Position numbers and translations under genes: made by a program
Assembly (NCBI GenBank): GCA_028866945.1
Contig: JAGWHE010000003.1
Location: forward strand, 1-63,338
DNA from: Nitrososphaerota archaeon
Lineage (GTDB): Archaea > Thermoproteota > Nitrososphaeria > Nitrososphaerales > Gagatemarchaeaceae
Direction of reading: 5' to 3'
Length of the DNA stretch: 63,338 nt
The notes under the pieces: generated by a model
What the model saw: the letters and a program-made list of their open reading frames with translations, nothing else
Database searches by the model: none
What the model was told of the DNA's origin: nothing
In this document: piece by piece, positions 1 through 63,338 of the stretch
Layout: each line of letters opens with the position of its first letter
How positions within the stretch are numbered: position 1 is the stretch's first letter

Positions 1-1148
1 TCCTCGTCGATCTGGGCAACCGAGGCGGAGTGGGTGGCCCGGACTTCGTTGTTGTCGATTTCAAGGCTCGGGACCCCGTCCGACTTCGCGGTCCGCTCCA
101 GGAGCATGGCGTGGTGGGCCAGGTAGGACCTGGAGTTCTTCGCAGCGTTCACTATCTTGATCATCCCCTTGAATATCGACTGCGACTCGCCCTTCAGCAC
201 CCCCCTCGCCTGGGTAGAGCCCGTCGAGTCCGGGGAGTTGTGGACGAGGTTGGTCTCGAAGTCGTATCTCTGGGCGGCGTCCGTGAAGAAAATCTCGAAC
301 CCTTCCGCCACCGACCCTCTTCCGTTCAGCAGGAAGTTCATCCTGGACCTGGACACCGAGGCGCCAAGGGAAAGGGAGCTGACGGTCGCCCTGGCGTCGT
401 TGGAGACGTCGACGGCCCTGTTGGTGATGTGGGTGGCCTGTTCGTCGAGGAGCTGTATGGCGGAGAAGTCGACGTGGGACCCCGGCCGCGCGATGAGTTC
501 CAGGTTCGAAGCGACCAGGGAAGGGGCAGAAGTCCCCTTGGAGTAGAGCTCCTCGAGGAAGATCAGTCGTGAATCTTCTTCGGCTATCACGAAGACCTGC
601 TCGATGACAGGGGTCCTGGGGGAGTCTAGGAGTAGCATCCTGCGGAGGGGCCTGTCCAGGGCCACGCCACGGGGGACGCGGACGAAGACGCCGCCGTTGA
701 AAAAGGCGTTCGCGAAGGCCGCGAACCTGTCCCCCGACGACTTGACCTTGCGTCCTTCGACGAGGGCCCTCACCCTGGCCTCCTCCGCCCCGAGTGCCTC
801 GTGGAACGACATGAGGCTGACTCCCTTCGACGCCAACTCGCTTCGAAGCTCGGCGTGGACCTGGGTTTCGTTCCCCTGCAGGATTATGTCGCTCTCGTTG
901 CCTGTGAGGAAGCCGCTGAAGAAGGTGCGGAAGTCGACCGCGGACTTCGAGGTCGTCATCTTGAACTGGTCGACGGGGAATCCGAAGGTCTTCGCGTACT
1001 TCGTGTAGAGCGGGTTGGTCTCCGGGGGCAGTTCCATGTACGACCTCAGCGAGTCTAGCCTGGACTCTGTGAGCCAGCCGGGCTCATGGAGCGAAGTCGA
1101 AAGCTCTCTTACCAGATCCTCCCCGAACGAAATCGCGGCCTGGGACAT
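1..1148 (-). CDS. sufD: Fe-S cluster assembly protein SufD (C-terminus cut by window edge)
   Basis: An open minus-strand frame runs from an ATG at 1148 to the window edge, giving about 382 residues without a stop. It opens MSQAAISFGEDLVRE. The middle resembles the SufB/SufD beta-helix core (GGVFVRVPRGVALDRPL, then HVDFSAIQLLDEQATH). Near the edge it reads LEIDNNEVRATHSASVAQID, which matches the SufD segment that carries the conserved ThrHis pair. SufD partners SufB and SufC in the cytosolic scaffold that builds and transfers Fe-S clusters. It lies 23 nt after the sufB stop, so the two are very likely co-transcribed. Only the last part of the protein is missing. The order C-B-D is standard. 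Confidence 0.93.
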   Translation of the reverse strand, partial: MSQAAISFGEDLVRELSTSLHEPGWLTESRLDSLRSYMELPPETNPLYTKYAKTFGFPVDQFKMTTSKSAVDFRTFFSGFLTGNESDIILQGNETQVHAELRSELASKGVSLMSFHEALGAEEARVRALVEGRKVKSSGDRFAAFANAFFNGGVFVRVPRGVALDRPLRRMLLLDSPRTPVIEQVFVIAEEDSRLIFLEELYSKGTSAPSLVASNLELIARPGSHVDFSAIQLLDEQATHITNRAVDVSNDARATVSSLSLGASVSRSRMNFLLNGRGSVAEGFEIFFTDAAQRYDFETNLVHNSPDSTGSTQARGVLKGESQSIFKGMIKIVNAAKNSRSYLAHHAMLLERTAKSDGVPSLEIDNNEVRATHSASVAQIDE

Positions 1149-1171
1149 GCTCGACACCTGCGGGGCCGGTC

Positions 1172-2581
1172 CTAGCCGACCGCGTTCGTCATTTCCAGCG
1201 ACATCAGTCGGTTGAACTCGACGGCGTAGGTCATGGGGAGCTCCTTGGCGAAGGGCTCCATGAACCCGTTGACCACCATGCTGAGCGCGTCCCCTTCCGA
1301 TATTCCCCTCGACATCAGGTAGAACAACTGCTCCTCCCCGACCTTCCCCACGCTCGCTTCGTGCGTCACCGTGGCGTCGTCTTCCTGTATCTCCATGTAT
1401 GGATAGGTGGCAGTGGTGCTCTTCTCGTCGACCAGGAGGGCGTCGCAGCGGACGGTCGACTTCACGTTCTTCGCCCCCTTGGCGATGTGCAGGAGCCCCC
1501 TGTATGCCGTGTGGCCGCCGCCCTTGGAGACCGAGCGGGAGATGATCTTGGAGGTGGTGTCCTTGGCGAGGTGGATCGCCTTCCCTCCGGTGTCCTGGAC
1601 CTGGCCAGGGCCAGCGTAGGCAACGGAGATGATGTCTGCCTTGGCCCGCGGCCCCAGCAGATAGATGGAGGGGTACTTCCTCGTAAGCCTCGAGCCGCCG
1701 TTGAAGTCCACCCAGGAGACCGTCGCCTCTTCATAGGCATGGGCGCGCTTCGTCACCAGGTTCAGGACGTCCCTGGACCAGTTCTGCAGGGTGGTGTACT
1801 TCACCAGCGAAGCCTTCTTCGCCACTATCTCAACTACGGCAGAGTGCAGGGACTGGGACGAGTAGACGGGGGCGCTGCACCCCTCGATGTAGCCGACTTC
1901 GCTGTACGGCTCGGCGACGATGAGGGTCCTCTCGAACTGCCCCATGTTCCTTTCGTTGATCCTGAAGTACGCCTGGAGTGGCATGCTGACCTTGACCCCC
2001 TCGGGGACGTAGACGAACGAGCCGGCGCTCCACACCGCCGTCTGGAGTGCAGCAATGAAGTTGTCTTGGTAGGGGACGACTGTGCCAAAGTACTTCTTCA
2101 TTATCTCCGGGTACTGCTTCAGGGCAGACACCGTGTCGCTGAATATCACGCCCTGCTTCTCGAGCTCGCCCTGGATGCTGTGGTAGACGGCCTCGCTTTC
2201 GTAGACGGCGCCTACCCCGGCTAGGAACTTCTTCTCTGCCTCGGTGATCCCCAGCTTGTCGTAGGTGCGCCTGATGTACTCCGGGAGCTGGTCCCAGGAC
2301 TCGGCGGCCTTCTTGGTCGGGTTGGCGTAGTAGTAGAAGCTCTGGTAGTCGATGTCCCCCAGCTCGGGGGCCCACGCAGGGACCTTCATCTCCAGGAAGT
2401 GCTTCAGGGCCTTCATCCTGATCTGCTCCATCCAGGCTGGCTCGTCGTGGATTCTCACGATCTCCTGGACGACCCGCTCGCTCAGCCCCTTGCTCCCCTG
2501 GACCGCGTATGACTCGACCGGGTCGCTGAACCCGTACTTCTCCTTGTAATCGTCAGTTATGATATCGGTATTGGACGTCAC
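1172..2581 (-). CDS. sufB: Fe-S cluster assembly protein SufB
   Basis: A 469-residue SufB, the scaffold subunit of the SufBCD complex and close to the usual family length. The C-terminal part carries DALLVDEKSTTATYPYMEIQ followed by VTHEASVGKVGEEQLFYLMS, the conserved SufB core. It also has MPLQAYFRINERNMGQFERT and a Cys in IEGCSAPVYSS. The start is GTG at 2581. It lies about 20 nt from an AT-rich TATATCC element, so the transcript may be leaderless and separate from sufC. A palindrome (2598-2611) covers that promoter. It precedes sufD by 23 nt. Confidence 0.97.
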   Translation of the reverse strand: MTSNTDIITDDYKEKYGFSDPVESYAVQGSKGLSERVVQEIVRIHDEPAWMEQIRMKALKHFLEMKVPAWAPELGDIDYQSFYYYANPTKKAAESWDQLPEYIRRTYDKLGITEAEKKFLAGVGAVYESEAVYHSIQGELEKQGVIFSDTVSALKQYPEIMKKYFGTVVPYQDNFIAALQTAVWSAGSFVYVPEGVKVSMPLQAYFRINERNMGQFERTLIVAEPYSEVGYIEGCSAPVYSSQSLHSAVVEIVAKKASLVKYTTLQNWSRDVLNLVTKRAHAYEEATVSWVDFNGGSRLTRKYPSIYLLGPRAKADIISVAYAGPGQVQDTGGKAIHLAKDTTSKIISRSVSKGGGHTAYRGLLHIAKGAKNVKSTVRCDALLVDEKSTTATYPYMEIQEDDATVTHEASVGKVGEEQLFYLMSRGISEGDALSMVVNGFMEPFAKELPMTYAVEFNRLMSLEMTNAVG

Positions 2582-2597
2582 GCTCTCACGCTCGGAT

Positions 2598-2611
2598 ATA
2601 ACATAGGTTAT
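2598..2611. promoter_or_regulatory. Inverted repeat ATAAC-N4-GTTAT over the sufB promoter
   Basis: The plus strand reads ATAACATAGGTTAT: perfect 5-bp arms with a 4-nt spacer. It overlaps the AT-rich promoter element of sufB, whose GTG is at 2581. The same arms and spacer occur upstream of sufC (3449-3462). A repressor bound here would cover the TATA box. The regulator is not identified. Confidence 0.55.
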
Positions 2612-2628
2612 TTTCCTTGTTAAAAGGG

Positions 2629-3405
2629 TTATGGGGTCTGCGGCGGCGCCTGCTCCTCTTCTCGGTACCCCTTGATCCAGGTGTACCCCTTCTCCTCCAG
2701 CAGCCTCGACAGGTCCTCCCCTCCCGACTCGATTATCCTTCCTTGGAACATCACGTGGACGAACTGAGGCTTCACGTACTTCAGGATCCTCTGGTAGTGC
2801 GTGATGAGCAGCGCACCGGTGTTGGGTCCGGCCACTTTGTTGATCCCCTCTGCCACGATGCGGAGGGCGTCGATGTCCAACCCAGAGTCGGTCTCGTCGA
2901 GGACCGCGAACTTCGGCTCCATCAGCGCCATCTGCAGTATCTCCGCCCTCTTCTTCTCGCCTCCGGAGAACCCTTCGTTCAGATAGCGGTTGAGGAAGGA
3001 GTCGTCCATGCTCAGCATCTTGAGCTTGTCCGCAACCACCTCCTTGAACTCGAAGATCGTCGGCGGCTCGGAGCCGGCAGGCCTCGAGTTGTTGTAGGCA
3101 GCCCTGAGAAAGGAGAACATGCTTACCCCCTGCACGCTGACCGGGTACTGGAAGGCGAGGAAGAGCCCCCTCTTGACGCGCTTGTCCGGGGTCATGCCGA
3201 CGATGCTCTCTCCGTCGATGAGGACCTGGCCGGAGGTGACCTGGTACTTCGGGTGACCCATCAGGGTGTAGGCCAGAGTGCTCTTCCCGGAGCCGTTGGG
3301 CCCCATGAGCGCGTGGGTCTCCCCCTGGCCGATGGTCAGGTTGACCCCCTTCAGGATCTCCTTCCCTTCGACTGACGCGTGGAGGTCCTTGATCTCGAGC
3401 TTCAA
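2629..3405 (-). CDS. sufC: Fe-S cluster assembly ATPase SufC
   Basis: A 258-residue ABC-type ATPase of the SUF complex. The Walker A motif is GPNGSGKST (about residues 35-43), the signature is FSGGEKKRAEILQ, and Walker B is KFAVLDETDSGLD. An H-loop His follows in LLITHYQRIL. SufC hydrolyses ATP to drive conformational change in SufB-SufD. The start is TTG at 3405 (KLEIKDLHASVEGKE follows), placed about 35 nt after an AATAAATA box, which fits a near-leaderless mRNA. It is the first gene of the SUF cluster. No SufS/SufU cysteine desulfurase is seen in the window. Confidence 0.97.
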   Translation of the reverse strand: MKLEIKDLHASVEGKEILKGVNLTIGQGETHALMGPNGSGKSTLAYTLMGHPKYQVTSGQVLIDGESIVGMTPDKRVKRGLFLAFQYPVSVQGVSMFSFLRAAYNNSRPAGSEPPTIFEFKEVVADKLKMLSMDDSFLNRYLNEGFSGGEKKRAEILQMALMEPKFAVLDETDSGLDIDALRIVAEGINKVAGPNTGALLITHYQRILKYVKPQFVHVMFQGRIIESGGEDLSRLLEEKGYTWIKGYREEEQAPPQTP

Positions 3406-3445
3406 ACCGGATACGAGAGTCGCCTAGGCCGGGGCATATTTATTT

Positions 3446-3465
3446 CTTATAACTTATGTTATAAG
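3446..3465. promoter_or_regulatory. Perfect palindrome CTTATAAC-TTAT-GTTATAAG upstream of sufC
   Basis: Two perfect 8-bp arms are separated by 4 nt, in the 83-nt gap between the GAF gene and sufC. It sits just upstream of the AT-rich box (3437-3445) that would serve sufC. Its core ATAAC-N4-GTTAT is identical in arms and spacing to the element over the sufB promoter. This looks like a transcription factor operator for Fe-S biogenesis. No regulator gene is adjacent. Confidence 0.65.
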
Positions 3466-3488
3466 ATGCCGGACCCGGCTCGAGGGCC

Positions 3489-3968
3489 TCAGCGCCAGCC
3501 GGCGCTTAGCTTCTTGGCGACGGCTTCCAGGAACTCCCGGTCCAGCGAAGAGAACGCGTCGAGCCGGTCTCCGTCTATGTCAATCTCGCCCGCCACGGAG
3601 TCATGGTCCATTATCGGTACCACGATCTCTGACTTCGTCGAAAGGAAGCACTGCAGGTACCTCGGGTCCTTGCTCACGTCCGAGACGATCTCTGTCTTCC
3701 CTGCCTTGGCAGCGAACCCGCAGACCCCCTTGCCGATGGGTATCCTCGTGTGTTCGGTCGCCGCCGGGCCTGACCAGGCGTCGAGGACCAGGTCCTTCCC
3801 TTCCACGACATAGATGCCGACCCAGGTGTAGCCTGGGACGGAGGCGTTGAGCAGCTTCACCACCGCTTCTCGCCCCGCCTTCCCGCGGGCAGAGCTCAAG
3901 GCGGAGTCGATGCCCACCAGCAGCTCCTTCGCCTGTCCCCGGCTTAGCCTTCCTGCGGTCGTGTCCAA
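3489..3968 (-). CDS. GAF domain protein, free-methionine-(R)-sulfoxide-reductase-like
   Basis: A 159-residue single-GAF protein. Segments TWVGIYVVEGKDLVLDAWSG, IPIGKGVCGFAAKAGKTEIV and KSEIVVPIMDHDSVAGEIDI follow the fRMsr (YebR) pattern. In fRMsr enzymes three Cys act in catalysis and resolution. Here the VCG Cys and a Cys in RYLQCF are present, but the first Cys (GPxAC region) reads GPAATEH. Methionine sulfoxide reduction is therefore possible but not assured, and a ligand-sensing GAF role is the alternative. It lies upstream of sufC on the same strand with a promoter between, so a shared oxidative-stress link is inference. Confidence 0.75.
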   Translation of the reverse strand: MDTTAGRLSRGQAKELLVGIDSALSSARGKAGREAVVKLLNASVPGYTWVGIYVVEGKDLVLDAWSGPAATEHTRIPIGKGVCGFAAKAGKTEIVSDVSKDPRYLQCFLSTKSEIVVPIMDHDSVAGEIDIDGDRLDAFSSLDREFLEAVAKKLSAGWR

Positions 3969-4012
3969 GTGTTCGATGCGCCCTCGAATTGAGATATTTA
4001 TCCGCGTCCCTC

Positions 4013-4741
4013 TCAGCTGGTCTGCTCTATCAGATACCTGTAGGCGAGAGCGGCGACGACTGCGCCCACGACCGGGCCGATGATGTAGACGTACCAGTAG
4101 CCGGGATAGAACCCTGCGGTTAGCATCGGGCCGAAGGCCCTGGCCGGGTTCATGGCTGCGCCCGTGAGGTTACCGCCGACGAGGACGTCGGCGACCACCG
4201 CGAGGCCTATTCCGAGTCCACCGATCTTCGGCGCCCTAGAGTCGACGGCGGTGCCCAGGATGGCGAACATCAGGAAGAAGGTAAGGAGGGCCTCGATGGC
4301 CATCCCCTGGCCCGCGCTGATGGCCCCATTCAGAGACGGGGAGCCCCAGTTGACAGGGCCGCCCATCACCGCCGGGAAGGAAGCGACCAGGGCGAGTCCG
4401 GCGGCGACCGCTCCGACCATCTGGGCGATGATGTAGGGGGCCGCGTCCCGGGGCTTGATCTTTCCCCCCACCAGGAGTCCGACGGTCACGGCGGGGTTCA
4501 GCGCCCCTCCGGAGATGCTCATGGTGGCGGAGACAGCGACCGCCAGGCCTATGCCGTTCGCCAGGGCGGCTATGATCAGGGAAGCGCCGGAGCCGGGGCT
4601 CGCGAGGCTGGACGTACCGACGGCCGAGCCGGCGCCGACGAGCACGAAGACGAAGGTGCCGAGGGCCTCTGCTGCGAGTTTCTTGGAGATGCTCGGAGAA
4701 GCGGACAAGACGGTCAGATGCTCTTCAGGAGCGGAGGCCAC
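4013..4741 (-). CDS. Aquaporin / glycerol facilitator family channel (MIP)
   Basis: A 242-residue membrane channel with the two MIP half-helix motifs: NPA at residues 82-84 (GALNPAVTVG) and NPA at 198-200 (AMNPARAFGP). Six hydrophobic segments surround them. The family passes water and small neutral solutes such as glycerol across the membrane. The longest frame starts at GTG 4741, but a TTAAG-containing AT element lies at 4742-4750. A leaderless start at TTG 4708 (SASPSISKKLAAEALGTF follows) is equally plausible and gives 231 residues. It is divergent from the thermosome gene. Confidence 0.93.
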   Translation of the reverse strand: MASAPEEHLTVLSASPSISKKLAAEALGTFVFVLVGAGSAVGTSSLASPGSGASLIIAALANGIGLAVAVSATMSISGGALNPAVTVGLLVGGKIKPRDAAPYIIAQMVGAVAAGLALVASFPAVMGGPVNWGSPSLNGAISAGQGMAIEALLTFFLMFAILGTAVDSRAPKIGGLGIGLAVVADVLVGGNLTGAAMNPARAFGPMLTAGFYPGYWYVYIIGPVVGAVVAALAYRYLIEQTS

Positions 4742-4796
4742 TTAAGAATTGCTCCGCCCCCCCCGGGAGGGCGAATCGTCTCACGCCACGATAACA

Positions 4797-4803
4797 CTTA
4801 TAG
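4797..4803 (+). promoter_or_regulatory. TATA box of the thermosome gene
   Basis: CTTATAG lies about 30 nt before the ATG at 4831, which predicts a very short leader. This is the spacing seen for many genes in this window. Confidence 0.5.
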
Positions 4804-4830
4804 CCCATTGGTTGTATACCGGTTTTCGAC

Positions 4831-6471
4831 ATGTCAGCCACAGGACAGCCGGTCATAATTCTGAAAGAGGGTTCCGGGGAGTCCAGAGGGAGAGAGGCCC
4901 AGAGGAACAACATCTCCGCCGCGAAGCTCATCGCAGAGGTCGTCAGGACTTCGCTGGGGCCGAGGGGGATGGACAAGATGCTGGTCGATTCGATGGGCGA
5001 CGTGACCATCACCAACGACGGCGCGACGATGCTGAAGGAGCTTGACGTCCAGCACCCGGCCGCCAAGATGATGGTGGAGATAAGCAAGGCAACCGACAAC
5101 GAGGTTGGGGACGGGACCACTTCTGCCGTAGTGGTGGCGGGCGCCCTCCTCGAGAAGGCGGAGGACCTCATCAACAAGAACGTCCACCCCGTGGTGGTGG
5201 TCGACGGGTACTCTAGGGCCGAAGAGAAGGCCCAGCAGATCCTGGAGAAGATCGCGGAGAAGGTCAACCCCGAGAGCAGGGCGGACCTGCTCAAGGTGGC
5301 GAACACCAGCATGATGACGAAGCTGGTCAACGAGGACTCGCCGCACCTAGCGGGGATAGTCGTGGACGCGGTCCTGCAGGTAGCGGAGAAGCGGGACGGC
5401 GGGTTCAAGGTGGACATCGACAACGTGAAGGTCGAGAAGAAGCCGGGTGGAGCTCTCACGGACACTCAGATAGTAAGGGGCATCATCCTAGACAAGGAAG
5501 TCGTCCACTCGGGGATGCCGAGGAGAGTTGAAGAGGCAAAAATCGCCCTCGTCAACTCGGCGCTCGAGATCGAGAAGACCGAGTTCTCGGCCGAGATCAG
5601 GATCAACGACCCCCAGCAGATGCAGCAGTTCATGGACGAAGAGACGAGCATCCTCAAGGGGATGGTCGACAAGGTCCAGTCAGCGGGCGCCAACGTGATC
5701 ATCTGCCAGAAGGGGATCGATGACCTGGCCCAGCACTTCCTGGCCAAGGCGGGAGTCCTCGCGGTGAGGAGGGTCAAGGAGAGCGACATGACGAAGCTCG
5801 GAAAGGCGACCGGAGCGAGGATAGTCACCAACCTGGACGACCTTAGCAGCAAGGACCTAGGCTACGCGAAGCTCGTCGAAGAGAGGAAGCTGGAGGACGA
5901 CAAGTGGGTCTTCGTCGAAGGGGCCAAGAACCCGAAGGCCGTCAGCATCCTCGTCAGGGGAGGGACGCAGCGTGTGGTGGACGAGGCGGAGAGGGCCCTC
6001 CACGACGCGATCATGGTCACGAAGGACGTGGTCGAGCTCCCGGCGGTGGTCGCCGGCGGCGGCGCCCCCGAGGAGGAGGTCTCGATCCAGCTCCGCAGCT
6101 GGGCTCAGAAGCTCACCGGAAGGGAGCAGCTGGCCGCGCTGAAGTTCGCGGATGCCATGGAGAGCATTCCTCTCACCCTCGCCGAGAACGCGGGGATGGA
6201 CCCCATCGACACCCAGGTTGACCTCAGGGCAAAACACGGGAAGGATGGCAAGTGGTACGGGGTCGACGCCCTCAACGGAAAGGTGGCCGACATGTACACG
6301 AAGTCCGTCTGGGAGCCGCTGGCCGTGAAGCTCCAGATCCTCAGGTCCGCCACCGAGGTGGCGTCGATGATCTTAAGGATCGACGACGTGATCGCAGCCA
6401 GCAAGATGAGGGCGCCCGCCGGACCACCCGGAGGCGGCATGGGTGGTATGGGCGGCATGCCCCCGATGTAG
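4831..6471 (+). CDS. thsA: Thermosome subunit (group II chaperonin)
   Basis: A 546-residue CCT/TRiC-type chaperonin subunit that folds proteins in the cytosol using ATP. Visible signatures include GPRGMDKMLVDSMGDVTITN, NDGATMLKEL, and GDGTTSAVVVAGALLEKAE (phosphate binding). Also present are a VVAGGGAPEEE nucleotide-binding loop and the Gly/Met-rich tail GGGMGGMGGMPPM typical of archaeal subunits. Length is normal. It is the only chaperonin gene in the window. It is preceded by a TATA box at 4797 and ends 3 nt from the convergent cyclodeaminase-like gene. The alpha or beta subunit label cannot be settled from one copy. Confidence 0.98.
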   Translation: MSATGQPVIILKEGSGESRGREAQRNNISAAKLIAEVVRTSLGPRGMDKMLVDSMGDVTITNDGATMLKELDVQHPAAKMMVEISKATDNEVGDGTTSAVVVAGALLEKAEDLINKNVHPVVVVDGYSRAEEKAQQILEKIAEKVNPESRADLLKVANTSMMTKLVNEDSPHLAGIVVDAVLQVAEKRDGGFKVDIDNVKVEKKPGGALTDTQIVRGIILDKEVVHSGMPRRVEEAKIALVNSALEIEKTEFSAEIRINDPQQMQQFMDEETSILKGMVDKVQSAGANVIICQKGIDDLAQHFLAKAGVLAVRRVKESDMTKLGKATGARIVTNLDDLSSKDLGYAKLVEERKLEDDKWVFVEGAKNPKAVSILVRGGTQRVVDEAERALHDAIMVTKDVVELPAVVAGGGAPEEEVSIQLRSWAQKLTGREQLAALKFADAMESIPLTLAENAGMDPIDTQVDLRAKHGKDGKWYGVDALNGKVADMYTKSVWEPLAVKLQILRSATEVASMILRIDDVIAASKMRAPAGPPGGGMGGMGGMPPM

Positions 6472-6473
6472 GC

Positions 6474-7415
6474 TCAGTAGAACTGGAACTCCGGATACCG
6501 GCCCAGGGACTTCGCCTTCTCGTATAGGAGGCTGGCGGTGGCGACGTCTTCCAGGGCCACACCCCCTGACTTGAAGAGCGTCCGGCCTTGCCCCTTCATC
6601 CTTCCTGCCACCACGGGCCCGAGCTCGACGGCTGACTCCCATGCGAACCTCCCGGCGGTCACAGCCTGGATGAGGTCGCCGTACTCAGCCTTCGCCTGGG
6701 CCAGGTCGTCCACGACCACGGTGTCGAAGGAACCCACGGCTTCGGCAGTAACCTCGGCGTGATCAGGGACGTTCCCCCCACAAATGTTCACGTGAGAAAC
6801 GTGCTCGAGGTCTACCTTGCCGAGAAAAGCCTCCTTGGAAGATGTGATGGTGCTCACCACGTCGGCCCCCTGGGCGGCCTTCGCCGGAGTCTCGAACTGC
6901 CGGGCTTCGAAGCCCCTCTCCTGGAGGAGCTTTGCGAACGCCTCGCCGTGTGACCGAGTGCGGCTCCAGACCCTGACTTCGTTGAGCTTCATGACGGCGC
7001 CGAGGGCGAGCGCCTGCGTCAGCGCCTGCCTGCCCGAGCCGAAGAGGGCTACGGTCCCCGACCCTTTCCCGTAGAGGTGCTTTGTCGCGACCGCCGAGGC
7101 CGCCCCCGTCCTGAACCTCCCCAGCATGTCCGCGGCCATCACCGCCAGGGGGGTGGAGCTTGAGGTGTCGAAGAGGACCGTGAGGAACCTGGTTCCCCCC
7201 TTCGAAGACATGTATGCCTTGAGCCCTCCCCTTCCCAGGTGGGCTGAGGTGGCGTGCATGACGCTGAGGACCGAAGCGGGGCCCCTGGTCCTGGTCCTCA
7301 TGTAGTTCTCCGCCTCCCCCGAGCCCAGCCGGCGGAAGGCGTCCTCCACCGCTCCCACGACTTCGTCCATTCGAAGGAGGGCTTCGACGTCCCCTTCGGA
7401 CAGGAAGATCGTCAA
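6474..7415 (-). CDS. Ornithine cyclodeaminase / mu-crystallin family protein
   Basis: A 313-residue NAD(P)-binding protein of the OCD/mu-crystallin superfamily. Members include ornithine cyclodeaminase, alanine dehydrogenase (AlaDH), ketimine reductases and others. It shows GLKAYMS (substrate-side Lys), RTGAASAVATKHL, the Rossmann motif FGSGRQALTQALAL, and VVVDDLAQAKAEYGDL. The exact substrate cannot be read from sequence. The start is TTG at 7415, 6 nt after the stop of the small coiled-coil gene, so the two form an operon. Its end nearly abuts the thermosome stop. Confidence 0.85.
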   Translation of the reverse strand: MTIFLSEGDVEALLRMDEVVGAVEDAFRRLGSGEAENYMRTRTRGPASVLSVMHATSAHLGRGGLKAYMSSKGGTRFLTVLFDTSSSTPLAVMAADMLGRFRTGAASAVATKHLYGKGSGTVALFGSGRQALTQALALGAVMKLNEVRVWSRTRSHGEAFAKLLQERGFEARQFETPAKAAQGADVVSTITSSKEAFLGKVDLEHVSHVNICGGNVPDHAEVTAEAVGSFDTVVVDDLAQAKAEYGDLIQAVTAGRFAWESAVELGPVVAGRMKGQGRTLFKSGGVALEDVATASLLYEKAKSLGRYPEFQFY

Positions 7416-7421
7416 GACCGT

Positions 7422-7667
7422 CTAGGCTTCTTCTTCCTTCTTCTCTTCCACTTCTGGCTTCCCCCACCTGCCGACCTTGGGGATGGCCTTCGTCCGGAAG
7501 AGCGCCATGCCCTGCTGATAGCGCTGCAGCTCGACCTCGAGGAACCTGATGTCAGACATCAGCGACGCCGTTTCTTTCTGTGTCCCCTTCCTCCCCGTCA
7601 GCTCCGCCAGCTTCGCCTTCTTTTCGCCGACCATCTGTGAAAGGAGCTGCTCGTACTCGGTGGTCAA
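7422..7667 (-). CDS. Small charged coiled-coil protein of unknown function
   Basis: I do not recognise this family. From TTG 7667 it is 81 residues (TTEYEQLLSQMVGEKKAK onward). A helical central region (ETASLMSDIRFLEVELQRYQ) looks coiled-coil, and the tail is acidic/lysine-rich (EVEEKKEEEA). The frame stays open further upstream to an ATG at 7766, but that region overlaps the divergent gene. A TATA-like box at 7696-7704 lies about 30 nt before the TTG, so the shorter leaderless start is preferred. It is followed by the cyclodeaminase-like gene. Confidence 0.55.
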   Translation of the reverse strand: MTTEYEQLLSQMVGEKKAKLAELTGRKGTQKETASLMSDIRFLEVELQRYQQGMALFRTKAIPKVGRWGKPEVEEKKEEEA

Positions 7668-7695
7668 GGCGTCCGTGGACTGCGCCTCTTCGAAA

Positions 7696-7704
7696 GTATA
7701 AAGG
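7696..7704. promoter_or_regulatory. TATA-like box shared by two divergent genes
   Basis: GTATAAAGG on plus lies about 26 nt before ATG 7726. Its complement CCTTTATAC lies about 30 nt before TTG 7667 on minus. Both genes would be leaderless from one near-symmetrical element. Confidence 0.5.
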
Positions 7705-7725
7705 CGTTGTCGGGGAGCTCGGGCC

Positions 7726-7995
7726 ATGCGCCCCCAGCTCTTCGCCGGAGGCCTGCTCGTGGCCATAATGGGCGCCGCGTTCTATGTGCTGGCCGTGCCG
7801 CTCGCCTACTTCTGGAGCATCCCCTTCGTCGCTGGTGGGCTGATCATGATCGTGGCGAGCTTCTTCCTTCCCGAGGGCCCCGCACCCCTCGCGCCCCCCG
7901 AGGGGTTCAGGTTCTGCGTCTTCTGCTCGACCCCGGTCCCCGACGAGTCGGACCGCTGCCCTCACTGCAACGGCTACCAGCCGAGGATGAGGTAG
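7726..7995 (+). CDS. Two-helix membrane protein with C-terminal zinc ribbon
   Basis: An 89-residue protein. Two hydrophobic segments (about residues 5-25 and 29-48) are followed by a zinc ribbon FCVFCSTPVPDESDRCPHCN with two CxxC knuckles. The ribbon probably faces the cytosol after a helical hairpin. Function is unknown. The start at ATG 7726 fits a leaderless transcript from the box at 7696. One nucleotide separates its stop from the DUF371 gene, so they are co-transcribed. Confidence 0.75.
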   Translation: MRPQLFAGGLLVAIMGAAFYVLAVPLAYFWSIPFVAGGLIMIVASFFLPEGPAPLAPPEGFRFCVFCSTPVPDESDRCPHCNGYQPRMR

Positions 7996-7996
7996 C

Positions 7997-8446
7997 ATGG
8001 AAGCGCGGGAAGAGAGCTCACAGGCGGTAGCGCGGGACGTCGTCACGTTCAGGGGTCACGCGATGGTCAGGTCGACCCACCCGACGACCATCGAGCTGAC
8101 GACTGAAGAGTACCTCACGGAGAACGGAGAATGCATAGTAGGGGTGGGGGCGTCGAAGGGGTGCTCGGGGCTCGACGGAAGAGTGAAGGACATGCTCAGG
8201 AGGGCGGGTTCGGTGGTGACGATAACGCTGGTGGTGGGGAGCGAGTCCTTCACGGTTAGGGCCCGGGGGGACCCGCGGCTCGAGCTGTCGCACCCACATG
8301 ACTTGGTGGTCAGGAAGAGCGACTTCGTGAGCGACAGGACCCTGGCGCTGGGGGCGGACGCGGCTGCGCGGAGCATCCCGAAGAGCATGGTCCTTCTGCT
8401 TAAGGACTCCAGGACCGCGGGCAGGATGGAGATAGAGGTCAGGTAG
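7997..8446 (+). CDS. DUF371 family archaeal protein
   Basis: A 149-residue member of the conserved archaeal DUF371 family. Its N-terminal half reads FRGHAMVRSTHPTTIELTTE and GECIVGVGASKGCSGLDG. The middle holds HPHDLVVRKSDFVSDRTLAL. Function of the family is not established. It is tightly packed: 1 nt after the zinc-ribbon gene and 1 nt before the GHMP gene. This places it in a putative isoprenoid-related operon, though a functional link is inference. Confidence 0.85.
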   Translation: MEAREESSQAVARDVVTFRGHAMVRSTHPTTIELTTEEYLTENGECIVGVGASKGCSGLDGRVKDMLRRAGSVVTITLVVGSESFTVRARGDPRLELSHPHDLVVRKSDFVSDRTLALGADAAARSIPKSMVLLLKDSRTAGRMEIEVR

Positions 8447-8447
8447 G

Positions 8448-9392
8448 ATGGCGGAATACAAGGCGGTCGCGTACACGATGCAGGCCCTCGTGAAATACCA
8501 CGGGCTCAGGGACTGGAAGCTCCGCCTGCCGTACCACGACAGCATCTCCGTCAACACCACTTCGATGAAGACGGAGGCCTCGATCACCGACTCGAGGAAG
8601 GGCGGGGTCTTCATCGAGGGCAAGCCCAACGACTCGGCGAACTCCAGGCTGCAGGCGGTGGTCGCCAGGCTCGACCCAGCCAGGAAGGCCACGGACTTCC
8701 GCATCGACAGCAAGAACCTGCCTTCTGGCAAGGCCAAGGGGATCGGGTACTCGTCCTCTGCCGGGGCCGCCCTCACCCTGCTCACCCACAGGCTGCTAGT
8801 GGGGAAGAAGCCCGACCTCCCCCAGCTGTCGAGGACTGCCAGGCTCTTCGCCGCGTCGGCGTCAAGGTCCCTGGTGGGAGGGTTTTCGAGGCTCTATGCA
8901 GGGAAGGACGACGAGGGGACGTACGCGGAGCGGTTCGCGGACTCGAGGGACCTGGACCTGCGCATGGTCATCGTGCCCCTGCCGTCCAGGGTCAGGACGG
9001 AGGACGCACACAGGGAGGTGCTCACCTCCCCCTTCTTCGACGCGAGGGTCCAGTCCGCCCAAAAGAGGTGCGACGCCATGCAGAAGGCGATACTGGGGAA
9101 CGACCTCGACGAGGTCGGGAGGCTGGCCGAGAGGGACACCCTGGAGTTGCACAGCCTGACCATGACCGGAGACAGCGGCCTCATAATAATGACCGAGGAC
9201 TCGATAAGGATCATCCGTCGGGTCAGGGAGCTTCGGAGCGAAGGGGTCAGGGCCTACTATTCTATGCAGACCGGCCCCTCGGTGTTCGTGAACACGTCCG
9301 AGGGCGACCAGGGGAAGGTCCTCAGGGCGGTCGAGAAGCTCGGGTACAGGGCCTACCCCTCGGGGGTCGGGGGAGAGGCGACGATACTGTGA
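8448..9392 (+). CDS. Mevalonate diphosphate decarboxylase-like GHMP protein with altered active site
   Basis: A 314-residue GHMP-superfamily protein whose full-length pattern follows mevalonate diphosphate decarboxylase (MDD). Lys16 sits in QALVKYHG, the phosphate loop is KGIGYSSSAGAALTLL, the SACRS-like segment is ARLFAASASRSLVGGF (Arg140), and the C-terminal motif is YSMQTGPSVFVNT. In classical MDD that last motif is FDAGPN with the catalytic Asp. Here it is Gln274. The Ser153 equivalent (yeast numbering) also reads Ala135. Decarboxylation of mevalonate-5-diphosphate is thus uncertain. A kinase such as mevalonate 3-kinase, or another mevalonate-pathway step, is possible. It supplies archaeal lipid precursors if active. 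Confidence 0.8.
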   Translation: MAEYKAVAYTMQALVKYHGLRDWKLRLPYHDSISVNTTSMKTEASITDSRKGGVFIEGKPNDSANSRLQAVVARLDPARKATDFRIDSKNLPSGKAKGIGYSSSAGAALTLLTHRLLVGKKPDLPQLSRTARLFAASASRSLVGGFSRLYAGKDDEGTYAERFADSRDLDLRMVIVPLPSRVRTEDAHREVLTSPFFDARVQSAQKRCDAMQKAILGNDLDEVGRLAERDTLELHSLTMTGDSGLIIMTEDSIRIIRRVRELRSEGVRAYYSMQTGPSVFVNTSEGDQGKVLRAVEKLGYRAYPSGVGGEATIL

Positions 9393-9604
9393 GCAAAGGG
9401 CTGAGGAACGTCAGAGACTATCTGGAAGAGCTGGAGAGGACGAAGGGAGACAGGGACCCCCAGGTGAGGGAGGGGCTGGAGGCCTACGTCGAACTATGGA
9501 AGAAGGCGATGGAGAAGGGGGTCGTGAAGGCAGAAGATGCCGTCGACGACGCGCTCGGGAAGCTTGAGAAGGCAGGCGGCCTCTACAAGGCCACGGAAGG
9601 CTAG
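9389..9604 (+). CDS. Small helical protein of unknown function
   Basis: A 71-residue frame starts at GTG 9389 and overlaps the GHMP gene stop by 4 nt (GTGA), a typical translational coupling. It is strongly charged and helical (NVRDYLEELERTKGDRDP, then VKAEDAVDDALGKLEKA). I do not recognise a family. It ends 4 nt into the convergent SDR gene. Its coding status rests on the overlap, the open frame and base composition like the neighbours. Confidence 0.6.
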   Translation: MSKGLRNVRDYLEELERTKGDRDPQVREGLEAYVELWKKAMEKGVVKAEDAVDDALGKLEKAGGLYKATEG

Positions 9605-10350
9605 CGTATCGCTTCTCCGCCGTCGAGCGCGATGATCTGACCCGTGATGAAGGACGACTCGTCCCCTGCGAGGAACAGGGCGAGGTCGGCCGCCTCGGAG
9701 GGTTTCCCGAACCTCCCCAGGGGTATCGCAGAGCGATAGGATTCCGCCTGCTCTTTGCTCAGCCAGTCGACCCAGGTCGTGCCGATGGAGCCGAAGGCCA
9801 TGCAGTTCACCCTGGTCTTCGGAGCGAGCATCTTCGCCAGCATCCTCGTCATGGAGACGACGGCTCCTTTGGCCGAGGCGTAGACCAGCCCTTCGGTGTC
9901 TCCGACCAGCGCGGGGATGGAGGCTATGTTGACTATCGAAGACCCGCGCTTCATCAGCCTGGCTGCACCCTTGCAGCAGAGGAAGGTCCCAAAGGCGTCG
10001 ACCGCGAAGACCCGCCGCCACATCTCGAGGGTGGTGTCCTCCAGGCTCAGGTTCCAGAGGCTCCTGTCGGCCAGCCCCGCCGCGTTGACGAGGATGTCGA
10101 GGCCTCCGAGCTCCTTCTCGGCTTGGCGGAACATCTTGTCGACGCTGGAAGGGTCTGAGACGTCTGCGTGGGCGACGGTCGCCTTCCCGCCCGCCTTCCG
10201 GATGGCGGCGGCGACGGGCTCCGGGTGCTGCCTCCCCGAGCGGTGGTTGAGTACGACAGTCGCGCCCTCCTTGGAGAAGAGCCGGGCTATCTCTGCACCT
10301 ATGCCCTGGGAAGAGCCCGTCACTAGGGCGCGCTTGCCCTGGAGCCTCAA
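9601..10350 (-). CDS. Short-chain dehydrogenase/reductase
   Basis: A 249-residue classical SDR. The Rossmann motif is VTGSSQGIGAEIARLF, the NNAG-like motif is LVNAAG, and the active site has Ser in NIASIPAL and the YxxxK pair in VYASAKGAVVSMTR. The C-terminus is GQIIALDGGEAIR. Such enzymes reduce or oxidise carbonyl/hydroxyl groups with NAD(P)H, and FabG-like 3-oxoacyl reduction is one option. The start is TTG 10350 (RLQGKRALVTGSS follows). The frame runs open upstream into the HEAT gene but without sense. It may share a transcript with the HEAT gene 41 nt upstream. Confidence 0.9.
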   Translation of the reverse strand: MRLQGKRALVTGSSQGIGAEIARLFSKEGATVVLNHRSGRQHPEPVAAAIRKAGGKATVAHADVSDPSSVDKMFRQAEKELGGLDILVNAAGLADRSLWNLSLEDTTLEMWRRVFAVDAFGTFLCCKGAARLMKRGSSIVNIASIPALVGDTEGLVYASAKGAVVSMTRMLAKMLAPKTRVNCMAFGSIGTTWVDWLSKEQAESYRSAIPLGRFGKPSEAADLALFLAGDESSFITGQIIALDGGEAIR

Positions 10351-10391
10351 ACGATGCCGAGGCTCGGAAACCGCTCTTAAGGGTTCGGCGG

Positions 10392-10901
10392 CTACGGCCT
10401 GGGCGCCCGCTCCCTTGCGGTCGAGCCTGCCGAGTACTGCTTGAGGAACCTGATGTTGAACAGCGACGCCTTCGCAGAGTTCCTGACCATCTCGTCGGTG
10501 TCTGCCAGCGCCCTGGTGAGGACCTCCTCGGACTCGGGGCTTCCTACGGAGCCCAGGGCAGCCGCCGACTCGTGCCTCACTATGGGGTCCCTGTCCGCGA
10601 GGACGGCCGCGGCCAGCGCCTTGTTGCCGTCGGAGAGCCCGATCTGCCCGAGCGAAAATGCCGCCTCGTGCCTGACGAGGGGGTCCGGGTCGTGGAGGAG
10701 CACGTCGGCCAGTGCGCGGACCGCCTTGTCCCCTCCGACTTCGGCCAGGATGCAGACGGCGTGGACGCGGAGCACAAGGCTCGGCTCCGTCTCCAGTACG
10801 TGGATGAAATACGACTCGTCCTTCTTCTCCCATGCCTCCTCCATCCCTCTCATCACCTTCATCGCCTTCTTCTCGTCGTCAACGATGGTGCTGGTGTACA
10901 T
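10392..10901 (-). CDS. HEAT-repeat protein
   Basis: A 169-residue protein of PBS-lyase-type HEAT repeats. Repeating units are visible at LLHDPDPLVRHEAAFSLGQI, LADRDPIVRHESAAALGSV and LADTDEMVRNSAKASLFNI, each a pair of helices. Similar short proteins include deoxyhypusine hydroxylase-like and scaffold proteins, but the metal-binding His-Glu pairs of deoxyhypusine hydroxylase are not clear here. The ATG at 10901 lies about 27 nt after a TATA box at 10924-10934. Confidence 0.85.
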   Translation of the reverse strand: MYTSTIVDDEKKAMKVMRGMEEAWEKKDESYFIHVLETEPSLVLRVHAVCILAEVGGDKAVRALADVLLHDPDPLVRHEAAFSLGQIGLSDGNKALAAAVLADRDPIVRHESAAALGSVGSPESEEVLTRALADTDEMVRNSAKASLFNIRFLKQYSAGSTARERAPRP

Positions 10902-10923
10902 CGAATCCGAGCCGGAGCCGACC

Positions 10924-10934
10924 GGCTATAAACC
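10924..10934 (-). promoter_or_regulatory. TATA box of the HEAT-repeat gene
   Basis: Minus strand GGTTTATAGCC, ending about 23 nt before ATG 10901. It predicts a leaderless transcript. Confidence 0.5.
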
Positions 10935-10950
10935 GCGCGGAAGCGGAGAC

Positions 10951-11973
10951 TCAGGGCGGCAGCAGCAGTACCTTCCCCATAACCTTCCGGGACTCGACGA
11001 TTTCGTGCGCATCGCTGGCGGCGGACAGTGGGAGTTCGGCGTGGATGGAAGGGGCAAGCTTCCCCTCGGCCGCGAGCTCGAGGACCCTGGCGAGGTCCGA
11101 CTTCGACTGGCCGTAGGTGCCCATGATCGCAAGCTCGTCGGAATAGACCCGGCGCACGTCCACCTCCGACTTCGGGCCGGAGGTCAGCCCCAGGGTGACC
11201 ATCCTCCCGCCCCTCGCGAGGCACTCGATGCTCCTCCCCCAGGTCTCGCCCCCCACGTGTTCGAATACGACCGAAGCGCCGATGCCTCCCGTAATCGACT
11301 TCACGGCCTGGACGATGTCGTTGGAGGAGTAGTCGACGACGTGGTCGGCCCCCAGGGATTTCACGAACTCCGACTTGGACGAGTCTCCCACTGCTGCTAT
11401 CACTTCGGCGCCGAGCATCTTGGCGATCTGGACCGCGGCGTGGCCCAGGCCGCCTGCGGCGCCCCACACCAGGACGACGTCGTCGGGGCCTACCTTCGCC
11501 TTCGAGACCAGGCCGTTCCATGAAGTCCCGAAGTCGACGGGCATCGCAGCCGCGACCTTGAGGTCCAGCGGCCCGGTGGGCAGGAGGTTGGCCGCGGGGA
11601 CCCTCACGAGCTCGGCGTACCCCCCGTCAGTGGCTATGCCAACGAAACCCCTCCCCAGGCACAGGTTCGGCTTCCCTCGCCTGCAGTAGAGACAGGTGCC
11701 GTCGGAGACGACGGGATGGCACACCGCCCGCGTCCCTGGGCCGACCCCTTCGACGCCGGGGCCGGCGCTGACCACCTCGCCCGCGAAGTCGGTCCCCAGG
11801 ATGTGGGGGAGGGAAGTCTTGTACCGCCCGCTCCTGGCCCAGACGTCGATCCTGTTCACCGCGCAGGCTGCGACCCTGAGGACGACCTCCCCTGGACCCG
11901 GGACCGGGTCGGGGGCGTCCTCGTAGGCCAGCACTTCCTTGCCGCCGGTGGAGTGATAGCGTACCGCCTTCAT
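10951..11973 (-). CDS. Medium-chain dehydrogenase, quinone oxidoreductase-like
   Basis: A 340-residue MDR-superfamily enzyme. The GroES-like N-terminus has ACAVNRIDVWARSG, where zinc alcohol dehydrogenases carry the catalytic-zinc Cys; Asn here points to the zinc-free quinone oxidoreductase/enoyl reductase chemistry. Yet it keeps a structural-zinc lobe with three clear Cys in TCLYCRRGKPNLC. The cofactor fold is VWGAAGGLGHAAVQIAK. It likely reduces an alpha,beta-unsaturated carbonyl with NADPH. Substrate is unknown. It faces no obvious operon partner. Confidence 0.87.
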   Translation of the reverse strand: MKAVRYHSTGGKEVLAYEDAPDPVPGPGEVVLRVAACAVNRIDVWARSGRYKTSLPHILGTDFAGEVVSAGPGVEGVGPGTRAVCHPVVSDGTCLYCRRGKPNLCLGRGFVGIATDGGYAELVRVPAANLLPTGPLDLKVAAAMPVDFGTSWNGLVSKAKVGPDDVVLVWGAAGGLGHAAVQIAKMLGAEVIAAVGDSSKSEFVKSLGADHVVDYSSNDIVQAVKSITGGIGASVVFEHVGGETWGRSIECLARGGRMVTLGLTSGPKSEVDVRRVYSDELAIMGTYGQSKSDLARVLELAAEGKLAPSIHAELPLSAASDAHEIVESRKVMGKVLLLPP

Positions 11974-12013
11974 GAGGAGCTCAAGCGGGATGGGGAGTAC
12001 TTAGTCCTGCGCA

Positions 12014-13489
12014 TTACATCGACGGCTTCGGTCTCATGACCAGGCTCCACGCGAGCACGATGACCAGGTTGATGGTCAGGGTGGTGGCGCCGATGAAGAA
12101 TGCGCCCAGGCCTGGGGTGGCATAGAAGGTCGTGGACCACGTCGTGAAATTGTTCGCGGCCTCCATCAAGTAGACGCCGACTACCTCGCTCACTACAAGG
12201 CCGACTATGAGGCCGTTCTTGTTGAGGCGCTTCGTCAGGAGTCCGCCGAACATCGCCGGCATGGTCTGGACGATCAGAATCCCACCGAAGAGCTGCAGCT
12301 GCACCGCGTAGGTGGAGTTGACGACGAACACGAACGCAAGCGCCAAGAACTTGAACCCGACCGATGCCCACTTCGCGATCTTGGTTTCGGCCGCCGGGCT
12401 CATGTTCGGCCGGAACTCCTTGATGATGTTCCTGGTGAGGAGGTTCGCCTGAGATATGGCCATGATCGCAGCCGGGACAAGGCCTCCGATGAAGATGCCA
12501 AGGAAGGCGATGCCGGTTGCCCAGCTGGGGAGGACGCTCTGTATCAGCGAAGGCACAACGAGGACCCCGCTCCCCCCAAGCGACTTCACCAGGTTCGTGG
12601 CCGCGCTGTTAGCATAGATCATCACGCCGAACATCGCGAGCAGGGCGAGCCCGACCCCGTAGAAGGGCAGGAGCGCGGTGCTCTTCCTTACCTTCTCTGC
12701 GTCCTGGCCGCTGAGGACGCCGTTGATGGCGTGCGGGTAGAGGTACAGGGCGAGGGCGCTCACGAGGAAGAGGCTCCAGTAGCCGTTCTGGAGGGTGCTG
12801 GCCAGGGTGGAGTAGGCGGGTTTGGCAGTGAACCCTGCCCCCAGACCCGACCCGAAGGCCACGACCAGGATGACCGCGACTATGCTCGCGAAGATCAATA
12901 TGTCCTTGAGGATCGCAGTCAGCGTTGCACCCCTCAGGCCGCTGGTATAGGTGAAGGCCGCCAGGACTATGAAGGCGATCACGAGGGAGATTTCAGACAC
13001 CGTGGTGACGTCGCCTACTCCCTGAAGCATCACCGTCAGGATTGCCTGCATACCGACGATCTGGAGGGCGATGTACGGGAGCTCTGCGACAATGCCGACC
13101 ACAGCGATGAGCATGGCCAGGGTCCTGCTGTTGAAGGTCCCCTTGGCGAAGTCCGCCCCGGTGATGTACCCCTTCTCGTGGGCGACCTTCCAGAGCATCG
13201 GCATGAAGATTATGGCGAACCCGAAGGTCAGAGAGACGTAGGGGACGGCGTAGAAGTAGATCGCCCCCTTGGCGAAGACCCCCGAGGGGATCGCGACGAA
13301 GGTGTAGGCGGTGTACAGGTCGGCGCCCACCAGGAACCAGACGAGGCCCGTCCCGAGCCTCCTGCCGGCCAGGGCCCATTCGTGCAAATCGCTCAAGTCG
13401 CCCTTGCGCCATCGCCCCCCCAGGAAGCCCAGTGCGACGAAAAGGACGAAGAGCGCCAGGAACGCCACTATGCCGTCGGTCGGCAGCAT
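12014..13489 (-). CDS. Sodium:solute symporter (SSS family)
   Basis: A 491-residue polytopic membrane protein with about 13 hydrophobic segments. It has SSS features: GGRWRKGDLSDLHEWALAGR at the first loop, GADLYTAYTFVAIPSG in helix 2, and YTSGLRGATLTAILKDILI later. Such carriers import proline, pantothenate, acetate, or similar solutes with Na+. Substrate cannot be assigned. It begins 1 nt after the small DUF3311 gene, a pairing seen for many SSS carriers, so the two form an operon. It suggests use of exogenous organic solutes. Confidence 0.93.
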   Translation of the reverse strand: MLPTDGIVAFLALFVLFVALGFLGGRWRKGDLSDLHEWALAGRRLGTGLVWFLVGADLYTAYTFVAIPSGVFAKGAIYFYAVPYVSLTFGFAIIFMPMLWKVAHEKGYITGADFAKGTFNSRTLAMLIAVVGIVAELPYIALQIVGMQAILTVMLQGVGDVTTVSEISLVIAFIVLAAFTYTSGLRGATLTAILKDILIFASIVAVILVVAFGSGLGAGFTAKPAYSTLASTLQNGYWSLFLVSALALYLYPHAINGVLSGQDAEKVRKSTALLPFYGVGLALLAMFGVMIYANSAATNLVKSLGGSGVLVVPSLIQSVLPSWATGIAFLGIFIGGLVPAAIMAISQANLLTRNIIKEFRPNMSPAAETKIAKWASVGFKFLALAFVFVVNSTYAVQLQLFGGILIVQTMPAMFGGLLTKRLNKNGLIVGLVVSEVVGVYLMEAANNFTTWSTTFYATPGLGAFFIGATTLTINLVIVLAWSLVMRPKPSM

Positions 13490-13490
13490 C

Positions 13491-13685
13491 CTAGGACTTC
13501 CTCCCCATCAGCACGGCGGCGAAGAAGAATAGGACTGCGCTTAGCGCGAGCCACACGGTCTGGTACCACCAGAAGAACGGGACCCCTCCCCACATTGGGT
13601 TGACCATGTTGTAGGTAGGAATCGCGAAGTAGACGATGAATGGGATGATTATCAAAACGGCGGCGACTGCGTCCTTTGACTTCAC
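13491..13685 (-). CDS. DUF3311 small membrane partner of the symporter
   Basis: A 64-residue protein with two hydrophobic segments (VLIIIPFIVYFAIPTYN and TVWLALSAVLFFFAAVLMG) joined by MWGGVPFFWWYQ. That Gly-Phe-Phe-Trp-Trp pattern is typical of the DUF3311 family encoded beside SSS transporters. The start is GTG 13685. A box reading TCTTATATTCGG on the minus strand (about 13709-13720) is spaced for a leaderless transcript covering this gene and the symporter. Confidence 0.85.
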   Translation of the reverse strand: MKSKDAVAAVLIIIPFIVYFAIPTYNMVNPMWGGVPFFWWYQTVWLALSAVLFFFAAVLMGRKS

Positions 13686-13773
13686 TCGCGTTGCAACCTC
13701 CGCAGGTTTCCGAATATAAGACTGCGGGAAATCAGGGCAAGAACGCCGAAGTTCTGCACTTGACGAACTCCCC

Positions 13774-13814
13774 GGGAGGGCGGGGTCAGGGGCGGGAAGG
13801 GGGTTGCGGGGGGG
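13774..13814 (+). other. Dense run of G-tracts (possible G-quadruplex)
   Basis: Six or more tracts of three or more G occur within 41 nt on the plus strand, separated by 1-5 nt. It lies just after the stop of the GltD-like gene, in the 148-nt gap before the DUF3311 start. The transcript from the minus strand would be C-rich. Structure formation is not shown. Confidence 0.45.
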
Positions 13815-13833
13815 AGACGCGAGGTCGGGGGCG

Positions 13834-15324
13834 TCAGTCCGGTGGGAGGACTTCTTCCTTGCCGTCCATCATGTCCCGGTAGTATCGCCCACTGGTCCTC
13901 CTGGTGAAGTAGTAGTCGTAGAGCGAGCGGTGGCCCGCCTGGGCGCCTAGGAGGTATTCGTGGACGCTCTGGGCCGCTTCCCTCCCGGCGGCGGCCGCCT
14001 TGACGACGAGGCTCTCCCCGGTCACCACGTCCCCTGCGGCGAAGACGCCGGGCATCGAAGTCATGAACCGCCCGTCGACGACAATGCCCCCTTTCGGCCC
14101 CGTCCCGATTCCAGCCTTCTTCTGGAGGAAGGTGCTTGGGCCTCTGCCTATGGCGATGATCACAGAGTCGCACTCGAGGTCGACGGTCTCGCCCGTGGGG
14201 ACGGGAGACCTCCGCCCGGACGAATCCACTTCGCCCAGCTTCATCACCGCCATGGTCGCTTTTCGAAGCCTTCCGCTGGTACCGACGTAGGCCTTGGGCG
14301 CCATCAGGAACTTCAGCTGCAGCCCTTCCTCCTTCCCCTCCTCGACCAGTATCTCGTCCACGGGCATCTCGGCCTCGGTCCTTCGGTAGACGATGGTCAC
14401 GCTCCCCTGAGTAAGGCGAAGGGCCGTCCGGGCGCAGTCGAGGGCGCTGTCTCCTCCCCCGATGACGAGGACGCTCTTGCCGAGGTCGTACTTCGGTTGC
14501 CTGAGGTATGCCCCGACCCCGTTGACGAACACGTCCTCCAGGAACTGATATCCGTCGTAGACCCCCGTGAGGTCCGACCCGGGAGTGTCGAACTTCGACA
14601 CGTCCTTGGCCCCGGTCGCCACAAGCACGGCGTCGTATTCTGACCTGAGCTCGTCCAGGGGGACGTCCCTGCCTATGCGGACCCCGGTCCTAGCGCCGAC
14701 CCCCATCCCGAGGATCCTTTCCGATTCGTACTTCAGGACATCCTTGCTCAGGTGGTAGTCAGGGATGCCGTACCACGCCGTTCCCCCGAGAGTGGGGAGT
14801 TCCTCGAATATGGTGACTCCATGGCCGTACCTTGTGAGGAGCTCAGCCGCAGCCAGGCCCGCGGGGCCTCCGCCGACCACCGCGACCCTCTTCCCAGTCG
14901 CTTGCCTCTTCACCGGGTCCGGCTGCCTCGAAGCGGTGCGCTCCCAGTCGGCGACGAACCGCTGGATCATCCCCGACGCGACAGGCTGGCCCCTGGTGCC
15001 GATGACGCAGGCGGCCTCGCAGAGGCTGTCGAGCTGGGGGCAGCACCTGGCGGTGGTCCCGAGCAGTGGGTTGGTCTCCCTTATCCTGTGATACGCGGTC
15101 GCGAGGTCTCCCCTCGAAACGGCTTCGCACATCCCCCGGATGTCGGTCTGCAGGGGGCAGACGTCCATGCAGACGGGGTTGCCGCAGGTGACGCACCTGC
15201 TCGCCTCCTCCATGGCCTCCTCGAGGGTGTAAGGGAGCTGGACCTCTTCGAAGTTGCCCTTGCGGAGGTCCGCATCCAGCTTTGGGAACGGGAACTCTGA
15301 TATCCGCTCTGTCTTGAGAGACAA
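13834..15324 (-). CDS. GltD-like NADPH-dependent FAD/Fe-S oxidoreductase
   Basis: A 496-residue protein with the layout of glutamate synthase small subunit. The N-terminal Fe-S domain has CVTCGNPVCMDVCP, and further Cys in ARCCPQLDSLCEAACV. Then come an FAD fold (VVGGGPAGLAAAELL), an NADPH fold (VIGGGDSALDCARTALRL), and a C-terminal FAD motif GVFAAGDVVTGESLVV. No GltA-type large subunit is nearby. It may therefore pass electrons between NAD(P)H and ferredoxin (as in NfnB-type enzymes) or serve an unlinked glutamate synthase. The start is TTG 15324, about 28 nt after a TTAATAGTAAAAA element. Confidence 0.88.
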   Translation of the reverse strand: MSLKTERISEFPFPKLDADLRKGNFEEVQLPYTLEEAMEEASRCVTCGNPVCMDVCPLQTDIRGMCEAVSRGDLATAYHRIRETNPLLGTTARCCPQLDSLCEAACVIGTRGQPVASGMIQRFVADWERTASRQPDPVKRQATGKRVAVVGGGPAGLAAAELLTRYGHGVTIFEELPTLGGTAWYGIPDYHLSKDVLKYESERILGMGVGARTGVRIGRDVPLDELRSEYDAVLVATGAKDVSKFDTPGSDLTGVYDGYQFLEDVFVNGVGAYLRQPKYDLGKSVLVIGGGDSALDCARTALRLTQGSVTIVYRRTEAEMPVDEILVEEGKEEGLQLKFLMAPKAYVGTSGRLRKATMAVMKLGEVDSSGRRSPVPTGETVDLECDSVIIAIGRGPSTFLQKKAGIGTGPKGGIVVDGRFMTSMPGVFAAGDVVTGESLVVKAAAAGREAAQSVHEYLLGAQAGHRSLYDYYFTRRTSGRYYRDMMDGKEEVLPPD

Positions 15325-15394
15325 TGTACTCTGGGTTCGGGCCGCCGGATTTTTACTATTAAGCCCTTGAGGCGATTCTCAGTTTTGGAAAGCA

Positions 15395-15410
15395 GCCTAA
15401 AGGGTTAGGC
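15395..15410. repeat. Small inverted repeat GCCTAA-N4-TTAGGC
   Basis: Perfect 6-bp arms with a 4-nt loop lie in the 198-nt gap between the GltD-like gene and the two-helix membrane protein. Function is unknown, and it may be chance. Confidence 0.3.
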
Positions 15411-15522
15411 GGGCCGGAAGCGCAGGCAGGAGGGCCAGCGGGGCTCATTTCCGCGACCTGGAATCGCGGGCCCAGGCGATTAGGGAACGAGGCTTTCTTT
15501 GGGGCCGCCCCGGAGCGGAGGG

Positions 15523-15708
15523 ATGGACTCGAGGGGCATCACCGTCGCGGGGGTGTGGTTGTTCGCCATCGTGTGGCTGGTGGGCTCCTTCGTGGTCGGG
15601 GCAGACCTGCTGTTCGCGCTGATTGTGTTCTTCATAGCCATTGGAGTGAGCGTCGGGGTTTCGATGTCCCAGAAAGGAGACGGGACGGGACCCAAGCCTC
15701 CAACGTAG
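15523..15708 (+). CDS. Small two-helix membrane protein
   Basis: A 61-residue frame from ATG 15523 (MDSRGITVAG). Two hydrophobic stretches (VWLFAIVWLVGSFVVGADLL and FALIVFFIAIGVSVGVSMSQ) are followed by a short polar tail. I do not recognise a family. An in-frame ATG at 15499 would add eight residues. It stands alone between the GltD-like gene and the tRNA region. Confidence 0.5.
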   Translation: MDSRGITVAGVWLFAIVWLVGSFVVGADLLFALIVFFIAIGVSVGVSMSQKGDGTGPKPPT

Positions 15709-15766
15709 TGCCGACTGATCCGGTCGCGTAGAAGCGGAATCCAGTGGTGCGGTTACAGCTCAGATC

Positions 15767-15862
15767 CTAGCGATGGTGGGGAGGATGACTTGCAGGACTC
15801 CCGTCGCCGATGTGCAAGGCGGTCTCATAGGCGAAGTCGAGGTTGCCAAGGTCAGACTCCCT
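15767..15862 (-). pseudogene. Possible remnant of a LAGLIDADG endonuclease
   Basis: A 31-codon open stretch on the minus strand, bounded by in-frame stops, contains NLDFAYETALHIGDGSP. This resembles the first LAGLIDADG helix, including the LHxGDG core that the intact endonuclease at 16053-16682 also has (GLHLGDG). It lacks a start codon and any second motif. It lies 40 nt beyond the tRNA 3' end, on the same strand. Chance similarity is possible over so short a stretch. Confidence 0.3.
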
Positions 15863-15938
15863 TCAGGGATCATCGCCCCCGGCCGAGCAGGTAGACAATT
15901 GGCGGGCCCTGTGGGATTCGAACCCACGGCATGCTGGT

Positions 15939-15954
15939 CTCTCTGAGCCCTACC
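15939..15954 (-). other. Canonical 16-nt tRNA intron with bulge-helix-bulge
   Basis: Sequence GGTAGGGCTCAGAGAG on the tRNA strand, after position 37. The 4-bp central helix CTCT/AGAG and the 3-nt bulges TAG and AGA place both cuts exactly at the ends given. The endonuclease EndA is the expected cutter, and RtcB (60064-61521) the expected ligase. Confidence 0.85.
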
Positions 15955-15969
15955 TAAGAGCCAGCCGCT

Positions 15970-15988
15970 GACAGTGAGACGAATCTCA
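15970..15988 (-). other. 19-nt insertion in the D arm, candidate second intron
   Basis: It interrupts the D stem between canonical positions 22 and 23. With neighbouring bases it folds as AGTGAGA-TTCG-TCTCACT, a 7-bp hairpin with a TTCG loop. I could not draw a strict 3-4-3 bulge-helix-bulge at its ends, so splicing there is uncertain. A permanently extended D arm is the alternative. Confidence 0.55.
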
Positions 15989-16052
15989 CTAACCTGGCTG
16001 AGCCAAGGGCCCGCGTTACGCGGCGGATTTGGGCGGCGATTAAAGCGTTTAT

Positions 16053-16682
16053 TCAATGTGGCGTGGTTTTGAGCCTCGGCTGGATAACTGACATGAACTT
16101 GGCGATTTCACATTGCTTGGTGACTCGTAGAGTGTAAACACCATCCGCTTCTGTCAGTCTGTTGCAGATAATCCCCAGCCGCGCCAGTTCTTCGGCGATT
16201 TGACCCATCAGCGTCTTGAGCTTGGTCCTTATCTGAAGTGCCAGAAGTCCGTCATACACTCTAGCATGGCCCTTGTAGGCTTTCGAGTACCTCCGATAGA
16301 TCGAGCCCTCGGCATGGTACACTCCACGGATACAAGGTACCACTTGACCTTGCTCGAAGATGACCCGGGGGATGGAAGCGTCACGCTTCTTGCCGAGAGG
16401 AAGACCGAGCGACTCGAAGTAATCCACCAGTGGCTTGCTGTAGACAACGTACCTGGTCGTGTTGTCACTGGTTCGGAGATAGAGCCTCCCGGTGACCCCT
16501 AACGATGACTCGAGAGTGGGCTTGACGAAAGTGTCGTAGTAAGGATACTCTGAAGCGTTGCCCGTGAGCGCCATCTCACTAATCCTCTTACCGCCGTAGT
16601 CATATCTCACCAGGCACCCGTCTCCGAGGTGCAACCCGATGACCTCGGCAAGTTCGGGTGGAATCGTCGAGGGGATTTTCAT
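16053..16682 (-). CDS. LAGLIDADG homing endonuclease
   Basis: A 209-residue free-standing double-motif LAGLIDADG protein. Motif 1 is LAEVIGLHLGDG (residues 11-22, acidic Asp21). Motif 2 is IRGVYHAEG (118-126, acidic Glu125). Two such helices form the dimer-like core that cuts long asymmetric DNA sites. It lies 40 nt upstream of the intron-containing tRNA-Lys on the same strand. It is clearly more AT-rich than its neighbours (for example 25 G+C in the 60 bases from 16081), a sign of transfer. It has its own TATA-like GAAATATCG near 16704-16713. Target is unknown; the tRNA or its intron is a reasonable guess. Confidence 0.9.
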   Translation of the reverse strand: MKIPSTIPPELAEVIGLHLGDGCLVRYDYGGKRISEMALTGNASEYPYYDTFVKPTLESSLGVTGRLYLRTSDNTTRYVVYSKPLVDYFESLGLPLGKKRDASIPRVIFEQGQVVPCIRGVYHAEGSIYRRYSKAYKGHARVYDGLLALQIRTKLKTLMGQIAEELARLGIICNRLTEADGVYTLRVTKQCEIAKFMSVIQPRLKTTPH

Positions 16683-16793
16683 TGGTAGGTTAGGATGTAG
16701 GACGATATTTCACCTGAATTGGTCGCGTGACTTCCTTCCCCCCAGGGTTAGCCGAAAGTGAATGGCAAGTCGGAAGTAGAATCTTCCCTGGGA

Positions 16794-16811
16794 ATGCAGG
16801 CACCCCTGCAT
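16794..16811. repeat. Hairpin ATGCAGG-CACC-CCTGCAT
   Basis: Perfect 7-bp arms with a 4-nt loop lie in the gap between the homing endonuclease and dph5, upstream of the dph5 TATA box. It may be a terminator or operator; nothing else supports a role. Confidence 0.35.
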
Positions 16812-16828
16812 GCGACGCCTTCACTGTT

Positions 16829-16836
16829 GATATACC
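16829..16836 (+). promoter_or_regulatory. TATA box of dph5
   Basis: GATATACC lies about 25 nt before ATG 16858, so the dph5 message is predicted to be leaderless. Confidence 0.45.
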
Positions 16837-16857
16837 ACAATTGGCTCCGGCGACAGA

Positions 16858-17898
16858 ATGGGCAGTCTTGCCTTCGTCGGCCTTGGACTGGGGCCCAAGG
16901 GGGCCACGCTCGAGGGCATCGACGAGTTGAGGGCTTCCGACGTGATATACCTCGAGTACTACACGACGCCCCATGAGCCGAGCCTGCTGGACGAGCTGGC
17001 CCGGGCTACGGGAAGGAGCCCGATCGTCGTCGACAGAGAGTTCGTCGAGGACGGAGGGAGGATTCTGTCAGAGGCCGCGGTCAAGAAGGTCGCGCTCGCG
17101 GTCTTGGGTGACCCGATGGTGGCGACCACCCACGGGGAGCTGCAGGCCCGGGCGATAAGACAGGGAGTGGAGACGAGGGTGATCCACTCGGCCACGATCG
17201 CATCAGCCGCCGCCGGCGCTTCGGGGCTGCACTCGTACAAGTTCTCGAGGACGGTTACGGTCACCAGGGAGTCGGTGAGAAAGCTCACGCAGGCGTACCA
17301 CATCCTGCACCAGAACCTGCTGGAAGGGGCGCACACCCTCCTGCTCCTGGAATACGACGTCAAAAGCGGCGAAGGGGTGACCCCCGCGGCCGCGATGGCA
17401 GGGCTGCTGTTGGCGGAGGGGAACTTCAAGCGCGGCGTGGTCGACGGGGAGACCTTCGCCCTTGTCCTGTCCAGGGTCGGTAGGGCGGACGCGAAGTCAA
17501 CCGCCGGCGTCTTCGACGGGCTCGCGAAGGCCGACTACGGGGAGCCGCCGCACTGCGTCGTCATCCCGGGGAAGCTGCACTTCTCCGAGGTCGAAGCGAT
17601 ATCCGCCATCTTCGGCGTCCCCGAGGGGTCCGCGAAGAGCAACTCGGACAGGGTGCTGCGGACCGCGCAGACGCTGGTGCCGAGGTACGTGTCAAAGACG
17701 AGGAAGGCGCTCGATTCGGTGAGGCCCAAGCTCGGGCCGCAGTACGAGCACGTGCTCGAGAACGCGGAGCTCTACGTGAAGGATGCTGAGAACTTCCTGG
17801 CCAACGGCGAAGACGAGATGGCGATGCTCAGCATCGGCTATGCCGAAGGGCTTTTGGACTCGTTGGCGTTCGCCGGGGTTGTCAAGATTGACTGGTGA
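16858..17898 (+). CDS. dph5: Diphthine synthase (Dph5) fused to a DUF357 domain
   Basis: A 346-residue protein, longer than the usual 255-270. The N-terminal 260 residues are a SAM-dependent tetrapyrrole-methylase-fold diphthine synthase: FVGLGLGPKGATLEGIDELR, YLEYYTTP, VLGDPMVATTHGEL, ASAAAGASGLHSYKFSRTVT. It methylates the modified His of elongation factor 2 on the path to diphthamide. The last 75 or so residues (LVPRYVSKTRKALDSVRP to GYAEGLLDSLAF) form an all-helical DUF357 domain. It is 3 nt upstream of the nucleotidyltransferase gene. A leaderless start fits a TATA box at 16829. Confidence 0.95.
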   Translation: MGSLAFVGLGLGPKGATLEGIDELRASDVIYLEYYTTPHEPSLLDELARATGRSPIVVDREFVEDGGRILSEAAVKKVALAVLGDPMVATTHGELQARAIRQGVETRVIHSATIASAAAGASGLHSYKFSRTVTVTRESVRKLTQAYHILHQNLLEGAHTLLLLEYDVKSGEGVTPAAAMAGLLLAEGNFKRGVVDGETFALVLSRVGRADAKSTAGVFDGLAKADYGEPPHCVVIPGKLHFSEVEAISAIFGVPEGSAKSNSDRVLRTAQTLVPRYVSKTRKALDSVRPKLGPQYEHVLENAELYVKDAENFLANGEDEMAMLSIGYAEGLLDSLAFAGVVKIDW

Positions 17899-17901
17899 CA
17901 G

Positions 17902-18501
17902 ATGAAACCCAAGCGCGTCCTCGCGGCAGTGTTCTCCTTCGGCATCCAGAGAAAGAAGGCGGACCCCGAGTCCCTTTCCCGGCTCCTCGGGCTGACGAGA
18001 GCCGAGGCGGAGGCCGAAGTCGAGCGTCTGTCGGGGAAGGGGCTCCTGAAGTCCGTTCGGGGGAGGGTCTACCTTACCCCAAAGGGGAGGAAGGCGATCA
18101 AGGTGGTCTTCATCGGCGGCGGCTTCGAGATCATCCACTACGGCCACGTCCACACCATAACCAGGGCGAAGGAGTTGGGAGACGCGCTGGTGGTCTCGGT
18201 AGCCAGGGACAGCACCATCAGACGGCGGAAGAACAGGGAGCCGATAGTAGGCGAGGAAGACAGGGTCAAGCTCCTGTCCTCGCTGAGGCAGGTGGACGCC
18301 GCGATTCTCGGGGTCAAGGGGGACATCTACGTGACCCTCCAGAAGGTGGGCCCGGACGTCGTCGCCCTGGGGTACGACCAGTATCACATGGAGGATGAGA
18401 TACTGAAGCAGGCCAGGAAGCGGGGGATGAAGCTCAGAGTGGTGAGGCTGGACTCCCCTTACCCGGGGATAAAGACGAGCAGGCTCCTGAGCGAGCTCTA
18501 G
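17902..18501 (+). CDS. Winged-helix plus cytidylyltransferase-fold protein (RibL-type FAD synthetase family)
   Basis: A 199-residue protein in two parts. Residues 1-65 look like a winged helix (LSRLLGLTRAEAEAEVERLS, then LLKSVRGRVYLTPKGRKAI). From residue 68 there is a nucleotidyltransferase: VVFIGGGFEIIHYGHVHTI with the HxGH motif, VVSVARDSTIRRRK, and a closing IKTSRLLSEL. Archaeal relatives include RibL FAD synthetase, which adenylylates FMN. The specific substrate is an inference. It follows the Dph5-DUF357 gene by 3 nt; DUF357 and this family are often neighbours in archaea. Confidence 0.85.
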   Translation: MKPKRVLAAVFSFGIQRKKADPESLSRLLGLTRAEAEAEVERLSGKGLLKSVRGRVYLTPKGRKAIKVVFIGGGFEIIHYGHVHTITRAKELGDALVVSVARDSTIRRRKNREPIVGEEDRVKLLSSLRQVDAAILGVKGDIYVTLQKVGPDVVALGYDQYHMEDEILKQARKRGMKLRVVRLDSPYPGIKTSRLLSEL

Positions 18502-19211
18502 GCGCCCGCCAGCTTCTTCTCGAGACGCGCCATGGTGCTGCTGACGGACTCCCTCCCGATCTCCTCGGCGAGCAGGCCCCTGGTGTCCTCTACGAGCATC
18601 CTGGCGACGTCGATCTTCCGGCGCGCGCCGTTAACCACGTGATCGTAGACGGCGAGGGGGGAGCACATTGAATAGAGACCTTCCATGACTGCGAAGTACT
18701 TCTTCGCCTTCGGCAGCTTCCGCTGAAGTATTGAGTCGAGGACGAGGCGCTTGAGCTCCCCCACCGCGTCCAGGAGCCCGAGGAGGTAGGCTTCGGGGGA
18801 GGCGCCCAGGTCCGCCATTGAGGGGATCTCGTCGCCCTTGGCGAGCGAGATGACTGCGCTCGCTTCGACGACCTCGGCCTCCGGGGAGACGAGGTATCGC
18901 GAGACGGAGCCGTCTGACGACTTCTTGAGCGACTTCATGAGCCCCTTTGCCTTCGCGAGCTCCTTCTCACCCTCCTTCAGCCTGCCAGTATGGACGTCGA
19001 TGATGGCCCTCGAGGATGCGGCGATGACGTCTCTGCTGTCCTTCAACACGCGGTCGCGCCGTTCGAGCTGCTCGGAGAGGCGCGACTCCATCCCCTTGAT
19101 CGAGCGCCTGACTTCTTCCAAGGCTTGGCACCGGCCGCCCCCACCCGTGATAAGCTTACCTTCGGCAGGGGGAGCTTCAGCGACGCCCCCAGCGGCGGCG
19201 GGTCCCGCCAT
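18498..19211 (-). CDS. Translin family protein
   Basis: A helical protein of up to 237 residues matching the translin/TRAX fold: VRRSIKGMESRLSEQLERRD, then RDVIAASSRAIIDVHTGRL. The C-terminal half has VGELKRLVLDSILQRKLPKA and KYFAVMEGLYSMCSPLAVYD. Translins bind RNA/single-stranded DNA as ring oligomers, and TRAX-type subunits can be RNases. Catalytic residues cannot be judged here. The first 30 or so residues are low-complexity Ala/Gly/Pro and lie across a promoter-like region, so the true start may be further in, for example TTG near 19121. The 3' end overlaps the nucleotidyltransferase gene by 4 nt. Confidence 0.85.
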   Translation of the reverse strand: MAGPAAAGGVAEAPPAEGKLITGGGGRCQALEEVRRSIKGMESRLSEQLERRDRVLKDSRDVIAASSRAIIDVHTGRLKEGEKELAKAKGLMKSLKKSSDGSVSRYLVSPEAEVVEASAVISLAKGDEIPSMADLGASPEAYLLGLLDAVGELKRLVLDSILQRKLPKAKKYFAVMEGLYSMCSPLAVYDHVVNGARRKIDVARMLVEDTRGLLAEEIGRESVSSTMARLEKKLAGA

Positions 19212-19217
19212 GGAACG

Positions 19218-19228
19218 CTTTTACATAC
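19218..19228 (+). promoter_or_regulatory. TATA-like box of the Hjc gene
   Basis: CTTTTACATAC lies about 25-30 nt before GTG 19253 and predicts a leaderless transcript. The complement may also serve the divergent translin gene. Confidence 0.4.
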
Positions 19229-19252
19229 TTCCAGACGATAGCTGGTTCGCAG

Positions 19253-19561
19253 GTGCCTAATCGCAACTACATCCGCGGGCGCAGCACTGAATACCGGGCG
19301 ATGCTGACGCTGAAGAAAGACGGTTGGGTGGTCTCGAGGAGCGCGGCGTCGCATGGCGCAGTGGACGTCTTCGCAGCCAAAGATGGGAGGCTCCTGCTGC
19401 TCCAGGTGAAGAGCGGCAAGGCGAGGGCGACGAAGGAGGAGCTGGAGGAGCTCGCCAGGTGGGGGGAGAGCTCGAACGGGGACGCCGAGGTGTGGTACTA
19501 CAAGGGGAGGGGGAAGGTGGTCAGGAGGAGGGTTCACGCCGCGAAGAGGGGACCGAACTGA
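19253..19561 (+). CDS. hjc: Holliday junction resolvase Hjc
   Basis: A 102-residue archaeal Hjc-type nuclease that cuts four-way DNA junctions. The PD-(D/E)xK core is visible: GRSTEYRAMLTLKKDGWVVS with the first Glu, SHGAVDVFAA with the metal-binding Asp, and LLLLQVKSGKA, where QVK stands for the usual ExK. The start is GTG 19253. It is followed, with overlapping codons, by a small zinc-finger gene. Confidence 0.92.
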   Translation: MPNRNYIRGRSTEYRAMLTLKKDGWVVSRSAASHGAVDVFAAKDGRLLLLQVKSGKARATKEELEELARWGESSNGDAEVWYYKGRGKVVRRRVHAAKRGPN

Positions 19562-19716
19562 AGGCGAAGTGTTTCTTCTGCGACATCGAGCTAGAGGTGG
19601 TGCTCCACACCTTCAAGGTGGGACCCCGCGAAGAGCCTGTCTGCGAGGAGTGCCACATGAAGACCGTCAACAGGGTGAAGGCGAAGGCAGGTGAGGGGCA
19701 GGAAGAGTCAGGCTGA
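19558..19716 (+). CDS. Small zinc-finger protein
   Basis: A 52-residue frame with two CxxC knuckles: KAKCFFCDIELEVVLH and EEPVCEECHMKTVNR. The likely start is the CTG at 19558, which overlaps the Hjc stop (CTGA). No ATG, GTG or TTG is available near, so a non-standard start or translational coupling is implied. Function is unknown. It overlaps the end of the convergent TPR-like gene by 9 nt. Confidence 0.6.
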   Translation: MKAKCFFCDIELEVVLHTFKVGPREEPVCEECHMKTVNRVKAKAGEGQEESG

Positions 19717-20067
19717 GGCGCAGGCGCGCTTCAGCTCATGGATGAGGGTGGAGCACTCGGTGAACCTCTCTTCATCGTCCTCCCGGCGGTAGCAGTCGAG
19801 CGCCTTCTCGTAGTCCCCCAGGGCGCTTAGGGCCTTGATGGCCGGGGTGAGGGTGGGCTCCGAGAGGATGAGCCGCCCCGCCGTCTCGAACCATCCGGCT
19901 GCGTCTTCGTACTGCTCCAGTTGGTAGAAGCAGCTGGCGATGGACTCGCAGGCGTCGACCTTCTGAGGGGAAGAGGAGAACTTCTCGAACTGGTCCTTCA
20001 GGATGTATACGGCGGGGTTCCCGCTTCGCATCTTCCCGACCCTGAACCCTTCGGAGAAGTCGCGCAA
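19708..20067 (-). CDS. TPR-like helical protein
   Basis: A 119-residue protein built of helical pairs resembling tetratricopeptide repeats: IASCFYQLEQYEDAAGWFET and ALSALGDYEKALDCYRREDD. Such folds mediate protein contacts. No partner can be named. It is convergent with the small zinc-finger gene. Confidence 0.7.
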   Translation of the reverse strand: MRDFSEGFRVGKMRSGNPAVYILKDQFEKFSSSPQKVDACESIASCFYQLEQYEDAAGWFETAGRLILSEPTLTPAIKALSALGDYEKALDCYRREDDEERFTECSTLIHELKRACASA

Positions 20068-20145
20068 CGGCCGGACATCGCCCCGGACGGCCTATCTGCA
20101 GGGTGCTCTAGTTTTGTTGAGCCAAAAATCAAAGGGGATGGAGCA

Positions 20146-20634
20146 TCAGTCGGACTTCAGGACCGCGATCTCGGCCTCCCTGAGCCTCCGCCTGGTCATC
20201 GCCTCCTTCTGGCGCCGCTTCTCTTCTTTGGTGGTCGCAATGAGCGGGGGGATCTGCGTCGGCCGCCCCTTCTCGTCCAGTGCTACGTATGTGAGGTAGC
20301 AGGAGCCTGTATGGGTCCCCTTGCGGGTGGTGGGATCGACCGCCTCGAGGCGGACGCCTATCTCCATCGATGTGTGGCCGACGCAGTTGACCGCGGCCTT
20401 GAGTAGGAGGAGGTTCCCGACGTATACCGGGGCGTAGAAGTTCATCCTGTCGATGGACGCCGTGACGACGTTCCGCCCGGCGTGGCGCCAGGCGACGATG
20501 GCGGCTATCTCGTCCATGTACTTCATAATCGAGCCTCCGAAAACGTTTCCGATCACATTGGCGTCGGTGGGCATCATGAGCCTGGCCGTGGTCATCTCCG
20601 AGTCGGACACCTTCTTCCCCTTCAACTTGGACAA
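20146..20634 (-). CDS. Acyl-CoA thioesterase, hotdog fold (YciA/BACH-like)
   Basis: A 162-residue single hotdog domain. The core MPTDANVIGNVFGGSIMKYM and the segment IVAWRHAGRNVVTASIDRMN fit the YciA/cytosolic acyl-CoA hydrolase group, with the Asn-x-Phe-Gly-Gly turn and Asp in the active helix. The C-terminal tail is highly charged (KEEKRRQKEAMTRRRLREAE). It hydrolyses acyl-CoA to free acid and CoA. The frame stays open to an ATG at 20694, but a TATA element at 20659-20671 indicates the TTG at 20634 (SKLKGKKVSDSE follows). It fits the acyl-CoA theme at 39-46 kb. Confidence 0.88.
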   Translation of the reverse strand: MSKLKGKKVSDSEMTTARLMMPTDANVIGNVFGGSIMKYMDEIAAIVAWRHAGRNVVTASIDRMNFYAPVYVGNLLLLKAAVNCVGHTSMEIGVRLEAVDPTTRKGTHTGSCYLTYVALDEKGRPTQIPPLIATTKEEKRRQKEAMTRRRLREAEIAVLKSD

Positions 20635-20658
20635 GTGAGGTTTCCCGGCTGGGTGGAA

Positions 20659-20671
20659 GTTGATAAATGTG
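20659..20671. promoter_or_regulatory. TATA-like box shared by divergent thioesterase and MBL genes
   Basis: GTTGATAAATGTG on plus lies about 30 nt before ATG 20700. Its complement CACATTTATCAAC lies about 30 nt before TTG 20634. One element therefore appears to drive two leaderless genes. Confidence 0.5.
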
Positions 20672-20699
20672 AACCGGGGCTCGGACGGGAGCACAGGAC

Positions 20700-21302
20700 A
20701 TGATCGTGCGGCAGCTCAGGGTGGGGACCATGGACAACTTCTCGTACCTAGTGGTGGATGAGAGGAGCAGGGAGGCCATGGTGGTCGACTCCGGCTGGGA
20801 GACTGGGCCGGTCGAGAAGGCTGCCTCTGAGACCGGTGCGAAGGTGAAGTACGTCGTAGCGACCCATGAGCACTTCGACCACGCAGCGACCCTGGACGAC
20901 CTGGCAAGGGCATGTGGCGCGCAGGTCGTCGCCCACGAGGAGTCGCCGGTGAGGGCCGACGTCAGGGTCAAGGACGGGTCAGAGCTGGCGTTCGGGGAGG
21001 CCAGGGTCAGGGTGATGCACACCCCGGGTCACACCGAGGACAGCGTCTGCCTGTATGACGGCGGGAATGTGTTCACGGGGGACACGTTGTTCGTAGGGAC
21101 CATCGGCCGCTTCGAGGCGTCGAGGGCGGAGGACATGTACAGGAGCCTCTACGAGGTGATCATGCGGCTCCCGGGGGGGACGGAGATGTATCCGGGGCAC
21201 GACTACGGGAGCGTCCCCCATCGGACGCTGAAGGAAGAAGGCGATGCGAACCCGTACCTCGGATGCAAGGACCTCAGGAGCTTCATTTCGCTCTTCGGAT
21301 GA
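20700..21302 (+). CDS. MBL-fold hydrolase, glyoxalase II-like
   Basis: A 200-residue metallo-beta-lactamase-fold protein. Metal ligands are visible in ATHEHFDHAAT (HxHxDH), in MHTPGHTEDSVCLYDG (His), in FTGDTLFVGTIGRFEAS (Asp), and in YPGHDYGSVPH (His). This is the pattern of glyoxalase II and related thioester hydrolases. Its substrate is not known. It starts on ATG 20700 near a shared TATA box. Its last 20 nt overlap the convergent threonine dehydratase gene. Confidence 0.9.
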   Translation: MIVRQLRVGTMDNFSYLVVDERSREAMVVDSGWETGPVEKAASETGAKVKYVVATHEHFDHAATLDDLARACGAQVVAHEESPVRADVRVKDGSELAFGEARVRVMHTPGHTEDSVCLYDGGNVFTGDTLFVGTIGRFEASRAEDMYRSLYEVIMRLPGGTEMYPGHDYGSVPHRTLKEEGDANPYLGCKDLRSFISLFG

Positions 21303-22260
21303 GGATAGAGCGGAGGAGGTCGACGGAGATGTTGCCCCCGCTTATCACCAGGGCGACCTTCCGCCCTGGCTCCGCCTTCAGCGGCCCTTTCATGGCCGCC
21401 AGGGGGGAGGCCCCCGAGGGCTCTGCGAGCACCCTGGCCTTGGTCAAGAGCTCGAAGACGGCGTCTTCAAGCTCAGCGTCGTCCACGAGCCCGATCTTGT
21501 CGACGAGCATCCTCACGGCTTCGAAGGTGAGCTCCCCAGGGATCGCAGCCTGCATGCCGTCGGCTATCGTCTTCCCGGGGACGATCCTCTCCCTCTTGCC
21601 GTCTCTGACTGACACGTACATCGAAGGGATGGCCACCGTCTCTGCGCCGTAGACGCGCACCCGGGGGATCGACCCCTTCAACGCCAGGGCCACGCCTGAG
21701 ATCAGCCCCCCTCCCCCAATGGCGACGGCGGCCGCCTCTAGGTCGGGCTGCTGGCGGGCCATTTCAAGGCCGCAGGTGCCCTGGCCTGCGATGATGTCTC
21801 TGTCGTCGAAGGCATGGACGAATGTCATTCCGCGCTTCTTGGCCGTCCCCAGGGCAGCCTCGTAGGCGGCGTCGTAGCCCGCCCCGCCCCTGATTATCTC
21901 TGCCCCCTGCTCCTCGATGGCCATCAGCTTCTGGGGATTGACCGCCTCGGGGACGCAGACCGTGGCCCGGACGCCGAACCGTTTGGCGGAGTAGGCGATG
22001 GCGAGGCCGTGGTTCCCGGAGGAAGCGGTGACCACCCCCTTCGCGAGGGCTGACTGTGGGAGGGAGAGGAGCTTGTTCATGGCGCCCCTGAGCTTGAAGA
22101 CGTGGATGGGAAACGAGGTCTCGAGCTTCAGAAAGACCTCCCGGCCGAGGAGATCGGAGATGCCTTTGGAGTACTCTAAGGGGGTCGGAGGGACGTACTC
22201 ACGGATCCTCGCCTCCGCGGCTTCGATGTCCTTCAGGGACGGGAGGCCGGCCTGGCTCAT
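21283..22260 (-). CDS. Threonine dehydratase / threonine ammonia-lyase
   Basis: A 325-residue fold-type II PLP enzyme. The PLP Lys lies in HVFKLRGAMNKL, the substrate loop is TASSGNHGLAIAYSAKR, and the phosphate-binding turn is AIGGGGLISG. There is no C-terminal ACT domain, so it resembles the catabolic or unregulated form that makes 2-oxobutanoate and ammonia from threonine. Serine dehydratase or racemase activity is possible. The start is ATG 22260 (SQAGLPSLKDIEAAEA), overlapping the FEN-1 stop by 4 nt. Translational coupling to fen is likely. Confidence 0.92.
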   Translation of the reverse strand: MSQAGLPSLKDIEAAEARIREYVPPTPLEYSKGISDLLGREVFLKLETSFPIHVFKLRGAMNKLLSLPQSALAKGVVTASSGNHGLAIAYSAKRFGVRATVCVPEAVNPQKLMAIEEQGAEIIRGGAGYDAAYEAALGTAKKRGMTFVHAFDDRDIIAGQGTCGLEMARQQPDLEAAAVAIGGGGLISGVALALKGSIPRVRVYGAETVAIPSMYVSVRDGKRERIVPGKTIADGMQAAIPGELTFEAVRMLVDKIGLVDDAELEDAVFELLTKARVLAEPSGASPLAAMKGPLKAEPGRKVALVISGGNISVDLLRSILIRRAK

Positions 22261-23279
22261 CCGAACCACTTCTCCAGCGTCTCTGACTGCGGCGCCTTGG
22301 TCTGGAGCCTGGCGACCGCCGCGTCCACCCTGTCCCTCGAGAAGGAGTGCTCGTTCACGAGGAAGGACGAGACCCTCTGCTTGTCCAGCCCCTTCCACTC
22401 GGGCCTCACCCCTTTCGTCGCAGGGGCATCGAGGTAGAGTTTCCTGATCTCGCCGAAGTTGATCTCTGAGAGGGGCCCGGAGAGCTCCTTGATCTCCTCA
22501 AGGCGGCCGTACTTCTTGAGGTACTTCAGTGCCGTCGCTGGGCCGACCCCCTCGAAGCCGTCGGGGTTGAAGTCCGTCCCCAGTAGTATCGCGTAGTCCA
22601 CGAGCTGCTCCCTCGTCAACCCCGTGGCGGCCAGGACGGAGGAGAGCGTGATCCTCTCAGGGACGACGTTCACCACTATCCCCTTGCTTGGGAGGCGGCG
22701 CTTTCCGGATATTGTGACGTTGCGCACGAGCACGGGGGCGCCGAAGACCAGGGAGTCGTGGTCCTGAGAGGCGACGGCGTTCACCGTCCCCTCGATGGCC
22801 ATCACCGAGGCCTGGGCCTCGCCTTCGGACGGGGCGTCCACCCAGGGGATTCCCATGGCGTCAAGCAGCTCCTTGGCGTCGGCGACCATGTCCCTCCTCA
22901 GCACCGTGGACGCTTCGGCGAACTTCCTCGCCTGGGGCATGTCCCCGGCTTGGAGGGCGCGGAGGTACTGGTCCTTGGCCTCCCTCCTCTGCTCCGACCT
23001 GCGGCGTATCTCCTCCATCTTCAGTTCAGGGGGCCTGCCGTCGAAGACGTAGACCAGCTTCATCCCGAGCTCGAGGAGGTTGACGTTCCTGTAGAAGAGC
23101 CCCGAGATGTGCGAGGTCACCCTCCCCTGGGAGTCCTTCAGGTGGCCTCCGTCCATCCCGCGGATTATCGCCAGAAACTGGTAGAGTGTGTTGTAGCCGT
23201 CGACGGCCAGGGTCCACCCCCTGATGTCTTCGAGCTGTATCTTCTCGCGGGGGATTGAGTCCCCAAAATCGACGCCCAT
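22257..23279 (-). CDS. fen: Flap endonuclease 1 (FEN-1)
   Basis: A 340-residue structure-specific nuclease of replication and repair that removes 5' flaps. Acidic metal ligands are visible in TLAVDGYNTLYQFL, KLVYVFDGRPPELK, DAPSEGEAQASVMA and VASQDHDSLVFGAP. The helix-hairpin-helix region is GTDFNPDGFEGVGPATALKY. The C-terminus TLEKWFG is a PCNA-interacting peptide. Length is normal. It overlaps the threonine dehydratase start by 4 nt. Confidence 0.97.
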   Translation of the reverse strand: MGVDFGDSIPREKIQLEDIRGWTLAVDGYNTLYQFLAIIRGMDGGHLKDSQGRVTSHISGLFYRNVNLLELGMKLVYVFDGRPPELKMEEIRRRSEQRREAKDQYLRALQAGDMPQARKFAEASTVLRRDMVADAKELLDAMGIPWVDAPSEGEAQASVMAIEGTVNAVASQDHDSLVFGAPVLVRNVTISGKRRLPSKGIVVNVVPERITLSSVLAATGLTREQLVDYAILLGTDFNPDGFEGVGPATALKYLKKYGRLEEIKELSGPLSEINFGEIRKLYLDAPATKGVRPEWKGLDKQRVSSFLVNEHSFSRDRVDAAVARLQTKAPQSETLEKWFG

Positions 23280-23319
23280 CGCTGTAGCCGCCCATAGCCC
23301 GTTCGATTTATCGGTTCGG

Positions 23320-23577
23320 TCACTCGCTGATGCGAGGCATCCGCGGTTCCTCGGTGGGCTTCTCCTGGAACTCCACGCGGCGCTTGTCCTTGGCCACCCA
23401 CCTGACCGTTATCAGCCCCAGGATCTCGAGCTGCATTAGGATCTTGTCGAGCTCGTCCGGGGAGCACTTGCTGCCGTTCTTGTTGAGGGCCTCCAGGAGG
23501 TCGACGTCGGTGGCGCTCTTCTTCTCCTTCATCCACTCAAACGCGGCGTATCTTAGGGGGTATCGCATATGGTCCAC
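23320..23577 (-). CDS. Small winged-helix-like protein
   Basis: An 85-residue protein (MDHMRYPLRYAAFEWMKEKK). The helices around ATDVDLLEALNKNGSKCSPD and ELDKILMQLEILGLITVRWV, ending in a beta strand pair, look like a winged helix. It may bind nucleic acid. It lies 40 nt upstream of fen on the same strand. No closer assignment is possible. Confidence 0.65.
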   Translation of the reverse strand: MDHMRYPLRYAAFEWMKEKKSATDVDLLEALNKNGSKCSPDELDKILMQLEILGLITVRWVAKDKRRVEFQEKPTEEPRMPRISE

Positions 23578-23646
23578 ATCAGGTGAGAAACGGTAAGTTT
23601 CGCCGGGCGTTCGAGGTATAAAAGGTATGCAGGCGTCTCGCTCAGG

Positions 23647-23934
23647 CTACTGGGGAGGGAGCTTGCTCGACATCCTGCTCACGCCGGTCACTTCGTACTG
23701 GCTGACGAGGGGAGACTTCGACACGGCCTCCTCGACCTTGTCCACCATCCCCTCTTCCTCCGGGGCGACGATGTCGACTATGACCGCCGAAAGCCCGAAG
23801 GCTATCGGCTCGATCTTCTGCCCTCGTATCTTCGCGGTCTGAGGGAGGAGCGGGGCCACTGAGTCGACTATCTTCTGGTGTTCCGTGGTGGTGTCCTGTG
23901 GGAGCAGCTTGACCCTGATGACGTAGGAACCCAA
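23647..23934 (-). CDS. ef1b: Elongation factor 1-beta
   Basis: A 95-residue archaeal aEF-1beta, the guanine nucleotide exchange factor for EF-1alpha. The alpha-beta sandwich shows GSYVIRVKLLPQDTTTEHQK, then IEPIAFGLSAVIVDIVAPEE and the C-terminal SQYEVTGVSRMSSKL. The start is TTG 23934, 11 nt after the zinc-ribbon gene; a GTG or ATG is not available at that place. The pairing with the zinc-ribbon gene is widespread in archaea. Confidence 0.9.
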   Translation of the reverse strand: MGSYVIRVKLLPQDTTTEHQKIVDSVAPLLPQTAKIRGQKIEPIAFGLSAVIVDIVAPEEEGMVDKVEEAVSKSPLVSQYEVTGVSRMSSKLPPQ

Positions 23935-23945
23935 GGCAGGAACCT

Positions 23946-24128
23946 CTAAGGCCCTTCGAAGCCGCAGTTCACGCACTTGTACCGTCGGGAGAACTTCCTG
24001 CACTTCTCCGACCTCCAGATGACTGTCTCGTGGCAACTGGGGCAGCTGAAGTGGACCGCCCTCTCGGCGGGCTTGACTGGCCTGTTGCACGAATTGCACA
24101 GCGGGAGTGTTACCGTTCCCTGCGACAT
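23946..24128 (-). CDS. Zinc-ribbon RNA-binding protein (DUF1610-like)
   Basis: A 60-residue protein with four zinc knuckles: LCNSCNRPVK, FSCPSCHETV, SEKCRKFSRR and YKCVNCGFEGP. This composition matches the small archaeal zinc ribbons encoded with EF-1beta and thought to act in translation. It starts at ATG 24128 and forms an operon with the EF-1beta gene. Confidence 0.88.
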   Translation of the reverse strand: MSQGTVTLPLCNSCNRPVKPAERAVHFSCPSCHETVIWRSEKCRKFSRRYKCVNCGFEGP

Positions 24129-24186
24129 TTCTTGGGAACCCCCTTTTTACGCCGGCTGATATAGGTTGCTGGGGCCCGGGGCCGTT

Positions 24187-25335
24187 TCAGGGCTCCATGA
24201 GGAGCGACCGGACCTCGGCCGAGGCTATCACTTTGGCGACCCTGAGAAGCCCTGACATCCCCAGGGCGCCGAGGAGGGCGCTCGCATGGAAGTCGAAGTC
24301 GGTCTGAGAGAGCTTCATGATGAGCCTGGGCGTGGCCATGGCGGAGAAGACGGTCTCCAGGTCGGGGTTTGAAAGCTTCTCGAAGATCCCCCTCAGCCTG
24401 AGCATGGTCCTCATCTCCTTGAGGAAGGTCCGCTCCCACTCCTTCTGATACCGGTCCAGCAGGGCCGGGTCCCCCTTCTGAACGCTCTGGGACGCCCACT
24501 TGGAGGCGATGACCCCCGCCGCGACCGAGGTCATTATCCCCCCTGCGGTGGTAGGCTTGACCTGGCCCGCGGATTCCCCGACGAGTATCCGGCCCGGCTC
24601 GACGAACCTGGGGGAGGGCCCCCCGACATAGATGGGGGCGGACACCTTCCGGAGCACGCTGCACTCTCTGCCCTGGAGGAAGTCGTCCAGGGCCCTGAAC
24701 GGACTGACGCCGTACCCGGCCGCGCCGACCTTTGCCCTGTGCCTGCCGAAGGGGATCACCCAGGCGAAGAACCCCGGATACTTGGCCGCGTCGAGGAAGA
24801 CCTCGACGACGTGCTCCCTGACCCAGCTCCCTTCGAGCTCGTACTTCGCCGCAGGGAGTATCCCGTGCCGCGGGGACGAGGCAGGGCCGGTGGCGTCGAC
24901 AAGGTACCTCGCCTCGACATCCGCGTCGCCAGCCTTCGCCTCGACGCGGTCCTTCCTCTGGACCAGGCGTCCGACCCTGGAGCCGGTGCGTACCTCAGCT
25001 CCGTTGGAGACGGCGGTGGCGGCCACCTGCTTGTCGAAGGCGCTCCGGTCTAGCACGACCACGTCGAGGGAGGACGCGTTGACAGCGAAGTGCCGGTCCG
25101 AAGGGGAGTGGATCACGGCGGATGTTATCTTGTTCTGGATGACGTCCGGTGCGGGGGGGTAGCCGTATTTCGTCAGGCCGCGGAGGCTGACGAGTCCGTC
25201 GCACTTCTCCGGCTCCCCGATTTCGTCGTGCTCTTCGGCGACCAGCACGCTCGCTCCCCTCCTGGCCGCCTCAGATGCGAAGGTGAGGCCGGCGATGCTT
25301 CCCCCGGCGACAAGGAAGTCGTAGGTCTTCGGCAT
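24187..25335 (-). CDS. Geranylgeranyl reductase (archaeal lipid saturation)
   Basis: A 382-residue FAD enzyme. The FAD fold is FLVAGGSIAGLTFASEAARR with the downstream GEPEKCDGLVS, the substrate motif is YPGFFAWVIPFG (the PxxYxWxFP region of the family), and the second FAD loop is ILVGESAGQVKPTTAGGIM. It saturates double bonds of (di)geranylgeranyl ether lipids. It acts with G1P dehydrogenase (51467-52507) in the lipid pathway. It is divergent from pth2. Confidence 0.9.
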   Translation of the reverse strand: MPKTYDFLVAGGSIAGLTFASEAARRGASVLVAEEHDEIGEPEKCDGLVSLRGLTKYGYPPAPDVIQNKITSAVIHSPSDRHFAVNASSLDVVVLDRSAFDKQVAATAVSNGAEVRTGSRVGRLVQRKDRVEAKAGDADVEARYLVDATGPASSPRHGILPAAKYELEGSWVREHVVEVFLDAAKYPGFFAWVIPFGRHRAKVGAAGYGVSPFRALDDFLQGRECSVLRKVSAPIYVGGPSPRFVEPGRILVGESAGQVKPTTAGGIMTSVAAGVIASKWASQSVQKGDPALLDRYQKEWERTFLKEMRTMLRLRGIFEKLSNPDLETVFSAMATPRLIMKLSQTDFDFHASALLGALGMSGLLRVAKVIASAEVRSLLMEP

Positions 25336-25394
25336 TTGTGAGAACTCGCTGAAAGGCTTAATCCGACTCGTATTAACCGTTCGAGCAGAATCTG

Positions 25395-25742
25395 ATGAAA
25401 CAGGCGATCGTGGTCAGGACAGACTTGGGGATGGGGAAGGGGAAGGCGGCCGCCCAGGTCGCCCATGCGTCGCTTGCAGCCGCCGAGGCCGCCATGCAGA
25501 GGAAGGGAGGGTGGTACGAGGCCTGGAAGGAAGGGGGGCAGGCGAAGATCGTCCTGAAGGTGGCGTCCGAATCTGACCTCAGGGATGTCTTCCGCAAGGC
25601 GAAGTCAGCGGGTCTCCCTGCCTCGCTGATTGAAGACAGAGGGCTGACTCAGATAGAGCCCGGGTCGGCGACCTGCGTGGGCATCGGCCCCGCTCCGGAC
25701 GCGGAGGTGGACGCGATCACGGGGAAACTCAAGCTGCTTTGA
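25395..25742 (+). CDS. pth2: Peptidyl-tRNA hydrolase Pth2
   Basis: A 115-residue archaeal/eukaryal-type peptidyl-tRNA hydrolase. The signature KQAIVVRTDLGMGKGKAAAQ with VAHASLAAAEAA, the stretch GGQAKIVLKVASESDLRDVF, and ETrp-like end segment LTQIEPGSATCVGIGPAPD are all present. It recycles tRNA from aborted peptidyl-tRNA. Its stop overlaps the TTG start of the truD gene by 4 nt. Confidence 0.96.
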   Translation: MKQAIVVRTDLGMGKGKAAAQVAHASLAAAEAAMQRKGGWYEAWKEGGQAKIVLKVASESDLRDVFRKAKSAGLPASLIEDRGLTQIEPGSATCVGIGPAPDAEVDAITGKLKLL

Positions 25743-26968
25743 CCGAGGCAGCCGCCGTCGAGTCGGCCGTCGGTATCGAGGTCTATGCCACTGCGGGGGA
25801 CAGGTGCGGCGGGGTGGCGAAGTCGTCGGCCGAGGACTTCAGGGTGGAGGAGATGGTCTCGGTGGGCGAGATGGGCAAGGAGCCCCTTCCCGGCTACTTC
25901 CCGGTCTACAGGGTCGAGAAACTGGGCGTGGACACCATGCACATGGCGGAGCTGCTATCCAGGGCGCTCAAGAGCAGGGTCAGCTAAGGCGGTATGAGAG
26001 ACAGCAGGGCGCGCTCGGTGCAGTACGTGACCCCGACGAGCCTGCGGTCGGCCAGGCCTGAGAGGGTCGACGGAGGCAGGTTCACGGCAAACCTGGTGGG
26101 CTGGGTGCCGAGGCCGCTGACCCGCGGCTCGGTTGTGGGCAACAGGTTCCTCGTGGTCCTGAGGGAGTGCTGCGAGACGATAGGCCAGAGAGCCGAGGAG
26201 GCGTACGATGCGGCCAGGAGGGGGAAGGTTCCCAACTACTTCGGGCTCCAGCGCTTCGGCGTAAGGGGGGCAGGGACCCACGCAGTCGGCAAGGCGATGG
26301 TCGATGGGGACTTCGAAGGCGCGGTCAGGCTCATACTCGGGGATTCTGCGGGCGAACAGGTGCTCAGCGGCGGCGGGGCCCCGCGCCTGGCGCGTGGCCA
26401 GGACATCGAAAGGGCGGTGGCAAGGGAGGCGGAGAGGCACCCCGGAGAGTGGGTCAGGGCGCTCAGGGCCGTCCCCCTGAAGCTGAGGAGGCTGTACGTG
26501 CAGGCGTATCAGTCGTTCATATTCAACAGGTCGCTGAGCCTGGCGCTGCGGGCCGGGGAGGACATCTCTGCCTACGTGAAGGGGGACAACTGGGCCGCCG
26601 TCTCGGAAGGGGGGCTCCTGACTTCGCACGCCAGGAGCGCCAGGGAGGACCCGGCGGGGAGGGCGACGCCGCTGATCCAGCTCGCGGGGTACGCCTACCG
26701 GAACTACGGCTCGAGGTTCGACGGCTACGTCGAGGAGGTCCTCCGGGCAGAAGGGGTCTCGCCGGGGCAATTCTTCATCGAAGCGATGCAGGAGGCCTCT
26801 GCCGAAGGCGGGTTCAGGCGCCCACAGATTGCGATAGCAGAAGAGTTCTGGAAGTCAGAGGGGAAGACCGCGGAGCTGTCTTTCGCACTCGGCAGGGGGC
26901 AGTACGCCACGGTCCTGCTCCGTGAAATACTGAAACCCGAGGATCCGTTGGTTTCAGGCCTCTTCTAA
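25739..26968 (+). pseudogene. truD: tRNA pseudouridine(13) synthase TruD interrupted by an in-frame TAA
   Basis: Two adjoining stretches in the same frame make one TruD. The first 82 codons (TTG 25739, VESAVGIEVYATAGDRCGG to ALKSRVS) end at TAA 25985-25987. The frame continues at once with GGMRDSRARSVQYVTPTS, which carries the catalytic Asp (codon 26000-26002). It then runs 324 residues to the TruD C-terminus. The stop stands where the family has Phe or Tyr before GG/AGxKD, so a TAY-to-TAA change fits. TruD makes pseudouridine 13 in tRNA. Readthrough, a sequencing error, or real loss are the options. Restart at ATG 25994 would drop the first 85 codons. Confidence 0.85.
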
Positions 26969-27016
26969 TCCGGGAACGCTTATACATGGTTTGAAGATGG
27001 GCCAGCAGAGACTCTC

Positions 27017-28012
27017 ATGGCCTCGGAAGTCTTCGACCTCACCATAGTCGGTGCGGGGCCGAGCGGTCTCTTCGCCACTTTCTACGCCGGCCTCAGGCAG
27101 ATGAAGACCAAGGTGATCGACGCGCTGGAGGAGCCCGGAGGCCAGGTCGCGGTGCTCTATCCGGAGAAGTACATCTTCGATGTCCCTGGGTACACCAAGA
27201 TACTGGCCAAGGACCTGGTGAAGGCGCTGGTGGACCAGGCCTTCCAGTACAAGGCGACGCTGGTCCTCGGGGAGAGGGTGACTTCCCTGCACAAGACTGA
27301 CGGGGTCATCGAGCTCTCTACGGACAAGGGCACCAAGCACTACTCGAAGGCGGTCCTCATAGCGGCAGGGGTGGGGGCGTTCTCCCCAAACAGGCTGGAG
27401 GCGAAGGGGGCGCCTGACTACGAAGGCAAGGGCGTGTACTATTTCGTGAAAGACAAGAGCGTGTTCAAGGGCAAGAACCTCCTCATCGTCGGGGGCGGGG
27501 ACTCGGCGGTGGACTGGGCGCTCAACATCAAGGACATCGCCAAGAAGATCACCCTCGTCCACAGGAGGGACGTCTTCAGGGCGCACGAGGGGAGCGTGGC
27601 GGAGCTCATGAAGTCCAGCGTCGATGTGAGGCTGTTCTACGAGGTCGGGAGCGTGACGGGGGACGGGACCAGGGTTACAGGCGCGGTGATATTCGACAAC
27701 AGGACGAAGGCGGAGACCACCCTCGAAGTCGACGCCATCCTGGTGAACATCGGGTTCAGGGCAGACCTCGGGCCGATAAAGGACTGGGGGCTGCAGATAG
27801 ACGGGAGGGAGATAAGGTCCAACGGGAAGATGGAGACCAACATCCCGGGCGTCTACGTCGCGGGCGACATCGCAGGCCCCCTGGACGGGGTGAAGCTGAA
27901 CTTGATCGCCACCGGGTATGCTCAGGCTGCGCTCGCGGTCAACGTGGCGAAGGCGTACGTCGACCCGACGTCAAAGATATTCCCCGGCCACAGCAGCGAG
28001 ATGAAGAAGTAG
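27017..28012 (+). CDS. Ferredoxin-NADP reductase, thioredoxin-reductase-like type
   Basis: A 331-residue FAD/NADPH protein. FAD motif: LTIVGAGPSGLFATFYAGLR with EEPGGQVAVLYPEK. NADPH motif: NLLIVGGGDSAVDWALNIKD with VHRRDVFRAHE. The C-terminal FAD loop is GVYVAGDIAGPLDGVKLNLI. The CxxC of thioredoxin reductase is absent in the middle domain, which marks the ferredoxin-NADP(+) reductase type. It exchanges electrons between NADPH and ferredoxin, possibly that at 57970. It is convergent with rpl15e. Confidence 0.93.
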   Translation: MASEVFDLTIVGAGPSGLFATFYAGLRQMKTKVIDALEEPGGQVAVLYPEKYIFDVPGYTKILAKDLVKALVDQAFQYKATLVLGERVTSLHKTDGVIELSTDKGTKHYSKAVLIAAGVGAFSPNRLEAKGAPDYEGKGVYYFVKDKSVFKGKNLLIVGGGDSAVDWALNIKDIAKKITLVHRRDVFRAHEGSVAELMKSSVDVRLFYEVGSVTGDGTRVTGAVIFDNRTKAETTLEVDAILVNIGFRADLGPIKDWGLQIDGREIRSNGKMETNIPGVYVAGDIAGPLDGVKLNLIATGYAQAALAVNVAKAYVDPTSKIFPGHSSEMKK

Positions 28013-28013
28013 C

Positions 28014-28475
28014 CTAGTCGGCCTGGCCGAGTATCCGTCGGTAATTGTAGTCCTTTCGGATCGCTGGGTGCATCGGGTCTATCAACACGCACTCGTACCA
28101 GGCGTGGATGCCGTCCTGCCAGACCGGGTAGGAGCCGAGAAGCTTCATGTTCGGGTGCCTTTCGTGGGCCCTCCGTTCGGCGACCTGCTGCGAGGACACG
28201 TCCGACTTGATCTTGAGGACACCCATGTGCTTGGGCCTCCTGCCGGAGGTGGGCCTCTGCTTCCTCATACCTCCCCTCGACACGCGCATGCGGATGACGA
28301 TGACGCCCTCCTTGGCCTTGTAGCCGATGGCCCTGGCCCTGTCGAGCCTCCAGGGACGGTCGACCCTGAGCATCGCTGGCTGCTTCCGGAGCTCTACGGC
28401 CCGCGCCCTGATGTCCCCCGCCTTCTCGTGGAGGATGTGGTGCCAGGTCTTCGAAATCTGGCTGTACATCGTCAT
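28014..28475 (-). CDS. rpl15e: Ribosomal protein eL15
   Basis: A 153-residue large-subunit protein: YSQISKTWHHILHEKAGDIR, then RVDRPWRLDRARAIGYKAKE, GVIVIRMRVSRGGMRKQRPT and SGRRPKHMGVLKIK. The C-terminal basic tail found in euryarchaeal and eukaryotic eL15 (about 190-200 residues in all) is missing; it ends DYNYRRILGQAD. The start is ATG 28475, about 25 nt after GTTTATTTG (28498-28509), so it looks leaderless. An upstream ATG at 28493 is less likely. Confidence 0.95.
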   Translation of the reverse strand: MTMYSQISKTWHHILHEKAGDIRARAVELRKQPAMLRVDRPWRLDRARAIGYKAKEGVIVIRMRVSRGGMRKQRPTSGRRPKHMGVLKIKSDVSSQQVAERRAHERHPNMKLLGSYPVWQDGIHAWYECVLIDPMHPAIRKDYNYRRILGQAD

Positions 28476-28496
28476 TTGGGCGCCTCGTTTCAACTC

Positions 28497-28510
28497 GGCA
28501 AATAAACGTT
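28497..28510 (-). promoter_or_regulatory. TATA box of rpl15e
   Basis: Minus strand AACGTTTATTTGCC ends about 22 nt before ATG 28475, predicting a leaderless transcript. Confidence 0.45.
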
Positions 28511-28518
28511 CGGCTCGG

Positions 28519-29430
28519 TCAGGCTGAAGCGAAGAACGCCCTTACCTTCTCCCCGATCACCGTGATGGCGTTGGCCTGGGCTTCCTCTGTCTGGCCCCCG
28601 ATGTGGGGGGTCAGGATGGTGTTCGGGGCGCCCATTATCGCTCCCGTGGGAGGCTCCTTCTCGAACACGTCGAGGGCCGCTCCCCCCAGGGCCCCCTCCT
28701 TCAGGGCGGCGGCCAGCGCGTCCTCGTCGACCACCCCTCCCCGGGAGGTGTTCACGATCACGGCGCCCTTCTTCATCCGGGAGATCCTCTCTGCGCCGAC
28801 CATCTTGGCGGTCTCGGGGGTCATGGGGACGTGGAGCGTGATGAAGTCGGACGAAGCGAAAAGCTCGTCGAGGGAGACAACCCTCGCACCGAGCGGGGCA
28901 AGCACCCCTTTCTGGAGCGGGATGACATCGTAGACCAGGATGCTCATGCCCATCACCCTCGCCACTTCCCCTATCCGACGCCCGATGCGCCCGAGCCCGA
29001 CGATGCCGAGCACCCGTCCCCTCAGTTCCCTGCCGACGAGGGCGTTCTTCTCCCACCTGCCCGCCTTCGTGCTGACGTCTGCCTGCACGACCTTCCTGCT
29101 CAGGGCGAGCATGAGGAGGAGGACGTGCTCAGCCACAGCCTCCACGAGGGACTCGGGGCTGTTCACCACTGTCACCCCCTTCGACTTCGCGTACTCGACG
29201 TCCACGTTGTCAAGGCCGGTCCCTGGCCGGGCCACGAGCTTCAGCTTGGCCGCCCTGTCCAGGACCGCCCTGTCGACCTTTGTCCTGCTCCTGATTATCA
29301 GGGCGTCGTATTCGCCGACGGCCGAGAGGAGCTCGTCTCTGGTGATCGCCGGCTTGTAGTCGACTGTGACGGCCGGCCCCAGTGCAAGCTGTGAAACTTC
29401 GACCTGGTCGCAAATCAGGACCTTGACCAT
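28519..29430 (-). CDS. D-3-phosphoglycerate dehydrogenase-like 2-hydroxyacid dehydrogenase
   Basis: A 303-residue NAD-dependent D-isomer 2-hydroxyacid dehydrogenase. The N-terminal domain has YDALIIRSRTKVDRAVLDRA. The NAD fold is RVLGIVGLGRIGRRIGEVAR. Catalytic Arg lies in VNTSRGGVVDEDALAAALK, Glu in LDVFEKEPP, and His in LTPHIGGQT. It resembles the short SerA without an ACT domain, so serine biosynthesis is a likely role. Other substrates cannot be excluded. Its start overlaps the end of the upstream FAD gene by 16 nt. Confidence 0.88.
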   Translation of the reverse strand: MVKVLICDQVEVSQLALGPAVTVDYKPAITRDELLSAVGEYDALIIRSRTKVDRAVLDRAAKLKLVARPGTGLDNVDVEYAKSKGVTVVNSPESLVEAVAEHVLLLMLALSRKVVQADVSTKAGRWEKNALVGRELRGRVLGIVGLGRIGRRIGEVARVMGMSILVYDVIPLQKGVLAPLGARVVSLDELFASSDFITLHVPMTPETAKMVGAERISRMKKGAVIVNTSRGGVVDEDALAAALKEGALGGAALDVFEKEPPTGAIMGAPNTILTPHIGGQTEEAQANAITVIGEKVRAFFASA

Positions 29431-30638
29431 GCTTCGAGCCCCAGCCTCGCGGTCTCCGAGACCATCGATATATCGCTTGAACCTAATGCGCCGTCGTAGG
29501 CGAGGGACCTGAGGGTGCCAAGGCGGCCGGTGAAGTGTGGCAGAAGCTCGCGGTGCGACTCGTCGCCGACGAGCTCCATCCCCAGCACGTCTCCCTTGGC
29601 TCGGTCATAGACCATCGCGCATGACGAGTGGTCGTCCGCGCGCTCCCCGATGACGTCAAGGCCGGCGGCACCGGCCACAGAGACTCCTGTCCCCACCCGC
29701 GTCCACAGGAGTCCGAAGAGGTGGGTGCTGAACCGCCTGTTGAGGGGCATCCTGGCTCTGCCTCCGGCTGCGTTCGCGCCGGCGATCCTCCCTGACGGGC
29801 CCAGCTCGTCCTCGAGCGTGGCCTGGGGAGGGTTCCCTTCGGAGAGCTCGGCGCACCCGCCTGCTGCGAAGACGTCCGGGACCGTGGTCTCCATGCCGAA
29901 GCCCACCCTGACCCCGCCGAGGCGGCCAGGGCTGGCTGGGTGGGGGACGCGCCGCGGGACGCGCCTCGGAGCGACCGCCAGGGCGTCCGCCGGGACGACT
30001 TCGCCATCGACGAGCACCGCCTGGAGCGCCCTGGGGCCAAGGGCCCGGTCAACCCGCCCTTGCCTTACGGAGACTCCCCTCCGGCTGGCGGCGTCGCAGA
30101 GCACCTTCGCGGCAAGGGGACCCGGGGCCGCGTGCTGCCACGAAGTAATGACGGCCGTCACGCCCCTGCCCCCGCTCGCGGCCCTCTCCGCGACCTGCAG
30201 CACCCGCGCGCCCTCGCCGGCGACCAGCACTCGTTCGGCGGCGCAGAGGTCGCGCCCAAATCTGGCGAAGGCCTCCGGGGAGTCCAGGAGGGTCACCCCA
30301 GGCTTGCCCCGACCCTCGAATGATATTCGCTCGTGGATGGAGCCGGTGGCGACCACCAGCCGGTCCGCGCGGAACATCCCCCCACCTTCCGCTACGGCAG
30401 ACCCCCGGGCGACCGAGACGATGGTAGAGCCGAAGGCGCAGGTCACCTCAGGCGGGAGACGCCGGGCCGGGGTGCGAGGCTCGGCAGCCTTCTCCCCGCA
30501 GATCAGCTCCGGCCAGGACCGCCAGTCGGGGAGGGGGCCCCCGAGCGAGTCGACGAGTGTGACGTCTGCTCCGTTCCTTGCGGCTTCCCGGGCGGCCTCG
30601 GCCCCGGCCACCCCTGCCCCTATCACGCAGACCCTCAC
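29415..30638 (-). CDS. FAD/NAD(P)-dependent oxidoreductase
   Basis: A 407-residue pyridine nucleotide-disulfide-like oxidoreductase. The N-terminus is VCVIGAGVAGAEAAREAARN. The second Rossmann unit is ERVLVAGEGARVLQVAERAA, the FAD loop is DVFAAGGCAELSEGN, and the C-terminal domain contains THLFGLLWTRVGTG. Redox Cys pairs as in dihydrolipoamide dehydrogenase are not clear. NADH oxidase or CoA-disulfide-reductase-like chemistry is a guess. It overlaps the downstream dehydrogenase gene by 16 nt, so the two are co-transcribed. It is divergent from the GTPase gene. Confidence 0.8.
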   Translation of the reverse strand: MRVCVIGAGVAGAEAAREAARNGADVTLVDSLGGPLPDWRSWPELICGEKAAEPRTPARRLPPEVTCAFGSTIVSVARGSAVAEGGGMFRADRLVVATGSIHERISFEGRGKPGVTLLDSPEAFARFGRDLCAAERVLVAGEGARVLQVAERAASGGRGVTAVITSWQHAAPGPLAAKVLCDAASRRGVSVRQGRVDRALGPRALQAVLVDGEVVPADALAVAPRRVPRRVPHPASPGRLGGVRVGFGMETTVPDVFAAGGCAELSEGNPPQATLEDELGPSGRIAGANAAGGRARMPLNRRFSTHLFGLLWTRVGTGVSVAGAAGLDVIGERADDHSSCAMVYDRAKGDVLGMELVGDESHRELLPHFTGRLGTLRSLAYDGALGSSDISMVSETARLGLEAWSRS

Positions 30639-30691
30639 GGCGGTTCTCGCGGCCTGCGATGGTTATAACGGGCTGAGGGCTCGGCAGCCCC

Positions 30692-31897
30692 GTGCTGGTG
30701 GGGGTCGTCGGCAAACCTAATGTCGGCAAATCGACGTTCTTCGCAGCGGCGACCCTGAAGGACGTCCCCATCGCCGACTATCCCTTCACCACGATAAAGC
30801 CGAACGTCGGCGTGGCGCACCTTGTCACGAAGTGCGTCTGCAAGGAGCTCGGGGTCACGGACGCCCCCAGGAACTCGACCTGTGTGAACGGGACCCGGCT
30901 GATTCCGGTTAAGCTGGTGGACGTGGCAGGGCTCGTCGAGGGCGCGTCGAAGGGCAAGGGGCTGGGGAACCAGTTCCTCGACGACCTCAGGCAGGCAGAC
31001 GCCCTAATCCACGTCGTCGACGCCTCAGGGTCCACGGACCTCGAGGGAAGGAAGGTCCCGGCGGGGACCCACGACCCTGGCGGGGACATAGAAATGGTGG
31101 AGAAGGAGTTCGACCTGTGGATGTTCGGGATACTGAAGAAGGACTGGGAGAAGGCCACGAGGTCGCTGGAGCAGACGGGCGGCAAGATCGTGGAGCATCT
31201 CGCGGGCAGGCTTTCAGGGCTGTCGGTGACCTTCGCCGACGTGGAGCAGGTGGTCCTCCGGCTCCGCCTCAGGACGGAGAAGCCGAGCCAGTGGACCGAC
31301 GACCAGCTCATGCAGCTGGTGGTCGGGACGAGGAAGCTCACCAAGCCGTCCCTCCTGGCCGCGAACAAGGCGGACCTCCCGACGTCGGGGCCCTACATCG
31401 AGAAGCTGCGGCAGACGGGGAGGGAGGTGGTCCCCTGCGCCTCGGAAGCCGAGCTCCTGCTCCGCCGGGCGGCGGAGCACGGCCTGGTAGACTACTTCCC
31501 CGGCGACAAGACGTTCTCGGTCAGTGACCCAGCCAGGCTGAACCCCGCGCAGTCGAACGCCCTCGACATGGTGGAAGAGCGGGTGATGAAGGTGTACGGC
31601 GGGACCGGGGTCCAGGACGCGATCAACAGGGCGTTCTTCGACCTGCTGAAGGCGATCGTCGTCTTCCCGGTGGAGGACGAGACGAGGTTCGCGGACAAGG
31701 AGGGGCGGGTCCTCCCCGACGCGTTCGTGATGCGCGGCGGGTCGACGGCCCTGGACCTGGCGCGGACCGTGCACAGCGAGCTGGCCGACACTTTCCTTTA
31801 CGCCATAGATGCCAGGTCCGGGAAGAGGCTCGGCTCCGACCACGTGCTCAGTAACAGGGACGTGGTGAAGATCGTCTCAAGCGGGAAGCGGGGCTAG
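30692..31897 (+). CDS. YchF/OLA1-type GTPase (archaeal YGR210-like)
   Basis: A 401-residue P-loop protein of the Obg/YchF class. G1 is GVVGKPNVGKSTFFAA, switch region is DYPFTTIKPNVG, G3 is KLVDVAGLVEGASKGKGLGN, and G4 is NKAD. A C-terminal TGS-like domain carries LPDAFVMRGGSTALDLARTV and ends SDHVLSNRDVVKIVSS. Relatives bind ribosomes and hydrolyse ATP or GTP. The start is GTG 30692. It overlaps the convergent rps3ae gene by 21 nt. Confidence 0.93.
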   Translation: MLVGVVGKPNVGKSTFFAAATLKDVPIADYPFTTIKPNVGVAHLVTKCVCKELGVTDAPRNSTCVNGTRLIPVKLVDVAGLVEGASKGKGLGNQFLDDLRQADALIHVVDASGSTDLEGRKVPAGTHDPGGDIEMVEKEFDLWMFGILKKDWEKATRSLEQTGGKIVEHLAGRLSGLSVTFADVEQVVLRLRLRTEKPSQWTDDQLMQLVVGTRKLTKPSLLAANKADLPTSGPYIEKLRQTGREVVPCASEAELLLRRAAEHGLVDYFPGDKTFSVSDPARLNPAQSNALDMVEERVMKVYGGTGVQDAINRAFFDLLKAIVVFPVEDETRFADKEGRVLPDAFVMRGGSTALDLARTVHSELADTFLYAIDARSGKRLGSDHVLSNRDVVKIVSSGKRG

Positions 31898-32500
31898 CTG
31901 TTCGGCCCTCCGCGGCTCGGGCCTCGCAATCAGCTTGCTCTTGCGCACCCCAACGTGGCGCAGGTGCGTGACCTTCTTCGCCTCGTTGTAGACGTCTGAC
32001 GCCACCTTCTGGAGCACCAGCTCCTGGACGAAGCCCTCGTAGTTCATACTCGCGGCCTTCGCGCCTATGACCTGGTCCATGACCAGCCTCAGGTCGTGCT
32101 TCTTGGAGCTGTTCATCTTGCCCTGCGAAAGGGCGGTGCAGTAGACCCTGACGACGTACCCGTCCTTGGTGGTGTAGTCGCGGATGAAGTCAGACATCGA
32201 AGAGCCCCTCCTGATGAGGCTCCTGAGAAACTCCCGGGAGTATTCGTGCCCCTTGAAGATGGTGTAGGCGGTCTCGCCGTCGACCCGGTCGATCTGGAAG
32301 TAGAGCTTGAAGGCGTAGTGCTGGGGGTCCTGCTTGAGTATGTCGTAGAGGGTGGTCTCGATGGTCCTCCCTTCTGGCTTCTGGACGTCGGTGAGAGGGA
32401 CCCTCGCTATGGGGGCGTTGCCGAACGACGGGGAAGCGGTGACCGTGACCCAGGACTTCAGCTTCCATTTGTCCCTGACCTTCGCTACTTTCTTGGGCAA
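31877..32500 (-). CDS. rps3ae: Ribosomal protein eS1 (S3Ae)
   Basis: A 207-residue small-subunit protein. Typical segments are VRDKWKLKSWVTVTASPSFG, KPEGRTIETTLYDILKQDPQ, KLYFQIDRVDGETAYTIFKG, and EFLRSLIRRGSSMSDFIRDY. Length fits the family. It starts 34 nt from the serS stop on the same strand. It is convergent with the YchF-like GTPase gene. Confidence 0.96.
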   Translation of the reverse strand: MPKKVAKVRDKWKLKSWVTVTASPSFGNAPIARVPLTDVQKPEGRTIETTLYDILKQDPQHYAFKLYFQIDRVDGETAYTIFKGHEYSREFLRSLIRRGSSMSDFIRDYTTKDGYVVRVYCTALSQGKMNSSKKHDLRLVMDQVIGAKAASMNYEGFVQELVLQKVASDVYNEAKKVTHLRHVGVRKSKLIARPEPRRAEQLAPLPA

Positions 32501-32534
32501 ACGATTTCTCCCCGTTCCGAGCGGGCTTTTAACC

Positions 32535-33815
32535 TCAGCGCTTCTGGAGGGAGGTGATCCCGCCCATGTAGGGCGAAAGCGCCCTGGGGATCGCCACGGC
32601 GCCGTCCTTCTGCTGGAAGTTCTCGACCAGCGCCACGAGGGTCCTGGTGACCACCGCGGAGGAGTTCAGGGTGTGCACCAGGGTGGTAGGGTCGCTCTGC
32701 TTCTCCCTGTATCTTATCATCAGGCGCCTGGCCTGATAGTCAGTGACGTTGCTCGCGGACGCCATCTCCCTGTACTTGCCCTGGCCGGGGAGCCAGGCCT
32801 CCAGGTCGTAGGTCTTCGCAGACATGAAGCCCGTGTCGCCGCTGCAAAGGGCAATCACCCTGTGGGGGATGCCGAGGGCCCTGTAGATCTCCTCGGCGTT
32901 GGAGATCAGCTCCTCGTGGATCGCCCAGCTCTGCCCTGGCTTGCTGAAGACCACCTGCTCCACTTTGTAGAACTGGTGGACCCTGAAGATCCCCTTGGTG
33001 TCCTTTCCGTGGGCTCCGGCCTCCACCCTGAAGCACGGGCTCAGCCCGCAGTACTTCATCGGGAGCGCCGACGCTTCGACGATCTCGTCCATGTGCATCG
33101 AGACGAGTGGGTGCTCCGAAGTTGCGATGAGGTGCAGGTCCTCCCCTTCGATCTTGTAGATCACCGGGCCGAAGTCCTCGAGGTTGACGACCCCCTCGTA
33201 GGCTGCCCTGTTGAGCATGAACGGCGGTTCCACCGCAGTGAACCCCTTCCCCCGGAGGGAGTCGAGGGCGAACTGCATGATGGCGTGTTCGAGCTTCACC
33301 GCGTCTCCTTTGAGGAAGTAGAACCTCGCTCCGGCCACCTTCGCCCCTCTCTCCATGTCGACCATCCCGAGGGCGGTGAGGATGTCGATATGGTCCTTCG
33401 TCTTGAACTCGAAGTCGGGGTGCCTCCCCCAGGTCCTCACGGTGACGCTCTCGGTCTCGTCCTTCCCGGTGGGGACGCTTTCGTGGAGGATGTTGGGCAG
33501 AGACATCAGGATCTTGTTGAGCCTTTCGCTGCTGGCGCCTGCCTTCGCCTCAAGCTCTTTGATCTTCTGAGGGATGCCCCTGACCTCGCCCAGTTTGTCG
33601 TCGATGGGCTCTCCCTGCTTTTTCAGGCGCGCGACCTCTGCTGTGAGCTCGTTCTGCCTGTGCCTGAGCCTGTCCACCTCGGTCTTGGATCTCCTCCAGT
33701 CGGCGTCGGCGGCGACTGCCTCTTCGACCAGGGGGAGCTTGTCGGCCGCGCCCCTCCTCTTCAGGCTCTCTGTGATCGCCGCGGGGTTCTCCCGGACTAG
33801 CTTGACGTCCATCAA
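32535..33815 (-). CDS. serS: Seryl-tRNA synthetase
   Basis: A 426-residue class II synthetase of the common (non-methanogen) type. The N-terminal long helical arm that grips tRNA-Ser covers about residues 30-105 (RRSKTEVDRLRHRQNELTAE). Motif 2 is CFRVEAGAHGKDTKGIFRVH, and motif 3 lies in VENFQQKDGAVAIPRALSPY. It charges tRNA-Ser with serine in the cytosol. It lies 6 nt downstream of pcc1 and is the last gene of the KEOPS-containing run. Confidence 0.97.
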   Translation of the reverse strand: MMDVKLVRENPAAITESLKRRGAADKLPLVEEAVAADADWRRSKTEVDRLRHRQNELTAEVARLKKQGEPIDDKLGEVRGIPQKIKELEAKAGASSERLNKILMSLPNILHESVPTGKDETESVTVRTWGRHPDFEFKTKDHIDILTALGMVDMERGAKVAGARFYFLKGDAVKLEHAIMQFALDSLRGKGFTAVEPPFMLNRAAYEGVVNLEDFGPVIYKIEGEDLHLIATSEHPLVSMHMDEIVEASALPMKYCGLSPCFRVEAGAHGKDTKGIFRVHQFYKVEQVVFSKPGQSWAIHEELISNAEEIYRALGIPHRVIALCSGDTGFMSAKTYDLEAWLPGQGKYREMASASNVTDYQARRLMIRYREKQSDPTTLVHTLNSSAVVTRTLVALVENFQQKDGAVAIPRALSPYMGGITSLQKR

Positions 33816-33821
33816 TTCAGG

Positions 33822-34091
33822 TCAGGTCCTCTGGACCCTAGCTGCCTTTCGATGCGATAAAAGCCATACTTCCTGAAACAGCGCGACGTCCCTGAGGAAC
33901 GCGAGGCATGTGGACAGGGTGGTCGCCGCCGAGTCCGCCTCGACGAGGATCTCGAGCTTGCTCCCCCTGCCTCTCATGCTGACCCCAAGGCCGCGCGGCC
34001 CCCCTTCGTTGTCCGGGGTCAGGACAGAAGCCAGTCCCTCCTGGGTCCCCCTGTCCCTGCATGATACTACGAGGACCGCCCTTGCTTTCAT
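33822..34091 (-). CDS. pcc1: KEOPS complex subunit Pcc1
   Basis: An 89-residue protein with the small Pcc1 alpha-beta fold: KARAVLVVSCRDRGTQEGLA and GSKLEILVEADSAATTLSTC followed by LAFLRDVALFQEVWLLSH. Pcc1 dimers hold Kae1 in KEOPS, which makes t6A at position 37 of ANN-decoding tRNAs. The start is ATG 34091, overlapping the RecJ-like gene stop by 4 nt. Kae1 and Bud32 lie upstream in the same run, which supports the call. Confidence 0.85.
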   Translation of the reverse strand: MKARAVLVVSCRDRGTQEGLASVLTPDNEGGPRGLGVSMRGRGSKLEILVEADSAATTLSTCLAFLRDVALFQEVWLLSHRKAARVQRT

Positions 34092-35494
34092 CCGCCCACC
34101 CTTGCGGCTACCGCCCTCGAAAAGGACTCGGCCTTGGAGGAAGGTATCTTCGCCCCCGCCGCCATCGCGTGGCCCCCACCCACCCCTTCGGCCTCCTCGG
34201 CCGACTCCCTCATTATGAGCCCGAGGTTGACCGAGCCGTCGTACAGGTCTCCCACCCTGGAGGAGATCTTCAGGGCGTCCCCGCGGCTCGACGCGCTCCC
34301 CACCACCACCTTGTCCTTGAAGGCGGGAGAGCCTGTGAGTATGGAGATCACGGGACCGAGGAGCTTTTCGTCCACCACCCCCTCCCCCTTCACGAGCACG
34401 AGCCGCCCGTGCTGTTCTATCCTTGCGGGGTCGGACGTCACTGCGTCCAGCGCCTTGTTGATCCCTGACCTGTATTCGGAGAGAGTCTTCATGGCGCCTT
34501 TGAGCGCAGACGACCGGTCTCCCAGGCAGACGGAGACTCCGATGCTCGGGACGCCCATCCTCCCGCACGAGTTCAGAAGGGTCCCGAACTCCCTCGCGTC
34601 TCGGAGGGGGGTGAACGGGTCTTCGAAATGCAGGGTGTAGACCTCGCCGAAGAGGCTGGCGAGGGCCTCGGTCGCCCCTCTCTCGGCCCCGAGCGCGCCT
34701 GCTATGGTCTCAGTCAGCCTCCTCTTTTCGTCGTCGCTCAGAGAGGAGATGGTCCGCCAGGCGCCGCCGTCCTTCAGCTCGAGGCCCGACTGATGCAGAA
34801 GCGCCAGGACCGCGTCCTTGCTCCCCGTGAGCCCCTTCAGGAAGGGGTTGGAGGTGAGAGCGACCGCCTCGTGGACAGGCCTGGTCTCCCTCCCGGTGAA
34901 CATGAGGTCGTTGGAGACTGAAAGGAGCCCCCTCCTCTGGGCGGCCTCCAGGGCCACCCTGTTCAGGCCGGTGAGGGACCTGCCGGGACCCGAGTCCTGC
35001 CGGTCAGCCAGGGCCCCGACGACGGCGAGGGTCGAAAGGTCGGTGTTGGCCGGGTCCAGGGCCACGGCGAAGAAGTATGCCATGGCCGACGAGCACGCCT
35101 CCTTCCCGCCGTCGCATCCGAAGGCCCAGGCGTTGACGACGGCCCTGTTCCCCAGGTCTGCCTCCGAGATCTCGTGATGGTCGATGACGAGGTACCTCCC
35201 CCCGAGGGCCGCCTCGATCTCGGAGATCAGGGTGGAAGCCAGGTCGACGAATATGTAGAGGTCGTAGTTCTGTGCGGCAAGGTCGGTGACGGTCTTCGGG
35301 TCGAGGTCTGGGACGGTCCTGAGGGTGGCGTTGGCGCCCTTGCGCATCAGGGCGGAGAAGACCACGGAGCCGCTGCAGAGCCCGTCGGCGTCGATGTGAG
35401 TGACGACGAGGATCCTCTTCCCGCCCAGGACGGACTCGATGACGCTGGGGACTAGGCTCCGGTACCTTTGCAGGAGGCCTTCCAGGTCGGCCAT
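34088..35494 (-). CDS. RecJ-like DHH exonuclease (GAN family)
   Basis: A 468-residue DHH phosphoesterase. Motif I is LVVTHIDADGLCSG, motif II lies in DLYIFVDLAST, motif III is YLVIDHHEIS, and motif IV is VVGALADRQDSGP. The C-terminal DHHA1 domain has AEGVGGGHAMAAGAKIPSSK. Archaeal RecJ/GAN nucleases degrade single-stranded DNA and join the CMG/GINS replisome. It sits between rps15 and pcc1, an arrangement where rps15-recJ neighbourhood is common in archaea. Confidence 0.92.
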   Translation of the reverse strand: MADLEGLLQRYRSLVPSVIESVLGGKRILVVTHIDADGLCSGSVVFSALMRKGANATLRTVPDLDPKTVTDLAAQNYDLYIFVDLASTLISEIEAALGGRYLVIDHHEISEADLGNRAVVNAWAFGCDGGKEACSSAMAYFFAVALDPANTDLSTLAVVGALADRQDSGPGRSLTGLNRVALEAAQRRGLLSVSNDLMFTGRETRPVHEAVALTSNPFLKGLTGSKDAVLALLHQSGLELKDGGAWRTISSLSDDEKRRLTETIAGALGAERGATEALASLFGEVYTLHFEDPFTPLRDAREFGTLLNSCGRMGVPSIGVSVCLGDRSSALKGAMKTLSEYRSGINKALDAVTSDPARIEQHGRLVLVKGEGVVDEKLLGPVISILTGSPAFKDKVVVGSASSRGDALKISSRVGDLYDGSVNLGLIMRESAEEAEGVGGGHAMAAGAKIPSSKAESFSRAVAARVGG

Positions 35495-35509
35495 GGGCCT
35501 GCCCTTCGA

Positions 35510-35959
35510 CTACGCCAGCTGCGCGACTACCGCTGTGTACTTGAAGTCGCTGGGGAGTATGCCCTTCAGCTTGTAGTATTTCGAGAGCCTGTAGATCTTT
35601 GCCTCCACCAGCTCCAGGGAGTGGACGTTCTTCCGGTCGCTGCGGTGCGACCCCAGATGCTTCTGGACCCGATGCGCCCTGTCGATCAGGTCCTGCAGGT
35701 CCTGCGGGAGCTTCGGCGCCGCCTTCCCTTCGGAGAGTATCTTGCCCAGCGACTTTCCCACGAGCGGCTTGACAAGCGGGACCCCGTAGTCGTCCCTCAG
35801 CGCCTGGCCGATCCTGCTCGGCGAGACCCCCTCCTTCGCCATCTTGATGGCCGAGGTCTGGGCCTCCTCCGCCGTGGCGGTGACCCAGGCGGGGTTGCTC
35901 TTGCTCGTCGGCCTGGTCTGGTGAGACTTCCCGTGCCTGTGAGAGTGGATGCGCGCCAT
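35510..35959 (-). CDS. rps15: Ribosomal protein uS15
   Basis: A 149-residue archaeal/eukaryal-length uS15. It begins MARIHSHRHGKSHQTRP, continues with EGVSPSRIGQALRDDYGVPL, and has the rRNA-binding helices in LGSHRSDRKNVHSLELVEAK. It binds 16S rRNA in the small-subunit platform. It is 15 nt upstream of the RecJ-like gene and 64 nt after bud32. Confidence 0.97.
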   Translation of the reverse strand: MARIHSHRHGKSHQTRPTSKSNPAWVTATAEEAQTSAIKMAKEGVSPSRIGQALRDDYGVPLVKPLVGKSLGKILSEGKAAPKLPQDLQDLIDRAHRVQKHLGSHRSDRKNVHSLELVEAKIYRLSKYYKLKGILPSDFKYTAVVAQLA

Positions 35960-36023
35960 GTCGCTACAGTTCAGGCGAGTCCTTCCCGTTGGCCTGATAA
36001 ATGTTGCCTGGCCCCGGGTCGTT

Positions 36024-36695
36024 TCATGCGACTCGGGCGTACCTTCCCCGGCGCTCGATGCTCCTGAGCTGCCTCTGGACCGCCCGGAACTTCGCGGTCC
36101 CCGAGACTTTCGAGTACCCCTCGAAGAGGGCGTCGAGGGCGAGCCGCGAGGCCCCCGGATGCGCCCCGGTGAGGGTCTCCTTGATGAGCCTCAGGTCGAC
36201 GGCCTGGTCTTCCAGCCTTGTCGCTCGGAAGGAGAGCCCGAAGTCGATGAAGACGAGGGCGCCTCCCCTGACTATCACGTTGGCGGTCGTGAGGTCGCCA
36301 TGGACGATGCCTGCTGAATGGAGCCTCGCCGCGGCGGCCCCGAACTCCCGGAAGGCCCCGCGAGCCGCGTCGTCGCCCATCGAGCCCACCATGTCTCTGA
36401 GCCTCGTCCCCCCGATGTACTCCATCACGATGGTTGAGCCGGGGACGTCCACCTCGTAGAGATATGGGGTAGGGACCCCGGCGCGCCTGGACAGGTGGAT
36501 CATCTCCGCCTCACGGATGGTCCTCTGCCTCCTGATCGACTCGTCGAGCAAGGGGAGCCGGTAGGTCAACGGCTTCCTCACCTTGTAGACGGCCTGCATC
36601 CCCTGCCAGGTTCCCGCCACTATGTCCGCCTCGGCTCCCCTGAAGAGGAGCCCCGGCTTTCCGCTAATCTCGCCAGGCGATGTCGACGTTGTCAA
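36024..36695 (-). CDS. bud32: KEOPS kinase/ATPase Bud32
   Basis: A Bud32-type small kinase of about 223 residues. The N-lobe has LLFRGAEADIVAG and a Lys in AVYKVRKPLTYRLP; then REAEMIHLSRRAGVPTPYLY, the catalytic loop IVHGDLTTANVIV and DFG in LVFIDFGLSFRATRLEDQAV. It supports Kae1 in t6A synthesis. No ATG or GTG precedes the conserved GAEAD segment. The nearest start is TTG 36695, inside the kae1 3' end (32-nt overlap, other frame). An ATT at the kae1 stop or a frameshifted Kae1-Bud32 fusion are alternatives. Confidence 0.92.
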   Translation of the reverse strand: MTTSTSPGEISGKPGLLFRGAEADIVAGTWQGMQAVYKVRKPLTYRLPLLDESIRRQRTIREAEMIHLSRRAGVPTPYLYEVDVPGSTIVMEYIGGTRLRDMVGSMGDDAARGAFREFGAAAARLHSAGIVHGDLTTANVIVRGGALVFIDFGLSFRATRLEDQAVDLRLIKETLTGAHPGASRLALDALFEGYSKVSGTAKFRAVQRQLRSIERRGRYARVA

Positions 36696-37656
36696 GCCTC
36701 CAGGACTGCGTGACCCCCGACTCTGCGACCGGGACCGAGACGCCGCTCTTGTACGCCAGCCACCCCGTCCATGCGATCTGCGCACCGCAGTCGCCGCTGT
36801 ACTCGAGGGGGGTCGCCGTGAGCCTGGCGGAGTGCCTCGCCGACATCGTGGACATCATCTGGGAGAGACGGATGTTGGCGGCCACTCCCCCGACTATCAT
36901 GACCTCCCGCTTGCCGGTGAAGGCCAGGGCCCTCTCTGTGACCTCGGTGACCATCGCGAAGGCGGTCTCCTGGATGGAGTAGGAGACGTCGGAGAAGCTC
37001 TCCCCCCCGTCGAGGAGCTGCTTCGACGCGGTGAGGAGCCCCGAGAAGGACACGTCGTTCCCCTTAACGGCGTAGGGGAGCCGCAGGTAGTTCCGCGACG
37101 ACGACGCCGCCTCCTCTATGGCCCTTCCGCAGGGGGATGCGAGCCCGTGGTGCCTCCCGAACTGGTCGAGGAGCTGCCCCAGAGTGAGGTCGAGCGACTC
37201 CCCGAGGATGCGCCAGCGGCCGCCGGCGTAGGCGATTATCATCGTGTGCCCCCCTGAAACGAGCAGGACGACCGGGTCGACGGTCTTGGTCAGCAGGCAC
37301 CCTAGCTCGATGTGCCCCACGGCGTGGTTGACGGGGACGAGGGGGACGCCAAGCGACGAAGCCAGGGTCCGGGCGACCACCGCCCCCACCCTGAGACAGG
37401 GGCCGAGACCGGGTCCCCTGGCATAGGCGACTGCGGAGAGGTCACCAAGGCCCACCCCAGACCCCTCAAGGGCCTGGGTGAGGACTGCAGGTGCAGATGA
37501 GATGTGGCTCTGGGAGGCCTCGAAGGGGTGGATGCCTGCCCCCTCGGGAGGTTTGTAGACGGACTTCGCGTTGGAGAGGATCTCCCCTTCCGAAGAGACG
37601 ACCGAGACAGAGAAGGTGTGGGCGGTGCTCTCCACACCGGCGATGTAGCGTTTCAT
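36664..37656 (-). CDS. kae1: tRNA N6-adenosine threonylcarbamoyltransferase Kae1
   Basis: A 330-residue ASKHA-fold enzyme, the catalytic KEOPS subunit that transfers threonylcarbamoyl to A37 of tRNA. Fe/metal ligands are in VPVNHAVGHIELG, and nucleotide-binding loops include VLLVSGGHTMIIAYAGG, VGGVAANIRL and YSGDCGAQIAWTG. Length is normal. It starts 6 nt after the unknown gene 37663-38184 and overlaps bud32 by 32 nt. In several archaea these two are a single fused polypeptide. Confidence 0.96.
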   Translation of the reverse strand: MKRYIAGVESTAHTFSVSVVSSEGEILSNAKSVYKPPEGAGIHPFEASQSHISSAPAVLTQALEGSGVGLGDLSAVAYARGPGLGPCLRVGAVVARTLASSLGVPLVPVNHAVGHIELGCLLTKTVDPVVLLVSGGHTMIIAYAGGRWRILGESLDLTLGQLLDQFGRHHGLASPCGRAIEEAASSSRNYLRLPYAVKGNDVSFSGLLTASKQLLDGGESFSDVSYSIQETAFAMVTEVTERALAFTGKREVMIVGGVAANIRLSQMMSTMSARHSARLTATPLEYSGDCGAQIAWTGWLAYKSGVSVPVAESGVTQSWRLDNVDIAWRD

Positions 37657-37662
37657 GCCGGG

Positions 37663-38184
37663 CTACATCTTTCGCGTCTGGCGATACAGGTCCCCGAGGA
37701 GGTTGATGAACGGCTTGACTTCTACCAGGAAGTCGTCGAACTTCCCCCTTTCGAAGGAGACCCTGTGCCGGTCGCCGTCGACGACGATCCTCGCGGCCAG
37801 GACGATGCCTCCGCTGCGGTCCGGGCTGGACTTCAGCTTGGGGAAGTGGATCAGCGCGCCGTAGCCGACCTTCCCCTTCCCCTTCATGAACACCACGTTG
37901 TAGTACATGCTGAGCGTCTTCTTGAACTGCGCGAGCTGCTTCTTCCTGCTCTCGCTCCTCTTGACCTGGTCGAAGTCCGCGGCCTCCAGCGTGTCCACCA
38001 TCTCCTTGAGGAGCTTCATGTCGCCGATCCTGTTGGTGTATCCGGCGTACTCGATGGGCATCTGGTAGACGCTGTTCATCACAGAGTCCCAGTCGTCGAT
38101 CACCGCGAATGTGTCGGTGTCGAGGTTCATCTCCCGCTTCAGTTCGTCCGAGAGGACGTCCTCCACGGTGAGCTTCTTGGGCAT
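37663..38184 (-). CDS. Protein of unknown function upstream of kae1
   Basis: I do not recognise this 173-residue protein. It starts MPKKLTVEDVLSDELKREMN. The middle is lysine-rich and helical (QVKRSESRKKQLAQFKKTL). The C-terminal half looks like beta strands (VGYGALIHFPKLK, GGIVLAARIVVDGDRHRVSF). No membrane segment or cysteine motif is seen. It is 6 nt upstream of kae1, so co-expression with KEOPS is likely. It does not resemble Cgi121, the KEOPS subunit missing from this cluster. Confidence 0.8.
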   Translation of the reverse strand: MPKKLTVEDVLSDELKREMNLDTDTFAVIDDWDSVMNSVYQMPIEYAGYTNRIGDMKLLKEMVDTLEAADFDQVKRSESRKKQLAQFKKTLSMYYNVVFMKGKGKVGYGALIHFPKLKSSPDRSGGIVLAARIVVDGDRHRVSFERGKFDDFLVEVKPFINLLGDLYRQTRKM

Positions 38185-38207
38185 GGGGGGCTCCGTGGGG
38201 CGCGTCT

Positions 38208-38220
38208 AGTTATTGTTAAC
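38208..38220. promoter_or_regulatory. AT-rich element between two divergent genes
   Basis: AGTTATTGTTAAC is the only AT-rich stretch between the unknown minus gene (start 38184) and the RNA-binding protein gene (ATG 38242). It is at plausible TATA distance from both starts. Confidence 0.4.
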
Positions 38221-38241
38221 TCTCTCGGGGGAAAGTCGAAT

Positions 38242-38706
38242 ATGGCGCCCCTGCGACGGCCAGGCGTGAAGAGCCTGATCCAGTCGGTGGAGGTCACCTA
38301 CCTGGTACATGAGACCGAAGACCAGGAGAAGCTGGGGAGGGCCGCCGCGGAGCTGGTGGGCGCCGGGTCGGTCCCCGAGGCCGAGCCCCTGGAGGGGCAC
38401 TTCAGCAACAAGATAACCCGGGCGAGGATCCACATCGTCGGAGACGAGGCGGAGTCGGCGGCGCGGAAGATCTTCGAGGCGATGTCGAAGGAGCTGAGGC
38501 AGGAGATCCTTTCAGGGATCAGGGCGTTCGTTGACGAGCACTCGGCGCTCTACCTCCGTTTCGACAAGCAGCTGCTGGTGCAGGGGACGCTCGCCCTGGG
38601 GAGCGGGGATTCGGTGAGGGTCAAGGTGAAGCCGAGGCTCTTCCAGGCGAAGGGGAGCGCGCCGGAGTTCTACGGCCGCCTGCTGGAGGGGGGCCGTGCC
38701 ACCTAA
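38242..38706 (+). CDS. RNA-binding protein, COG1325 (DUF54) exosome-associated family
   Basis: A 154-residue protein with the COG1325/DUF54 pattern: VEVTYLVHETEDQEKLGRAA, a middle LEGHFSNKITRARIHIVG, and the C-terminal LYLRFDKQLLVQGTLALGSG followed by DSVRVKVKPRLFQ. The family is predicted to bind RNA and is encoded near RNase P or exosome genes in many archaea. The start is ATG 38242. It overlaps the Pop5-like gene by 11 nt. Confidence 0.85.
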   Translation: MAPLRRPGVKSLIQSVEVTYLVHETEDQEKLGRAAAELVGAGSVPEAEPLEGHFSNKITRARIHIVGDEAESAARKIFEAMSKELRQEILSGIRAFVDEHSALYLRFDKQLLVQGTLALGSGDSVRVKVKPRLFQAKGSAPEFYGRLLEGGRAT

Positions 38707-38992
38707 GCGGTATGTCCTGTTCATCGGCGACTCGAGCTGCTCGGGGTCGGAGCGGGACCTGGAGGAGTACTTCAGTCTGAGGTACGGCCCGGTGAAGCTG
38801 ATCTCCGTGGACGGGAACCCGAGGGCCCTGATCGTAAGGACGACCGGCCCCGTGGCGGAGCAGCTGAAGGGGAGGAGGGACGGGTTCACGGTCGGCGGCG
38901 CCAGGCTCGTCCCGGTCCTCACATCCGGAGCCGTAGGTAACCTCAAAAGGAGAGCGAGGGAGGAGGGGTCCAATGGCCAAGTACATGAGTGA
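38696..38992 (+). CDS. Pop5-like protein, possible RNase P component 2
   Basis: A 98-residue protein starting at GTG 38696 inside the end of the COG1325 gene. It has KRYVLFIGDSSCSGSERDLE, a central RALIVRTTGPVAEQLKG, and LTSGAVGNLKRRAREE near the end. The layout and the last segment recall Pop5 (Rnp2), where a late SGTI/SGT-type motif occurs. COG1325-Pop5 gene order is known in other archaea. Similarity is weak, so this is a neighbour-supported suggestion only. Confidence 0.6.
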   Translation: MPPKRYVLFIGDSSCSGSERDLEEYFSLRYGPVKLISVDGNPRALIVRTTGPVAEQLKGRRDGFTVGGARLVPVLTSGAVGNLKRRAREEGSNGQVHE

Positions 38993-39350
38993 GGAGTACA
39001 TCTCGCTGGTCCAGTCCGCCCTGGCCCAGGACCCGAAGTGGGCCGAGAGCACGAAGAACTTCAAGACGAGCATAGCGTTCAACGTGACAGACGTCGGCGG
39101 GAACTACCTGATGACTGTGGAGAACGGGGCCACCGCCTTCCAGAAGGTCCCCCCGGGGACCGCCGCCGAGTTCTCGTTTGACGGCAGCTACGACTCCTGG
39201 AGCAAGGTCGCCAAGGGGGAGGTCGACATACAGTCCGCGGTCCTGAAGGGACAGCTCAAGTTCAAGGGGTCGCTTACGAAGATCCTGATGTACAAGGACA
39301 GGTTCATCAGGGTCGCTGAGATAATGAAGGACGTCCCGAAAGAATTCTAG
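38973..39350 (+). CDS. SCP-2 sterol-transfer domain protein
   Basis: A 125-residue single SCP-2 domain: TSIAFNVTDVGGNYLMTVEN, GTAAEFSFDGSYDSWSKVAK, and KGQLKFKGSLTKILMYKDRF. SCP-2 domains bind hydrophobic ligands such as acyl-CoA. It overlaps the preceding gene by 20 nt. Its 3' end meets the convergent DUF35 gene. Proximity to acyl-CoA genes fits lipid or acyl-CoA binding, an inference. Confidence 0.88.
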   Translation: MAKYMSEEYISLVQSALAQDPKWAESTKNFKTSIAFNVTDVGGNYLMTVENGATAFQKVPPGTAAEFSFDGSYDSWSKVAKGEVDIQSAVLKGQLKFKGSLTKILMYKDRFIRVAEIMKDVPKEF

Positions 39351-39778
39351 GCCGGAACGAAGACGTAGTAGGGGTTCCCCTCCTTGCTGGCCCGGGCCTC
39401 GATTCTGAGCTTCATTCCGGGCTTCGCGCTTTCAGCCTCGACCCCTTCGAGCCAGGCGAGGACCTTCAGCCCGTCCTTCACCTCGGCGATGGCGATGGTG
39501 TAGTCGTCGTTCCCTGCGAAGCTCGCGGGGGCCATCCGGACGTGGGTGAAGGTCACCAGAGAGGCCTCCGTCCCGAGGTCGATCCACTCGAACTCCGCGC
39601 CCATGCACTTCGGGCAGTCCGCCTGGGGTGGGAAGGACACGTTCCCGCACTTCGTGCATCTCGTGGTGATCAGCTTCCCCTCCCTCAGCGCGTCCCAGAA
39701 CTCGCGGGTCTTCGAGATCGGGATGTCGAACCGGAGGCTCAGGGTCCGCCTGGAGTGCAGCTGGGGGCTCTCGTCCAC
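39347..39778 (-). CDS. Zn-ribbon/OB-fold DUF35 protein, thiolase partner
   Basis: A 143-residue acyl-CoA-binding DUF35 protein. The rubredoxin-like zinc ribbon is TTRCTKCGNVSFPPQADCPK with another Cys in CMGAE. The OB fold covers LVTFTHVRMAPASFAGNDDY to YYVFVPA. In archaea it bridges acetoacetyl-CoA thiolase and HMG-CoA synthase, or partners similar thiolases. It lies 3 nt downstream of the thiolase gene. No HMG-CoA synthase is nearby. Confidence 0.9.
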   Translation of the reverse strand: MDESPQLHSRRTLSLRFDIPISKTREFWDALREGKLITTRCTKCGNVSFPPQADCPKCMGAEFEWIDLGTEASLVTFTHVRMAPASFAGNDDYTIAIAEVKDGLKVLAWLEGVEAESAKPGMKLRIEARASKEGNPYYVFVPA

Positions 39779-39781
39779 GGC

Positions 39782-40942
39782 TCAGTCCCTCCCAAGGATG
39801 GTGACGTAGGCGTAGTGCCCGGTGCCTCCGATGTTGTGGACCAGGCCGACCCCGCTCTTGATGGGGGCCTGGTGCCTCCCTGCCTCCCCCCTCAGCTGTT
39901 TCGTGATCTCCACGGCCATCGACACCCCGGTGGCGCCGATGGGGTGCCCTTTGGCCTTCAGGCCCCCGTCGAGGTTGACTGGTATCCTCCCTCCGATCTC
40001 CGTCTCCCCATCCCGGATCATCTTCGCAGCCTCCCCCTTCTTGCAGAAGCCCAGGTCCTCGTAGGCCATCAGCTCGGCGATGGTGAAGCAGTCATGGGCC
40101 GTGGCCACGTCGATGTCCCCGGGGGAGACCTTCGCCATGGAGTATGCGTTGGTCGCCGCCCTGACGGCGGCCCGCAGCCCGACGTAGTCGTCCCTCCTGC
40201 TCAGGTTGGCTGTGTCTGAGGAGTAGCCGACCCCCCTGATCCATATCGGCGTGTCCGTGAGTTTCTTCGCCAGTTCCTCAGAGGCGAGGACGACGGCGGC
40301 CGAGCCGTCGGAGAGGGGGCAGGCGTCATACAGCTTCAGCGGCCAGGAGACGACAGGAGACCCCAGGGCCTTCTCGAGGGTGATCTCCTTCTGGAACTGG
40401 GCCAGGGGGTTCATGGCGCCGTAGTGGTGGGCCTTGACGGAAACCCTGGAGAGGTCCTCCTCGGTGGTCCCAAACCTGTTCATGTGGGCCACGGCGTACA
40501 GCGCGTAGTAAGCGGGGAAGGTCATGCCGTAGTTTTCGAACTCCCAGGTGTACGAGCCCGCCCGGCCTATGAGCTCCACCGACGTGGGAGTGTCCACCTC
40601 GGTCATCTTTTCGACGCCGACCGCCATGGCCACGTCGGTCTCGCCGCTGACGATGCTGTTGTAAGCCGCCTTCACCGCCGCGCTGCCGCTGGCGCAGGCC
40701 GCCTCCACCCTCATGGTCCCGACGCCGCTAAGCCCGGCGTACTCGTCCACGACCACCGCGGGGAGGGACTCCTCGTACCAGCCGCCGGCGCTCCCCACGA
40801 CTACGTTCCCGATGTCCTTCTTGTCGACGCCGGCGTCATCGATGGCCCCCTTGATCGACTCGAAGGCGAGCTCGCCGAGGTTGACATCCGTCCGCCTCCC
40901 GAACCTGCTGTGACCGACGCCGACTATGGCAACCCGGCTCAT
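39782..40942 (-). CDS. Thiolase (SCP-x/archaeal acetoacetyl-CoA type)
   Basis: A 386-residue thiolase. The nucleophilic Cys is in MRVEAACASGSAAVKAAYNS. The His motif is LKAKGHPIGATGVSMAVEI. The C-terminal CxG is not present: the end reads LVHNIGGTGHYAYVTILGRD, as in the SCP-x-like thiolases that pair with DUF35 proteins. It makes or cleaves a 3-oxoacyl-CoA. Together with the DUF35 gene it could feed mevalonate synthesis or degrade acyl chains. Confidence 0.92.
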   Translation of the reverse strand: MSRVAIVGVGHSRFGRRTDVNLGELAFESIKGAIDDAGVDKKDIGNVVVGSAGGWYEESLPAVVVDEYAGLSGVGTMRVEAACASGSAAVKAAYNSIVSGETDVAMAVGVEKMTEVDTPTSVELIGRAGSYTWEFENYGMTFPAYYALYAVAHMNRFGTTEEDLSRVSVKAHHYGAMNPLAQFQKEITLEKALGSPVVSWPLKLYDACPLSDGSAAVVLASEELAKKLTDTPIWIRGVGYSSDTANLSRRDDYVGLRAAVRAATNAYSMAKVSPGDIDVATAHDCFTIAELMAYEDLGFCKKGEAAKMIRDGETEIGGRIPVNLDGGLKAKGHPIGATGVSMAVEITKQLRGEAGRHQAPIKSGVGLVHNIGGTGHYAYVTILGRD

Positions 40943-40998
40943 TTGCTGCTCAGCCTTCGGCCCCTCTCCCGTATTTCAACCACACGCGCGGGCCGGCC

Positions 40999-42192
40999 CT
41001 AGCCGAGCACTCCCATCTCTTTGGCCACTTCCTTCATGATGGTGAGCCTCTGGATGTCGTTGGTCCCCTCGTAGGTCTTGATTATCTGGGAGTCCCGCAG
41101 GATCCTCTCCACCTGGCTTTCGGTCGACACGCCGTAGGCGCCCATGATGAGCATGGCCATGTGGGCGTTCTTCTCCGCAGCCTCGGTCGCCGTGATCTTC
41201 GCGATGGATGAGGCCTTGATGAAGTCCTTGCCCTTCTTGGTCAGGGTGGCCGCCCAGTAGGTGAGGAGCCTGGCAGTGTGCACGGCCGCCGTCATCTCGG
41301 CTATCTTGAACTGGACCTGCTGGTAGCTGAGGAGGTAGTTGTCGAAGGTCTGCCTCTGGGTGGAGTAGTTGAGGGCGGCCTCCAGGGCTGCCTGGGCGAG
41401 CCCCGTCCCCTGGGCGGCGACCCCGACCCTGCCGTGGTCGTAGCAGGTGAGCGCTATCCTCACCCCCCTGCCAAGCTCACCGACTACGTTGGCCTCCGGT
41501 ACCTCGAGGTCTTCGAACATGAGTTCCACCGGCTGGTCCCCTCTGAGGCCTATCACGTCGGTCCGCTGGCCGACCTTCAGCCCAGGCATCCCCTTCTCCG
41601 CGATGAAGGCCGTGATGCCGTGGTGCCGCTTCCCCTCCTCCTTGGGGCTTGTCCTCGCGAAGATGAGGAATACGTCGGCCTTGTCCCCGTTGGTGATGAA
41701 CATCTTCTTCCCGTTGATGACGTATCTGTCGCCGACCTTCTTCGCACTGGTGGAGATGGCGGCGACGTCCGACCCGGTCCCCGGCTCGGTCATGGCGTGG
41801 GCCGCGATCTTCTCCCCCTTTGCAATTGGGACGAGATACTTCCGCTTCTGCTCCTCGGTCCCGAAGAGGAAGACGGGCGTCGATACGAGATAGGTGGCTC
41901 CCACGACCGCTGAGAAGGCTGCAGAGAACCTCGCTATCTCCTCGGTCGCAATCACCAGCGACAGGTCGTCCCCTCCTCCGCCCCCGTATTCCTCCGGGAA
42001 GGGGACCCCGAAGAGCCCGAGCTCCGCGGCCCGTTTGACCAATCGCATGTCCATCTGGTTCTCCCTGTCGATCTTCTGGGTCACCGGGGCGAGCTCCTTC
42101 TCGGCGAACTCGCGCACGGCCTTCCTGAACGCCTCCTGCTCCTCCGAAACCGTGATCACGTAGTCGGAGGTAGTCGGTGAGAGGGTGCTCAT
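40999..42192 (-). CDS. Acyl-CoA dehydrogenase
   Basis: A 397-residue flavoenzyme that oxidises acyl-CoA to enoyl-CoA. The signature AMTEPGTGSDVAAISTSAKK binds FAD and substrate. The catalytic Glu lies in IIKTYEGTNDIQRLTIMKE. The N-terminal helices include FAEKELAPVTQKIDRENQM. The start is ATG 42192; a longer open frame upstream is not protein-like. The electron acceptor (ETF) is not in the window. It is divergent from the 3-hydroxyacyl-CoA dehydrogenase gene and probably co-regulated. Confidence 0.95.
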   Translation of the reverse strand: MSTLSPTTSDYVITVSEEQEAFRKAVREFAEKELAPVTQKIDRENQMDMRLVKRAAELGLFGVPFPEEYGGGGGDDLSLVIATEEIARFSAAFSAVVGATYLVSTPVFLFGTEEQKRKYLVPIAKGEKIAAHAMTEPGTGSDVAAISTSAKKVGDRYVINGKKMFITNGDKADVFLIFARTSPKEEGKRHHGITAFIAEKGMPGLKVGQRTDVIGLRGDQPVELMFEDLEVPEANVVGELGRGVRIALTCYDHGRVGVAAQGTGLAQAALEAALNYSTQRQTFDNYLLSYQQVQFKIAEMTAAVHTARLLTYWAATLTKKGKDFIKASSIAKITATEAAEKNAHMAMLIMGAYGVSTESQVERILRDSQIIKTYEGTNDIQRLTIMKEVAKEMGVLG

Positions 42193-42301
42193 GCCGCCGC
42201 GGGGGGCGCCGGAGGTATTTAGCCTGCTCCCGAAAAAGTGACCACCGTTTCCGGTGGAAAGGGAATTAAGAGGGCCGAGCCCAGGGCGGGTCCAGAGAGC
42301 C

Positions 42302-44293
42302 GTGGAGGACGCAAAGGTCGCGGTGGTCGGCGCCGGGGACATGGGCCATGGGATAGCCGAGCTCTTCGCGGTCAGCGGCTATGAGGTCACGCTGATGGAT
42401 AAGTTCCCGCAGGCGCTGGAGAAGGCACGGGGCAGGGTCTCTGCGAGCCTGGCCAGGCTGGTCGAACGCGGGAGGCTGACGAAGGAGCAGGCTGACGCCG
42501 CCTTCGGAAGGATGCGGTTCTCGGGGGACATGAAGTCGTCTGTCGCAGAGGCGTCGCTGGTGGTGGAGGCAGTCCCCGAGTCGAAGGACCTCAAGAAGGC
42601 GGTCTTCAGGGAGCTCGACGCCCTCGCCCCCTCTGAAGCCGTGCTCGCGTCCAACACCTCGAACATCAGGATATCTGATCTCGCAGCTGCCACTTCGCAC
42701 CCCGGGCGTGTCGTGGGGATGCACTTCTTCAATCCCCCCATGGTGATGAAGCTCGTCGAAGTCATCCCGGGCGAGAGGACAGACCCCGCGGTCACCAAGA
42801 GGGCGATGGAGATCTCGGGGAAGATCGGGAGGACTCCGGTCAGGGTCCTCAGGGACACCCCGGGGTTCATCGTGAACAGGATCAACGCGGCGGACACGCT
42901 CTTCTTCTGCCTCCTCCTTGACAAGGGCGTGGCGTCCCCGCCGGAAATCGACACCTACGCCAGGGGGCAGGGGCTGCCCATGGGCCCATACGAGCTGATC
43001 GACTTCGTCGGGGTCGACATCGGGGCCGACTCCCTCGCCTACTTCGCCAGCGCCCTCTCTCCCGAGTATGGGAAGGGGGTCACCTTCGGCAGGATGGCGA
43101 AGGAGGGAAGACTTGGGAAGAAGACCGGGAAGGGGTTCTACGATTGGTCCAGCGGGAGGGCGGACATCCCGACGGTGGAGCCCACGGACAAGGTATCCAT
43201 AATGGACATATTTGCGCTGGAGATCAACGAGTCGGTGAAGCTGGTCGAGGAGGGGGTGGCGACGCCGGAGGACATCGAGAGGGGAGTCGTGCTGGGCATG
43301 AACCGGCCTTTCGGGCCGATCACCGTCGCCAAGGACCTGAGCAACGCTGAGGTGAAGTCGAAGCTGGAGGAGCTCGCCGCGAAGTTCGACTGCTCGATAT
43401 TCGCGCCCACGAGGGCCATCGCCGAGGGGAGGATGAGGGACGCCGTCGAGGGGAGGCTGGCGCCGAAGCCCGAGCCGAAGGCCGCCAACGTCCAGCCCGA
43501 GGGCCCGCGGGAGACCGGAGGCGACCCGGTGCGCCTTGAGCGGCTCCCCGGCGGGGTCGCAAAGGTCATCATCAACAGGCCGCGGCTGAACACGCTCAAC
43601 GCGCAGGTGCTCGACCGCCTCGACGCCATGGTCGGGGAGCTCTCCGGTGACCCTTCTGTCAGGGCTGTGGTGGTGACCGGGGAAGGGCCGGTGTTCTGTG
43701 CCGGTGCGGACCTATCGCAGTTCTTCAGCAACTCGGTCGCCTTCATGGACTTCGCGAGGAAGGGGGCGAAGACGATGAAGAAGATAGCGGAGATGCCGAA
43801 GCTCACCATCGCAGTGCTGAAGGGCTATGCCCTTGGGGGCGGGCTCGAACTCGCGCTTTCGTGCGACGTGCGGGTCGCCACCGAGGACGTGGAGATAGGG
43901 TTCCCGGAGCTCAGCAGGGGCCTGGTGCCGGCCTGGTCCGGGAGCCAGAGGCTCGCCAAGCTCCTCGGTGTCTCACATGCCGCGTTCATGATACTCACCA
44001 GCGAGAGGATCAGGGGAAAGCGGGCCTACGAGATCGGGCTCGTCAACAGGGTGGTGGAGTCAGGGGACCCCGACGAGTTCGCAGTGAAGTACGCCGCCGG
44101 GCTGGCGTCCAGCCAGGCCCCGGTCGCCGTCATGCTCGCCAAGTCGCTGTTGAACAAGGGAGCGGAGGCCGCCATGGACGACGGGCTGGAGATGGAGGCG
44201 ATGGCCGCGGGGATCCTTTTCGCCACCGAGGACCTGAAGGAGGGCATCTCTGCATTCCTCGGCAAGCGGAAGCCCGAGTTCAAGGGGAAGTGA
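42302..44293 (+). CDS. Bifunctional 3-hydroxyacyl-CoA dehydrogenase / enoyl-CoA hydratase
   Basis: A 663-residue fusion. The N-terminal part is the NAD-dependent 3-hydroxyacyl-CoA dehydrogenase: VAVVGAGDMGHGIAELFAVS, HFFNPPMVMKLVEVIPGE, and GFIVNRINAADTLF. The C-terminal part is a crotonase: GPVFCAGADLSQFF for the oxyanion hole, GYALGGGLELALSCD with one Glu, and EIGFPELSRGLVPAWSGSQR with the second. This order occurs in the 3-hydroxybutyryl-CoA dehydrogenase/crotonyl-CoA hydratase of Metallosphaera. Either beta-oxidation or part of a 4-hydroxybutyrate cycle is possible. The start GTG 42302 fits a GGAATTAAG box at 42262-42270; a GTG at 42254 adds 16 residues. Confidence 0.95.
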   Translation: MEDAKVAVVGAGDMGHGIAELFAVSGYEVTLMDKFPQALEKARGRVSASLARLVERGRLTKEQADAAFGRMRFSGDMKSSVAEASLVVEAVPESKDLKKAVFRELDALAPSEAVLASNTSNIRISDLAAATSHPGRVVGMHFFNPPMVMKLVEVIPGERTDPAVTKRAMEISGKIGRTPVRVLRDTPGFIVNRINAADTLFFCLLLDKGVASPPEIDTYARGQGLPMGPYELIDFVGVDIGADSLAYFASALSPEYGKGVTFGRMAKEGRLGKKTGKGFYDWSSGRADIPTVEPTDKVSIMDIFALEINESVKLVEEGVATPEDIERGVVLGMNRPFGPITVAKDLSNAEVKSKLEELAAKFDCSIFAPTRAIAEGRMRDAVEGRLAPKPEPKAANVQPEGPRETGGDPVRLERLPGGVAKVIINRPRLNTLNAQVLDRLDAMVGELSGDPSVRAVVVTGEGPVFCAGADLSQFFSNSVAFMDFARKGAKTMKKIAEMPKLTIAVLKGYALGGGLELALSCDVRVATEDVEIGFPELSRGLVPAWSGSQRLAKLLGVSHAAFMILTSERIRGKRAYEIGLVNRVVESGDPDEFAVKYAAGLASSQAPVAVMLAKSLLNKGAEAAMDDGLEMEAMAAGILFATEDLKEGISAFLGKRKPEFKGK

Positions 44294-44297
44294 TTCG

Positions 44298-45491
44298 TTG
44301 ACAGAGCTGAGGGGAGTCTACGTGGGGGACTACCTCCGCATTCCGTTCTCGAGGTCCAGGCCCACTCAGCCGGAAAGGGACGTCTACAACTCGATCAGGA
44401 TGGACCAGGCGCTAGCCCTGCTGATCAGGAAGGTGCTCGAAAGGACGACGTTCAAGCCGGAGGAGATAGGCGATGTCGTGACCGGCTGCGCATTCCAGAC
44501 CGGGGAGAACTGGCTCTACGGTGGGAGGCACCCTGTGCTGCTGGCTGGTCTCCCCGTCACCGTCCCTGCCATGGCCATGGACAGGGCCTGCGCTTCGTCG
44601 ATGAACGCTGCCGCCGAGGGCGCCATGGAGATCATGACTGGGAACTCGGACGTCGTCCTCGCCGGCGGGATGGAGCACCTTACCCACGTCCCCATAGCCA
44701 ACAACCCCGCCCTTGCCCCGAACACAAGACTCCTCACGCGGCCGGAGTACATGAGATACCAGATGGGCACCGGCTACTCGATGGGGCTGACGGCGGAGAA
44801 GCTGGCCGAGCAGGAGGGGTTCAGGAGGGAAGAGATGGACAGGTTCTCTGTGGACTCGCACATGAAGGCCGCGAAGTCGGTGGACGAGGGATGGTTCCGG
44901 GGCGAGCTGATGGAGATGAGGGTCGAGGTCTCGGGCGAGGAGAAGGTCATCGACGTCGACCAGAGCATCAGGAGGGACACTACCCTGGAGCAGCTGGCCG
45001 CGCTGCAGCCCTCGTTCAAGGCAGGGGGGGTGATAACGGCGGGGAACTCTTCCCCGCTGAACGCTGGGGCGACGATGGTGGCCCTTGCGGCAAAGGAGAA
45101 GCTGGACGAGCGCGGGGTCAAGCCCCTTGCTAGGATAGTCTCCATGGGATGGGCTGGCGTGGACCCCAGCGTGATGGGGAAGGGCCCGGTGCCGGCTTCG
45201 CAGAAGGCCCTAGCCAGGGCGGGGCTCCGGGCCGACCAGGTGGACCTCTGGGAGATCAACGAGGCGTTCGCGGCAGTGGTGCTGTATGCGATCAGGGAGC
45301 TCGGGCTCGACCCCGGGAAGGTGAACGTCCACGGCGGAGGCATCGCCATAGGGCATCCGCTCGGAGCTTCAGGGGCGAGGCTGGTCGGGACCCTGGCCAG
45401 GCAGCTCCACGAGTCAGGGAAGGAATACGGGGTCGCGACCCTCTGCGTGGGCGGGGGCCAGGGGTTCGCCATGGTCCTTCAGAAGGCCTAG
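44298..45491 (+). CDS. Acetyl-CoA C-acyltransferase (thiolase)
   Basis: A 397-residue complete thiolase. All three catalytic parts are visible: Cys in MAMDRACASSMNAAAEGAME, His in HGGGIAIGHPLGASGARL, and the C-terminal Cys in TLCVGGGQGFAMVL. It cleaves 3-oxoacyl-CoA with CoA to release acetyl-CoA. The start is TTG 44298, 4 nt after the bifunctional enzyme, so the two form a beta-oxidation operon. It is convergent with the CoA transferase gene. Confidence 0.94.
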   Translation: MTELRGVYVGDYLRIPFSRSRPTQPERDVYNSIRMDQALALLIRKVLERTTFKPEEIGDVVTGCAFQTGENWLYGGRHPVLLAGLPVTVPAMAMDRACASSMNAAAEGAMEIMTGNSDVVLAGGMEHLTHVPIANNPALAPNTRLLTRPEYMRYQMGTGYSMGLTAEKLAEQEGFRREEMDRFSVDSHMKAAKSVDEGWFRGELMEMRVEVSGEEKVIDVDQSIRRDTTLEQLAALQPSFKAGGVITAGNSSPLNAGATMVALAAKEKLDERGVKPLARIVSMGWAGVDPSVMGKGPVPASQKALARAGLRADQVDLWEINEAFAAVVLYAIRELGLDPGKVNVHGGGIAIGHPLGASGARLVGTLARQLHESGKEYGVATLCVGGGQGFAMVLQKA

Positions 45492-45496
45492 GCGGG

Positions 45497-46639
45497 TCAC
45501 TGGACTGAACGCTGGGCCTTCAGCCGGGCGACCTGTGCCCTGGAGTACCCCAGCGACTTCAGCAGCGGGCCGGTGTGCTCCCCGAGCTCGGGCGCCCTTG
45601 TGAACGGCCGCCTGCGCATTGCAGGGACCGAGGTCACCGGCTCGTTCACCACGTGCTCGCCCCCCAGGTTTGCCAGCATGGCCATTCCTTTCGCCCAGTC
45701 GCTGGTCAGGGCCTCTTCGACGGACAGGACAGGGGTGGCGCAGGTGTCCCGGCGCATCAGGGCCGACGCCCACTGGTCCCTGGTCCGGGTGGCGAAGATG
45801 CGCTTGAGCTCGGCGGTCACGTGCTCTCTCTCCTGAAGGGTGCCGAACCGCATGTGCTCGAGCTCCGGGGCCCCCAGGGCCATGACGAGGTTGCGCCAGA
45901 ACACCTCTTCTATGGCGGCGACCGCGACGTACTTGCCGTCCGACGTCCGGTAGACATTGTAGTAGGGCGTGGACCCGAAGACCAGGCTGTGCCCCTCCTT
46001 GGGGGCCTTCCCGGTCGCCAGGTAGGCGGCGGCGGGCGCCACCATCCACGAGAGGAGGGAGCCGACTATCGGGACGTCGATGCGGACCGCTTTCTTCCTG
46101 TCGGCCAGCGCGCCGGCGATGGCGAGGGCGGCGTACATCCCCGAGGTCATGTCGCCGAGCTGCAGGAGGGGGACTCCAGTCCGCTCGGAGTAGGCGAGGG
46201 TCCCGGCCATCGCCTGGAAGTTGATGTCGTGGCCTGGCATGGAGCTGAGCTCGCCCTCCTGGCCGTAGGCTGAAATCGAGCAGTAGACGACGCGCGGATT
46301 GATCTTCTTCACCCTCTGGAAGGAGAAGCCGAGGCGCGACATGGCGCCCGGGCGGAAGCCTTCGATGAACACGTCAGCGGTCTTCAGGAGGCGCGTCATC
46401 ACCTCCTTCCCCTCTCGGGACTTCAGGTCTATCCCTATGCTCTGCTTGTTTCGGTTCACCGACGCGTGGAGGGGGCTGCGGCCGTCCTTGGTCGGAGGGG
46501 TGGCACGCATGTAGTCTCCGAGGCCGGGCTGCTCGACCTTGATCACCTCCGCCCCCATGTCTGACAGGAGCATGGTGCAGAAGCCCCCGGGGAGCAGGCG
46601 GGTGGCGTCGACGACCCTGACCCCTTCAAGGAAGCCCAC
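45497..46639 (-). CDS. Family III CoA transferase (CaiB/BaiF type)
   Basis: A 380-residue CoA transferase or racemase. Typical features: VVDATRLLPGGFCTMLLSDM, then SIGIDLKSREGKEVMTRLLK, and the catalytic Asp in MPGHDINFQAMAGTLAYSE. The family moves CoA between carboxylic acids via an aspartyl anhydride, or racemises 2-methylacyl-CoA. Substrate is unknown. A box CTTTATTTG (46660-46668) precedes it on minus. It faces the thiolase gene and belongs to the acyl-CoA block. Confidence 0.92.
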   Translation of the reverse strand: MGFLEGVRVVDATRLLPGGFCTMLLSDMGAEVIKVEQPGLGDYMRATPPTKDGRSPLHASVNRNKQSIGIDLKSREGKEVMTRLLKTADVFIEGFRPGAMSRLGFSFQRVKKINPRVVYCSISAYGQEGELSSMPGHDINFQAMAGTLAYSERTGVPLLQLGDMTSGMYAALAIAGALADRKKAVRIDVPIVGSLLSWMVAPAAAYLATGKAPKEGHSLVFGSTPYYNVYRTSDGKYVAVAAIEEVFWRNLVMALGAPELEHMRFGTLQEREHVTAELKRIFATRTRDQWASALMRRDTCATPVLSVEEALTSDWAKGMAMLANLGGEHVVNEPVTSVPAMRRRPFTRAPELGEHTGPLLKSLGYSRAQVARLKAQRSVQ

Positions 46640-46801
46640 GCCGCCCGGTCGTGACGCCGCAAATAAAGCCTAAAATCTGGGAGGTGGCCTTCGTGCCCCG
46701 ACGATGAGGTGAACGCCGTCCCAGTCATAGCCCGGAGTAAGCTCCCGGGCAGATGATGAACTCGCGACGATACTGAGTCAAAAACAACAATGTGAGACAA
46801 G

Positions 46802-46981
46802 TTGAAGTCGGTCAAAGTGCACGACGACACCCACAGGGCCCTGAAGCGGCTCAAGGCCAAGCGGAGGAGCCGCAGCATAGACCAGGTGATCAGAGAGATG
46901 GTCAGGGACTACACCGGCGCGTCAGTCCGCGAAGAGCAGGCGGATAGCTCGGACAGGCTGACGGAGTACCTCGACAAGTGA
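46802..46981 (+). CDS. Short ribbon-helix-helix / antitoxin-like protein
   Basis: A 59-residue frame from TTG 46802. It begins KSVKVHDDTHRALKRLKAK, continues SRSIDQVIREMVRDY, and ends with an acidic tail. A basic strand then two helices is the layout of VapB-like RHH DNA-binding proteins. No toxin gene is adjacent, so it may be an orphan regulator. Start choice is uncertain as no ATG is in frame. Base composition and codon use look coding. Confidence 0.65.
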   Translation: MKSVKVHDDTHRALKRLKAKRRSRSIDQVIREMVRDYTGASVREEQADSSDRLTEYLDK

Positions 46982-47025
46982 GCCGGCAAGACAGAAATAC
47001 GAACCCCTGACCCCTCCGAGTCCGC

Positions 47026-47172
47026 ATGGCGAAATTCGACGGAATCGTTGGGAAGGCGTTGCTCACCGTTGAGGAGAAGGAGAACGAGCTCACCCTCGTC
47101 TTTGCCGACAACAGGTTCTTGTTCGTGAAGCTCGAGAACGGCAAGATCGCTTCTGAGAGCGTGCCGGAATAG
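47026..47172 (+). CDS. 48-residue conserved-looking small protein
   Basis: ATG 47026 opens a 48-residue frame: MAKFDGIVGKALLTVEEKEN, then ELTLVFADNRFLFVKLENGK. It is probably a small beta protein. I do not recognise it. A possible TATA, GAAATACG (46994-47001), lies about 27 nt upstream, which fits a leaderless gene. It lies 44 nt after the RHH-like gene. Confidence 0.55.
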   Translation: MAKFDGIVGKALLTVEEKENELTLVFADNRFLFVKLENGKIASESVPE

Positions 47173-47245
47173 GACGCAGCTGCTCCTGGATCGATTCGCG
47201 TCTCCAGCCTAGCACCGACGCCGGGGTCGTCCCGGGAGGAGTGGG

Positions 47246-47845
47246 CTAGAGGTCGATGCCTTCTTCTTTGATGCCGGACCTGTCGATGGTGAGGATGTCG
47301 ATGCCGTTTCCGCTCATGGCGTCCCTCGCCACGGCAGCCTTGATCGCCGAGACCGCAAGGTCGCGCGCCTCCTTCTGCGACATGTTGGGGTTGTACCCCG
47401 CCTCCACGACGCCGATGGCGGTCTCCTCACCGGTCCCCACGGTGGCGTACTGGTCGGAGATGACGCTGCCGAGGGGGTCGAGGACGAAGACGATCGGTTT
47501 CTCCCCGACGCCGCCCAGGATCACCTGGGTGAGGAGCGGGGCATACCTGTTCTGGAACATCAGCGTCGACATCAGCTTGGCGACGGAGTTCGGCTTCATG
47601 CTCTTCCTCGACTCGAGCTCCTTGAGCTTCGAATAGACCGCGACTTCTTTCACGAGGTTCTGCATGTCCGCCACCATGCCTGCGCAGACTGCACCTACGG
47701 TTTCTGTGATCTTGAAGACCTTCTTCCCTGATTTGCTCCGCACGAAGTTCCCGAGGGTGATCCGCCTTTCGGCGCCCAGGATCACGCCGTCCTTGTATGC
47801 GATTCCGACGGCGGTCGCGCCCGGCATGTACTGCTCGTATGACAT
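47246..47845 (-). CDS. psmB: Proteasome beta subunit lacking the catalytic threonine
   Basis: A 199-residue 20S proteasome beta subunit by fold: GATAVGIAYKDGVILGAERR, KSGKKVFKITETVGAVCAGM, ATVGTGEETAIGVVEAGYNP. The mature N-terminus of active subunits is Gly-Thr-Thr-Thr. Here it reads Gly9-Ala10-Thr11-Ala12, so Thr1 is Ala. Asp17 is Glu26, whereas Lys33 remains (Lys42). Other TACK archaea also have a beta subunit that is not self-processed. It likely assembles with the active subunit (52648-53319) and alpha subunits encoded elsewhere. Confidence 0.9.
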   Translation of the reverse strand: MSYEQYMPGATAVGIAYKDGVILGAERRITLGNFVRSKSGKKVFKITETVGAVCAGMVADMQNLVKEVAVYSKLKELESRKSMKPNSVAKLMSTLMFQNRYAPLLTQVILGGVGEKPIVFVLDPLGSVISDQYATVGTGEETAIGVVEAGYNPNMSQKEARDLAVSAIKAAVARDAMSGNGIDILTIDRSGIKEEGIDL

Positions 47846-47905
47846 CGAGATTCTGACCGGCCGCTGAGTCTCGCCCTTTTAGACATTGTGTCCGTTTCGC
47901 CGTCG

Positions 47906-48946
47906 TCAGGGGTTTGCCGGGACGACAGCGACCACCGCCCCCTTCCCCTCCTGCCGGACAGACCAGCTGCAGGAAGTGAACTGGGACGCCAGCCGGAGGC
48001 CGGATTCAAGGTGGGGGGTCACGGCAGGGACCCTGACCTCAGAGGGCCCCGGGGCGAGGGAGAGCAGCGGGATCACCATGTCCGCGAGGTTCGAGTCCAT
48101 GGACGGGTTCGAAGCTGCTGCGGAGACGAACCTCTCGGCGGCCTCCTTCCCCACCGCTTCCGCCTGCTTCCCTCGCGCCCCGATGGCGTCCGAGCCGATG
48201 AAGCACCCGTTCCCGACGTTGGAGACCAGGACGGAGGTCCCGGGAGAGCTGGCCTGCTCCTCGGTCACCCGGACGCTCGCCGCCCTGATGGCTGAGCCTG
48301 AGAGCACCTCGACCGCAGCCTGGGCCTGCCTCTCAGCCACCTTCCGGGGGAGGGCCCCGCAGCGGCTCGTGACCTCGGCGGCTGCGACCGGCGGACAGTG
48401 GGTCGGCCTCAGCGGGGTCAGTGCGCGGCACTCGTGAATCGACGCCCTCACGACGCCTCCCCCCCTGGGGTAGTAGCCCCTGCGCAGGATGCCGACGTCG
48501 GCCCGGATCCCGACTGCGCCGTATCCGGGGACGACCACTTCGCGGAAGTAGTCGGCGGTCGGGCTCCACGGCACGTCCGTCCCGCCCGTGAGGCTCAGCT
48601 CCAGGCTCGAGCCGCTGAGCGAGACAGCGGGCACCACTGCCTGAAGGACGAGAGTGATGCTGGCGGCCGTCCCCATGTCGATCGAGAACGAGGAGAGCCG
48701 CGGCCTGCCGGGAACGAACCTGACAGTGGACGAGCCCTCTTCTGCTCCGTCCAGCTCCCCCCCGAAAACCGAGGCGAGGACCTTGAGGGCCGAGACGTGC
48801 TGCCGCTTCAGACCCGGGACGTCGCGCCCGGCCCTGATCTTTACGATGCGGACCGGCGCCCGCCTGATCGCTGAAAACGCGACCGCGGTGCGGAGGATCT
48901 GTCCTCCGCCCTCTCCCTGCGATCCGTCGACCTCGACCGGGTCCAC
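47906..48946 (-). CDS. rtcA: RNA 3'-terminal phosphate cyclase (RtcA)
   Basis: A 346-residue RtcA. The N-terminus VEVDGSQGEGGGQILRTAVA and GRDVPGLKRQHVSALKV are family signatures. An IF3-like insert lies in the middle. The adenylation His is plausibly in AVTPHLESGLRLA near the C-terminus. It turns RNA 3'-phosphate into a 2',3'-cyclic phosphate. RtcB ligase and archease are in the window too but at a separate locus. The start ATG 48946 lies about 25 nt after CGCTTTATCC on minus. Confidence 0.95.
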   Translation of the reverse strand: MDPVEVDGSQGEGGGQILRTAVAFSAIRRAPVRIVKIRAGRDVPGLKRQHVSALKVLASVFGGELDGAEEGSSTVRFVPGRPRLSSFSIDMGTAASITLVLQAVVPAVSLSGSSLELSLTGGTDVPWSPTADYFREVVVPGYGAVGIRADVGILRRGYYPRGGGVVRASIHECRALTPLRPTHCPPVAAAEVTSRCGALPRKVAERQAQAAVEVLSGSAIRAASVRVTEEQASSPGTSVLVSNVGNGCFIGSDAIGARGKQAEAVGKEAAERFVSAAASNPSMDSNLADMVIPLLSLAPGPSEVRVPAVTPHLESGLRLASQFTSCSWSVRQEGKGAVVAVVPANP

Positions 48947-48988
48947 GGCCCCGCCAAGGATGAGGAGGATAAAGCGCTGTGCGGGCTG

Positions 48989-48999
48989 TCTTAAATAGC
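48989..48999 (+). promoter_or_regulatory. TATA box of nadM
   Basis: CTTAAATAGCC lies about 30 nt before ATG 49027. The separate AGGATAAAGCG at 48967-48977 faces rtcA. Confidence 0.45.
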
Positions 49000-49026
49000 C
49001 CAGGGGGCGCCAGCGAAACGATTCGG

Positions 49027-49563
49027 ATGCGGGTTGGTCTGCTGGTGGGCCGCTTCCAGCCCTTCCATCTGGGGCATCTCGAAGCGGTGAGGTACGCCCT
49101 CGGCCATGTGGACTACCTGTACGTGGTGGTGGGATCCGCTCAGCGCAGCCACGAAAGGGACAATCCGTTCACGGCAGGGGAGAGGATAGCCATGATCAAG
49201 AGCGCCCTCGACGGGAACAAGGTCGACCCGGCGAAGTGGATGGCGGTGCCGATCCCAGACGCCGATTCGCACTCCCTCTGGGTGTCGACGCTGGAGTCGA
49301 TGGTCCCCGGCTTCGACGTCGTCTTCACCAACGACGCTCTGACGTTCCTCCTCTTCAAGGAGGAAGGCACGGAGGTGAAGGCCGTCCCGTACCTCGACAG
49401 GAGCAGGTACTCGGCCACGAACGTTAGGGATAGGATTCTTGAGCGGAAGGATTGGGAGAGCCTCGTGCCCCCACAGGTGGCCAAGATGGTGAAGAAGTTC
49501 GGAGGCGTGGAGCGGGTGAGAGCGCTTATGCGCAAGGACCTTACGGGTGGTGCCCATGGATAA
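49027..49563 (+). CDS. nadM: Nicotinamide-nucleotide adenylyltransferase
   Basis: A 178-residue archaeal NMN adenylyltransferase that makes NAD from NMN and ATP. The nucleotidyltransferase motif is VGRFQPFHLGHLEAV (HxGH as HLGH), with VGSAQRSHERDNPFTAGERI and the C-terminal YSATNVRDRILERKDWESLV. Length is right for the family. The chosen ATG 49027 (MRVGLLVGRF) follows a TATA box at 48989. Its stop overlaps the aminotransferase start by 8 nt. Confidence 0.96.
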   Translation: MRVGLLVGRFQPFHLGHLEAVRYALGHVDYLYVVVGSAQRSHERDNPFTAGERIAMIKSALDGNKVDPAKWMAVPIPDADSHSLWVSTLESMVPGFDVVFTNDALTFLLFKEEGTEVKAVPYLDRSRYSATNVRDRILERKDWESLVPPQVAKMVKKFGGVERVRALMRKDLTGGAHG

Positions 49564-50650
49564 GCAGAAGCTGATAATGCTACCTGGCCCGACGAACGTG
49601 TCCGAGCGCGTCATGAGGGCAATGTTGGGGCCCGTGATCAACCACAGGGGGGACGCTTTCAGGGAGCTCTACAAAGGGGTCCTCGAGAAGACGAGGCACC
49701 TCTTCCAGACAGAGGGGGACGTAGTGGTGCTGTCGTCCTCCGGGACGGGAGGGGTAGAGGCGGCGGTGTGGAACATCATCCGCCCCGGGGACGTCGCCGT
49801 GGTGCCGGTGTTCGGGGAGTTCAGCACGAGGCTGGCCGAGGCGGTCGAGATGGCCGGCGGGAGGGCGGTCAGGGTCACTTCTGAGTTCGGCAAGGTCCCG
49901 ACCACAGACGAGCTGAAGGCGGCCATGGACAAGCAGGGGAGGTTCAAGGCGATGTACCTGGTGCACAACGAGACCAGCACCGGGGTCGCCGCGCCCTACA
50001 TCGAGGAGGCGACCAGGCTCGCTAAGGAACACGGGGCGTTCGCTGTGATCGACGCCATATCCAGCCTGGGAGGGTACGCGATACCGGTGGACAAGTGGGG
50101 GGTCGACGTCTGCATCACTGGGAGCCAGAAGTGCATAGCCGCCCCGCCCGGGCTGGCCCTGCTCTCCTTGAGCAAGGGGGTGGCCGAATTCCTGAAGAGC
50201 TCGCCCCCGAAGACAAGGTACTTCGACATACCGAGATACCTGGAGTACGGAGCCAAGGGAGAGACCCCCTTCACCCCGGCCCTGCCACTATACTACGCCC
50301 TGGACGAGGCGCTCGGCGAGCTGCTGGAGGAGGGGTTCGCCAAGAGGGTGGAGAGGCACGAAAGGATGTCAGGGCTCCTGTACGACGGGCTGGCGAAGAT
50401 GGGGATGAAGGCGGTGGCCGAGAAGTCGGTGAGGTCGAGGACGGTGGTCGCCTCTTACTATCCTCAGGGGGTCGACGACGCGAAGTTCAGGAAGGCCCTG
50501 GCGCACGACAAAGGGGTCGTGATAGCGGGGGGCTTCGGCCCGTTCGCGGGGAAGGTGTTCAGGGTCGGGTGCATGGGGCAGATCAACGAGGGGTACGTCT
50601 CCACCACGCTCAAGGCTATCTCGGAGACGATGGCGGGTTTCCGCAACTGA
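49556..50650 (+). CDS. Class V aminotransferase (alanine-glyoxylate / serine-pyruvate type)
   Basis: A 364-residue PLP enzyme. It begins MDKQKLIMLPGPTNVSERVM, has LSSSGTGGVEAAVWNIIRPG, and Asp in FAVIDAISSLGGYAIPVDKW. The PLP Lys is in CITGSQKCIAAPPGLALLSL. The family includes alanine-glyoxylate, serine-glyoxylate and serine-pyruvate aminotransferases. The exact donor and acceptor cannot be fixed. It overlaps nadM by 8 nt, so they are co-transcribed. The SerA-like and glycine C-acetyltransferase genes also point to Ser/Gly metabolism. Confidence 0.93.
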   Translation: MDKQKLIMLPGPTNVSERVMRAMLGPVINHRGDAFRELYKGVLEKTRHLFQTEGDVVVLSSSGTGGVEAAVWNIIRPGDVAVVPVFGEFSTRLAEAVEMAGGRAVRVTSEFGKVPTTDELKAAMDKQGRFKAMYLVHNETSTGVAAPYIEEATRLAKEHGAFAVIDAISSLGGYAIPVDKWGVDVCITGSQKCIAAPPGLALLSLSKGVAEFLKSSPPKTRYFDIPRYLEYGAKGETPFTPALPLYYALDEALGELLEEGFAKRVERHERMSGLLYDGLAKMGMKAVAEKSVRSRTVVASYYPQGVDDAKFRKALAHDKGVVIAGGFGPFAGKVFRVGCMGQINEGYVSTTLKAISETMAGFRN

Positions 50651-50653
50651 AAG

Positions 50654-50664
50654 TCTTTAAACCC
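50654..50664 (+). promoter_or_regulatory. TATA box of the FKBP gene
   Basis: TCTTTAAACCC ends 24 nt before ATG 50688, predicting a leaderless transcript. Confidence 0.5.
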
Positions 50665-50687
50665 AAGACTGGCGCCGGTCAAAAACG

Positions 50688-51470
50688 ATGACCCTCGAGA
50701 AAGGCACGCTCATCTTCGCCAACTACACGGCCCGGGTGAAGGATACCGGGGAAGGGATAGAGTCCACGGTCGAGTCCGAGGCCAAGAAGCTGAAGATATT
50801 CGAGGAGTCGAGGAAGTATGAGCCGAGGCTGGTCGCAGTAGGGGAGGGGTGGCTGATCTCGGGGCTGGACGCCGAGGTGGCGAAGCTATCGGTCGGCGAC
50901 AAGAAGGAAATCGAACTCCCGCCCGACAAGGCCTTCGGCAACAGGGACCCTACGCAGCTCAGGATGATGCCCCTGAGGAAGTTCGGGGACAGGGAACACG
51001 AGCTCTCCATTGGCGACTCGGTCGACGTAGACAACAGGGTCGGCACCGTCAGGTTCATCGGCTCTGGCAGGGCCCAGGTCGACTTCAACCATAGGCTCGC
51101 CGGCAAGTCCATCGTGTACGACTTCGAGGTGCTCAAGAGGGTGGAGACTGAAGACGACAAAGTGCGCGCCCTCGTCGACCGCAGGCTGGCGGGAGAGGGG
51201 AGCAAGGCGACGTTCACCATGGCGAACGAGGCGCTGACGGTTTCGATCCCCGAGGACCTATTCCTGGTCGAAGGGCTCCAGATAATCAAGAGGGGGATCG
51301 CCAACGACGTGTTCAAGTTCATCCCGTCGCTGAAGGAGCTGACCTTCACGGAGAGGTTCTCCAACGAAAAGGCTCAGCCGAAGAAGCAGGAGTCAAAGGG
51401 AGAGACCCCGGCCGTGGACGCGCCGAAGCCGCGCAAGAAGAAGGCCGAAGCCGCCAGCCAGAGTTCCTAG
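50688..51470 (+). CDS. FKBP-type peptidyl-prolyl isomerase, long archaeal form
   Basis: A 260-residue SlyD-like isomerase/chaperone. The FKBP part has GTLIFANYTARVKDTGEGIE, VAVGEGWLISGLDAEVAKLS and IELPPDKAFGNRDPTQLRMM. An IF (insert-in-flap) domain follows (DVDNRVGTVRFIGSGRAQVD), then FNHRLAGKSIVYDFEVLKRV. A C-terminal domain of about 100 residues is extra and ends in a Lys/Ala/Pro tail. It helps protein folding in the cytosol. It overlaps the convergent egsA gene by 4 nt. Confidence 0.94.
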   Translation: MTLEKGTLIFANYTARVKDTGEGIESTVESEAKKLKIFEESRKYEPRLVAVGEGWLISGLDAEVAKLSVGDKKEIELPPDKAFGNRDPTQLRMMPLRKFGDREHELSIGDSVDVDNRVGTVRFIGSGRAQVDFNHRLAGKSIVYDFEVLKRVETEDDKVRALVDRRLAGEGSKATFTMANEALTVSIPEDLFLVEGLQIIKRGIANDVFKFIPSLKELTFTERFSNEKAQPKKQESKGETPAVDAPKPRKKKAEAASQSS

Positions 51471-52507
51471 ATAACCCCGGTAGACTTCGCCAGGGCGGTC
51501 GCCGCCTTCCTGCTGAGCTTCTTCCTAGACAGGATGGTGTACCTGTCTGGGCGGATGGAGCTCGCTTTCATGAGAGATTGGATCACCTGGGAGTCGTCGA
51601 CGCCGATTTGGGAGGCCTCCACGGGGGCTCCGACGTTCTTCAGGGCTGACTTCACCCTCTTCCAGTCGATGCCATGGAGCTTCGCCATCATGATGGTACC
51701 GATGCCGCACTTCTCTCCGTGCAGGCCCGCGTCGGGCGCCACCATGTCCAGGTAGTGGCTGAAGAGGTGCTCCGAGCCGGAGCAGGGCCTGGAGCTCCCG
51801 GCGATCCCGGCCGCCACTCCGGTGCTGATGAGTGCCTCGACGAGGTCCCTGACCCCGTCCACTTCGAACTTTGCGAGGGCGCGCGACCGCTCCAGCACTA
51901 CGGCTGCGCTCATGAGCGCGAGGCTCGCGGAGTAGCTCCCGTAGTACTCCCCCGTGACCCTGTGGGCCAGCTGCCAGTCCTTGACCGCGGTTAGCTTCGA
52001 GACCAGGTCCCCGCAGCCGGCCGCGAGGAGCCGCCGCGGGGCCGAAGCGATCACCCCGATGTCCGCAAGGATTCCGACCGGAGGTTTGGCCATGACCGAG
52101 TAGGGCCTGTCGAGCCCCTTCAGCGAGGCGAACGGGCTTGAGATTCCGTCGTGGGAGGCGCTGGTCGGGACGGAGTAGAAGGGGAGGTGTAGCCTGAAGG
52201 CGGCAAGCTTACCCACGTCAACGCTCTTCCCCCCGCCGACCCCGATGATGCATCCTGAGCCTCCTGCCGAGGACATCACCTTCTGGACGTTGGCGGTGTC
52301 GGCGGCCGTGACTTCGACCCAGACGGGGGCGCCCCCCAGGGCGGAGTCGACCGCGTCCCTCACCCTGGCGGCAACGTTGGAGCCGCTCGAAATGACCACT
52401 TTTTTCCCCCCGGTGGAGTCGCTGACGAACTCTCCCAGCTTGGAGATGACGCCGTCGCCGATGAGCACCTTCGTCGGGAGCTCCATCAGGTGGTACACGG
52501 GGTCCAC
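51467..52507 (-). CDS. egsA: sn-Glycerol-1-phosphate dehydrogenase
   Basis: A 346-residue NAD(P)-dependent, zinc-containing enzyme that makes the archaeal lipid backbone G1P from dihydroxyacetone phosphate. Key segments are GVGGGKSVDVGKLAAFRLHL, PFYSVPTSASHDGISSPFAS (Asp metal ligand), SGSEHLFSHYLDMVAP (His), and LHGEKCGIGTIMMAKLHG (His). Length is normal. It defines archaeal membrane chemistry together with the geranylgeranyl reductase at 24187-25335. Confidence 0.97.
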   Translation of the reverse strand: MDPVYHLMELPTKVLIGDGVISKLGEFVSDSTGGKKVVISSGSNVAARVRDAVDSALGGAPVWVEVTAADTANVQKVMSSAGGSGCIIGVGGGKSVDVGKLAAFRLHLPFYSVPTSASHDGISSPFASLKGLDRPYSVMAKPPVGILADIGVIASAPRRLLAAGCGDLVSKLTAVKDWQLAHRVTGEYYGSYSASLALMSAAVVLERSRALAKFEVDGVRDLVEALISTGVAAGIAGSSRPCSGSEHLFSHYLDMVAPDAGLHGEKCGIGTIMMAKLHGIDWKRVKSALKNVGAPVEASQIGVDDSQVIQSLMKASSIRPDRYTILSRKKLSRKAATALAKSTGVI

Positions 52508-52590
52508 GAGTCGCAGGCGGCGATGTCGTGATTTAAGGCCACTGCGGGGTCAAGATGAGAGGGCCGATTCTGGCGCCCTGCCCTTGGAAA

Positions 52591-52600
52591 GATTAAATAA
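52591..52600 (+). promoter_or_regulatory. TATA box of the proteasome beta-aCPSF1 operon
   Basis: GATTAAATAA lies about 50 nt before ATG 52648, so this transcript should have a leader of about 20 nt. The leader contains CCTGAGAGG, a possible ribosome-binding site, 10-18 nt before the start. Confidence 0.45.
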
Positions 52601-52647
52601 CTAACGGGAGCCCGCGAGATTTTGTCCGTCCTGAGAGGTTTGTAGAC

Positions 52648-53319
52648 ATGTCGAGAGATTTCAACCAGGTGGGGAGGAAGACCGCCGCGTCGGCGGTGTA
52701 TCACGGGACCACGACGGTGGGGCTCGTCTGCTCTGACGGCGTCGTGCTGGCGACAGACACCAGGGTGACCGCCGGCGGATTCATCGCCCACAAGAGGGGG
52801 AAGAAACTGCTCAAGATCGACGAGAACATCGCCATGACGATTTCGGGGGGCGTGGCGGACGCACAGAACGTGGTTGACACGCTGAAGTACTACTGCAACC
52901 TGTACAGGATCGAGAAGAGTCGGCCGATGCCGGTGAAGGCGGCGGCCCAGGTGGTGTCGAACATGCTCTTCTCTTCGAGGTACTACCCATACATCGCGGA
53001 CGTGCTTGTGGGCGGGATCGACAGGAGCGGAGGGTGGCTGTTCAACGTGGACATATTCGGGTCATTGAACCAGGAGAAGATGATAGCCACGGGGAGCGGC
53101 TCGCCGGTAGCCTACGGCGTGCTGGAGGCGGAGTTCAAGGAGGGGATGCCCACCGCGAAGGGGTACCCGCTGGCAGCGAAGGCGATCATCGCCGCGACGA
53201 GAAGGAACGTGGCGACCGGAGACCACTTCGACGTGGCCATCCTCGACAGCGAGGGGTTCAGGGAGCTGAGCGAGGCCGAGAAGGACAAGCTCCTGGCCCA
53301 GTTCACATCTAACAATTAG
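52648..53319 (+). CDS. psmB: Proteasome beta subunit, catalytically competent
   Basis: A 223-residue beta subunit with a 20-residue propeptide ending in VYHG. Mature Thr1 is Thr21 in GTTTVGLVCSDGVVLATDTR. Asp17 and Lys33 equivalents are Asp37 and Lys53 (IAHKRGKKLLKI). The GSGSP loop reads ATGSGSPVAYGVLEAEFKEG. It is the proteolytic subunit of the 20S core. It lies 2 nt upstream of the aCPSF1 gene, a neighbour relation known from other archaea. Confidence 0.97.
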   Translation: MSRDFNQVGRKTAASAVYHGTTTVGLVCSDGVVLATDTRVTAGGFIAHKRGKKLLKIDENIAMTISGGVADAQNVVDTLKYYCNLYRIEKSRPMPVKAAAQVVSNMLFSSRYYPYIADVLVGGIDRSGGWLFNVDIFGSLNQEKMIATGSGSPVAYGVLEAEFKEGMPTAKGYPLAAKAIIAATRRNVATGDHFDVAILDSEGFRELSEAEKDKLLAQFTSNN

Positions 53320-53321
53320 TC

Positions 53322-55235
53322 TTGGAACAGAAAGCCAACGGCGTAAGCCTGATGAGCGCTATTCTGAACAACATCCCAGCGGAGGCTCAGATCACCCGGA
53401 TCGAGTATGAAGGCCCCCGGTTGGCCCTTTACACCAAGAACCCGGCGTACCTCCACAAGAACAGCTACGTCATTTCTGAGATAGTCAACTCCCTCAAGAA
53501 GCGCGTCGTCACGCGGACCGAGAAGTCGATCAGGAAACAGGAGAGCGACGCCAGGCAGGTCCTGGACAGGATGATCCCGCCCGAGGCCGGGGCGTCCAAC
53601 TACTTCTTCGACGACGCCCTCGGAGAGATAACGGTGGAGGCGCAGAACCCCCGGCTACTCTCTCAGGAGGCGGGGTTCGACCTGGGGAGCCTGATGGAGC
53701 AGACGGGGTGGAAGGTGAAGGTCAGGAGGGCGCCTCACATAAAGTCCACAGCGATCCAGAACGTGTACTTCGCCCTCAAGGCAGGGAGCGAGGCGAGGGA
53801 GAAGTTCCTGCGCGAGCTCGGGGAGTCCATCTTCAGGCCGAGGATGGCGTCCGAAGAGCACGTCACCATCAAGACCCTGGGGTCGTTCCAGGAGGTGGGG
53901 AGGTCGTGCATCTTGGTCGAGACGGCTGAGAGCAAGGTCATGTTGGACTGCGGGATACATCCAGGGTCGAGGAACACCTGGGACGCATACCCGCGCCTCG
54001 ACTGGGCAGACATCTCCCCCAACGACCTTGACGCCATAGTGATCAGCCACTCGCACCTCGACCACATGGGGTTCCTCCCTGCGATGTACAAGTACGGCTA
54101 CGAGGGCCCGGTCTACTGCACCGAGCCGACCCTGCCCCTGATGACGCTCCTTCAGAACGACTTCGTGAAGATCGCCCAGATCGAGGGGGGGCGCCTCATC
54201 TACGACCAGAAGGACATACGCGACGTCATACAGCACGCCATCACGCTCCCCTATGGGATGGTGACCGACATCTCGCCTGACATCAAGCTAGTCTTCAACA
54301 ACGCGGGGCACATCCTGGGCTCGGCCACAGTGCACCTGCACATCGGGGACGGCGCCCACAACATAGTCTACACCGGGGACTACAAGTACGGGAGGACCCA
54401 GCTCTTCGACTCGGCCACCTGGAACTATCCGAGGGTGGAGACGCTCATCACCGAGAGCACCTACGGCAACAAGGAGGACATCATGCCAGTCCGCGAAGAG
54501 GTGGAGATGAACTTCGTCAACGCCATCAACGGGATCTTGAAGAACGGAGGGAAGGTGCTGATCCCGATCCCCGCCGTGGGGAGGGCGCAGGAGATATTGC
54601 TGGTCATAGACCAGTACATGAGGAACAAGGTCCTGGTCGAGGCCCCGGTCTTCACCGAGGGGATGATCTCAGAGGCGACCGCGATACACGTATCCTATGC
54701 TGACTATCTTTCGAGGGAGCTGAGGGCTAAGATCCTCGAGGAGGGGGTCAACCCGTTCCAGTCCGAGTACTTCACCGAGGTCGAGCACCCGAGCGACAGG
54801 GAGGAGGCGTACAGAGAGGGTCCGGCGATCATCATGGCCACTTCAGGCATGCTTGAAGGGGGGCCGGTCCTGGATTACTTCGAGCACCTCGCGCCCTCCG
54901 AGAAGAACAAGATACTCTTCGTGTCTTACCAGGTCCAGGGGACCATAGGCCGCAGGGTCCTCGACGGTGGGAGCCAGGCGAGCCTGATGGGGATCGACGG
55001 CAAGATCAAGATAGTCGACGTAAAAGCGTCGGTGCAGAAGATCGAGGGGTTCAGCGGCCACAGCGACTACAACCAGATCGTGCGCTTCGTGGGGAAGGTG
55101 AGGCCGAAGCTGCAGCTGGTGCTGGTCAACCATGGAGAGAAGAGGAAGACCGAGAACCTGGCCTACGCCATCCAAAGGATATACAGGATCCCTGCGATTC
55201 ATCCAGCGGTGCAGGAAGCGATCAGAGTCTACTAG
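53322..55235 (+). CDS. cpsf1: aCPSF1 beta-CASP ribonuclease (archaeal termination/decay factor)
   Basis: A 637-residue KH-MBL-beta-CASP protein. Residues about 1-150 hold two KH-like domains. The metallo-beta-lactamase core has VMLDCGIHPGSRN, VISHSHLDHMGFLPAMYKYG (HxHxDH), and VYTGDYKYGRTQLFD. The beta-CASP part has IPAVGRAQEILLVIDQYM and MATSGMLEGGPVLDYFEHLA, and ends with GFSGHSDYNQIVRF and LVLVNHGE. aCPSF1 cleaves U-rich RNA ends to terminate transcription. The start is TTG 53322. It shares an operon with the active proteasome beta gene. Confidence 0.97.
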   Translation: MEQKANGVSLMSAILNNIPAEAQITRIEYEGPRLALYTKNPAYLHKNSYVISEIVNSLKKRVVTRTEKSIRKQESDARQVLDRMIPPEAGASNYFFDDALGEITVEAQNPRLLSQEAGFDLGSLMEQTGWKVKVRRAPHIKSTAIQNVYFALKAGSEAREKFLRELGESIFRPRMASEEHVTIKTLGSFQEVGRSCILVETAESKVMLDCGIHPGSRNTWDAYPRLDWADISPNDLDAIVISHSHLDHMGFLPAMYKYGYEGPVYCTEPTLPLMTLLQNDFVKIAQIEGGRLIYDQKDIRDVIQHAITLPYGMVTDISPDIKLVFNNAGHILGSATVHLHIGDGAHNIVYTGDYKYGRTQLFDSATWNYPRVETLITESTYGNKEDIMPVREEVEMNFVNAINGILKNGGKVLIPIPAVGRAQEILLVIDQYMRNKVLVEAPVFTEGMISEATAIHVSYADYLSRELRAKILEEGVNPFQSEYFTEVEHPSDREEAYREGPAIIMATSGMLEGGPVLDYFEHLAPSEKNKILFVSYQVQGTIGRRVLDGGSQASLMGIDGKIKIVDVKASVQKIEGFSGHSDYNQIVRFVGKVRPKLQLVLVNHGEKRKTENLAYAIQRIYRIPAIHPAVQEAIRVY

Positions 55236-55241
55236 ACAGGC

Positions 55242-55538
55242 CTACTGCAGGCCGCGCCAGATTTTGACGCCGGGCGGAGTTATCACGACCCTTTCGTCCC
55301 CGAGCCTGGCGATGTCCCCACCGACAGACGTGGCGAACTCATAGAGCTGCTCTACCGAGGACTTCAGCTCCTCGAGGCTCTTCTGGGCCAGCGGGGTCAC
55401 CTTCAGGATGACTATGGTCTTGTTGGTAACGTCTTCCTGGATCTTGGGCAGGTCTTCGATGCTCCTCAGCGCCAGCGCCTTCAGGAGGATCTCCTTGTTC
55501 TGCCCTTCGAGCTTCCTCTCTTGCATCATTCCAGACAT
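55242..55538 (-). CDS. sepF: Cell division protein SepF (archaeal type)
   Basis: A 98-residue SepF. The conserved core is KTIVILKVTPLAQKSLEELK followed by VEQLYEFATSVGGDIARLGD and ERVVITPPGVKIWR. Archaeal SepF anchors FtsZ to the membrane. The N-terminal MMQERKLEGQNKEILLKALA is helical and may be the membrane-targeting helix. A box GCTTAATAATAG (minus, about 55566-55577) precedes it. FtsZ is not in the window. Confidence 0.92.
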   Translation of the reverse strand: MSGMMQERKLEGQNKEILLKALALRSIEDLPKIQEDVTNKTIVILKVTPLAQKSLEELKSSVEQLYEFATSVGGDIARLGDERVVITPPGVKIWRGLQ

Positions 55539-55702
55539 TTTTGTGTTGTCTCTCCTGGCCTCTCAGCTATTATTAAGCATAGGGCGCGCTCGCAATTGTA
55601 TCACGGTCATGAATTAGTTAGACCGAGTAGTAGAGAATTGTTCAGAAATCGGAAAAACCGTTCTCAGGTTATAAGGAGAGGGGTCGCCGAAAGTGACGCG
55701 GC

Positions 55703-56182
55703 TCAGATCGCCTTGTGCGCGTTCCAGAATCTGTCCCCGACGTGGTGCGAGTTCTTGATGCAGCTCCCCTTGGTCATGGTCGCGGCCTCCGGCCCCGTGA
55801 CAGCGGACGGCCCGACGGCGATGGCCCTGCCCTTCTTCTCCTCCTTGACCACGACGATCCTCCCCGCGGCGCCCCAGTCGTCCAGCTTGCGTATGCCGGG
55901 CCTCATCACGTCCGCGCCGTTGAGGAGGAACCTGATTGCTCCCTCGTCGACCATGGCGGAGGGGAAGAGGGCGACGGCCCCCGGGGACCCGAGGTAGGGG
56001 AAGAACGAGTCCCCGGCCTGGACGAACTCGAGCCCGTCGAGCGTGACGAAGACGACCCCTTCCTCGGGCTCGACGCACGCGGCCTGAGCCGACTTCGAGA
56101 GGTTGAGCGAAATGCCCAGCGAGGACTCGATCTTCTGGATCATCTCGACCGAGTCGCGCCTGGAAAGGACCCACTTCTTCAA
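55703..56182 (-). CDS. PUA-domain RNA-binding protein (MCT-1/Tma20-like)
   Basis: A 159-residue protein with a DUF1947-like N-terminus (SRRDSVEMIQKIESSLGISL) and a C-terminal PUA domain from about residue 80 (MVDEGAIRFLLNGADVMRPG, GRIVVVKEEKKGRAIAVG). The eukaryotic relatives MCTS1/Tma20 act in translation reinitiation and recycling. It is divergent from the Sm-like gene with an AT-rich TTAAATAAATGAATT stretch (56204-56218) between. Confidence 0.88.
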   Translation of the reverse strand: MKKWVLSRRDSVEMIQKIESSLGISLNLSKSAQAACVEPEEGVVFVTLDGLEFVQAGDSFFPYLGSPGAVALFPSAMVDEGAIRFLLNGADVMRPGIRKLDDWGAAGRIVVVKEEKKGRAIAVGPSAVTGPEAATMTKGSCIKNSHHVGDRFWNAHKAI

Positions 56183-56256
56183 CTGGGATGAACCGGATGA
56201 CTGCTTAAATAAATGAATTCGGATGGCTGGCTCGAGACAGATACTTGTCAGTCGAC

Positions 56257-56475
56257 ATGGCCGTCAAAGAGCTCGAGTCCAGCATGGGGCTGGTAGTCCT
56301 CATCAAGCTGAAGGGAGGAAAGGTCATCAGAGGAAACCTCCAAGGCTTCGACCAGCACATGAACCTCGCGCTTGAGAAGGCCGAGGAGGTGGCCGAGGAC
56401 GGCAAGTCGAACTCCCTCGGGACGCTGATCGTCCGGGGGGACAACATCATCATGATCTCGCCGCCGCCGTCCTGA
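56257..56475 (+). CDS. Sm-like archaeal protein (SmAP/Lsm)
   Basis: A 72-residue Sm fold. Sm1 is MGLVVLIKLKGGKVIRGNLQ with GFDQHMNLALEKAEEV, and Sm2 is LGTLIVRGDNIIMIS. It forms hexa- or heptameric rings that bind U-rich RNA. The start ATG 56257 (AVKELESS) is preferred over TTG 56245, as the protein then matches the family length. Confidence 0.95.
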   Translation: MAVKELESSMGLVVLIKLKGGKVIRGNLQGFDQHMNLALEKAEEVAEDGKSNSLGTLIVRGDNIIMISPPPS

Positions 56476-56530
56476 GTCCCGGTCGAGACACGGACGCATC
56501 AGCTCAGCGATCTTCGCCTCCCGAATCTAC

Positions 56531-56539
56531 TTTTATACC
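56531..56539 (+). promoter_or_regulatory. TATA box of the coiled-coil/rpiA operon
   Basis: TTTTATACC lies about 35 nt before ATG 56573 and would serve the membrane coiled-coil gene and rpiA. Confidence 0.5.
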
Positions 56540-56572
56540 GAAGGCGCCGGAGCAGCGGCAAGGAATAGGCAC

Positions 56573-57238
56573 ATGGTTGATGTCCTTACCATAGCGATTT
56601 CTGCTGCGGTGGGGCTCGGTCTCGGCGGAGTCGCGGCCTATGCAGTGTTCTACACGAGGCCAAAGGAGCAGAAGGTGGTCGTCTCCCGGCCGGAGCCAGG
56701 CACAAGGTCGACGGAGGTGACGGTGACCACCACGGAGCTGGACAGGTCGCGCAGGGAGATGAGGACCATCATGGTCGAAAGAGACCTTCTCTCATCCGCG
56801 ATGATGAAGCTCTACGAGGCGGAGAGCGAGGGCAGGATCACCAGGGAAGAGAGGGAGATGATCTCAAAGCGCTACAGCGACCAGATCAAGGACCTCCAGG
56901 CGAAGATGAAGGATGTCGAGCTGGTGGTCGAAGTGGGGGAGCTCGAGGGACTTAGGAACGAGCTCGTCACGCTCTTCGAGACCAAGATACAGAACATAGA
57001 GGTACGCCTCGACGCCGCGAAGCAGCGGCTCGGCCCGGCAGCCCCCCAGCCCGCCAAGAAGGAAGCGGTGGCACCCAAGGTCGAGAGGGGGACCGACCTT
57101 GAGCGGGCAGTCGAGCGCAGGGCGAAGCCGGAGATGAGCGAGTCGGAGAAGAGGGTCAAGGAGATCAGAGACGAAGTGATGGACGCGCTCACGCGGCTGG
57201 AACAGATAGACATCGACAAGAAACAGCAGGAAAGCTGA
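56573..57238 (+). CDS. Membrane-anchored coiled-coil protein of unknown function
   Basis: A 221-residue protein. One N-terminal hydrophobic helix (VDVLTIAISAAVGLGLGGVA to AVFYT) is followed by a long charged coiled coil (ERDLLSSAMMKLYEAESEGR, REEREMISKRYSDQIKDLQA), a Pro/Ala hinge near residue 160, and a second helical segment. No known domain is recognised. The layout resembles a cytosolic coiled coil tethered to the membrane. It overlaps the rpiA start by 1 nt. Confidence 0.8.
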   Translation: MVDVLTIAISAAVGLGLGGVAAYAVFYTRPKEQKVVVSRPEPGTRSTEVTVTTTELDRSRREMRTIMVERDLLSSAMMKLYEAESEGRITREEREMISKRYSDQIKDLQAKMKDVELVVEVGELEGLRNELVTLFETKIQNIEVRLDAAKQRLGPAAPQPAKKEAVAPKVERGTDLERAVERRAKPEMSESEKRVKEIRDEVMDALTRLEQIDIDKKQQES

Positions 57239-57930
57239 TGGACAGGCTCAGGGACGCTCTGAAAGGGGTGGCCAAGGAGCTCGCCAAGTCAATCCACCCT
57301 GGGACTGTGCTCGGTCTCGGGAGCGGCTCCACAGTCGCAACCCTCCTGGAGGAGCTCTCCCCGCTGGTGCTTGCAAAGACCAAGACGGTCGCGGGGGTGC
57401 CGACGTCAACGCAGATCGAGATGGTCGCCACGAGGTGCGGCATCGAGCTCGCCCCGTTCAAGGGCGGCGTGGACCTCGTGCTCGACGGGGCCGACCAGGT
57501 GGACCAGGGGCTGAACCTGATCAAGGGCGGAGGAGGCGCCCTGCTGAAAGAGAAGGTGGTGATGGGGAGCGCTAGGAGCACGGTCATAGTCGCGGCCGAG
57601 AACAAATTCGTGAGGAGGCTCTGCGACAATGGGGTGCGGGTCCCCGTGGAGGTCTTCCCGATGGCGAGGGAGAGCGCCAAGGTCAGGCTGTCGATGCTGG
57701 GCGGGGTCCCGGAGGAGAGGCTGATGCCGAAGGGGTATCCCTACTTCACCGAGAACGGGAACATAATACTCGACACGCTCTTTGAGCCGGCGGACAACCC
57801 TCGGGACCTGGAGGTCAGGATAAAATCCACGCCGGGAGTCGCCGAGGTCGGGATATTCACATTCAAACCCATCACTGTGTACAAGCTCGGGACGGATGGG
57901 AGTTTCGAAGTCCTGAAAACTCACGACTAA
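57238..57930 (+). CDS. rpiA: Ribose-5-phosphate isomerase A
   Basis: A 230-residue RpiA, interconverting ribose-5-phosphate and ribulose-5-phosphate. Motifs are LGLGSGSTVATLLEELSPL, DLVLDGADQVDQGLNLIKG, and GGGGALLKEKVVMGSARSTV with the catalytic Glu/Lys. Length is standard. The ATG 57238 overlaps the stop of the coiled-coil gene by 1 nt. Confidence 0.97.
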   Translation: MDRLRDALKGVAKELAKSIHPGTVLGLGSGSTVATLLEELSPLVLAKTKTVAGVPTSTQIEMVATRCGIELAPFKGGVDLVLDGADQVDQGLNLIKGGGGALLKEKVVMGSARSTVIVAAENKFVRRLCDNGVRVPVEVFPMARESAKVRLSMLGGVPEERLMPKGYPYFTENGNIILDTLFEPADNPRDLEVRIKSTPGVAEVGIFTFKPITVYKLGTDGSFEVLKTHD

Positions 57931-57940
57931 ACTTATAACC
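57931..57940 (+). promoter_or_regulatory. TATA box of the zinc ferredoxin gene
   Basis: ACTTATAACC ends 30 nt before TTG 57970, giving a very short leader or none. Confidence 0.5.
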
Positions 57941-57969
57941 ACCCGAAGAGGGCGACCTATCGACAGACA

Positions 57970-58398
57970 TTGACCCGCGATGTAGGCTACAAGTCAGCGC
58001 CGATCGACCCGAACTTCCTCTCGAAGCCAGACCAGTTCCCGGTGACGGGAGAGCACAACGGGCACAAGATCAGGGCAGCAGGAGTAAGCAGGATGGACGG
58101 GGAGGCGAAGCCCTACCCGACAGCCAATGGGATCCATGGGAGCCAGGTCGCGGTGGACTGGGAGTCCTGCGTAGCCGACGGGGTCTGCATGGACGTCTGT
58201 CCCGTCTTTGTCTTCGAGTGGTTGCTCAACCCCGGCCAGGCGGGCACGGGCAAGGACAAGGTACTGGAGCAGGGGAGCGAAGAATGGAACGGTTACAGGA
58301 GCGACAAGTCGGAGCCCGTAAGGGAGATGGACTGCATCTTCTGTATGGCGTGCGAGACGAGCTGCCCCACCCAGTCGATCAAGATCACGCAGCCATAG
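57970..58398 (+). CDS. Zinc-containing dicluster ferredoxin
   Basis: A 142-residue ferredoxin of the Sulfolobus zinc-ferredoxin kind. The N-terminal extension has GEHNGHKIRAAGVSRMDG, with His for zinc binding. Cluster I motif is CVADGVCMDVCPVFVFEWLL, and cluster II is CIFCMACETSCP. The spacing supports one 3Fe-4S or 4Fe-4S and one 4Fe-4S cluster. It carries electrons for 2-oxoacid:ferredoxin oxidoreductases and similar enzymes, and may be a partner of the reductase at 27017-28012. The start is TTG 57970. Confidence 0.93.
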   Translation: MTRDVGYKSAPIDPNFLSKPDQFPVTGEHNGHKIRAAGVSRMDGEAKPYPTANGIHGSQVAVDWESCVADGVCMDVCPVFVFEWLLNPGQAGTGKDKVLEQGSEEWNGYRSDKSEPVREMDCIFCMACETSCPTQSIKITQP

Positions 58399-58493
58399 GC
58401 CTACGCGGCTGTCACTTCGGGTCTAGCCCCGACAAGCTGTAGCCACCAGTCAGCAAGCGTTTTATGCCGACTGAAAGCGGTGCCGGCAAGAAC

Positions 58494-58868
58494 ATGGAAG
58501 ACGACACGGACCTCAAGCTCCTGGAGCAGCGCAAGATGGAGGAGCTCAGGAGGAAGCTCAGGGCGACGGCTCAGCCCAAGGTCGAGAAGACCGACAGGCA
58601 GGTCGTGGAGGGCGTGCTGTACGACAGAGGAGACGAGGTCCTGGATGCAGCCTATTCGTTCTACCCGAAGGAGACGGAGAGATTGGTTACGGAGCTGGCG
58701 GGGATGATCAGGGGCGGAAGGCTCACCGAGAAGATAGCCGGCGGGGAGCTGCTCTCGATCTTCCGGCAGCTGGGGATGAGGTTCAGGCTGAAGACGTCGA
58801 TCAGGGTGATGGACCAGGGGAAGCTGGTCGACCTTGGAGAGAAGCTCGCGAGGAAGTACCAGGGTTGA
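58494..58868 (+). CDS. PDCD5/TFAR19 family DNA-binding protein
   Basis: A 124-residue protein. It starts MEDDTDLKLLEQRKMEELRR and continues KPKVE-like ATAQPKVEKTDRQVVEGVLY, then ETERLVTELAGMIRGGRLTE. This is the helical PDCD5 family, small DNA-binding or chaperone-linked proteins in archaea. The ATG at 58494 fits a GTTTTATGCC box at 58459-58468. An upstream in-frame ATG at 58464 lies on that box and is rejected. It overlaps the next gene by 4 nt. Confidence 0.92.
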   Translation: MEDDTDLKLLEQRKMEELRRKLRATAQPKVEKTDRQVVEGVLYDRGDEVLDAAYSFYPKETERLVTELAGMIRGGRLTEKIAGGELLSIFRQLGMRFRLKTSIRVMDQGKLVDLGEKLARKYQG

Positions 58869-59641
58869 GCCACGCGGAAGGGAAGGTTGTGACGGAGCGC
58901 GTCATCGAGGTTCCGAAGGCCAAGGATCCGGTGCTGATCTGCGGCCTGCCGGGGAGCGGATACGTAGGGAAGCTGGCCGCCGATCACCTCGTTAGCTCGA
59001 TGAAGCTGAAGAAAGTGGTGGAGTATTCCAGCGCGACGTTCCCGCCCCAGGTGAGCGTCAAGGAGGACGGGACCGTCGACCCCCCGAAGGCTGAGCTCTA
59101 TTTCGGTCAGGCAAAGGGGAGGGGGGTCTTCGTCTTCACCGCCGACGCCCAGCCGACGACGTCGGAGGGGGAATATGAGCTCTCAGACGCGGTGGTCAAG
59201 TTCGTCAAGAAGTGCGGGGTGAAGGAGGTGTACACCCTCGCGGCCTACATCACGGGGTCTTTCTCTGACACCCCCAAGGTCTACGGCGCGGGGACCTCCA
59301 AGGACATGGCCCACTCACTCGCCGAGAAGGGGGCGAACCTGATGAAGGACGGCGGGATAAGCGGGATGAACGGGCTCCTCACAGGGATAGCGGCTCTGCG
59401 GGGGCTGGAGGGCGCGTGCCTCCTCGGCGAGACGTCCGGGTATGTGGTCGACGCAGGCGCCTCGAAGGCGGTGCTGGAACTCCTGTCGAAGGTGGTGGGG
59501 TTGACCGTGGACACTTCAAAGCTGAAGGAGAAGGCAGAAGAGACCCAGAAGGTAATCAGCCAGTTGCAGGCCATGGCCGAGCAGTCGAGGGAAGCCGCTC
59601 CGCAGTCAGGGCGCGAGCAGCGACCGGCCTACATAGGCTGA
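58865..59641 (+). CDS. PAC2-family protein (proteasome assembly chaperone-like)
   Basis: A 258-residue protein of the archaeal PAC2 family. Visible parts are PVLICGLPGSGYVGKLAADH, VYTLAAYITGSFSDTPKVYG, and GMNGLLTGIAALRGLEGACL. The last 45 residues form a coiled coil (TQKVISQLQAMAEQSREA). Homologues help assemble 20S proteasomes. The start is TTG 58865, overlapping the PDCD5 gene. Two proteasome subunits in the window support the role, though not adjacent. Confidence 0.9.
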   Translation: MSHAEGKVVTERVIEVPKAKDPVLICGLPGSGYVGKLAADHLVSSMKLKKVVEYSSATFPPQVSVKEDGTVDPPKAELYFGQAKGRGVFVFTADAQPTTSEGEYELSDAVVKFVKKCGVKEVYTLAAYITGSFSDTPKVYGAGTSKDMAHSLAEKGANLMKDGGISGMNGLLTGIAALRGLEGACLLGETSGYVVDAGASKAVLELLSKVVGLTVDTSKLKEKAEETQKVISQLQAMAEQSREAAPQSGREQRPAYIG

Positions 59642-59643
59642 CC

Positions 59644-60057
59644 TCAGAACGGGTAGAAGCTGGGGAAAGTCACCCCAAAGAGGGCGACGAGCAGGAAGTC
59701 CAGGACCATCAGTATGATCCATGCCATGACCACTATCCCCAGGGCTCCCAGCCAGCTAGTGTGGAAGGTCCCCCTGAAGACCGCCAGCCAGGCGAGGAAT
59801 CCTAGCAGGAGAGCGATCACCCCGGCCGAGGGTCCGACCACCGCGCCCAGCGCTATGGCGACGACGAAGTAGACGATGTAGTACACCACGACCCCGCCCA
59901 GGGTCGCAGTCATCGCTTCGCCGAAGTGAGCCTGTCCTCCCTTTACCATCTTGCCTGCGAAGTAGACCGGTATGGAGACCACCACCCAGAGGACAAGGAG
60001 GCCCACGACATAGACGAGGACGCCGAGCGGGTCAGCCGGGAAATGTATCGCAGGCAC
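59644..60057 (-). CDS. Four-helix membrane protein of unknown function
   Basis: A 137-residue protein with about four hydrophobic segments: VYVVGLLVLWVVVSIPVYFA, TLGGVVVYYIVYFVVAIALG, AVVGPSAGVIALLLGFLAWL, and GALGIVVMAWIILMVLDFLL. No family is recognised. It is 6 nt downstream of rtcB on the same strand, so it may be co-transcribed. A function in RNA repair is not implied. Confidence 0.75.
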   Translation of the reverse strand: MPAIHFPADPLGVLVYVVGLLVLWVVVSIPVYFAGKMVKGGQAHFGEAMTATLGGVVVYYIVYFVVAIALGAVVGPSAGVIALLLGFLAWLAVFRGTFHTSWLGALGIVVMAWIILMVLDFLLVALFGVTFPSFYPF

Positions 60058-60063
60058 TCAATC

Positions 60064-61521
60064 TCACCCTTTGATGTTCCCCACGGGCCTCAGCGCGACG
60101 ACCTTCTTCGATATGCCGGCCCTGTCCATGGTCTCGACCACCTCAGAGATGTCCTTGTACGCCATGCCCGCCTCCTCGGCAAGCCCGTCCATGGTAGCCG
60201 CCTTGACGTAGATCCCCTTCTCCATCATCCGCTTCTGAAGCTCCGCCCCCCTCACTTCCCTCTTGGCCGCGGTCCGGGACATCGTCCTCCCCGAGCCGTG
60301 GGCAGTCGACCCGAAGGTCTCCTCCATGGCCTTCTGCGTCCCGACTAGCAGATACGACCCGGTCTCCATCGAACCCCCGATTATCACCGGCTGCCCGACC
60401 TCACGGTACGGCGCAGGGATGTCGGGGTGGCCGGGGCCGAAGCTTCTGGTGGCGCCCTTCCTGTGGACGAGGACGTCCGCCCTCGCCCCGTCGTAGGCGT
60501 GGCTCTCCACCTTGGCGACGTTGTGGCACACATCGTAGATCAGGTGCATGTCCATCGCCTCCGCATCCCTGTGGAAGACCTTGGAGAACGCCTCCCTCAC
60601 CTTCTGGACTATGATCTGCCTGTTGGTGAAGGCCATGTTGGCGGCGCAGACCATCGCGCCGTAGTAGTCCTTGCCTTCCTTGGACGAGAAGGGCGCGCAG
60701 GCCAGCTCTCTGTCCCTGACCTCGATGCCGTACTTCTTCATCGCGCCGTCGAAGACCCTCAGATAGTCGCTCCCGATCTGGTGGCCGAAGCCCCTGCTGC
60801 CGCAGTGCACCATCACCATGACCTGGTCGTCCTCCACGATGCCGAAGTTCTTGGCGAGCTTCGTGTCGAAGTGCCTCGCCGGGTCCACGACCTGGATCTC
60901 GAGGTAGTGGTTCCCCGAGCCGAGGGTGCCGAGCTGGTCTATCCCTCTGCTCCGTGCCTGGCGGCTGACCTTGGACGGGTCGGCCCCCTTGATGTATCCC
61001 CCCTCCTCGACGTGTGCCGGGTCGTCCGCCCAGGCGTGGCCGTTCTCGGCGCACCACTTCACCCCGTACTTCATGATCTCGTCGAACTGGGCGTCGCTGA
61101 CCCTCACGAACCCCTTGACCCCGACCCCCGCCGGGACCAGTCGGTAGATGAGGTCCACGAGGTCCTTGATCTTCGGTTTCACCTCCGGGAAGCGGAGGTT
61201 GGTCCTGATGAGCCTCATGCCGCAGTTGATGTCGAACCCGATGCCGCCTGGGGAGATCACCCCCTTCTCAACGTCGAACGCCGCCACTCCCCCTATGGGG
61301 AACCCGTAGCCCCAGTGCGCGTCCGCCATGGCGTAGGCCGACCTCACAATCCCAGGGAGGCAGGCGACGTTCGTGACCTGTTCGATGACACCGGCGTCCA
61401 TCCCTTCCAGGAGCTTGCGGGTGGCGTAGATCTTCGCAGGAACCCTCATCCCCGATTTGTAGGACTCGGGTATCTCCCAGGAGACGTCGGACACCTGCTT
61501 GAAGGAGCTGATCTGTGCCAC
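60064..61521 (-). CDS. rtcB: RNA ligase RtcB
   Basis: A 485-residue RtcB, the tRNA-splicing ligase that joins 2',3'-cyclic phosphate and 5'-OH ends using GTP and Mn2+. Motifs are GGIGFDINCGMRLIRTNLRF (metal Cys), LGSGNHYLEIQVVD, VMVMVHCGSRGFGHQIGSDY, YDVCHNVAKVESH, and SYLLVGTQKAMEETFGSTAH with the guanylylated His in HGSGRTMSR. Archease is encoded 59 nt upstream on the same strand. It is the likely ligase for the tRNA-Lys intron. Confidence 0.97.
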   Translation of the reverse strand: MAQISSFKQVSDVSWEIPESYKSGMRVPAKIYATRKLLEGMDAGVIEQVTNVACLPGIVRSAYAMADAHWGYGFPIGGVAAFDVEKGVISPGGIGFDINCGMRLIRTNLRFPEVKPKIKDLVDLIYRLVPAGVGVKGFVRVSDAQFDEIMKYGVKWCAENGHAWADDPAHVEEGGYIKGADPSKVSRQARSRGIDQLGTLGSGNHYLEIQVVDPARHFDTKLAKNFGIVEDDQVMVMVHCGSRGFGHQIGSDYLRVFDGAMKKYGIEVRDRELACAPFSSKEGKDYYGAMVCAANMAFTNRQIIVQKVREAFSKVFHRDAEAMDMHLIYDVCHNVAKVESHAYDGARADVLVHRKGATRSFGPGHPDIPAPYREVGQPVIIGGSMETGSYLLVGTQKAMEETFGSTAHGSGRTMSRTAAKREVRGAELQKRMMEKGIYVKAATMDGLAEEAGMAYKDISEVVETMDRAGISKKVVALRPVGNIKG

Positions 61522-61580
61522 GCGGAACCCCGATTTCGGCTTGGCCGCCTTCGCCTCTTAAAGCGTTTGGAGCCCGGAGG

Positions 61581-62003
61581 CTAGATGTCGAGGACCACGG
61601 TGGCCCTCCACAATGCCCCTTCGTGCTTCGCCCCGAACATGTGCATTGTGACAGCCTTCACGTCGTTCCTGAGCCCGTGGCGCTCCCTGTCGATGGGCTC
61701 CCCCTTCGCCTCCGCTTTGAGCGACCCCCCGCCTGTGCCGATCTTCACGGAGAACTCCTTGAACAGGAGAGAGTCGACGTCCTTCGCGATGATGAGCTCG
61801 GTCAGGAAGTCGTAGAGGAGCCGGTCAAGGTCGCCGGAGTCGAGAGAGAACTCTCTGTCGACCGTGGCCTTGAGAGTCTTGGGATCCACCATTATGTCGG
61901 TCAGAGCCATGGCGCAGGACTCGAACAGCCCGGCTGCGGTATCCGACTCAGCCTCGAACGCGACGTCTGCCAGGGCGATGTCGGGGAGGAACCTGTAGGT
62001 CAA
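61581..62003 (-). CDS. Archease, RtcB activator
   Basis: A 140-residue archease: MTYRFLPDIALADVAFEAES, then MVDPKTLKATVDREFSLDSG, LDRLLYDFLTELIIAKDVDS, and RNDVKAVTMHMFGAKHEG near the end. Archease speeds guanylylation and turnover of RtcB. The early HTAD-like metal motif reads IALAD, a departure from the common form. It precedes rtcB in the same operon. Confidence 0.92.
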   Translation of the reverse strand: MTYRFLPDIALADVAFEAESDTAAGLFESCAMALTDIMVDPKTLKATVDREFSLDSGDLDRLLYDFLTELIIAKDVDSLLFKEFSVKIGTGGGSLKAEAKGEPIDRERHGLRNDVKAVTMHMFGAKHEGALWRATVVLDI

Positions 62004-62040
62004 GGCTGGCCGCCTCCCGGGTGCGCGGATGGCTCCCTTG

Positions 62041-63252
62041 TCAGGGCGCGCCCTTGCCCGTGATGATGCCCAGCTCCTTCCCCGCGGTCTCGAAGGCCCT
62101 GATGGCGAAGTCGAGGTCGTCCTTCGTGAGTGCCGCGTTCATGATGGTCCTGATCCTCGCCTTCCCCTGGGCCACCATGGGATAGACGATTGGGAGGGCA
62201 AAGACGCCTATCTCGAAGAGCCTGGAGCTGAGCTTCTTCGCCTTGCCGCTTTCTCCGACCATGACCGGGGTGATGGGAGTCTCGCTCTTGCCGATGTCGA
62301 AGCCGAGGTCGCGCATCGCCTTCTTGAAGTACCGAGTGTTGTCCCAGAGCTTCTGGACGTGCTGGGGCTCGTTCTCCAGGACGTCCACGGCAGCCAGGCA
62401 GGCGGCGGCTACCGCAGGCGGATGGGACCCGCTGAGGAGCCAGGTCCTCGACTTGTTGTAGGCGAAGTTGACCAGGTCCCGCGAGCCTGAGACGTGGCCT
62501 CCGACGACCCCGAACGCCTTCGAGAAGGTCCCCATCTCGACCTGGACCTTTTCCCTTGAGAGATTGAAGTGGGAGACGATCCCGCGCCCTCCGCTGCCAA
62601 GGACCCCCTCGCCGTGGGCGTCGTCGACGTAAACCATTGCGCCGTGCTCCGCGCCGACGGCCGCCACCTTGTCGAGCGGGGCGATGTCGCCGTCCATGGA
62701 GAACACCCCGTCGGTGATTATCAGGATGCGCCTGAACGCAGGAGAGGCCCGTTCAGCCTCATCGAGGACCTTGGCCAGGTCGTCGGCGTCGCCGTGCTTG
62801 TACACCTTCCTCTCGGCCGCGGAGAGCCTGACTCCGTCGATGATGCTCCCGTGGTTGAGCTCGTCGCTCACGACCAGGTCCCCCTTGCCGGCGAGCTGTG
62901 GGATCAGCCCGGCGTTGGCTGCGAAGCCGGTCTGGTAGACGAGCGAGGCCTCGGCGCCCTTGAACTTCGCGAGCCGGCGCTCGAGCTCGACGTGGATGTC
63001 CATATTCCCGGCTATGGGCCTTACTGACCCCGAGCCGGCGCCGTGGGACTTCACGGCTTGTATGGCAGCCTCCTTGATCTTCGGGTGGTTGCTGAGGCTG
63101 AGGTAGTTGTTAGAGCAGAACATCAGGACCTTCTTCCCGTCGACGAGGCACCATGGGGTGCTCGGCCCGCCGAGTATCCTCAGCCTCCAGTCGAGCTCCT
63201 GGCGGACCAGGTCGTCGTACTCTTGCCTGAGGAAAGAAGTGGGGTCTCTCAT
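62041..63252 (-). CDS. kbl: Glycine C-acetyltransferase (2-amino-3-ketobutyrate CoA ligase)
   Basis: A 403-residue alpha-oxoamine synthase. It has FCSNNYLSLSNHPKIKEAAI, SVRPIAGNMDIHVELERRLA, VYVDDAHGEGVLGSGGRGIV, and the PLP Lys in EMGTFSKAFGVVGG. It cleaves 2-amino-3-oxobutanoate with CoA to glycine and acetyl-CoA, or runs as a BioF-like synthase. A GTTTAACCCC box (63278-63287) precedes ATG 63252. Kbl normally works with threonine dehydrogenase, which the cut-off upstream gene may encode. Confidence 0.93.
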   Translation of the reverse strand: MRDPTSFLRQEYDDLVRQELDWRLRILGGPSTPWCLVDGKKVLMFCSNNYLSLSNHPKIKEAAIQAVKSHGAGSGSVRPIAGNMDIHVELERRLAKFKGAEASLVYQTGFAANAGLIPQLAGKGDLVVSDELNHGSIIDGVRLSAAERKVYKHGDADDLAKVLDEAERASPAFRRILIITDGVFSMDGDIAPLDKVAAVGAEHGAMVYVDDAHGEGVLGSGGRGIVSHFNLSREKVQVEMGTFSKAFGVVGGHVSGSRDLVNFAYNKSRTWLLSGSHPPAVAAACLAAVDVLENEPQHVQKLWDNTRYFKKAMRDLGFDIGKSETPITPVMVGESGKAKKLSSRLFEIGVFALPIVYPMVAQGKARIRTIMNAALTKDDLDFAIRAFETAGKELGIITGKGAP

Positions 63253-63293
63253 CTTGGAGCCCGCCGCGGGTTCAGGGGTTAAACGCCTTTCGC

Positions 63294-63338
63294 CTAAGGC
63301 GACAGCCTGGCTCTGAGCTTGGTGAGCATGTCGTCCAC
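63294..63338 (-). CDS. C-terminal end of an unidentified protein
   Basis: The minus strand is open from the edge for 14 codons, VDDMLTKLRARLSP, to a TAG at 63294-63296. It is 41 nt upstream of kbl. Too little is visible to name it. Threonine 3-dehydrogenase is a guess from the neighbour only. Confidence 0.4.
   Translation of the reverse strand: MDDMLTKLRARLSP

Follow-up and report, generated by a model that had tools for sequence, protein, structure and literature searches.

An in-frame stop codon just ahead of the catalytic loop in an otherwise well-kept archaeal truD gene

Does a truD gene with a stop codon just ahead of its catalytic loop still give rise to a working tRNA pseudouridine synthase, and is the stop real? 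This question is raised by a stretch of 63,338 nucleotides from a Nitrososphaerota archaeon of the family Gagatemarchaeaceae (the window, meaning the whole stretch of DNA that was analysed). On the forward strand the truD frame opens with a TTG at 25739 and closes with a TAA at 26966-26968. When 25739-26968 is translated, a single internal stop appears, at codon 83, in what is otherwise one frame; truD thus has no uninterrupted frame. The parts on either side of the stop both match Pfam TruD (PF01142) in that one frame, covering positions 2-69 and 80-412 of a profile of length 412 (Table 1), and the frame read through the stop scores 258 bits (cut-off 27). An earlier note on this DNA had described an in-frame TAA with the frame intact on both sides, standing one codon ahead of the catalytic loop. 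Both points hold, because the two parts match in one frame and the order that we read is stop, GG-M-R-D.

Table 1. Features of the truD locus (positions are those of the window)
Feature	Position	Strand	Evidence
pth2, peptidyl-tRNA hydrolase	25395..25742	+	Pfam PTH2 E 7.9e-45; NCBIfam Pth2 160 bits, cut-off 126 bits
truD first part, 82 codons; Lys28 and Phe34 = E. coli Lys21 and Phe27	25739..25984	+	Pfam TruD positions 2-69, E 1.3e-11; alignment to 1sb7
In-frame TAA, codon 83; Tyr in nearest relatives	25985..25987	+	
Six bases from stop to next in-frame ATG; AAGG at 25986-25989 overlaps the stop (by eye)	25988..25993	+	
truD second part from ATG, 324 codons	25994..26968	+	Pfam TruD positions 80-412, E 6.5e-60
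Codon 87, AGA (Arg); Lys in other TruDs examined	25997..25999	+	
Pyridine nucleotide-disulphide oxidoreductase, thioredoxin reductase-like, downstream	27017..28012	+	Pfam Pyr_redox_2 E 1e-31

The gene pth2 lies directly upstream, and its TGA shares bases with the truD start (TTGA). An overlap of this kind (TTGA, ATGA or GTGA) is found at truD in 35 of 37 rows from relatives, for example L003, L004 and L005, one of the other two rows being a fragment, and the overlapping TGA ends a frame open for at least 80 codons in 24 of the 27 rows from the genus. This arrangement suggests that truD is translated by coupling to the gene before it. The downstream oxidoreductase scored 178 bits with TRX_reduct, which is under that model's cut-off of 343 bits. 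The assembly (G000; 1.27 Mb, 73 contigs, 91.8% complete) holds the DNA of the window once, at 100% identity, and the locus at 25739-26968 is its only TruD match. We considered a second truD copy, and none was found in this 91.8% complete assembly. Defence-system profiles found no match in the searched DNA, nor was there a match to the plasmid collection.

The position of the stop matters for the active site. In the TruD structure 1SB7, the active site consists of Lys21, Phe27, Asp80, Phe131 and Phe329, as given in a figure legend of PMC13341174. When truD is aligned to 1sb7 (offset of 19, by manual count), Lys28 and Phe34 fall in the first part, and Asp88 and Phe137 (E. coli Phe131) in the second, beyond the stop. 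The catalytic Asp (E. coli Asp80) and its basic partner (Lys21) are both present as Asp88 and Lys28, on opposite sides of the stop, and by this alignment the Lys/Asp dyad is complete in neither half. A protein restarted at the ATG at 25994 would begin Met-Arg-Asp, with the catalytic Asp as residue 3 at its free end. The protein belongs to the same family as archaeal Pus7 (TruD, PF01142) of structure 1z2z, which it matches over nearly its whole length (query 4-403, E 2.8e-34). It shares the catalytic Asp, Lys28, Phe34 and Phe137 with the TruD family, whereas the stop at codon 83 and an Arg before the catalytic Asp set it apart.

We searched related genomes for comparable stops. Among 46 genomes of the family, 43 have a TruD match, and only in this genome does a stop lie inside the match. 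Some of these matches are partial; 42 of the 43 reach the stop's place in the profile (that of G043 does not), and one, in G033, is broken by a frame change. With the sequence 3' of the stop as query, 28 of the 31 genomes of the genus match the second part of truD, without inside stops. The control family PGK, of similar length, matched in 33 of the 46 family genomes, this one included, with 0 inside stops. At the column of the stop, Tyr is the residue of the nearest relatives; Phe, Thr or Ile occurs in some of the others. As in a pseudogene, then, truD here carries a disabling change in a frame that relatives keep intact.

As a control within the genome itself, 626 kb of it were set against 578 ORFs, which were taken from stretches of two relatives (G009 and G011). 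A codon-position filter was used, and 233 orthologous coding stretches (70,055 codons) were retained. At the filter stage there were 10 stops with similar flanks, of which the nine besides that of truD were judged to be stretch ends or off-frame ORFs. Under the final rule, which required a stop to lie at least 40 codons from both ends, four stops passed among the 233 stretches, truD included. The three others were judged to be 5' over-extensions, with identities of 44-51% before the stop and 81-92% after it, whereas the flanks of the truD stop are 67% and 73% identical. We therefore judge the truD stop, on these alignments, to be the sole genuine internal stop in the 233 stretches, in a control that would miss a stop where the alignment ends at it and that leaves stops near stretch ends uncounted. 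A single pair resembling a frameshift was noted in the genome (L097). A noisy assembly, with no other internal stop judged genuine in the 233 stretches, is unsupported.

If the stop were old, the gene should show decay, and we looked for it in three ways. First, truD keeps 55 of the 56 columns that are invariant in 34 family TruDs, a count made without three partial rows (L026, L029 and L030). Second, truD and its sister L003 stand at similar distances from outgroups. In the second part, truD and L003 are 68.7% and 68.9% identical to L004, and both are 66.9% identical to L005; in the first part, the corresponding values for the two outgroups are 63.0% vs 64.2% and 67.1% vs 62.2%. Third, dN/dS against L003 (NG86) is about 0.26 in the first part (0.234/0.888) and about 0.16 in the second (0.185/1.169), both within the range of other pairs. 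These ratios show purifying selection on both halves. There is no acceleration in either part and dN/dS is well below 1, so the relaxed constraint of a pseudogene is not seen, although a recent event would not show it. From the invariant columns, the sister-like rate and the selection on both halves, truD appears to have been functional until recently. The lack of decay noticed in the earlier note is therefore borne out by conservation, relative distance and dN/dS alike. The stop is then recent, or it is absent from the organism, or its product is still selected.

The one invariant column that is lost lies next to the stop. Codon 87, beside catalytic Asp88, encodes Arg here and Lys in all 34 other family TruDs. 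Lys is also found in 62 of 62 loci located by a motif pattern (18 of 80 loci were not matched by the pattern) and in the four aligned structure chains 1z2z, 5kkp, 7mzv and 1sb7, which we take to be from Methanosarcina mazei, human, yeast and E. coli. This points to conservation of the Lys, not to a proven requirement for it. The earlier claim that all other TruD parts look undamaged thus stands for the catalytic Asp and 55 of the 56 invariant columns, but not for K87R. The ATG at 25994 also differs from the three nearest relatives, which have CTG, TTG and CTG (Leu); among relatives farther away the residue is Leu, Met or Ile. When we considered the 226 columns on which the three nearest relatives agree, the window's copy differed at 20 of them, and at 4 of the 9 that fall in codons 83-93. 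By shuffling, this cluster has P 0.0045 at this place and P 0.30 as a scan of the whole protein. Without the stop, 3 of 8 agreed columns are changed in codons 84-93, compared with 19 of 225 overall (P 0.022). Because the limits were picked after looking, the cluster is weak evidence.

Our best reading, to which we give about an even chance, is that a recent, lineage-specific nonsense mutation has led to loss of TruD. The mutation would interrupt truD, which codes for the tRNA pseudouridine synthase called Pus7 in archaea and is otherwise well kept, immediately ahead of the catalytic loop. Translation entering by coupling from pth2 would end after 82 residues, so that little or no active enzyme would be made. 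The gene would then be a very young pseudogene, or its loss would be tolerated, either because the cell can do without the modification or because other pseudouridine synthases supply part of it. A synthase of the Cbf5/TruB type is encoded in the genome (PF01509, with no stop inside the match). Three considerations weigh against a nonsense mutation. The lack of decay fits an assembly error equally well. The ATG six bases past the stop, at a codon that is Leu in the three nearest relatives, could be an adaptation to a split gene. Finally, the evidence from other genomes that loss is tolerated, which we describe below, can reflect incompleteness of metagenome-assembled genomes (MAGs) where TruD is missing and may reflect sequencing errors where frames are shifted. 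If the nonsense mutation is real, it is one more young gene break, and also a natural test of the dispensability of psi13 and psi35 in Thaumarchaeota. In a limited literature search we found no earlier report of a premature stop in an archaeal truD.

We asked how often truD is missing or broken elsewhere in the class. A TruD match is present in 351 of 400 genomes; among near-complete genomes (at least 90% complete, at most 5% contaminated) 202 of 220 have a match and 18 have none. Inside stops in the class search were checked among the matches listed. We then inspected 22 further genomes with double or weak matches, leaving out G043, G280, G357 and G394 (weak single matches), the double matches of the genus, and the 32 TruD-matching class genomes outside the order, many of which have two or three matches. 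In 5 of the 22 (G105, G303, G405, G033 and G354), truD pieces lie in different frames on one contig. In G105, a single-contig genome that is 99% complete, the frame shifts within an A8 run immediately ahead of the catalytic motif (L293, about 1487-1494); a sequencing error, slippage or phase variation could account for this. Four other broken copies that we read out were not counted, since the breaks near this motif are contig ends in G304, G362 and G197 and an N run in G375. The truD of G354 (L307) is divided on a single contig into three pieces that do not share a frame, and is more broken than the window's copy. Of the class genomes listed without a TruD match, seven come from a single family of the order (f9).

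A related case comes from Sulfolobus solfataricus. Its Pus7 makes psi13 weakly and no psi35, and a guide RNA serves for psi35, as described in the available portion of PMC6313347. A loss of function here would resemble that case in that an archaeal Pus7 has reduced activity and modification has another route (PMC6313347, same portion). The two differ in kind, since S. solfataricus has a low-activity enzyme and the gene described here has a nonsense codon.

The leading alternative, which we regard as rather unlikely though it deserves serious weight, is that the organism's own truD is intact and that the MAG shows the TAA through an error at one consensus position or through a base contributed by a minority strain. 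The number of contigs and the completeness of the assembly are compatible with such an error, and almost everything but the stop looks functional. DNA of the same species would bear on this directly; there was none in the searched genome contigs, where the relatives reach at most 73% identity and own-genome or near records may be omitted. Against an error, the quality of the genome is otherwise good, the control having turned up no other internal stop judged genuine, although the frameshift-like pair mentioned above was also seen. In addition, a conserved position beside the stop carries a change of its own, K87R, and changed columns are in excess in codons 84-93, with limits chosen post hoc. 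Of the three causes proposed in the earlier note, two remain viable, recent mutation and assembly error, and our data do not separate them; recoding found no specific support (see below).

In a third explanation, which we consider improbable, truD has become a pair of genes: ribosomes arriving from pth2 by coupling would make the 82-residue part and stop at the TAA, translation would restart at the ATG at 25994, and the two parts would form an active enzyme. The TAA and the ATG lie six bases apart in the same frame, the overlap with pth2 was already in place and is common to relatives, the codon that is ATG here is CTG, TTG and CTG in the three nearest relatives, and both parts are under purifying selection. 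A restart after the TAA is plausible, given that termination-reinitiation coupling is described for Haloferax volcanii, including a pair with a 10-nt gap, in the sections of PMC6728339 available to us. The H. volcanii pairs are alike in having a stop and a start a few bases apart (PMC6728339, same sections). They are unlike the present case, in which the halves of one enzyme would be cut before a catalytic residue. That cut speaks against this reading: it falls directly before the catalytic Asp, so that the restart protein would carry this Asp as residue 3 while Lys28 and Phe34 belonged to the other chain. Moreover, no other match listed for the family has a stop, the break in G105 is at nearly the same place but arises by a frame change in an A-run, the local cluster lacks significance when the whole protein is scanned (P 0.30), and ATG is found at this codon in unsplit relatives too. 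The same portion of PMC6728339 also cites an uncoupled pair from Sulfolobus in which the stop and the start are adjacent. The two-part expression allowed for in the earlier note is therefore mechanically possible but runs into the separation of the catalytic Asp from its Lys partner. Were the base real and the protein made in two chains with the break next to the catalytic Asp, this would be unusual for archaea.

Both two-part expression and readthrough by tRNA-Tyr seem to us less likely than a nonsense mutation or an assembly or strain error. Readthrough, in which a near-cognate tRNA, most simply tRNA-Tyr, would read the TAA at a useful rate to give full-length TruD, is very unlikely. The Tyr at this column in the nearest relatives would suit it. 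So would a plant tRNA-Tyr whose G-psi-A anticodon decodes UAG and UAA when these stand in the TMV context (from the accessible part of PMC2754532), and the psi35 that archaeal Pus7 makes in tRNA-Tyr (accessible part of PMC6313347). However, the stop is followed by GGC GGT and lacks a TMV-type CAR-YYA context, and the 101 bases from the stop contain no stable structure (z 0.63), which removes a stimulatory RNA structure as a candidate. TAA is a normal terminator in this genome: across 220 orthologous genes, stop use is TAA 30, TAG 112 and TGA 78. Global reassignment of TAA is thus ruled out, as TAA ends 30 of these 220 genes and truD itself. Nothing comparable is seen among the family matches, and the portion of the review PMC8211752 that was available gives stop readthrough in archaea as shown only for selenocysteine and pyrrolysine. 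The archaeal recoded genes described there (readthrough for these two amino acids and a fucosidase with a -1 frameshift) likewise have an interruption in an otherwise intact frame. They differ in that the codon here is UAA, not UGA or UAG, no signal was found, and the interruption is absent from relatives' matches. With TAA a normal terminator, no stable structure after the stop and no other readthrough judged genuine in the 233 stretches, recoding has no specific support; the stop is unique among the family matches, which is not the pattern of programmed readthrough. If the base is real and UAA is read, it would be an unusual case next to the selenocysteine and pyrrolysine readthrough covered in that portion of PMC8211752.

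A feedback switch, in which TruD/Pus7 makes psi35 and psi35 lets tRNA-Tyr read the UAA that the enzyme's own mRNA has at a Tyr position ahead of the catalytic loop, is conceivable by analogy but extremely improbable, and nothing specific points to it here; if true, full-length enzyme would be made only when the modification is already present, a self-sustaining stop codon gated by tRNA modification in an archaeon. We recognised neither a tRNA-Tyr nor a UAA suppressor tRNA in the parts of the genome that were searched. This is uninformative for readthrough, because the tRNA genes are intron-rich and tRNA-Tyr is equally unrecognised in two near-complete relatives (G004 and G025). In all three genomes the tRNA genes are rich in introns, some of them apparently at unusual positions. 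The window itself contains a likely intron-containing tRNA gene at 15900-16012 on the reverse strand. It was missed by the default tRNA scan, cmscan of the locus (L079) stayed below the gathering score and its anticodon, ctc, is doubtful; the gene was found with RF00005 and the intron option of ARAGORN.
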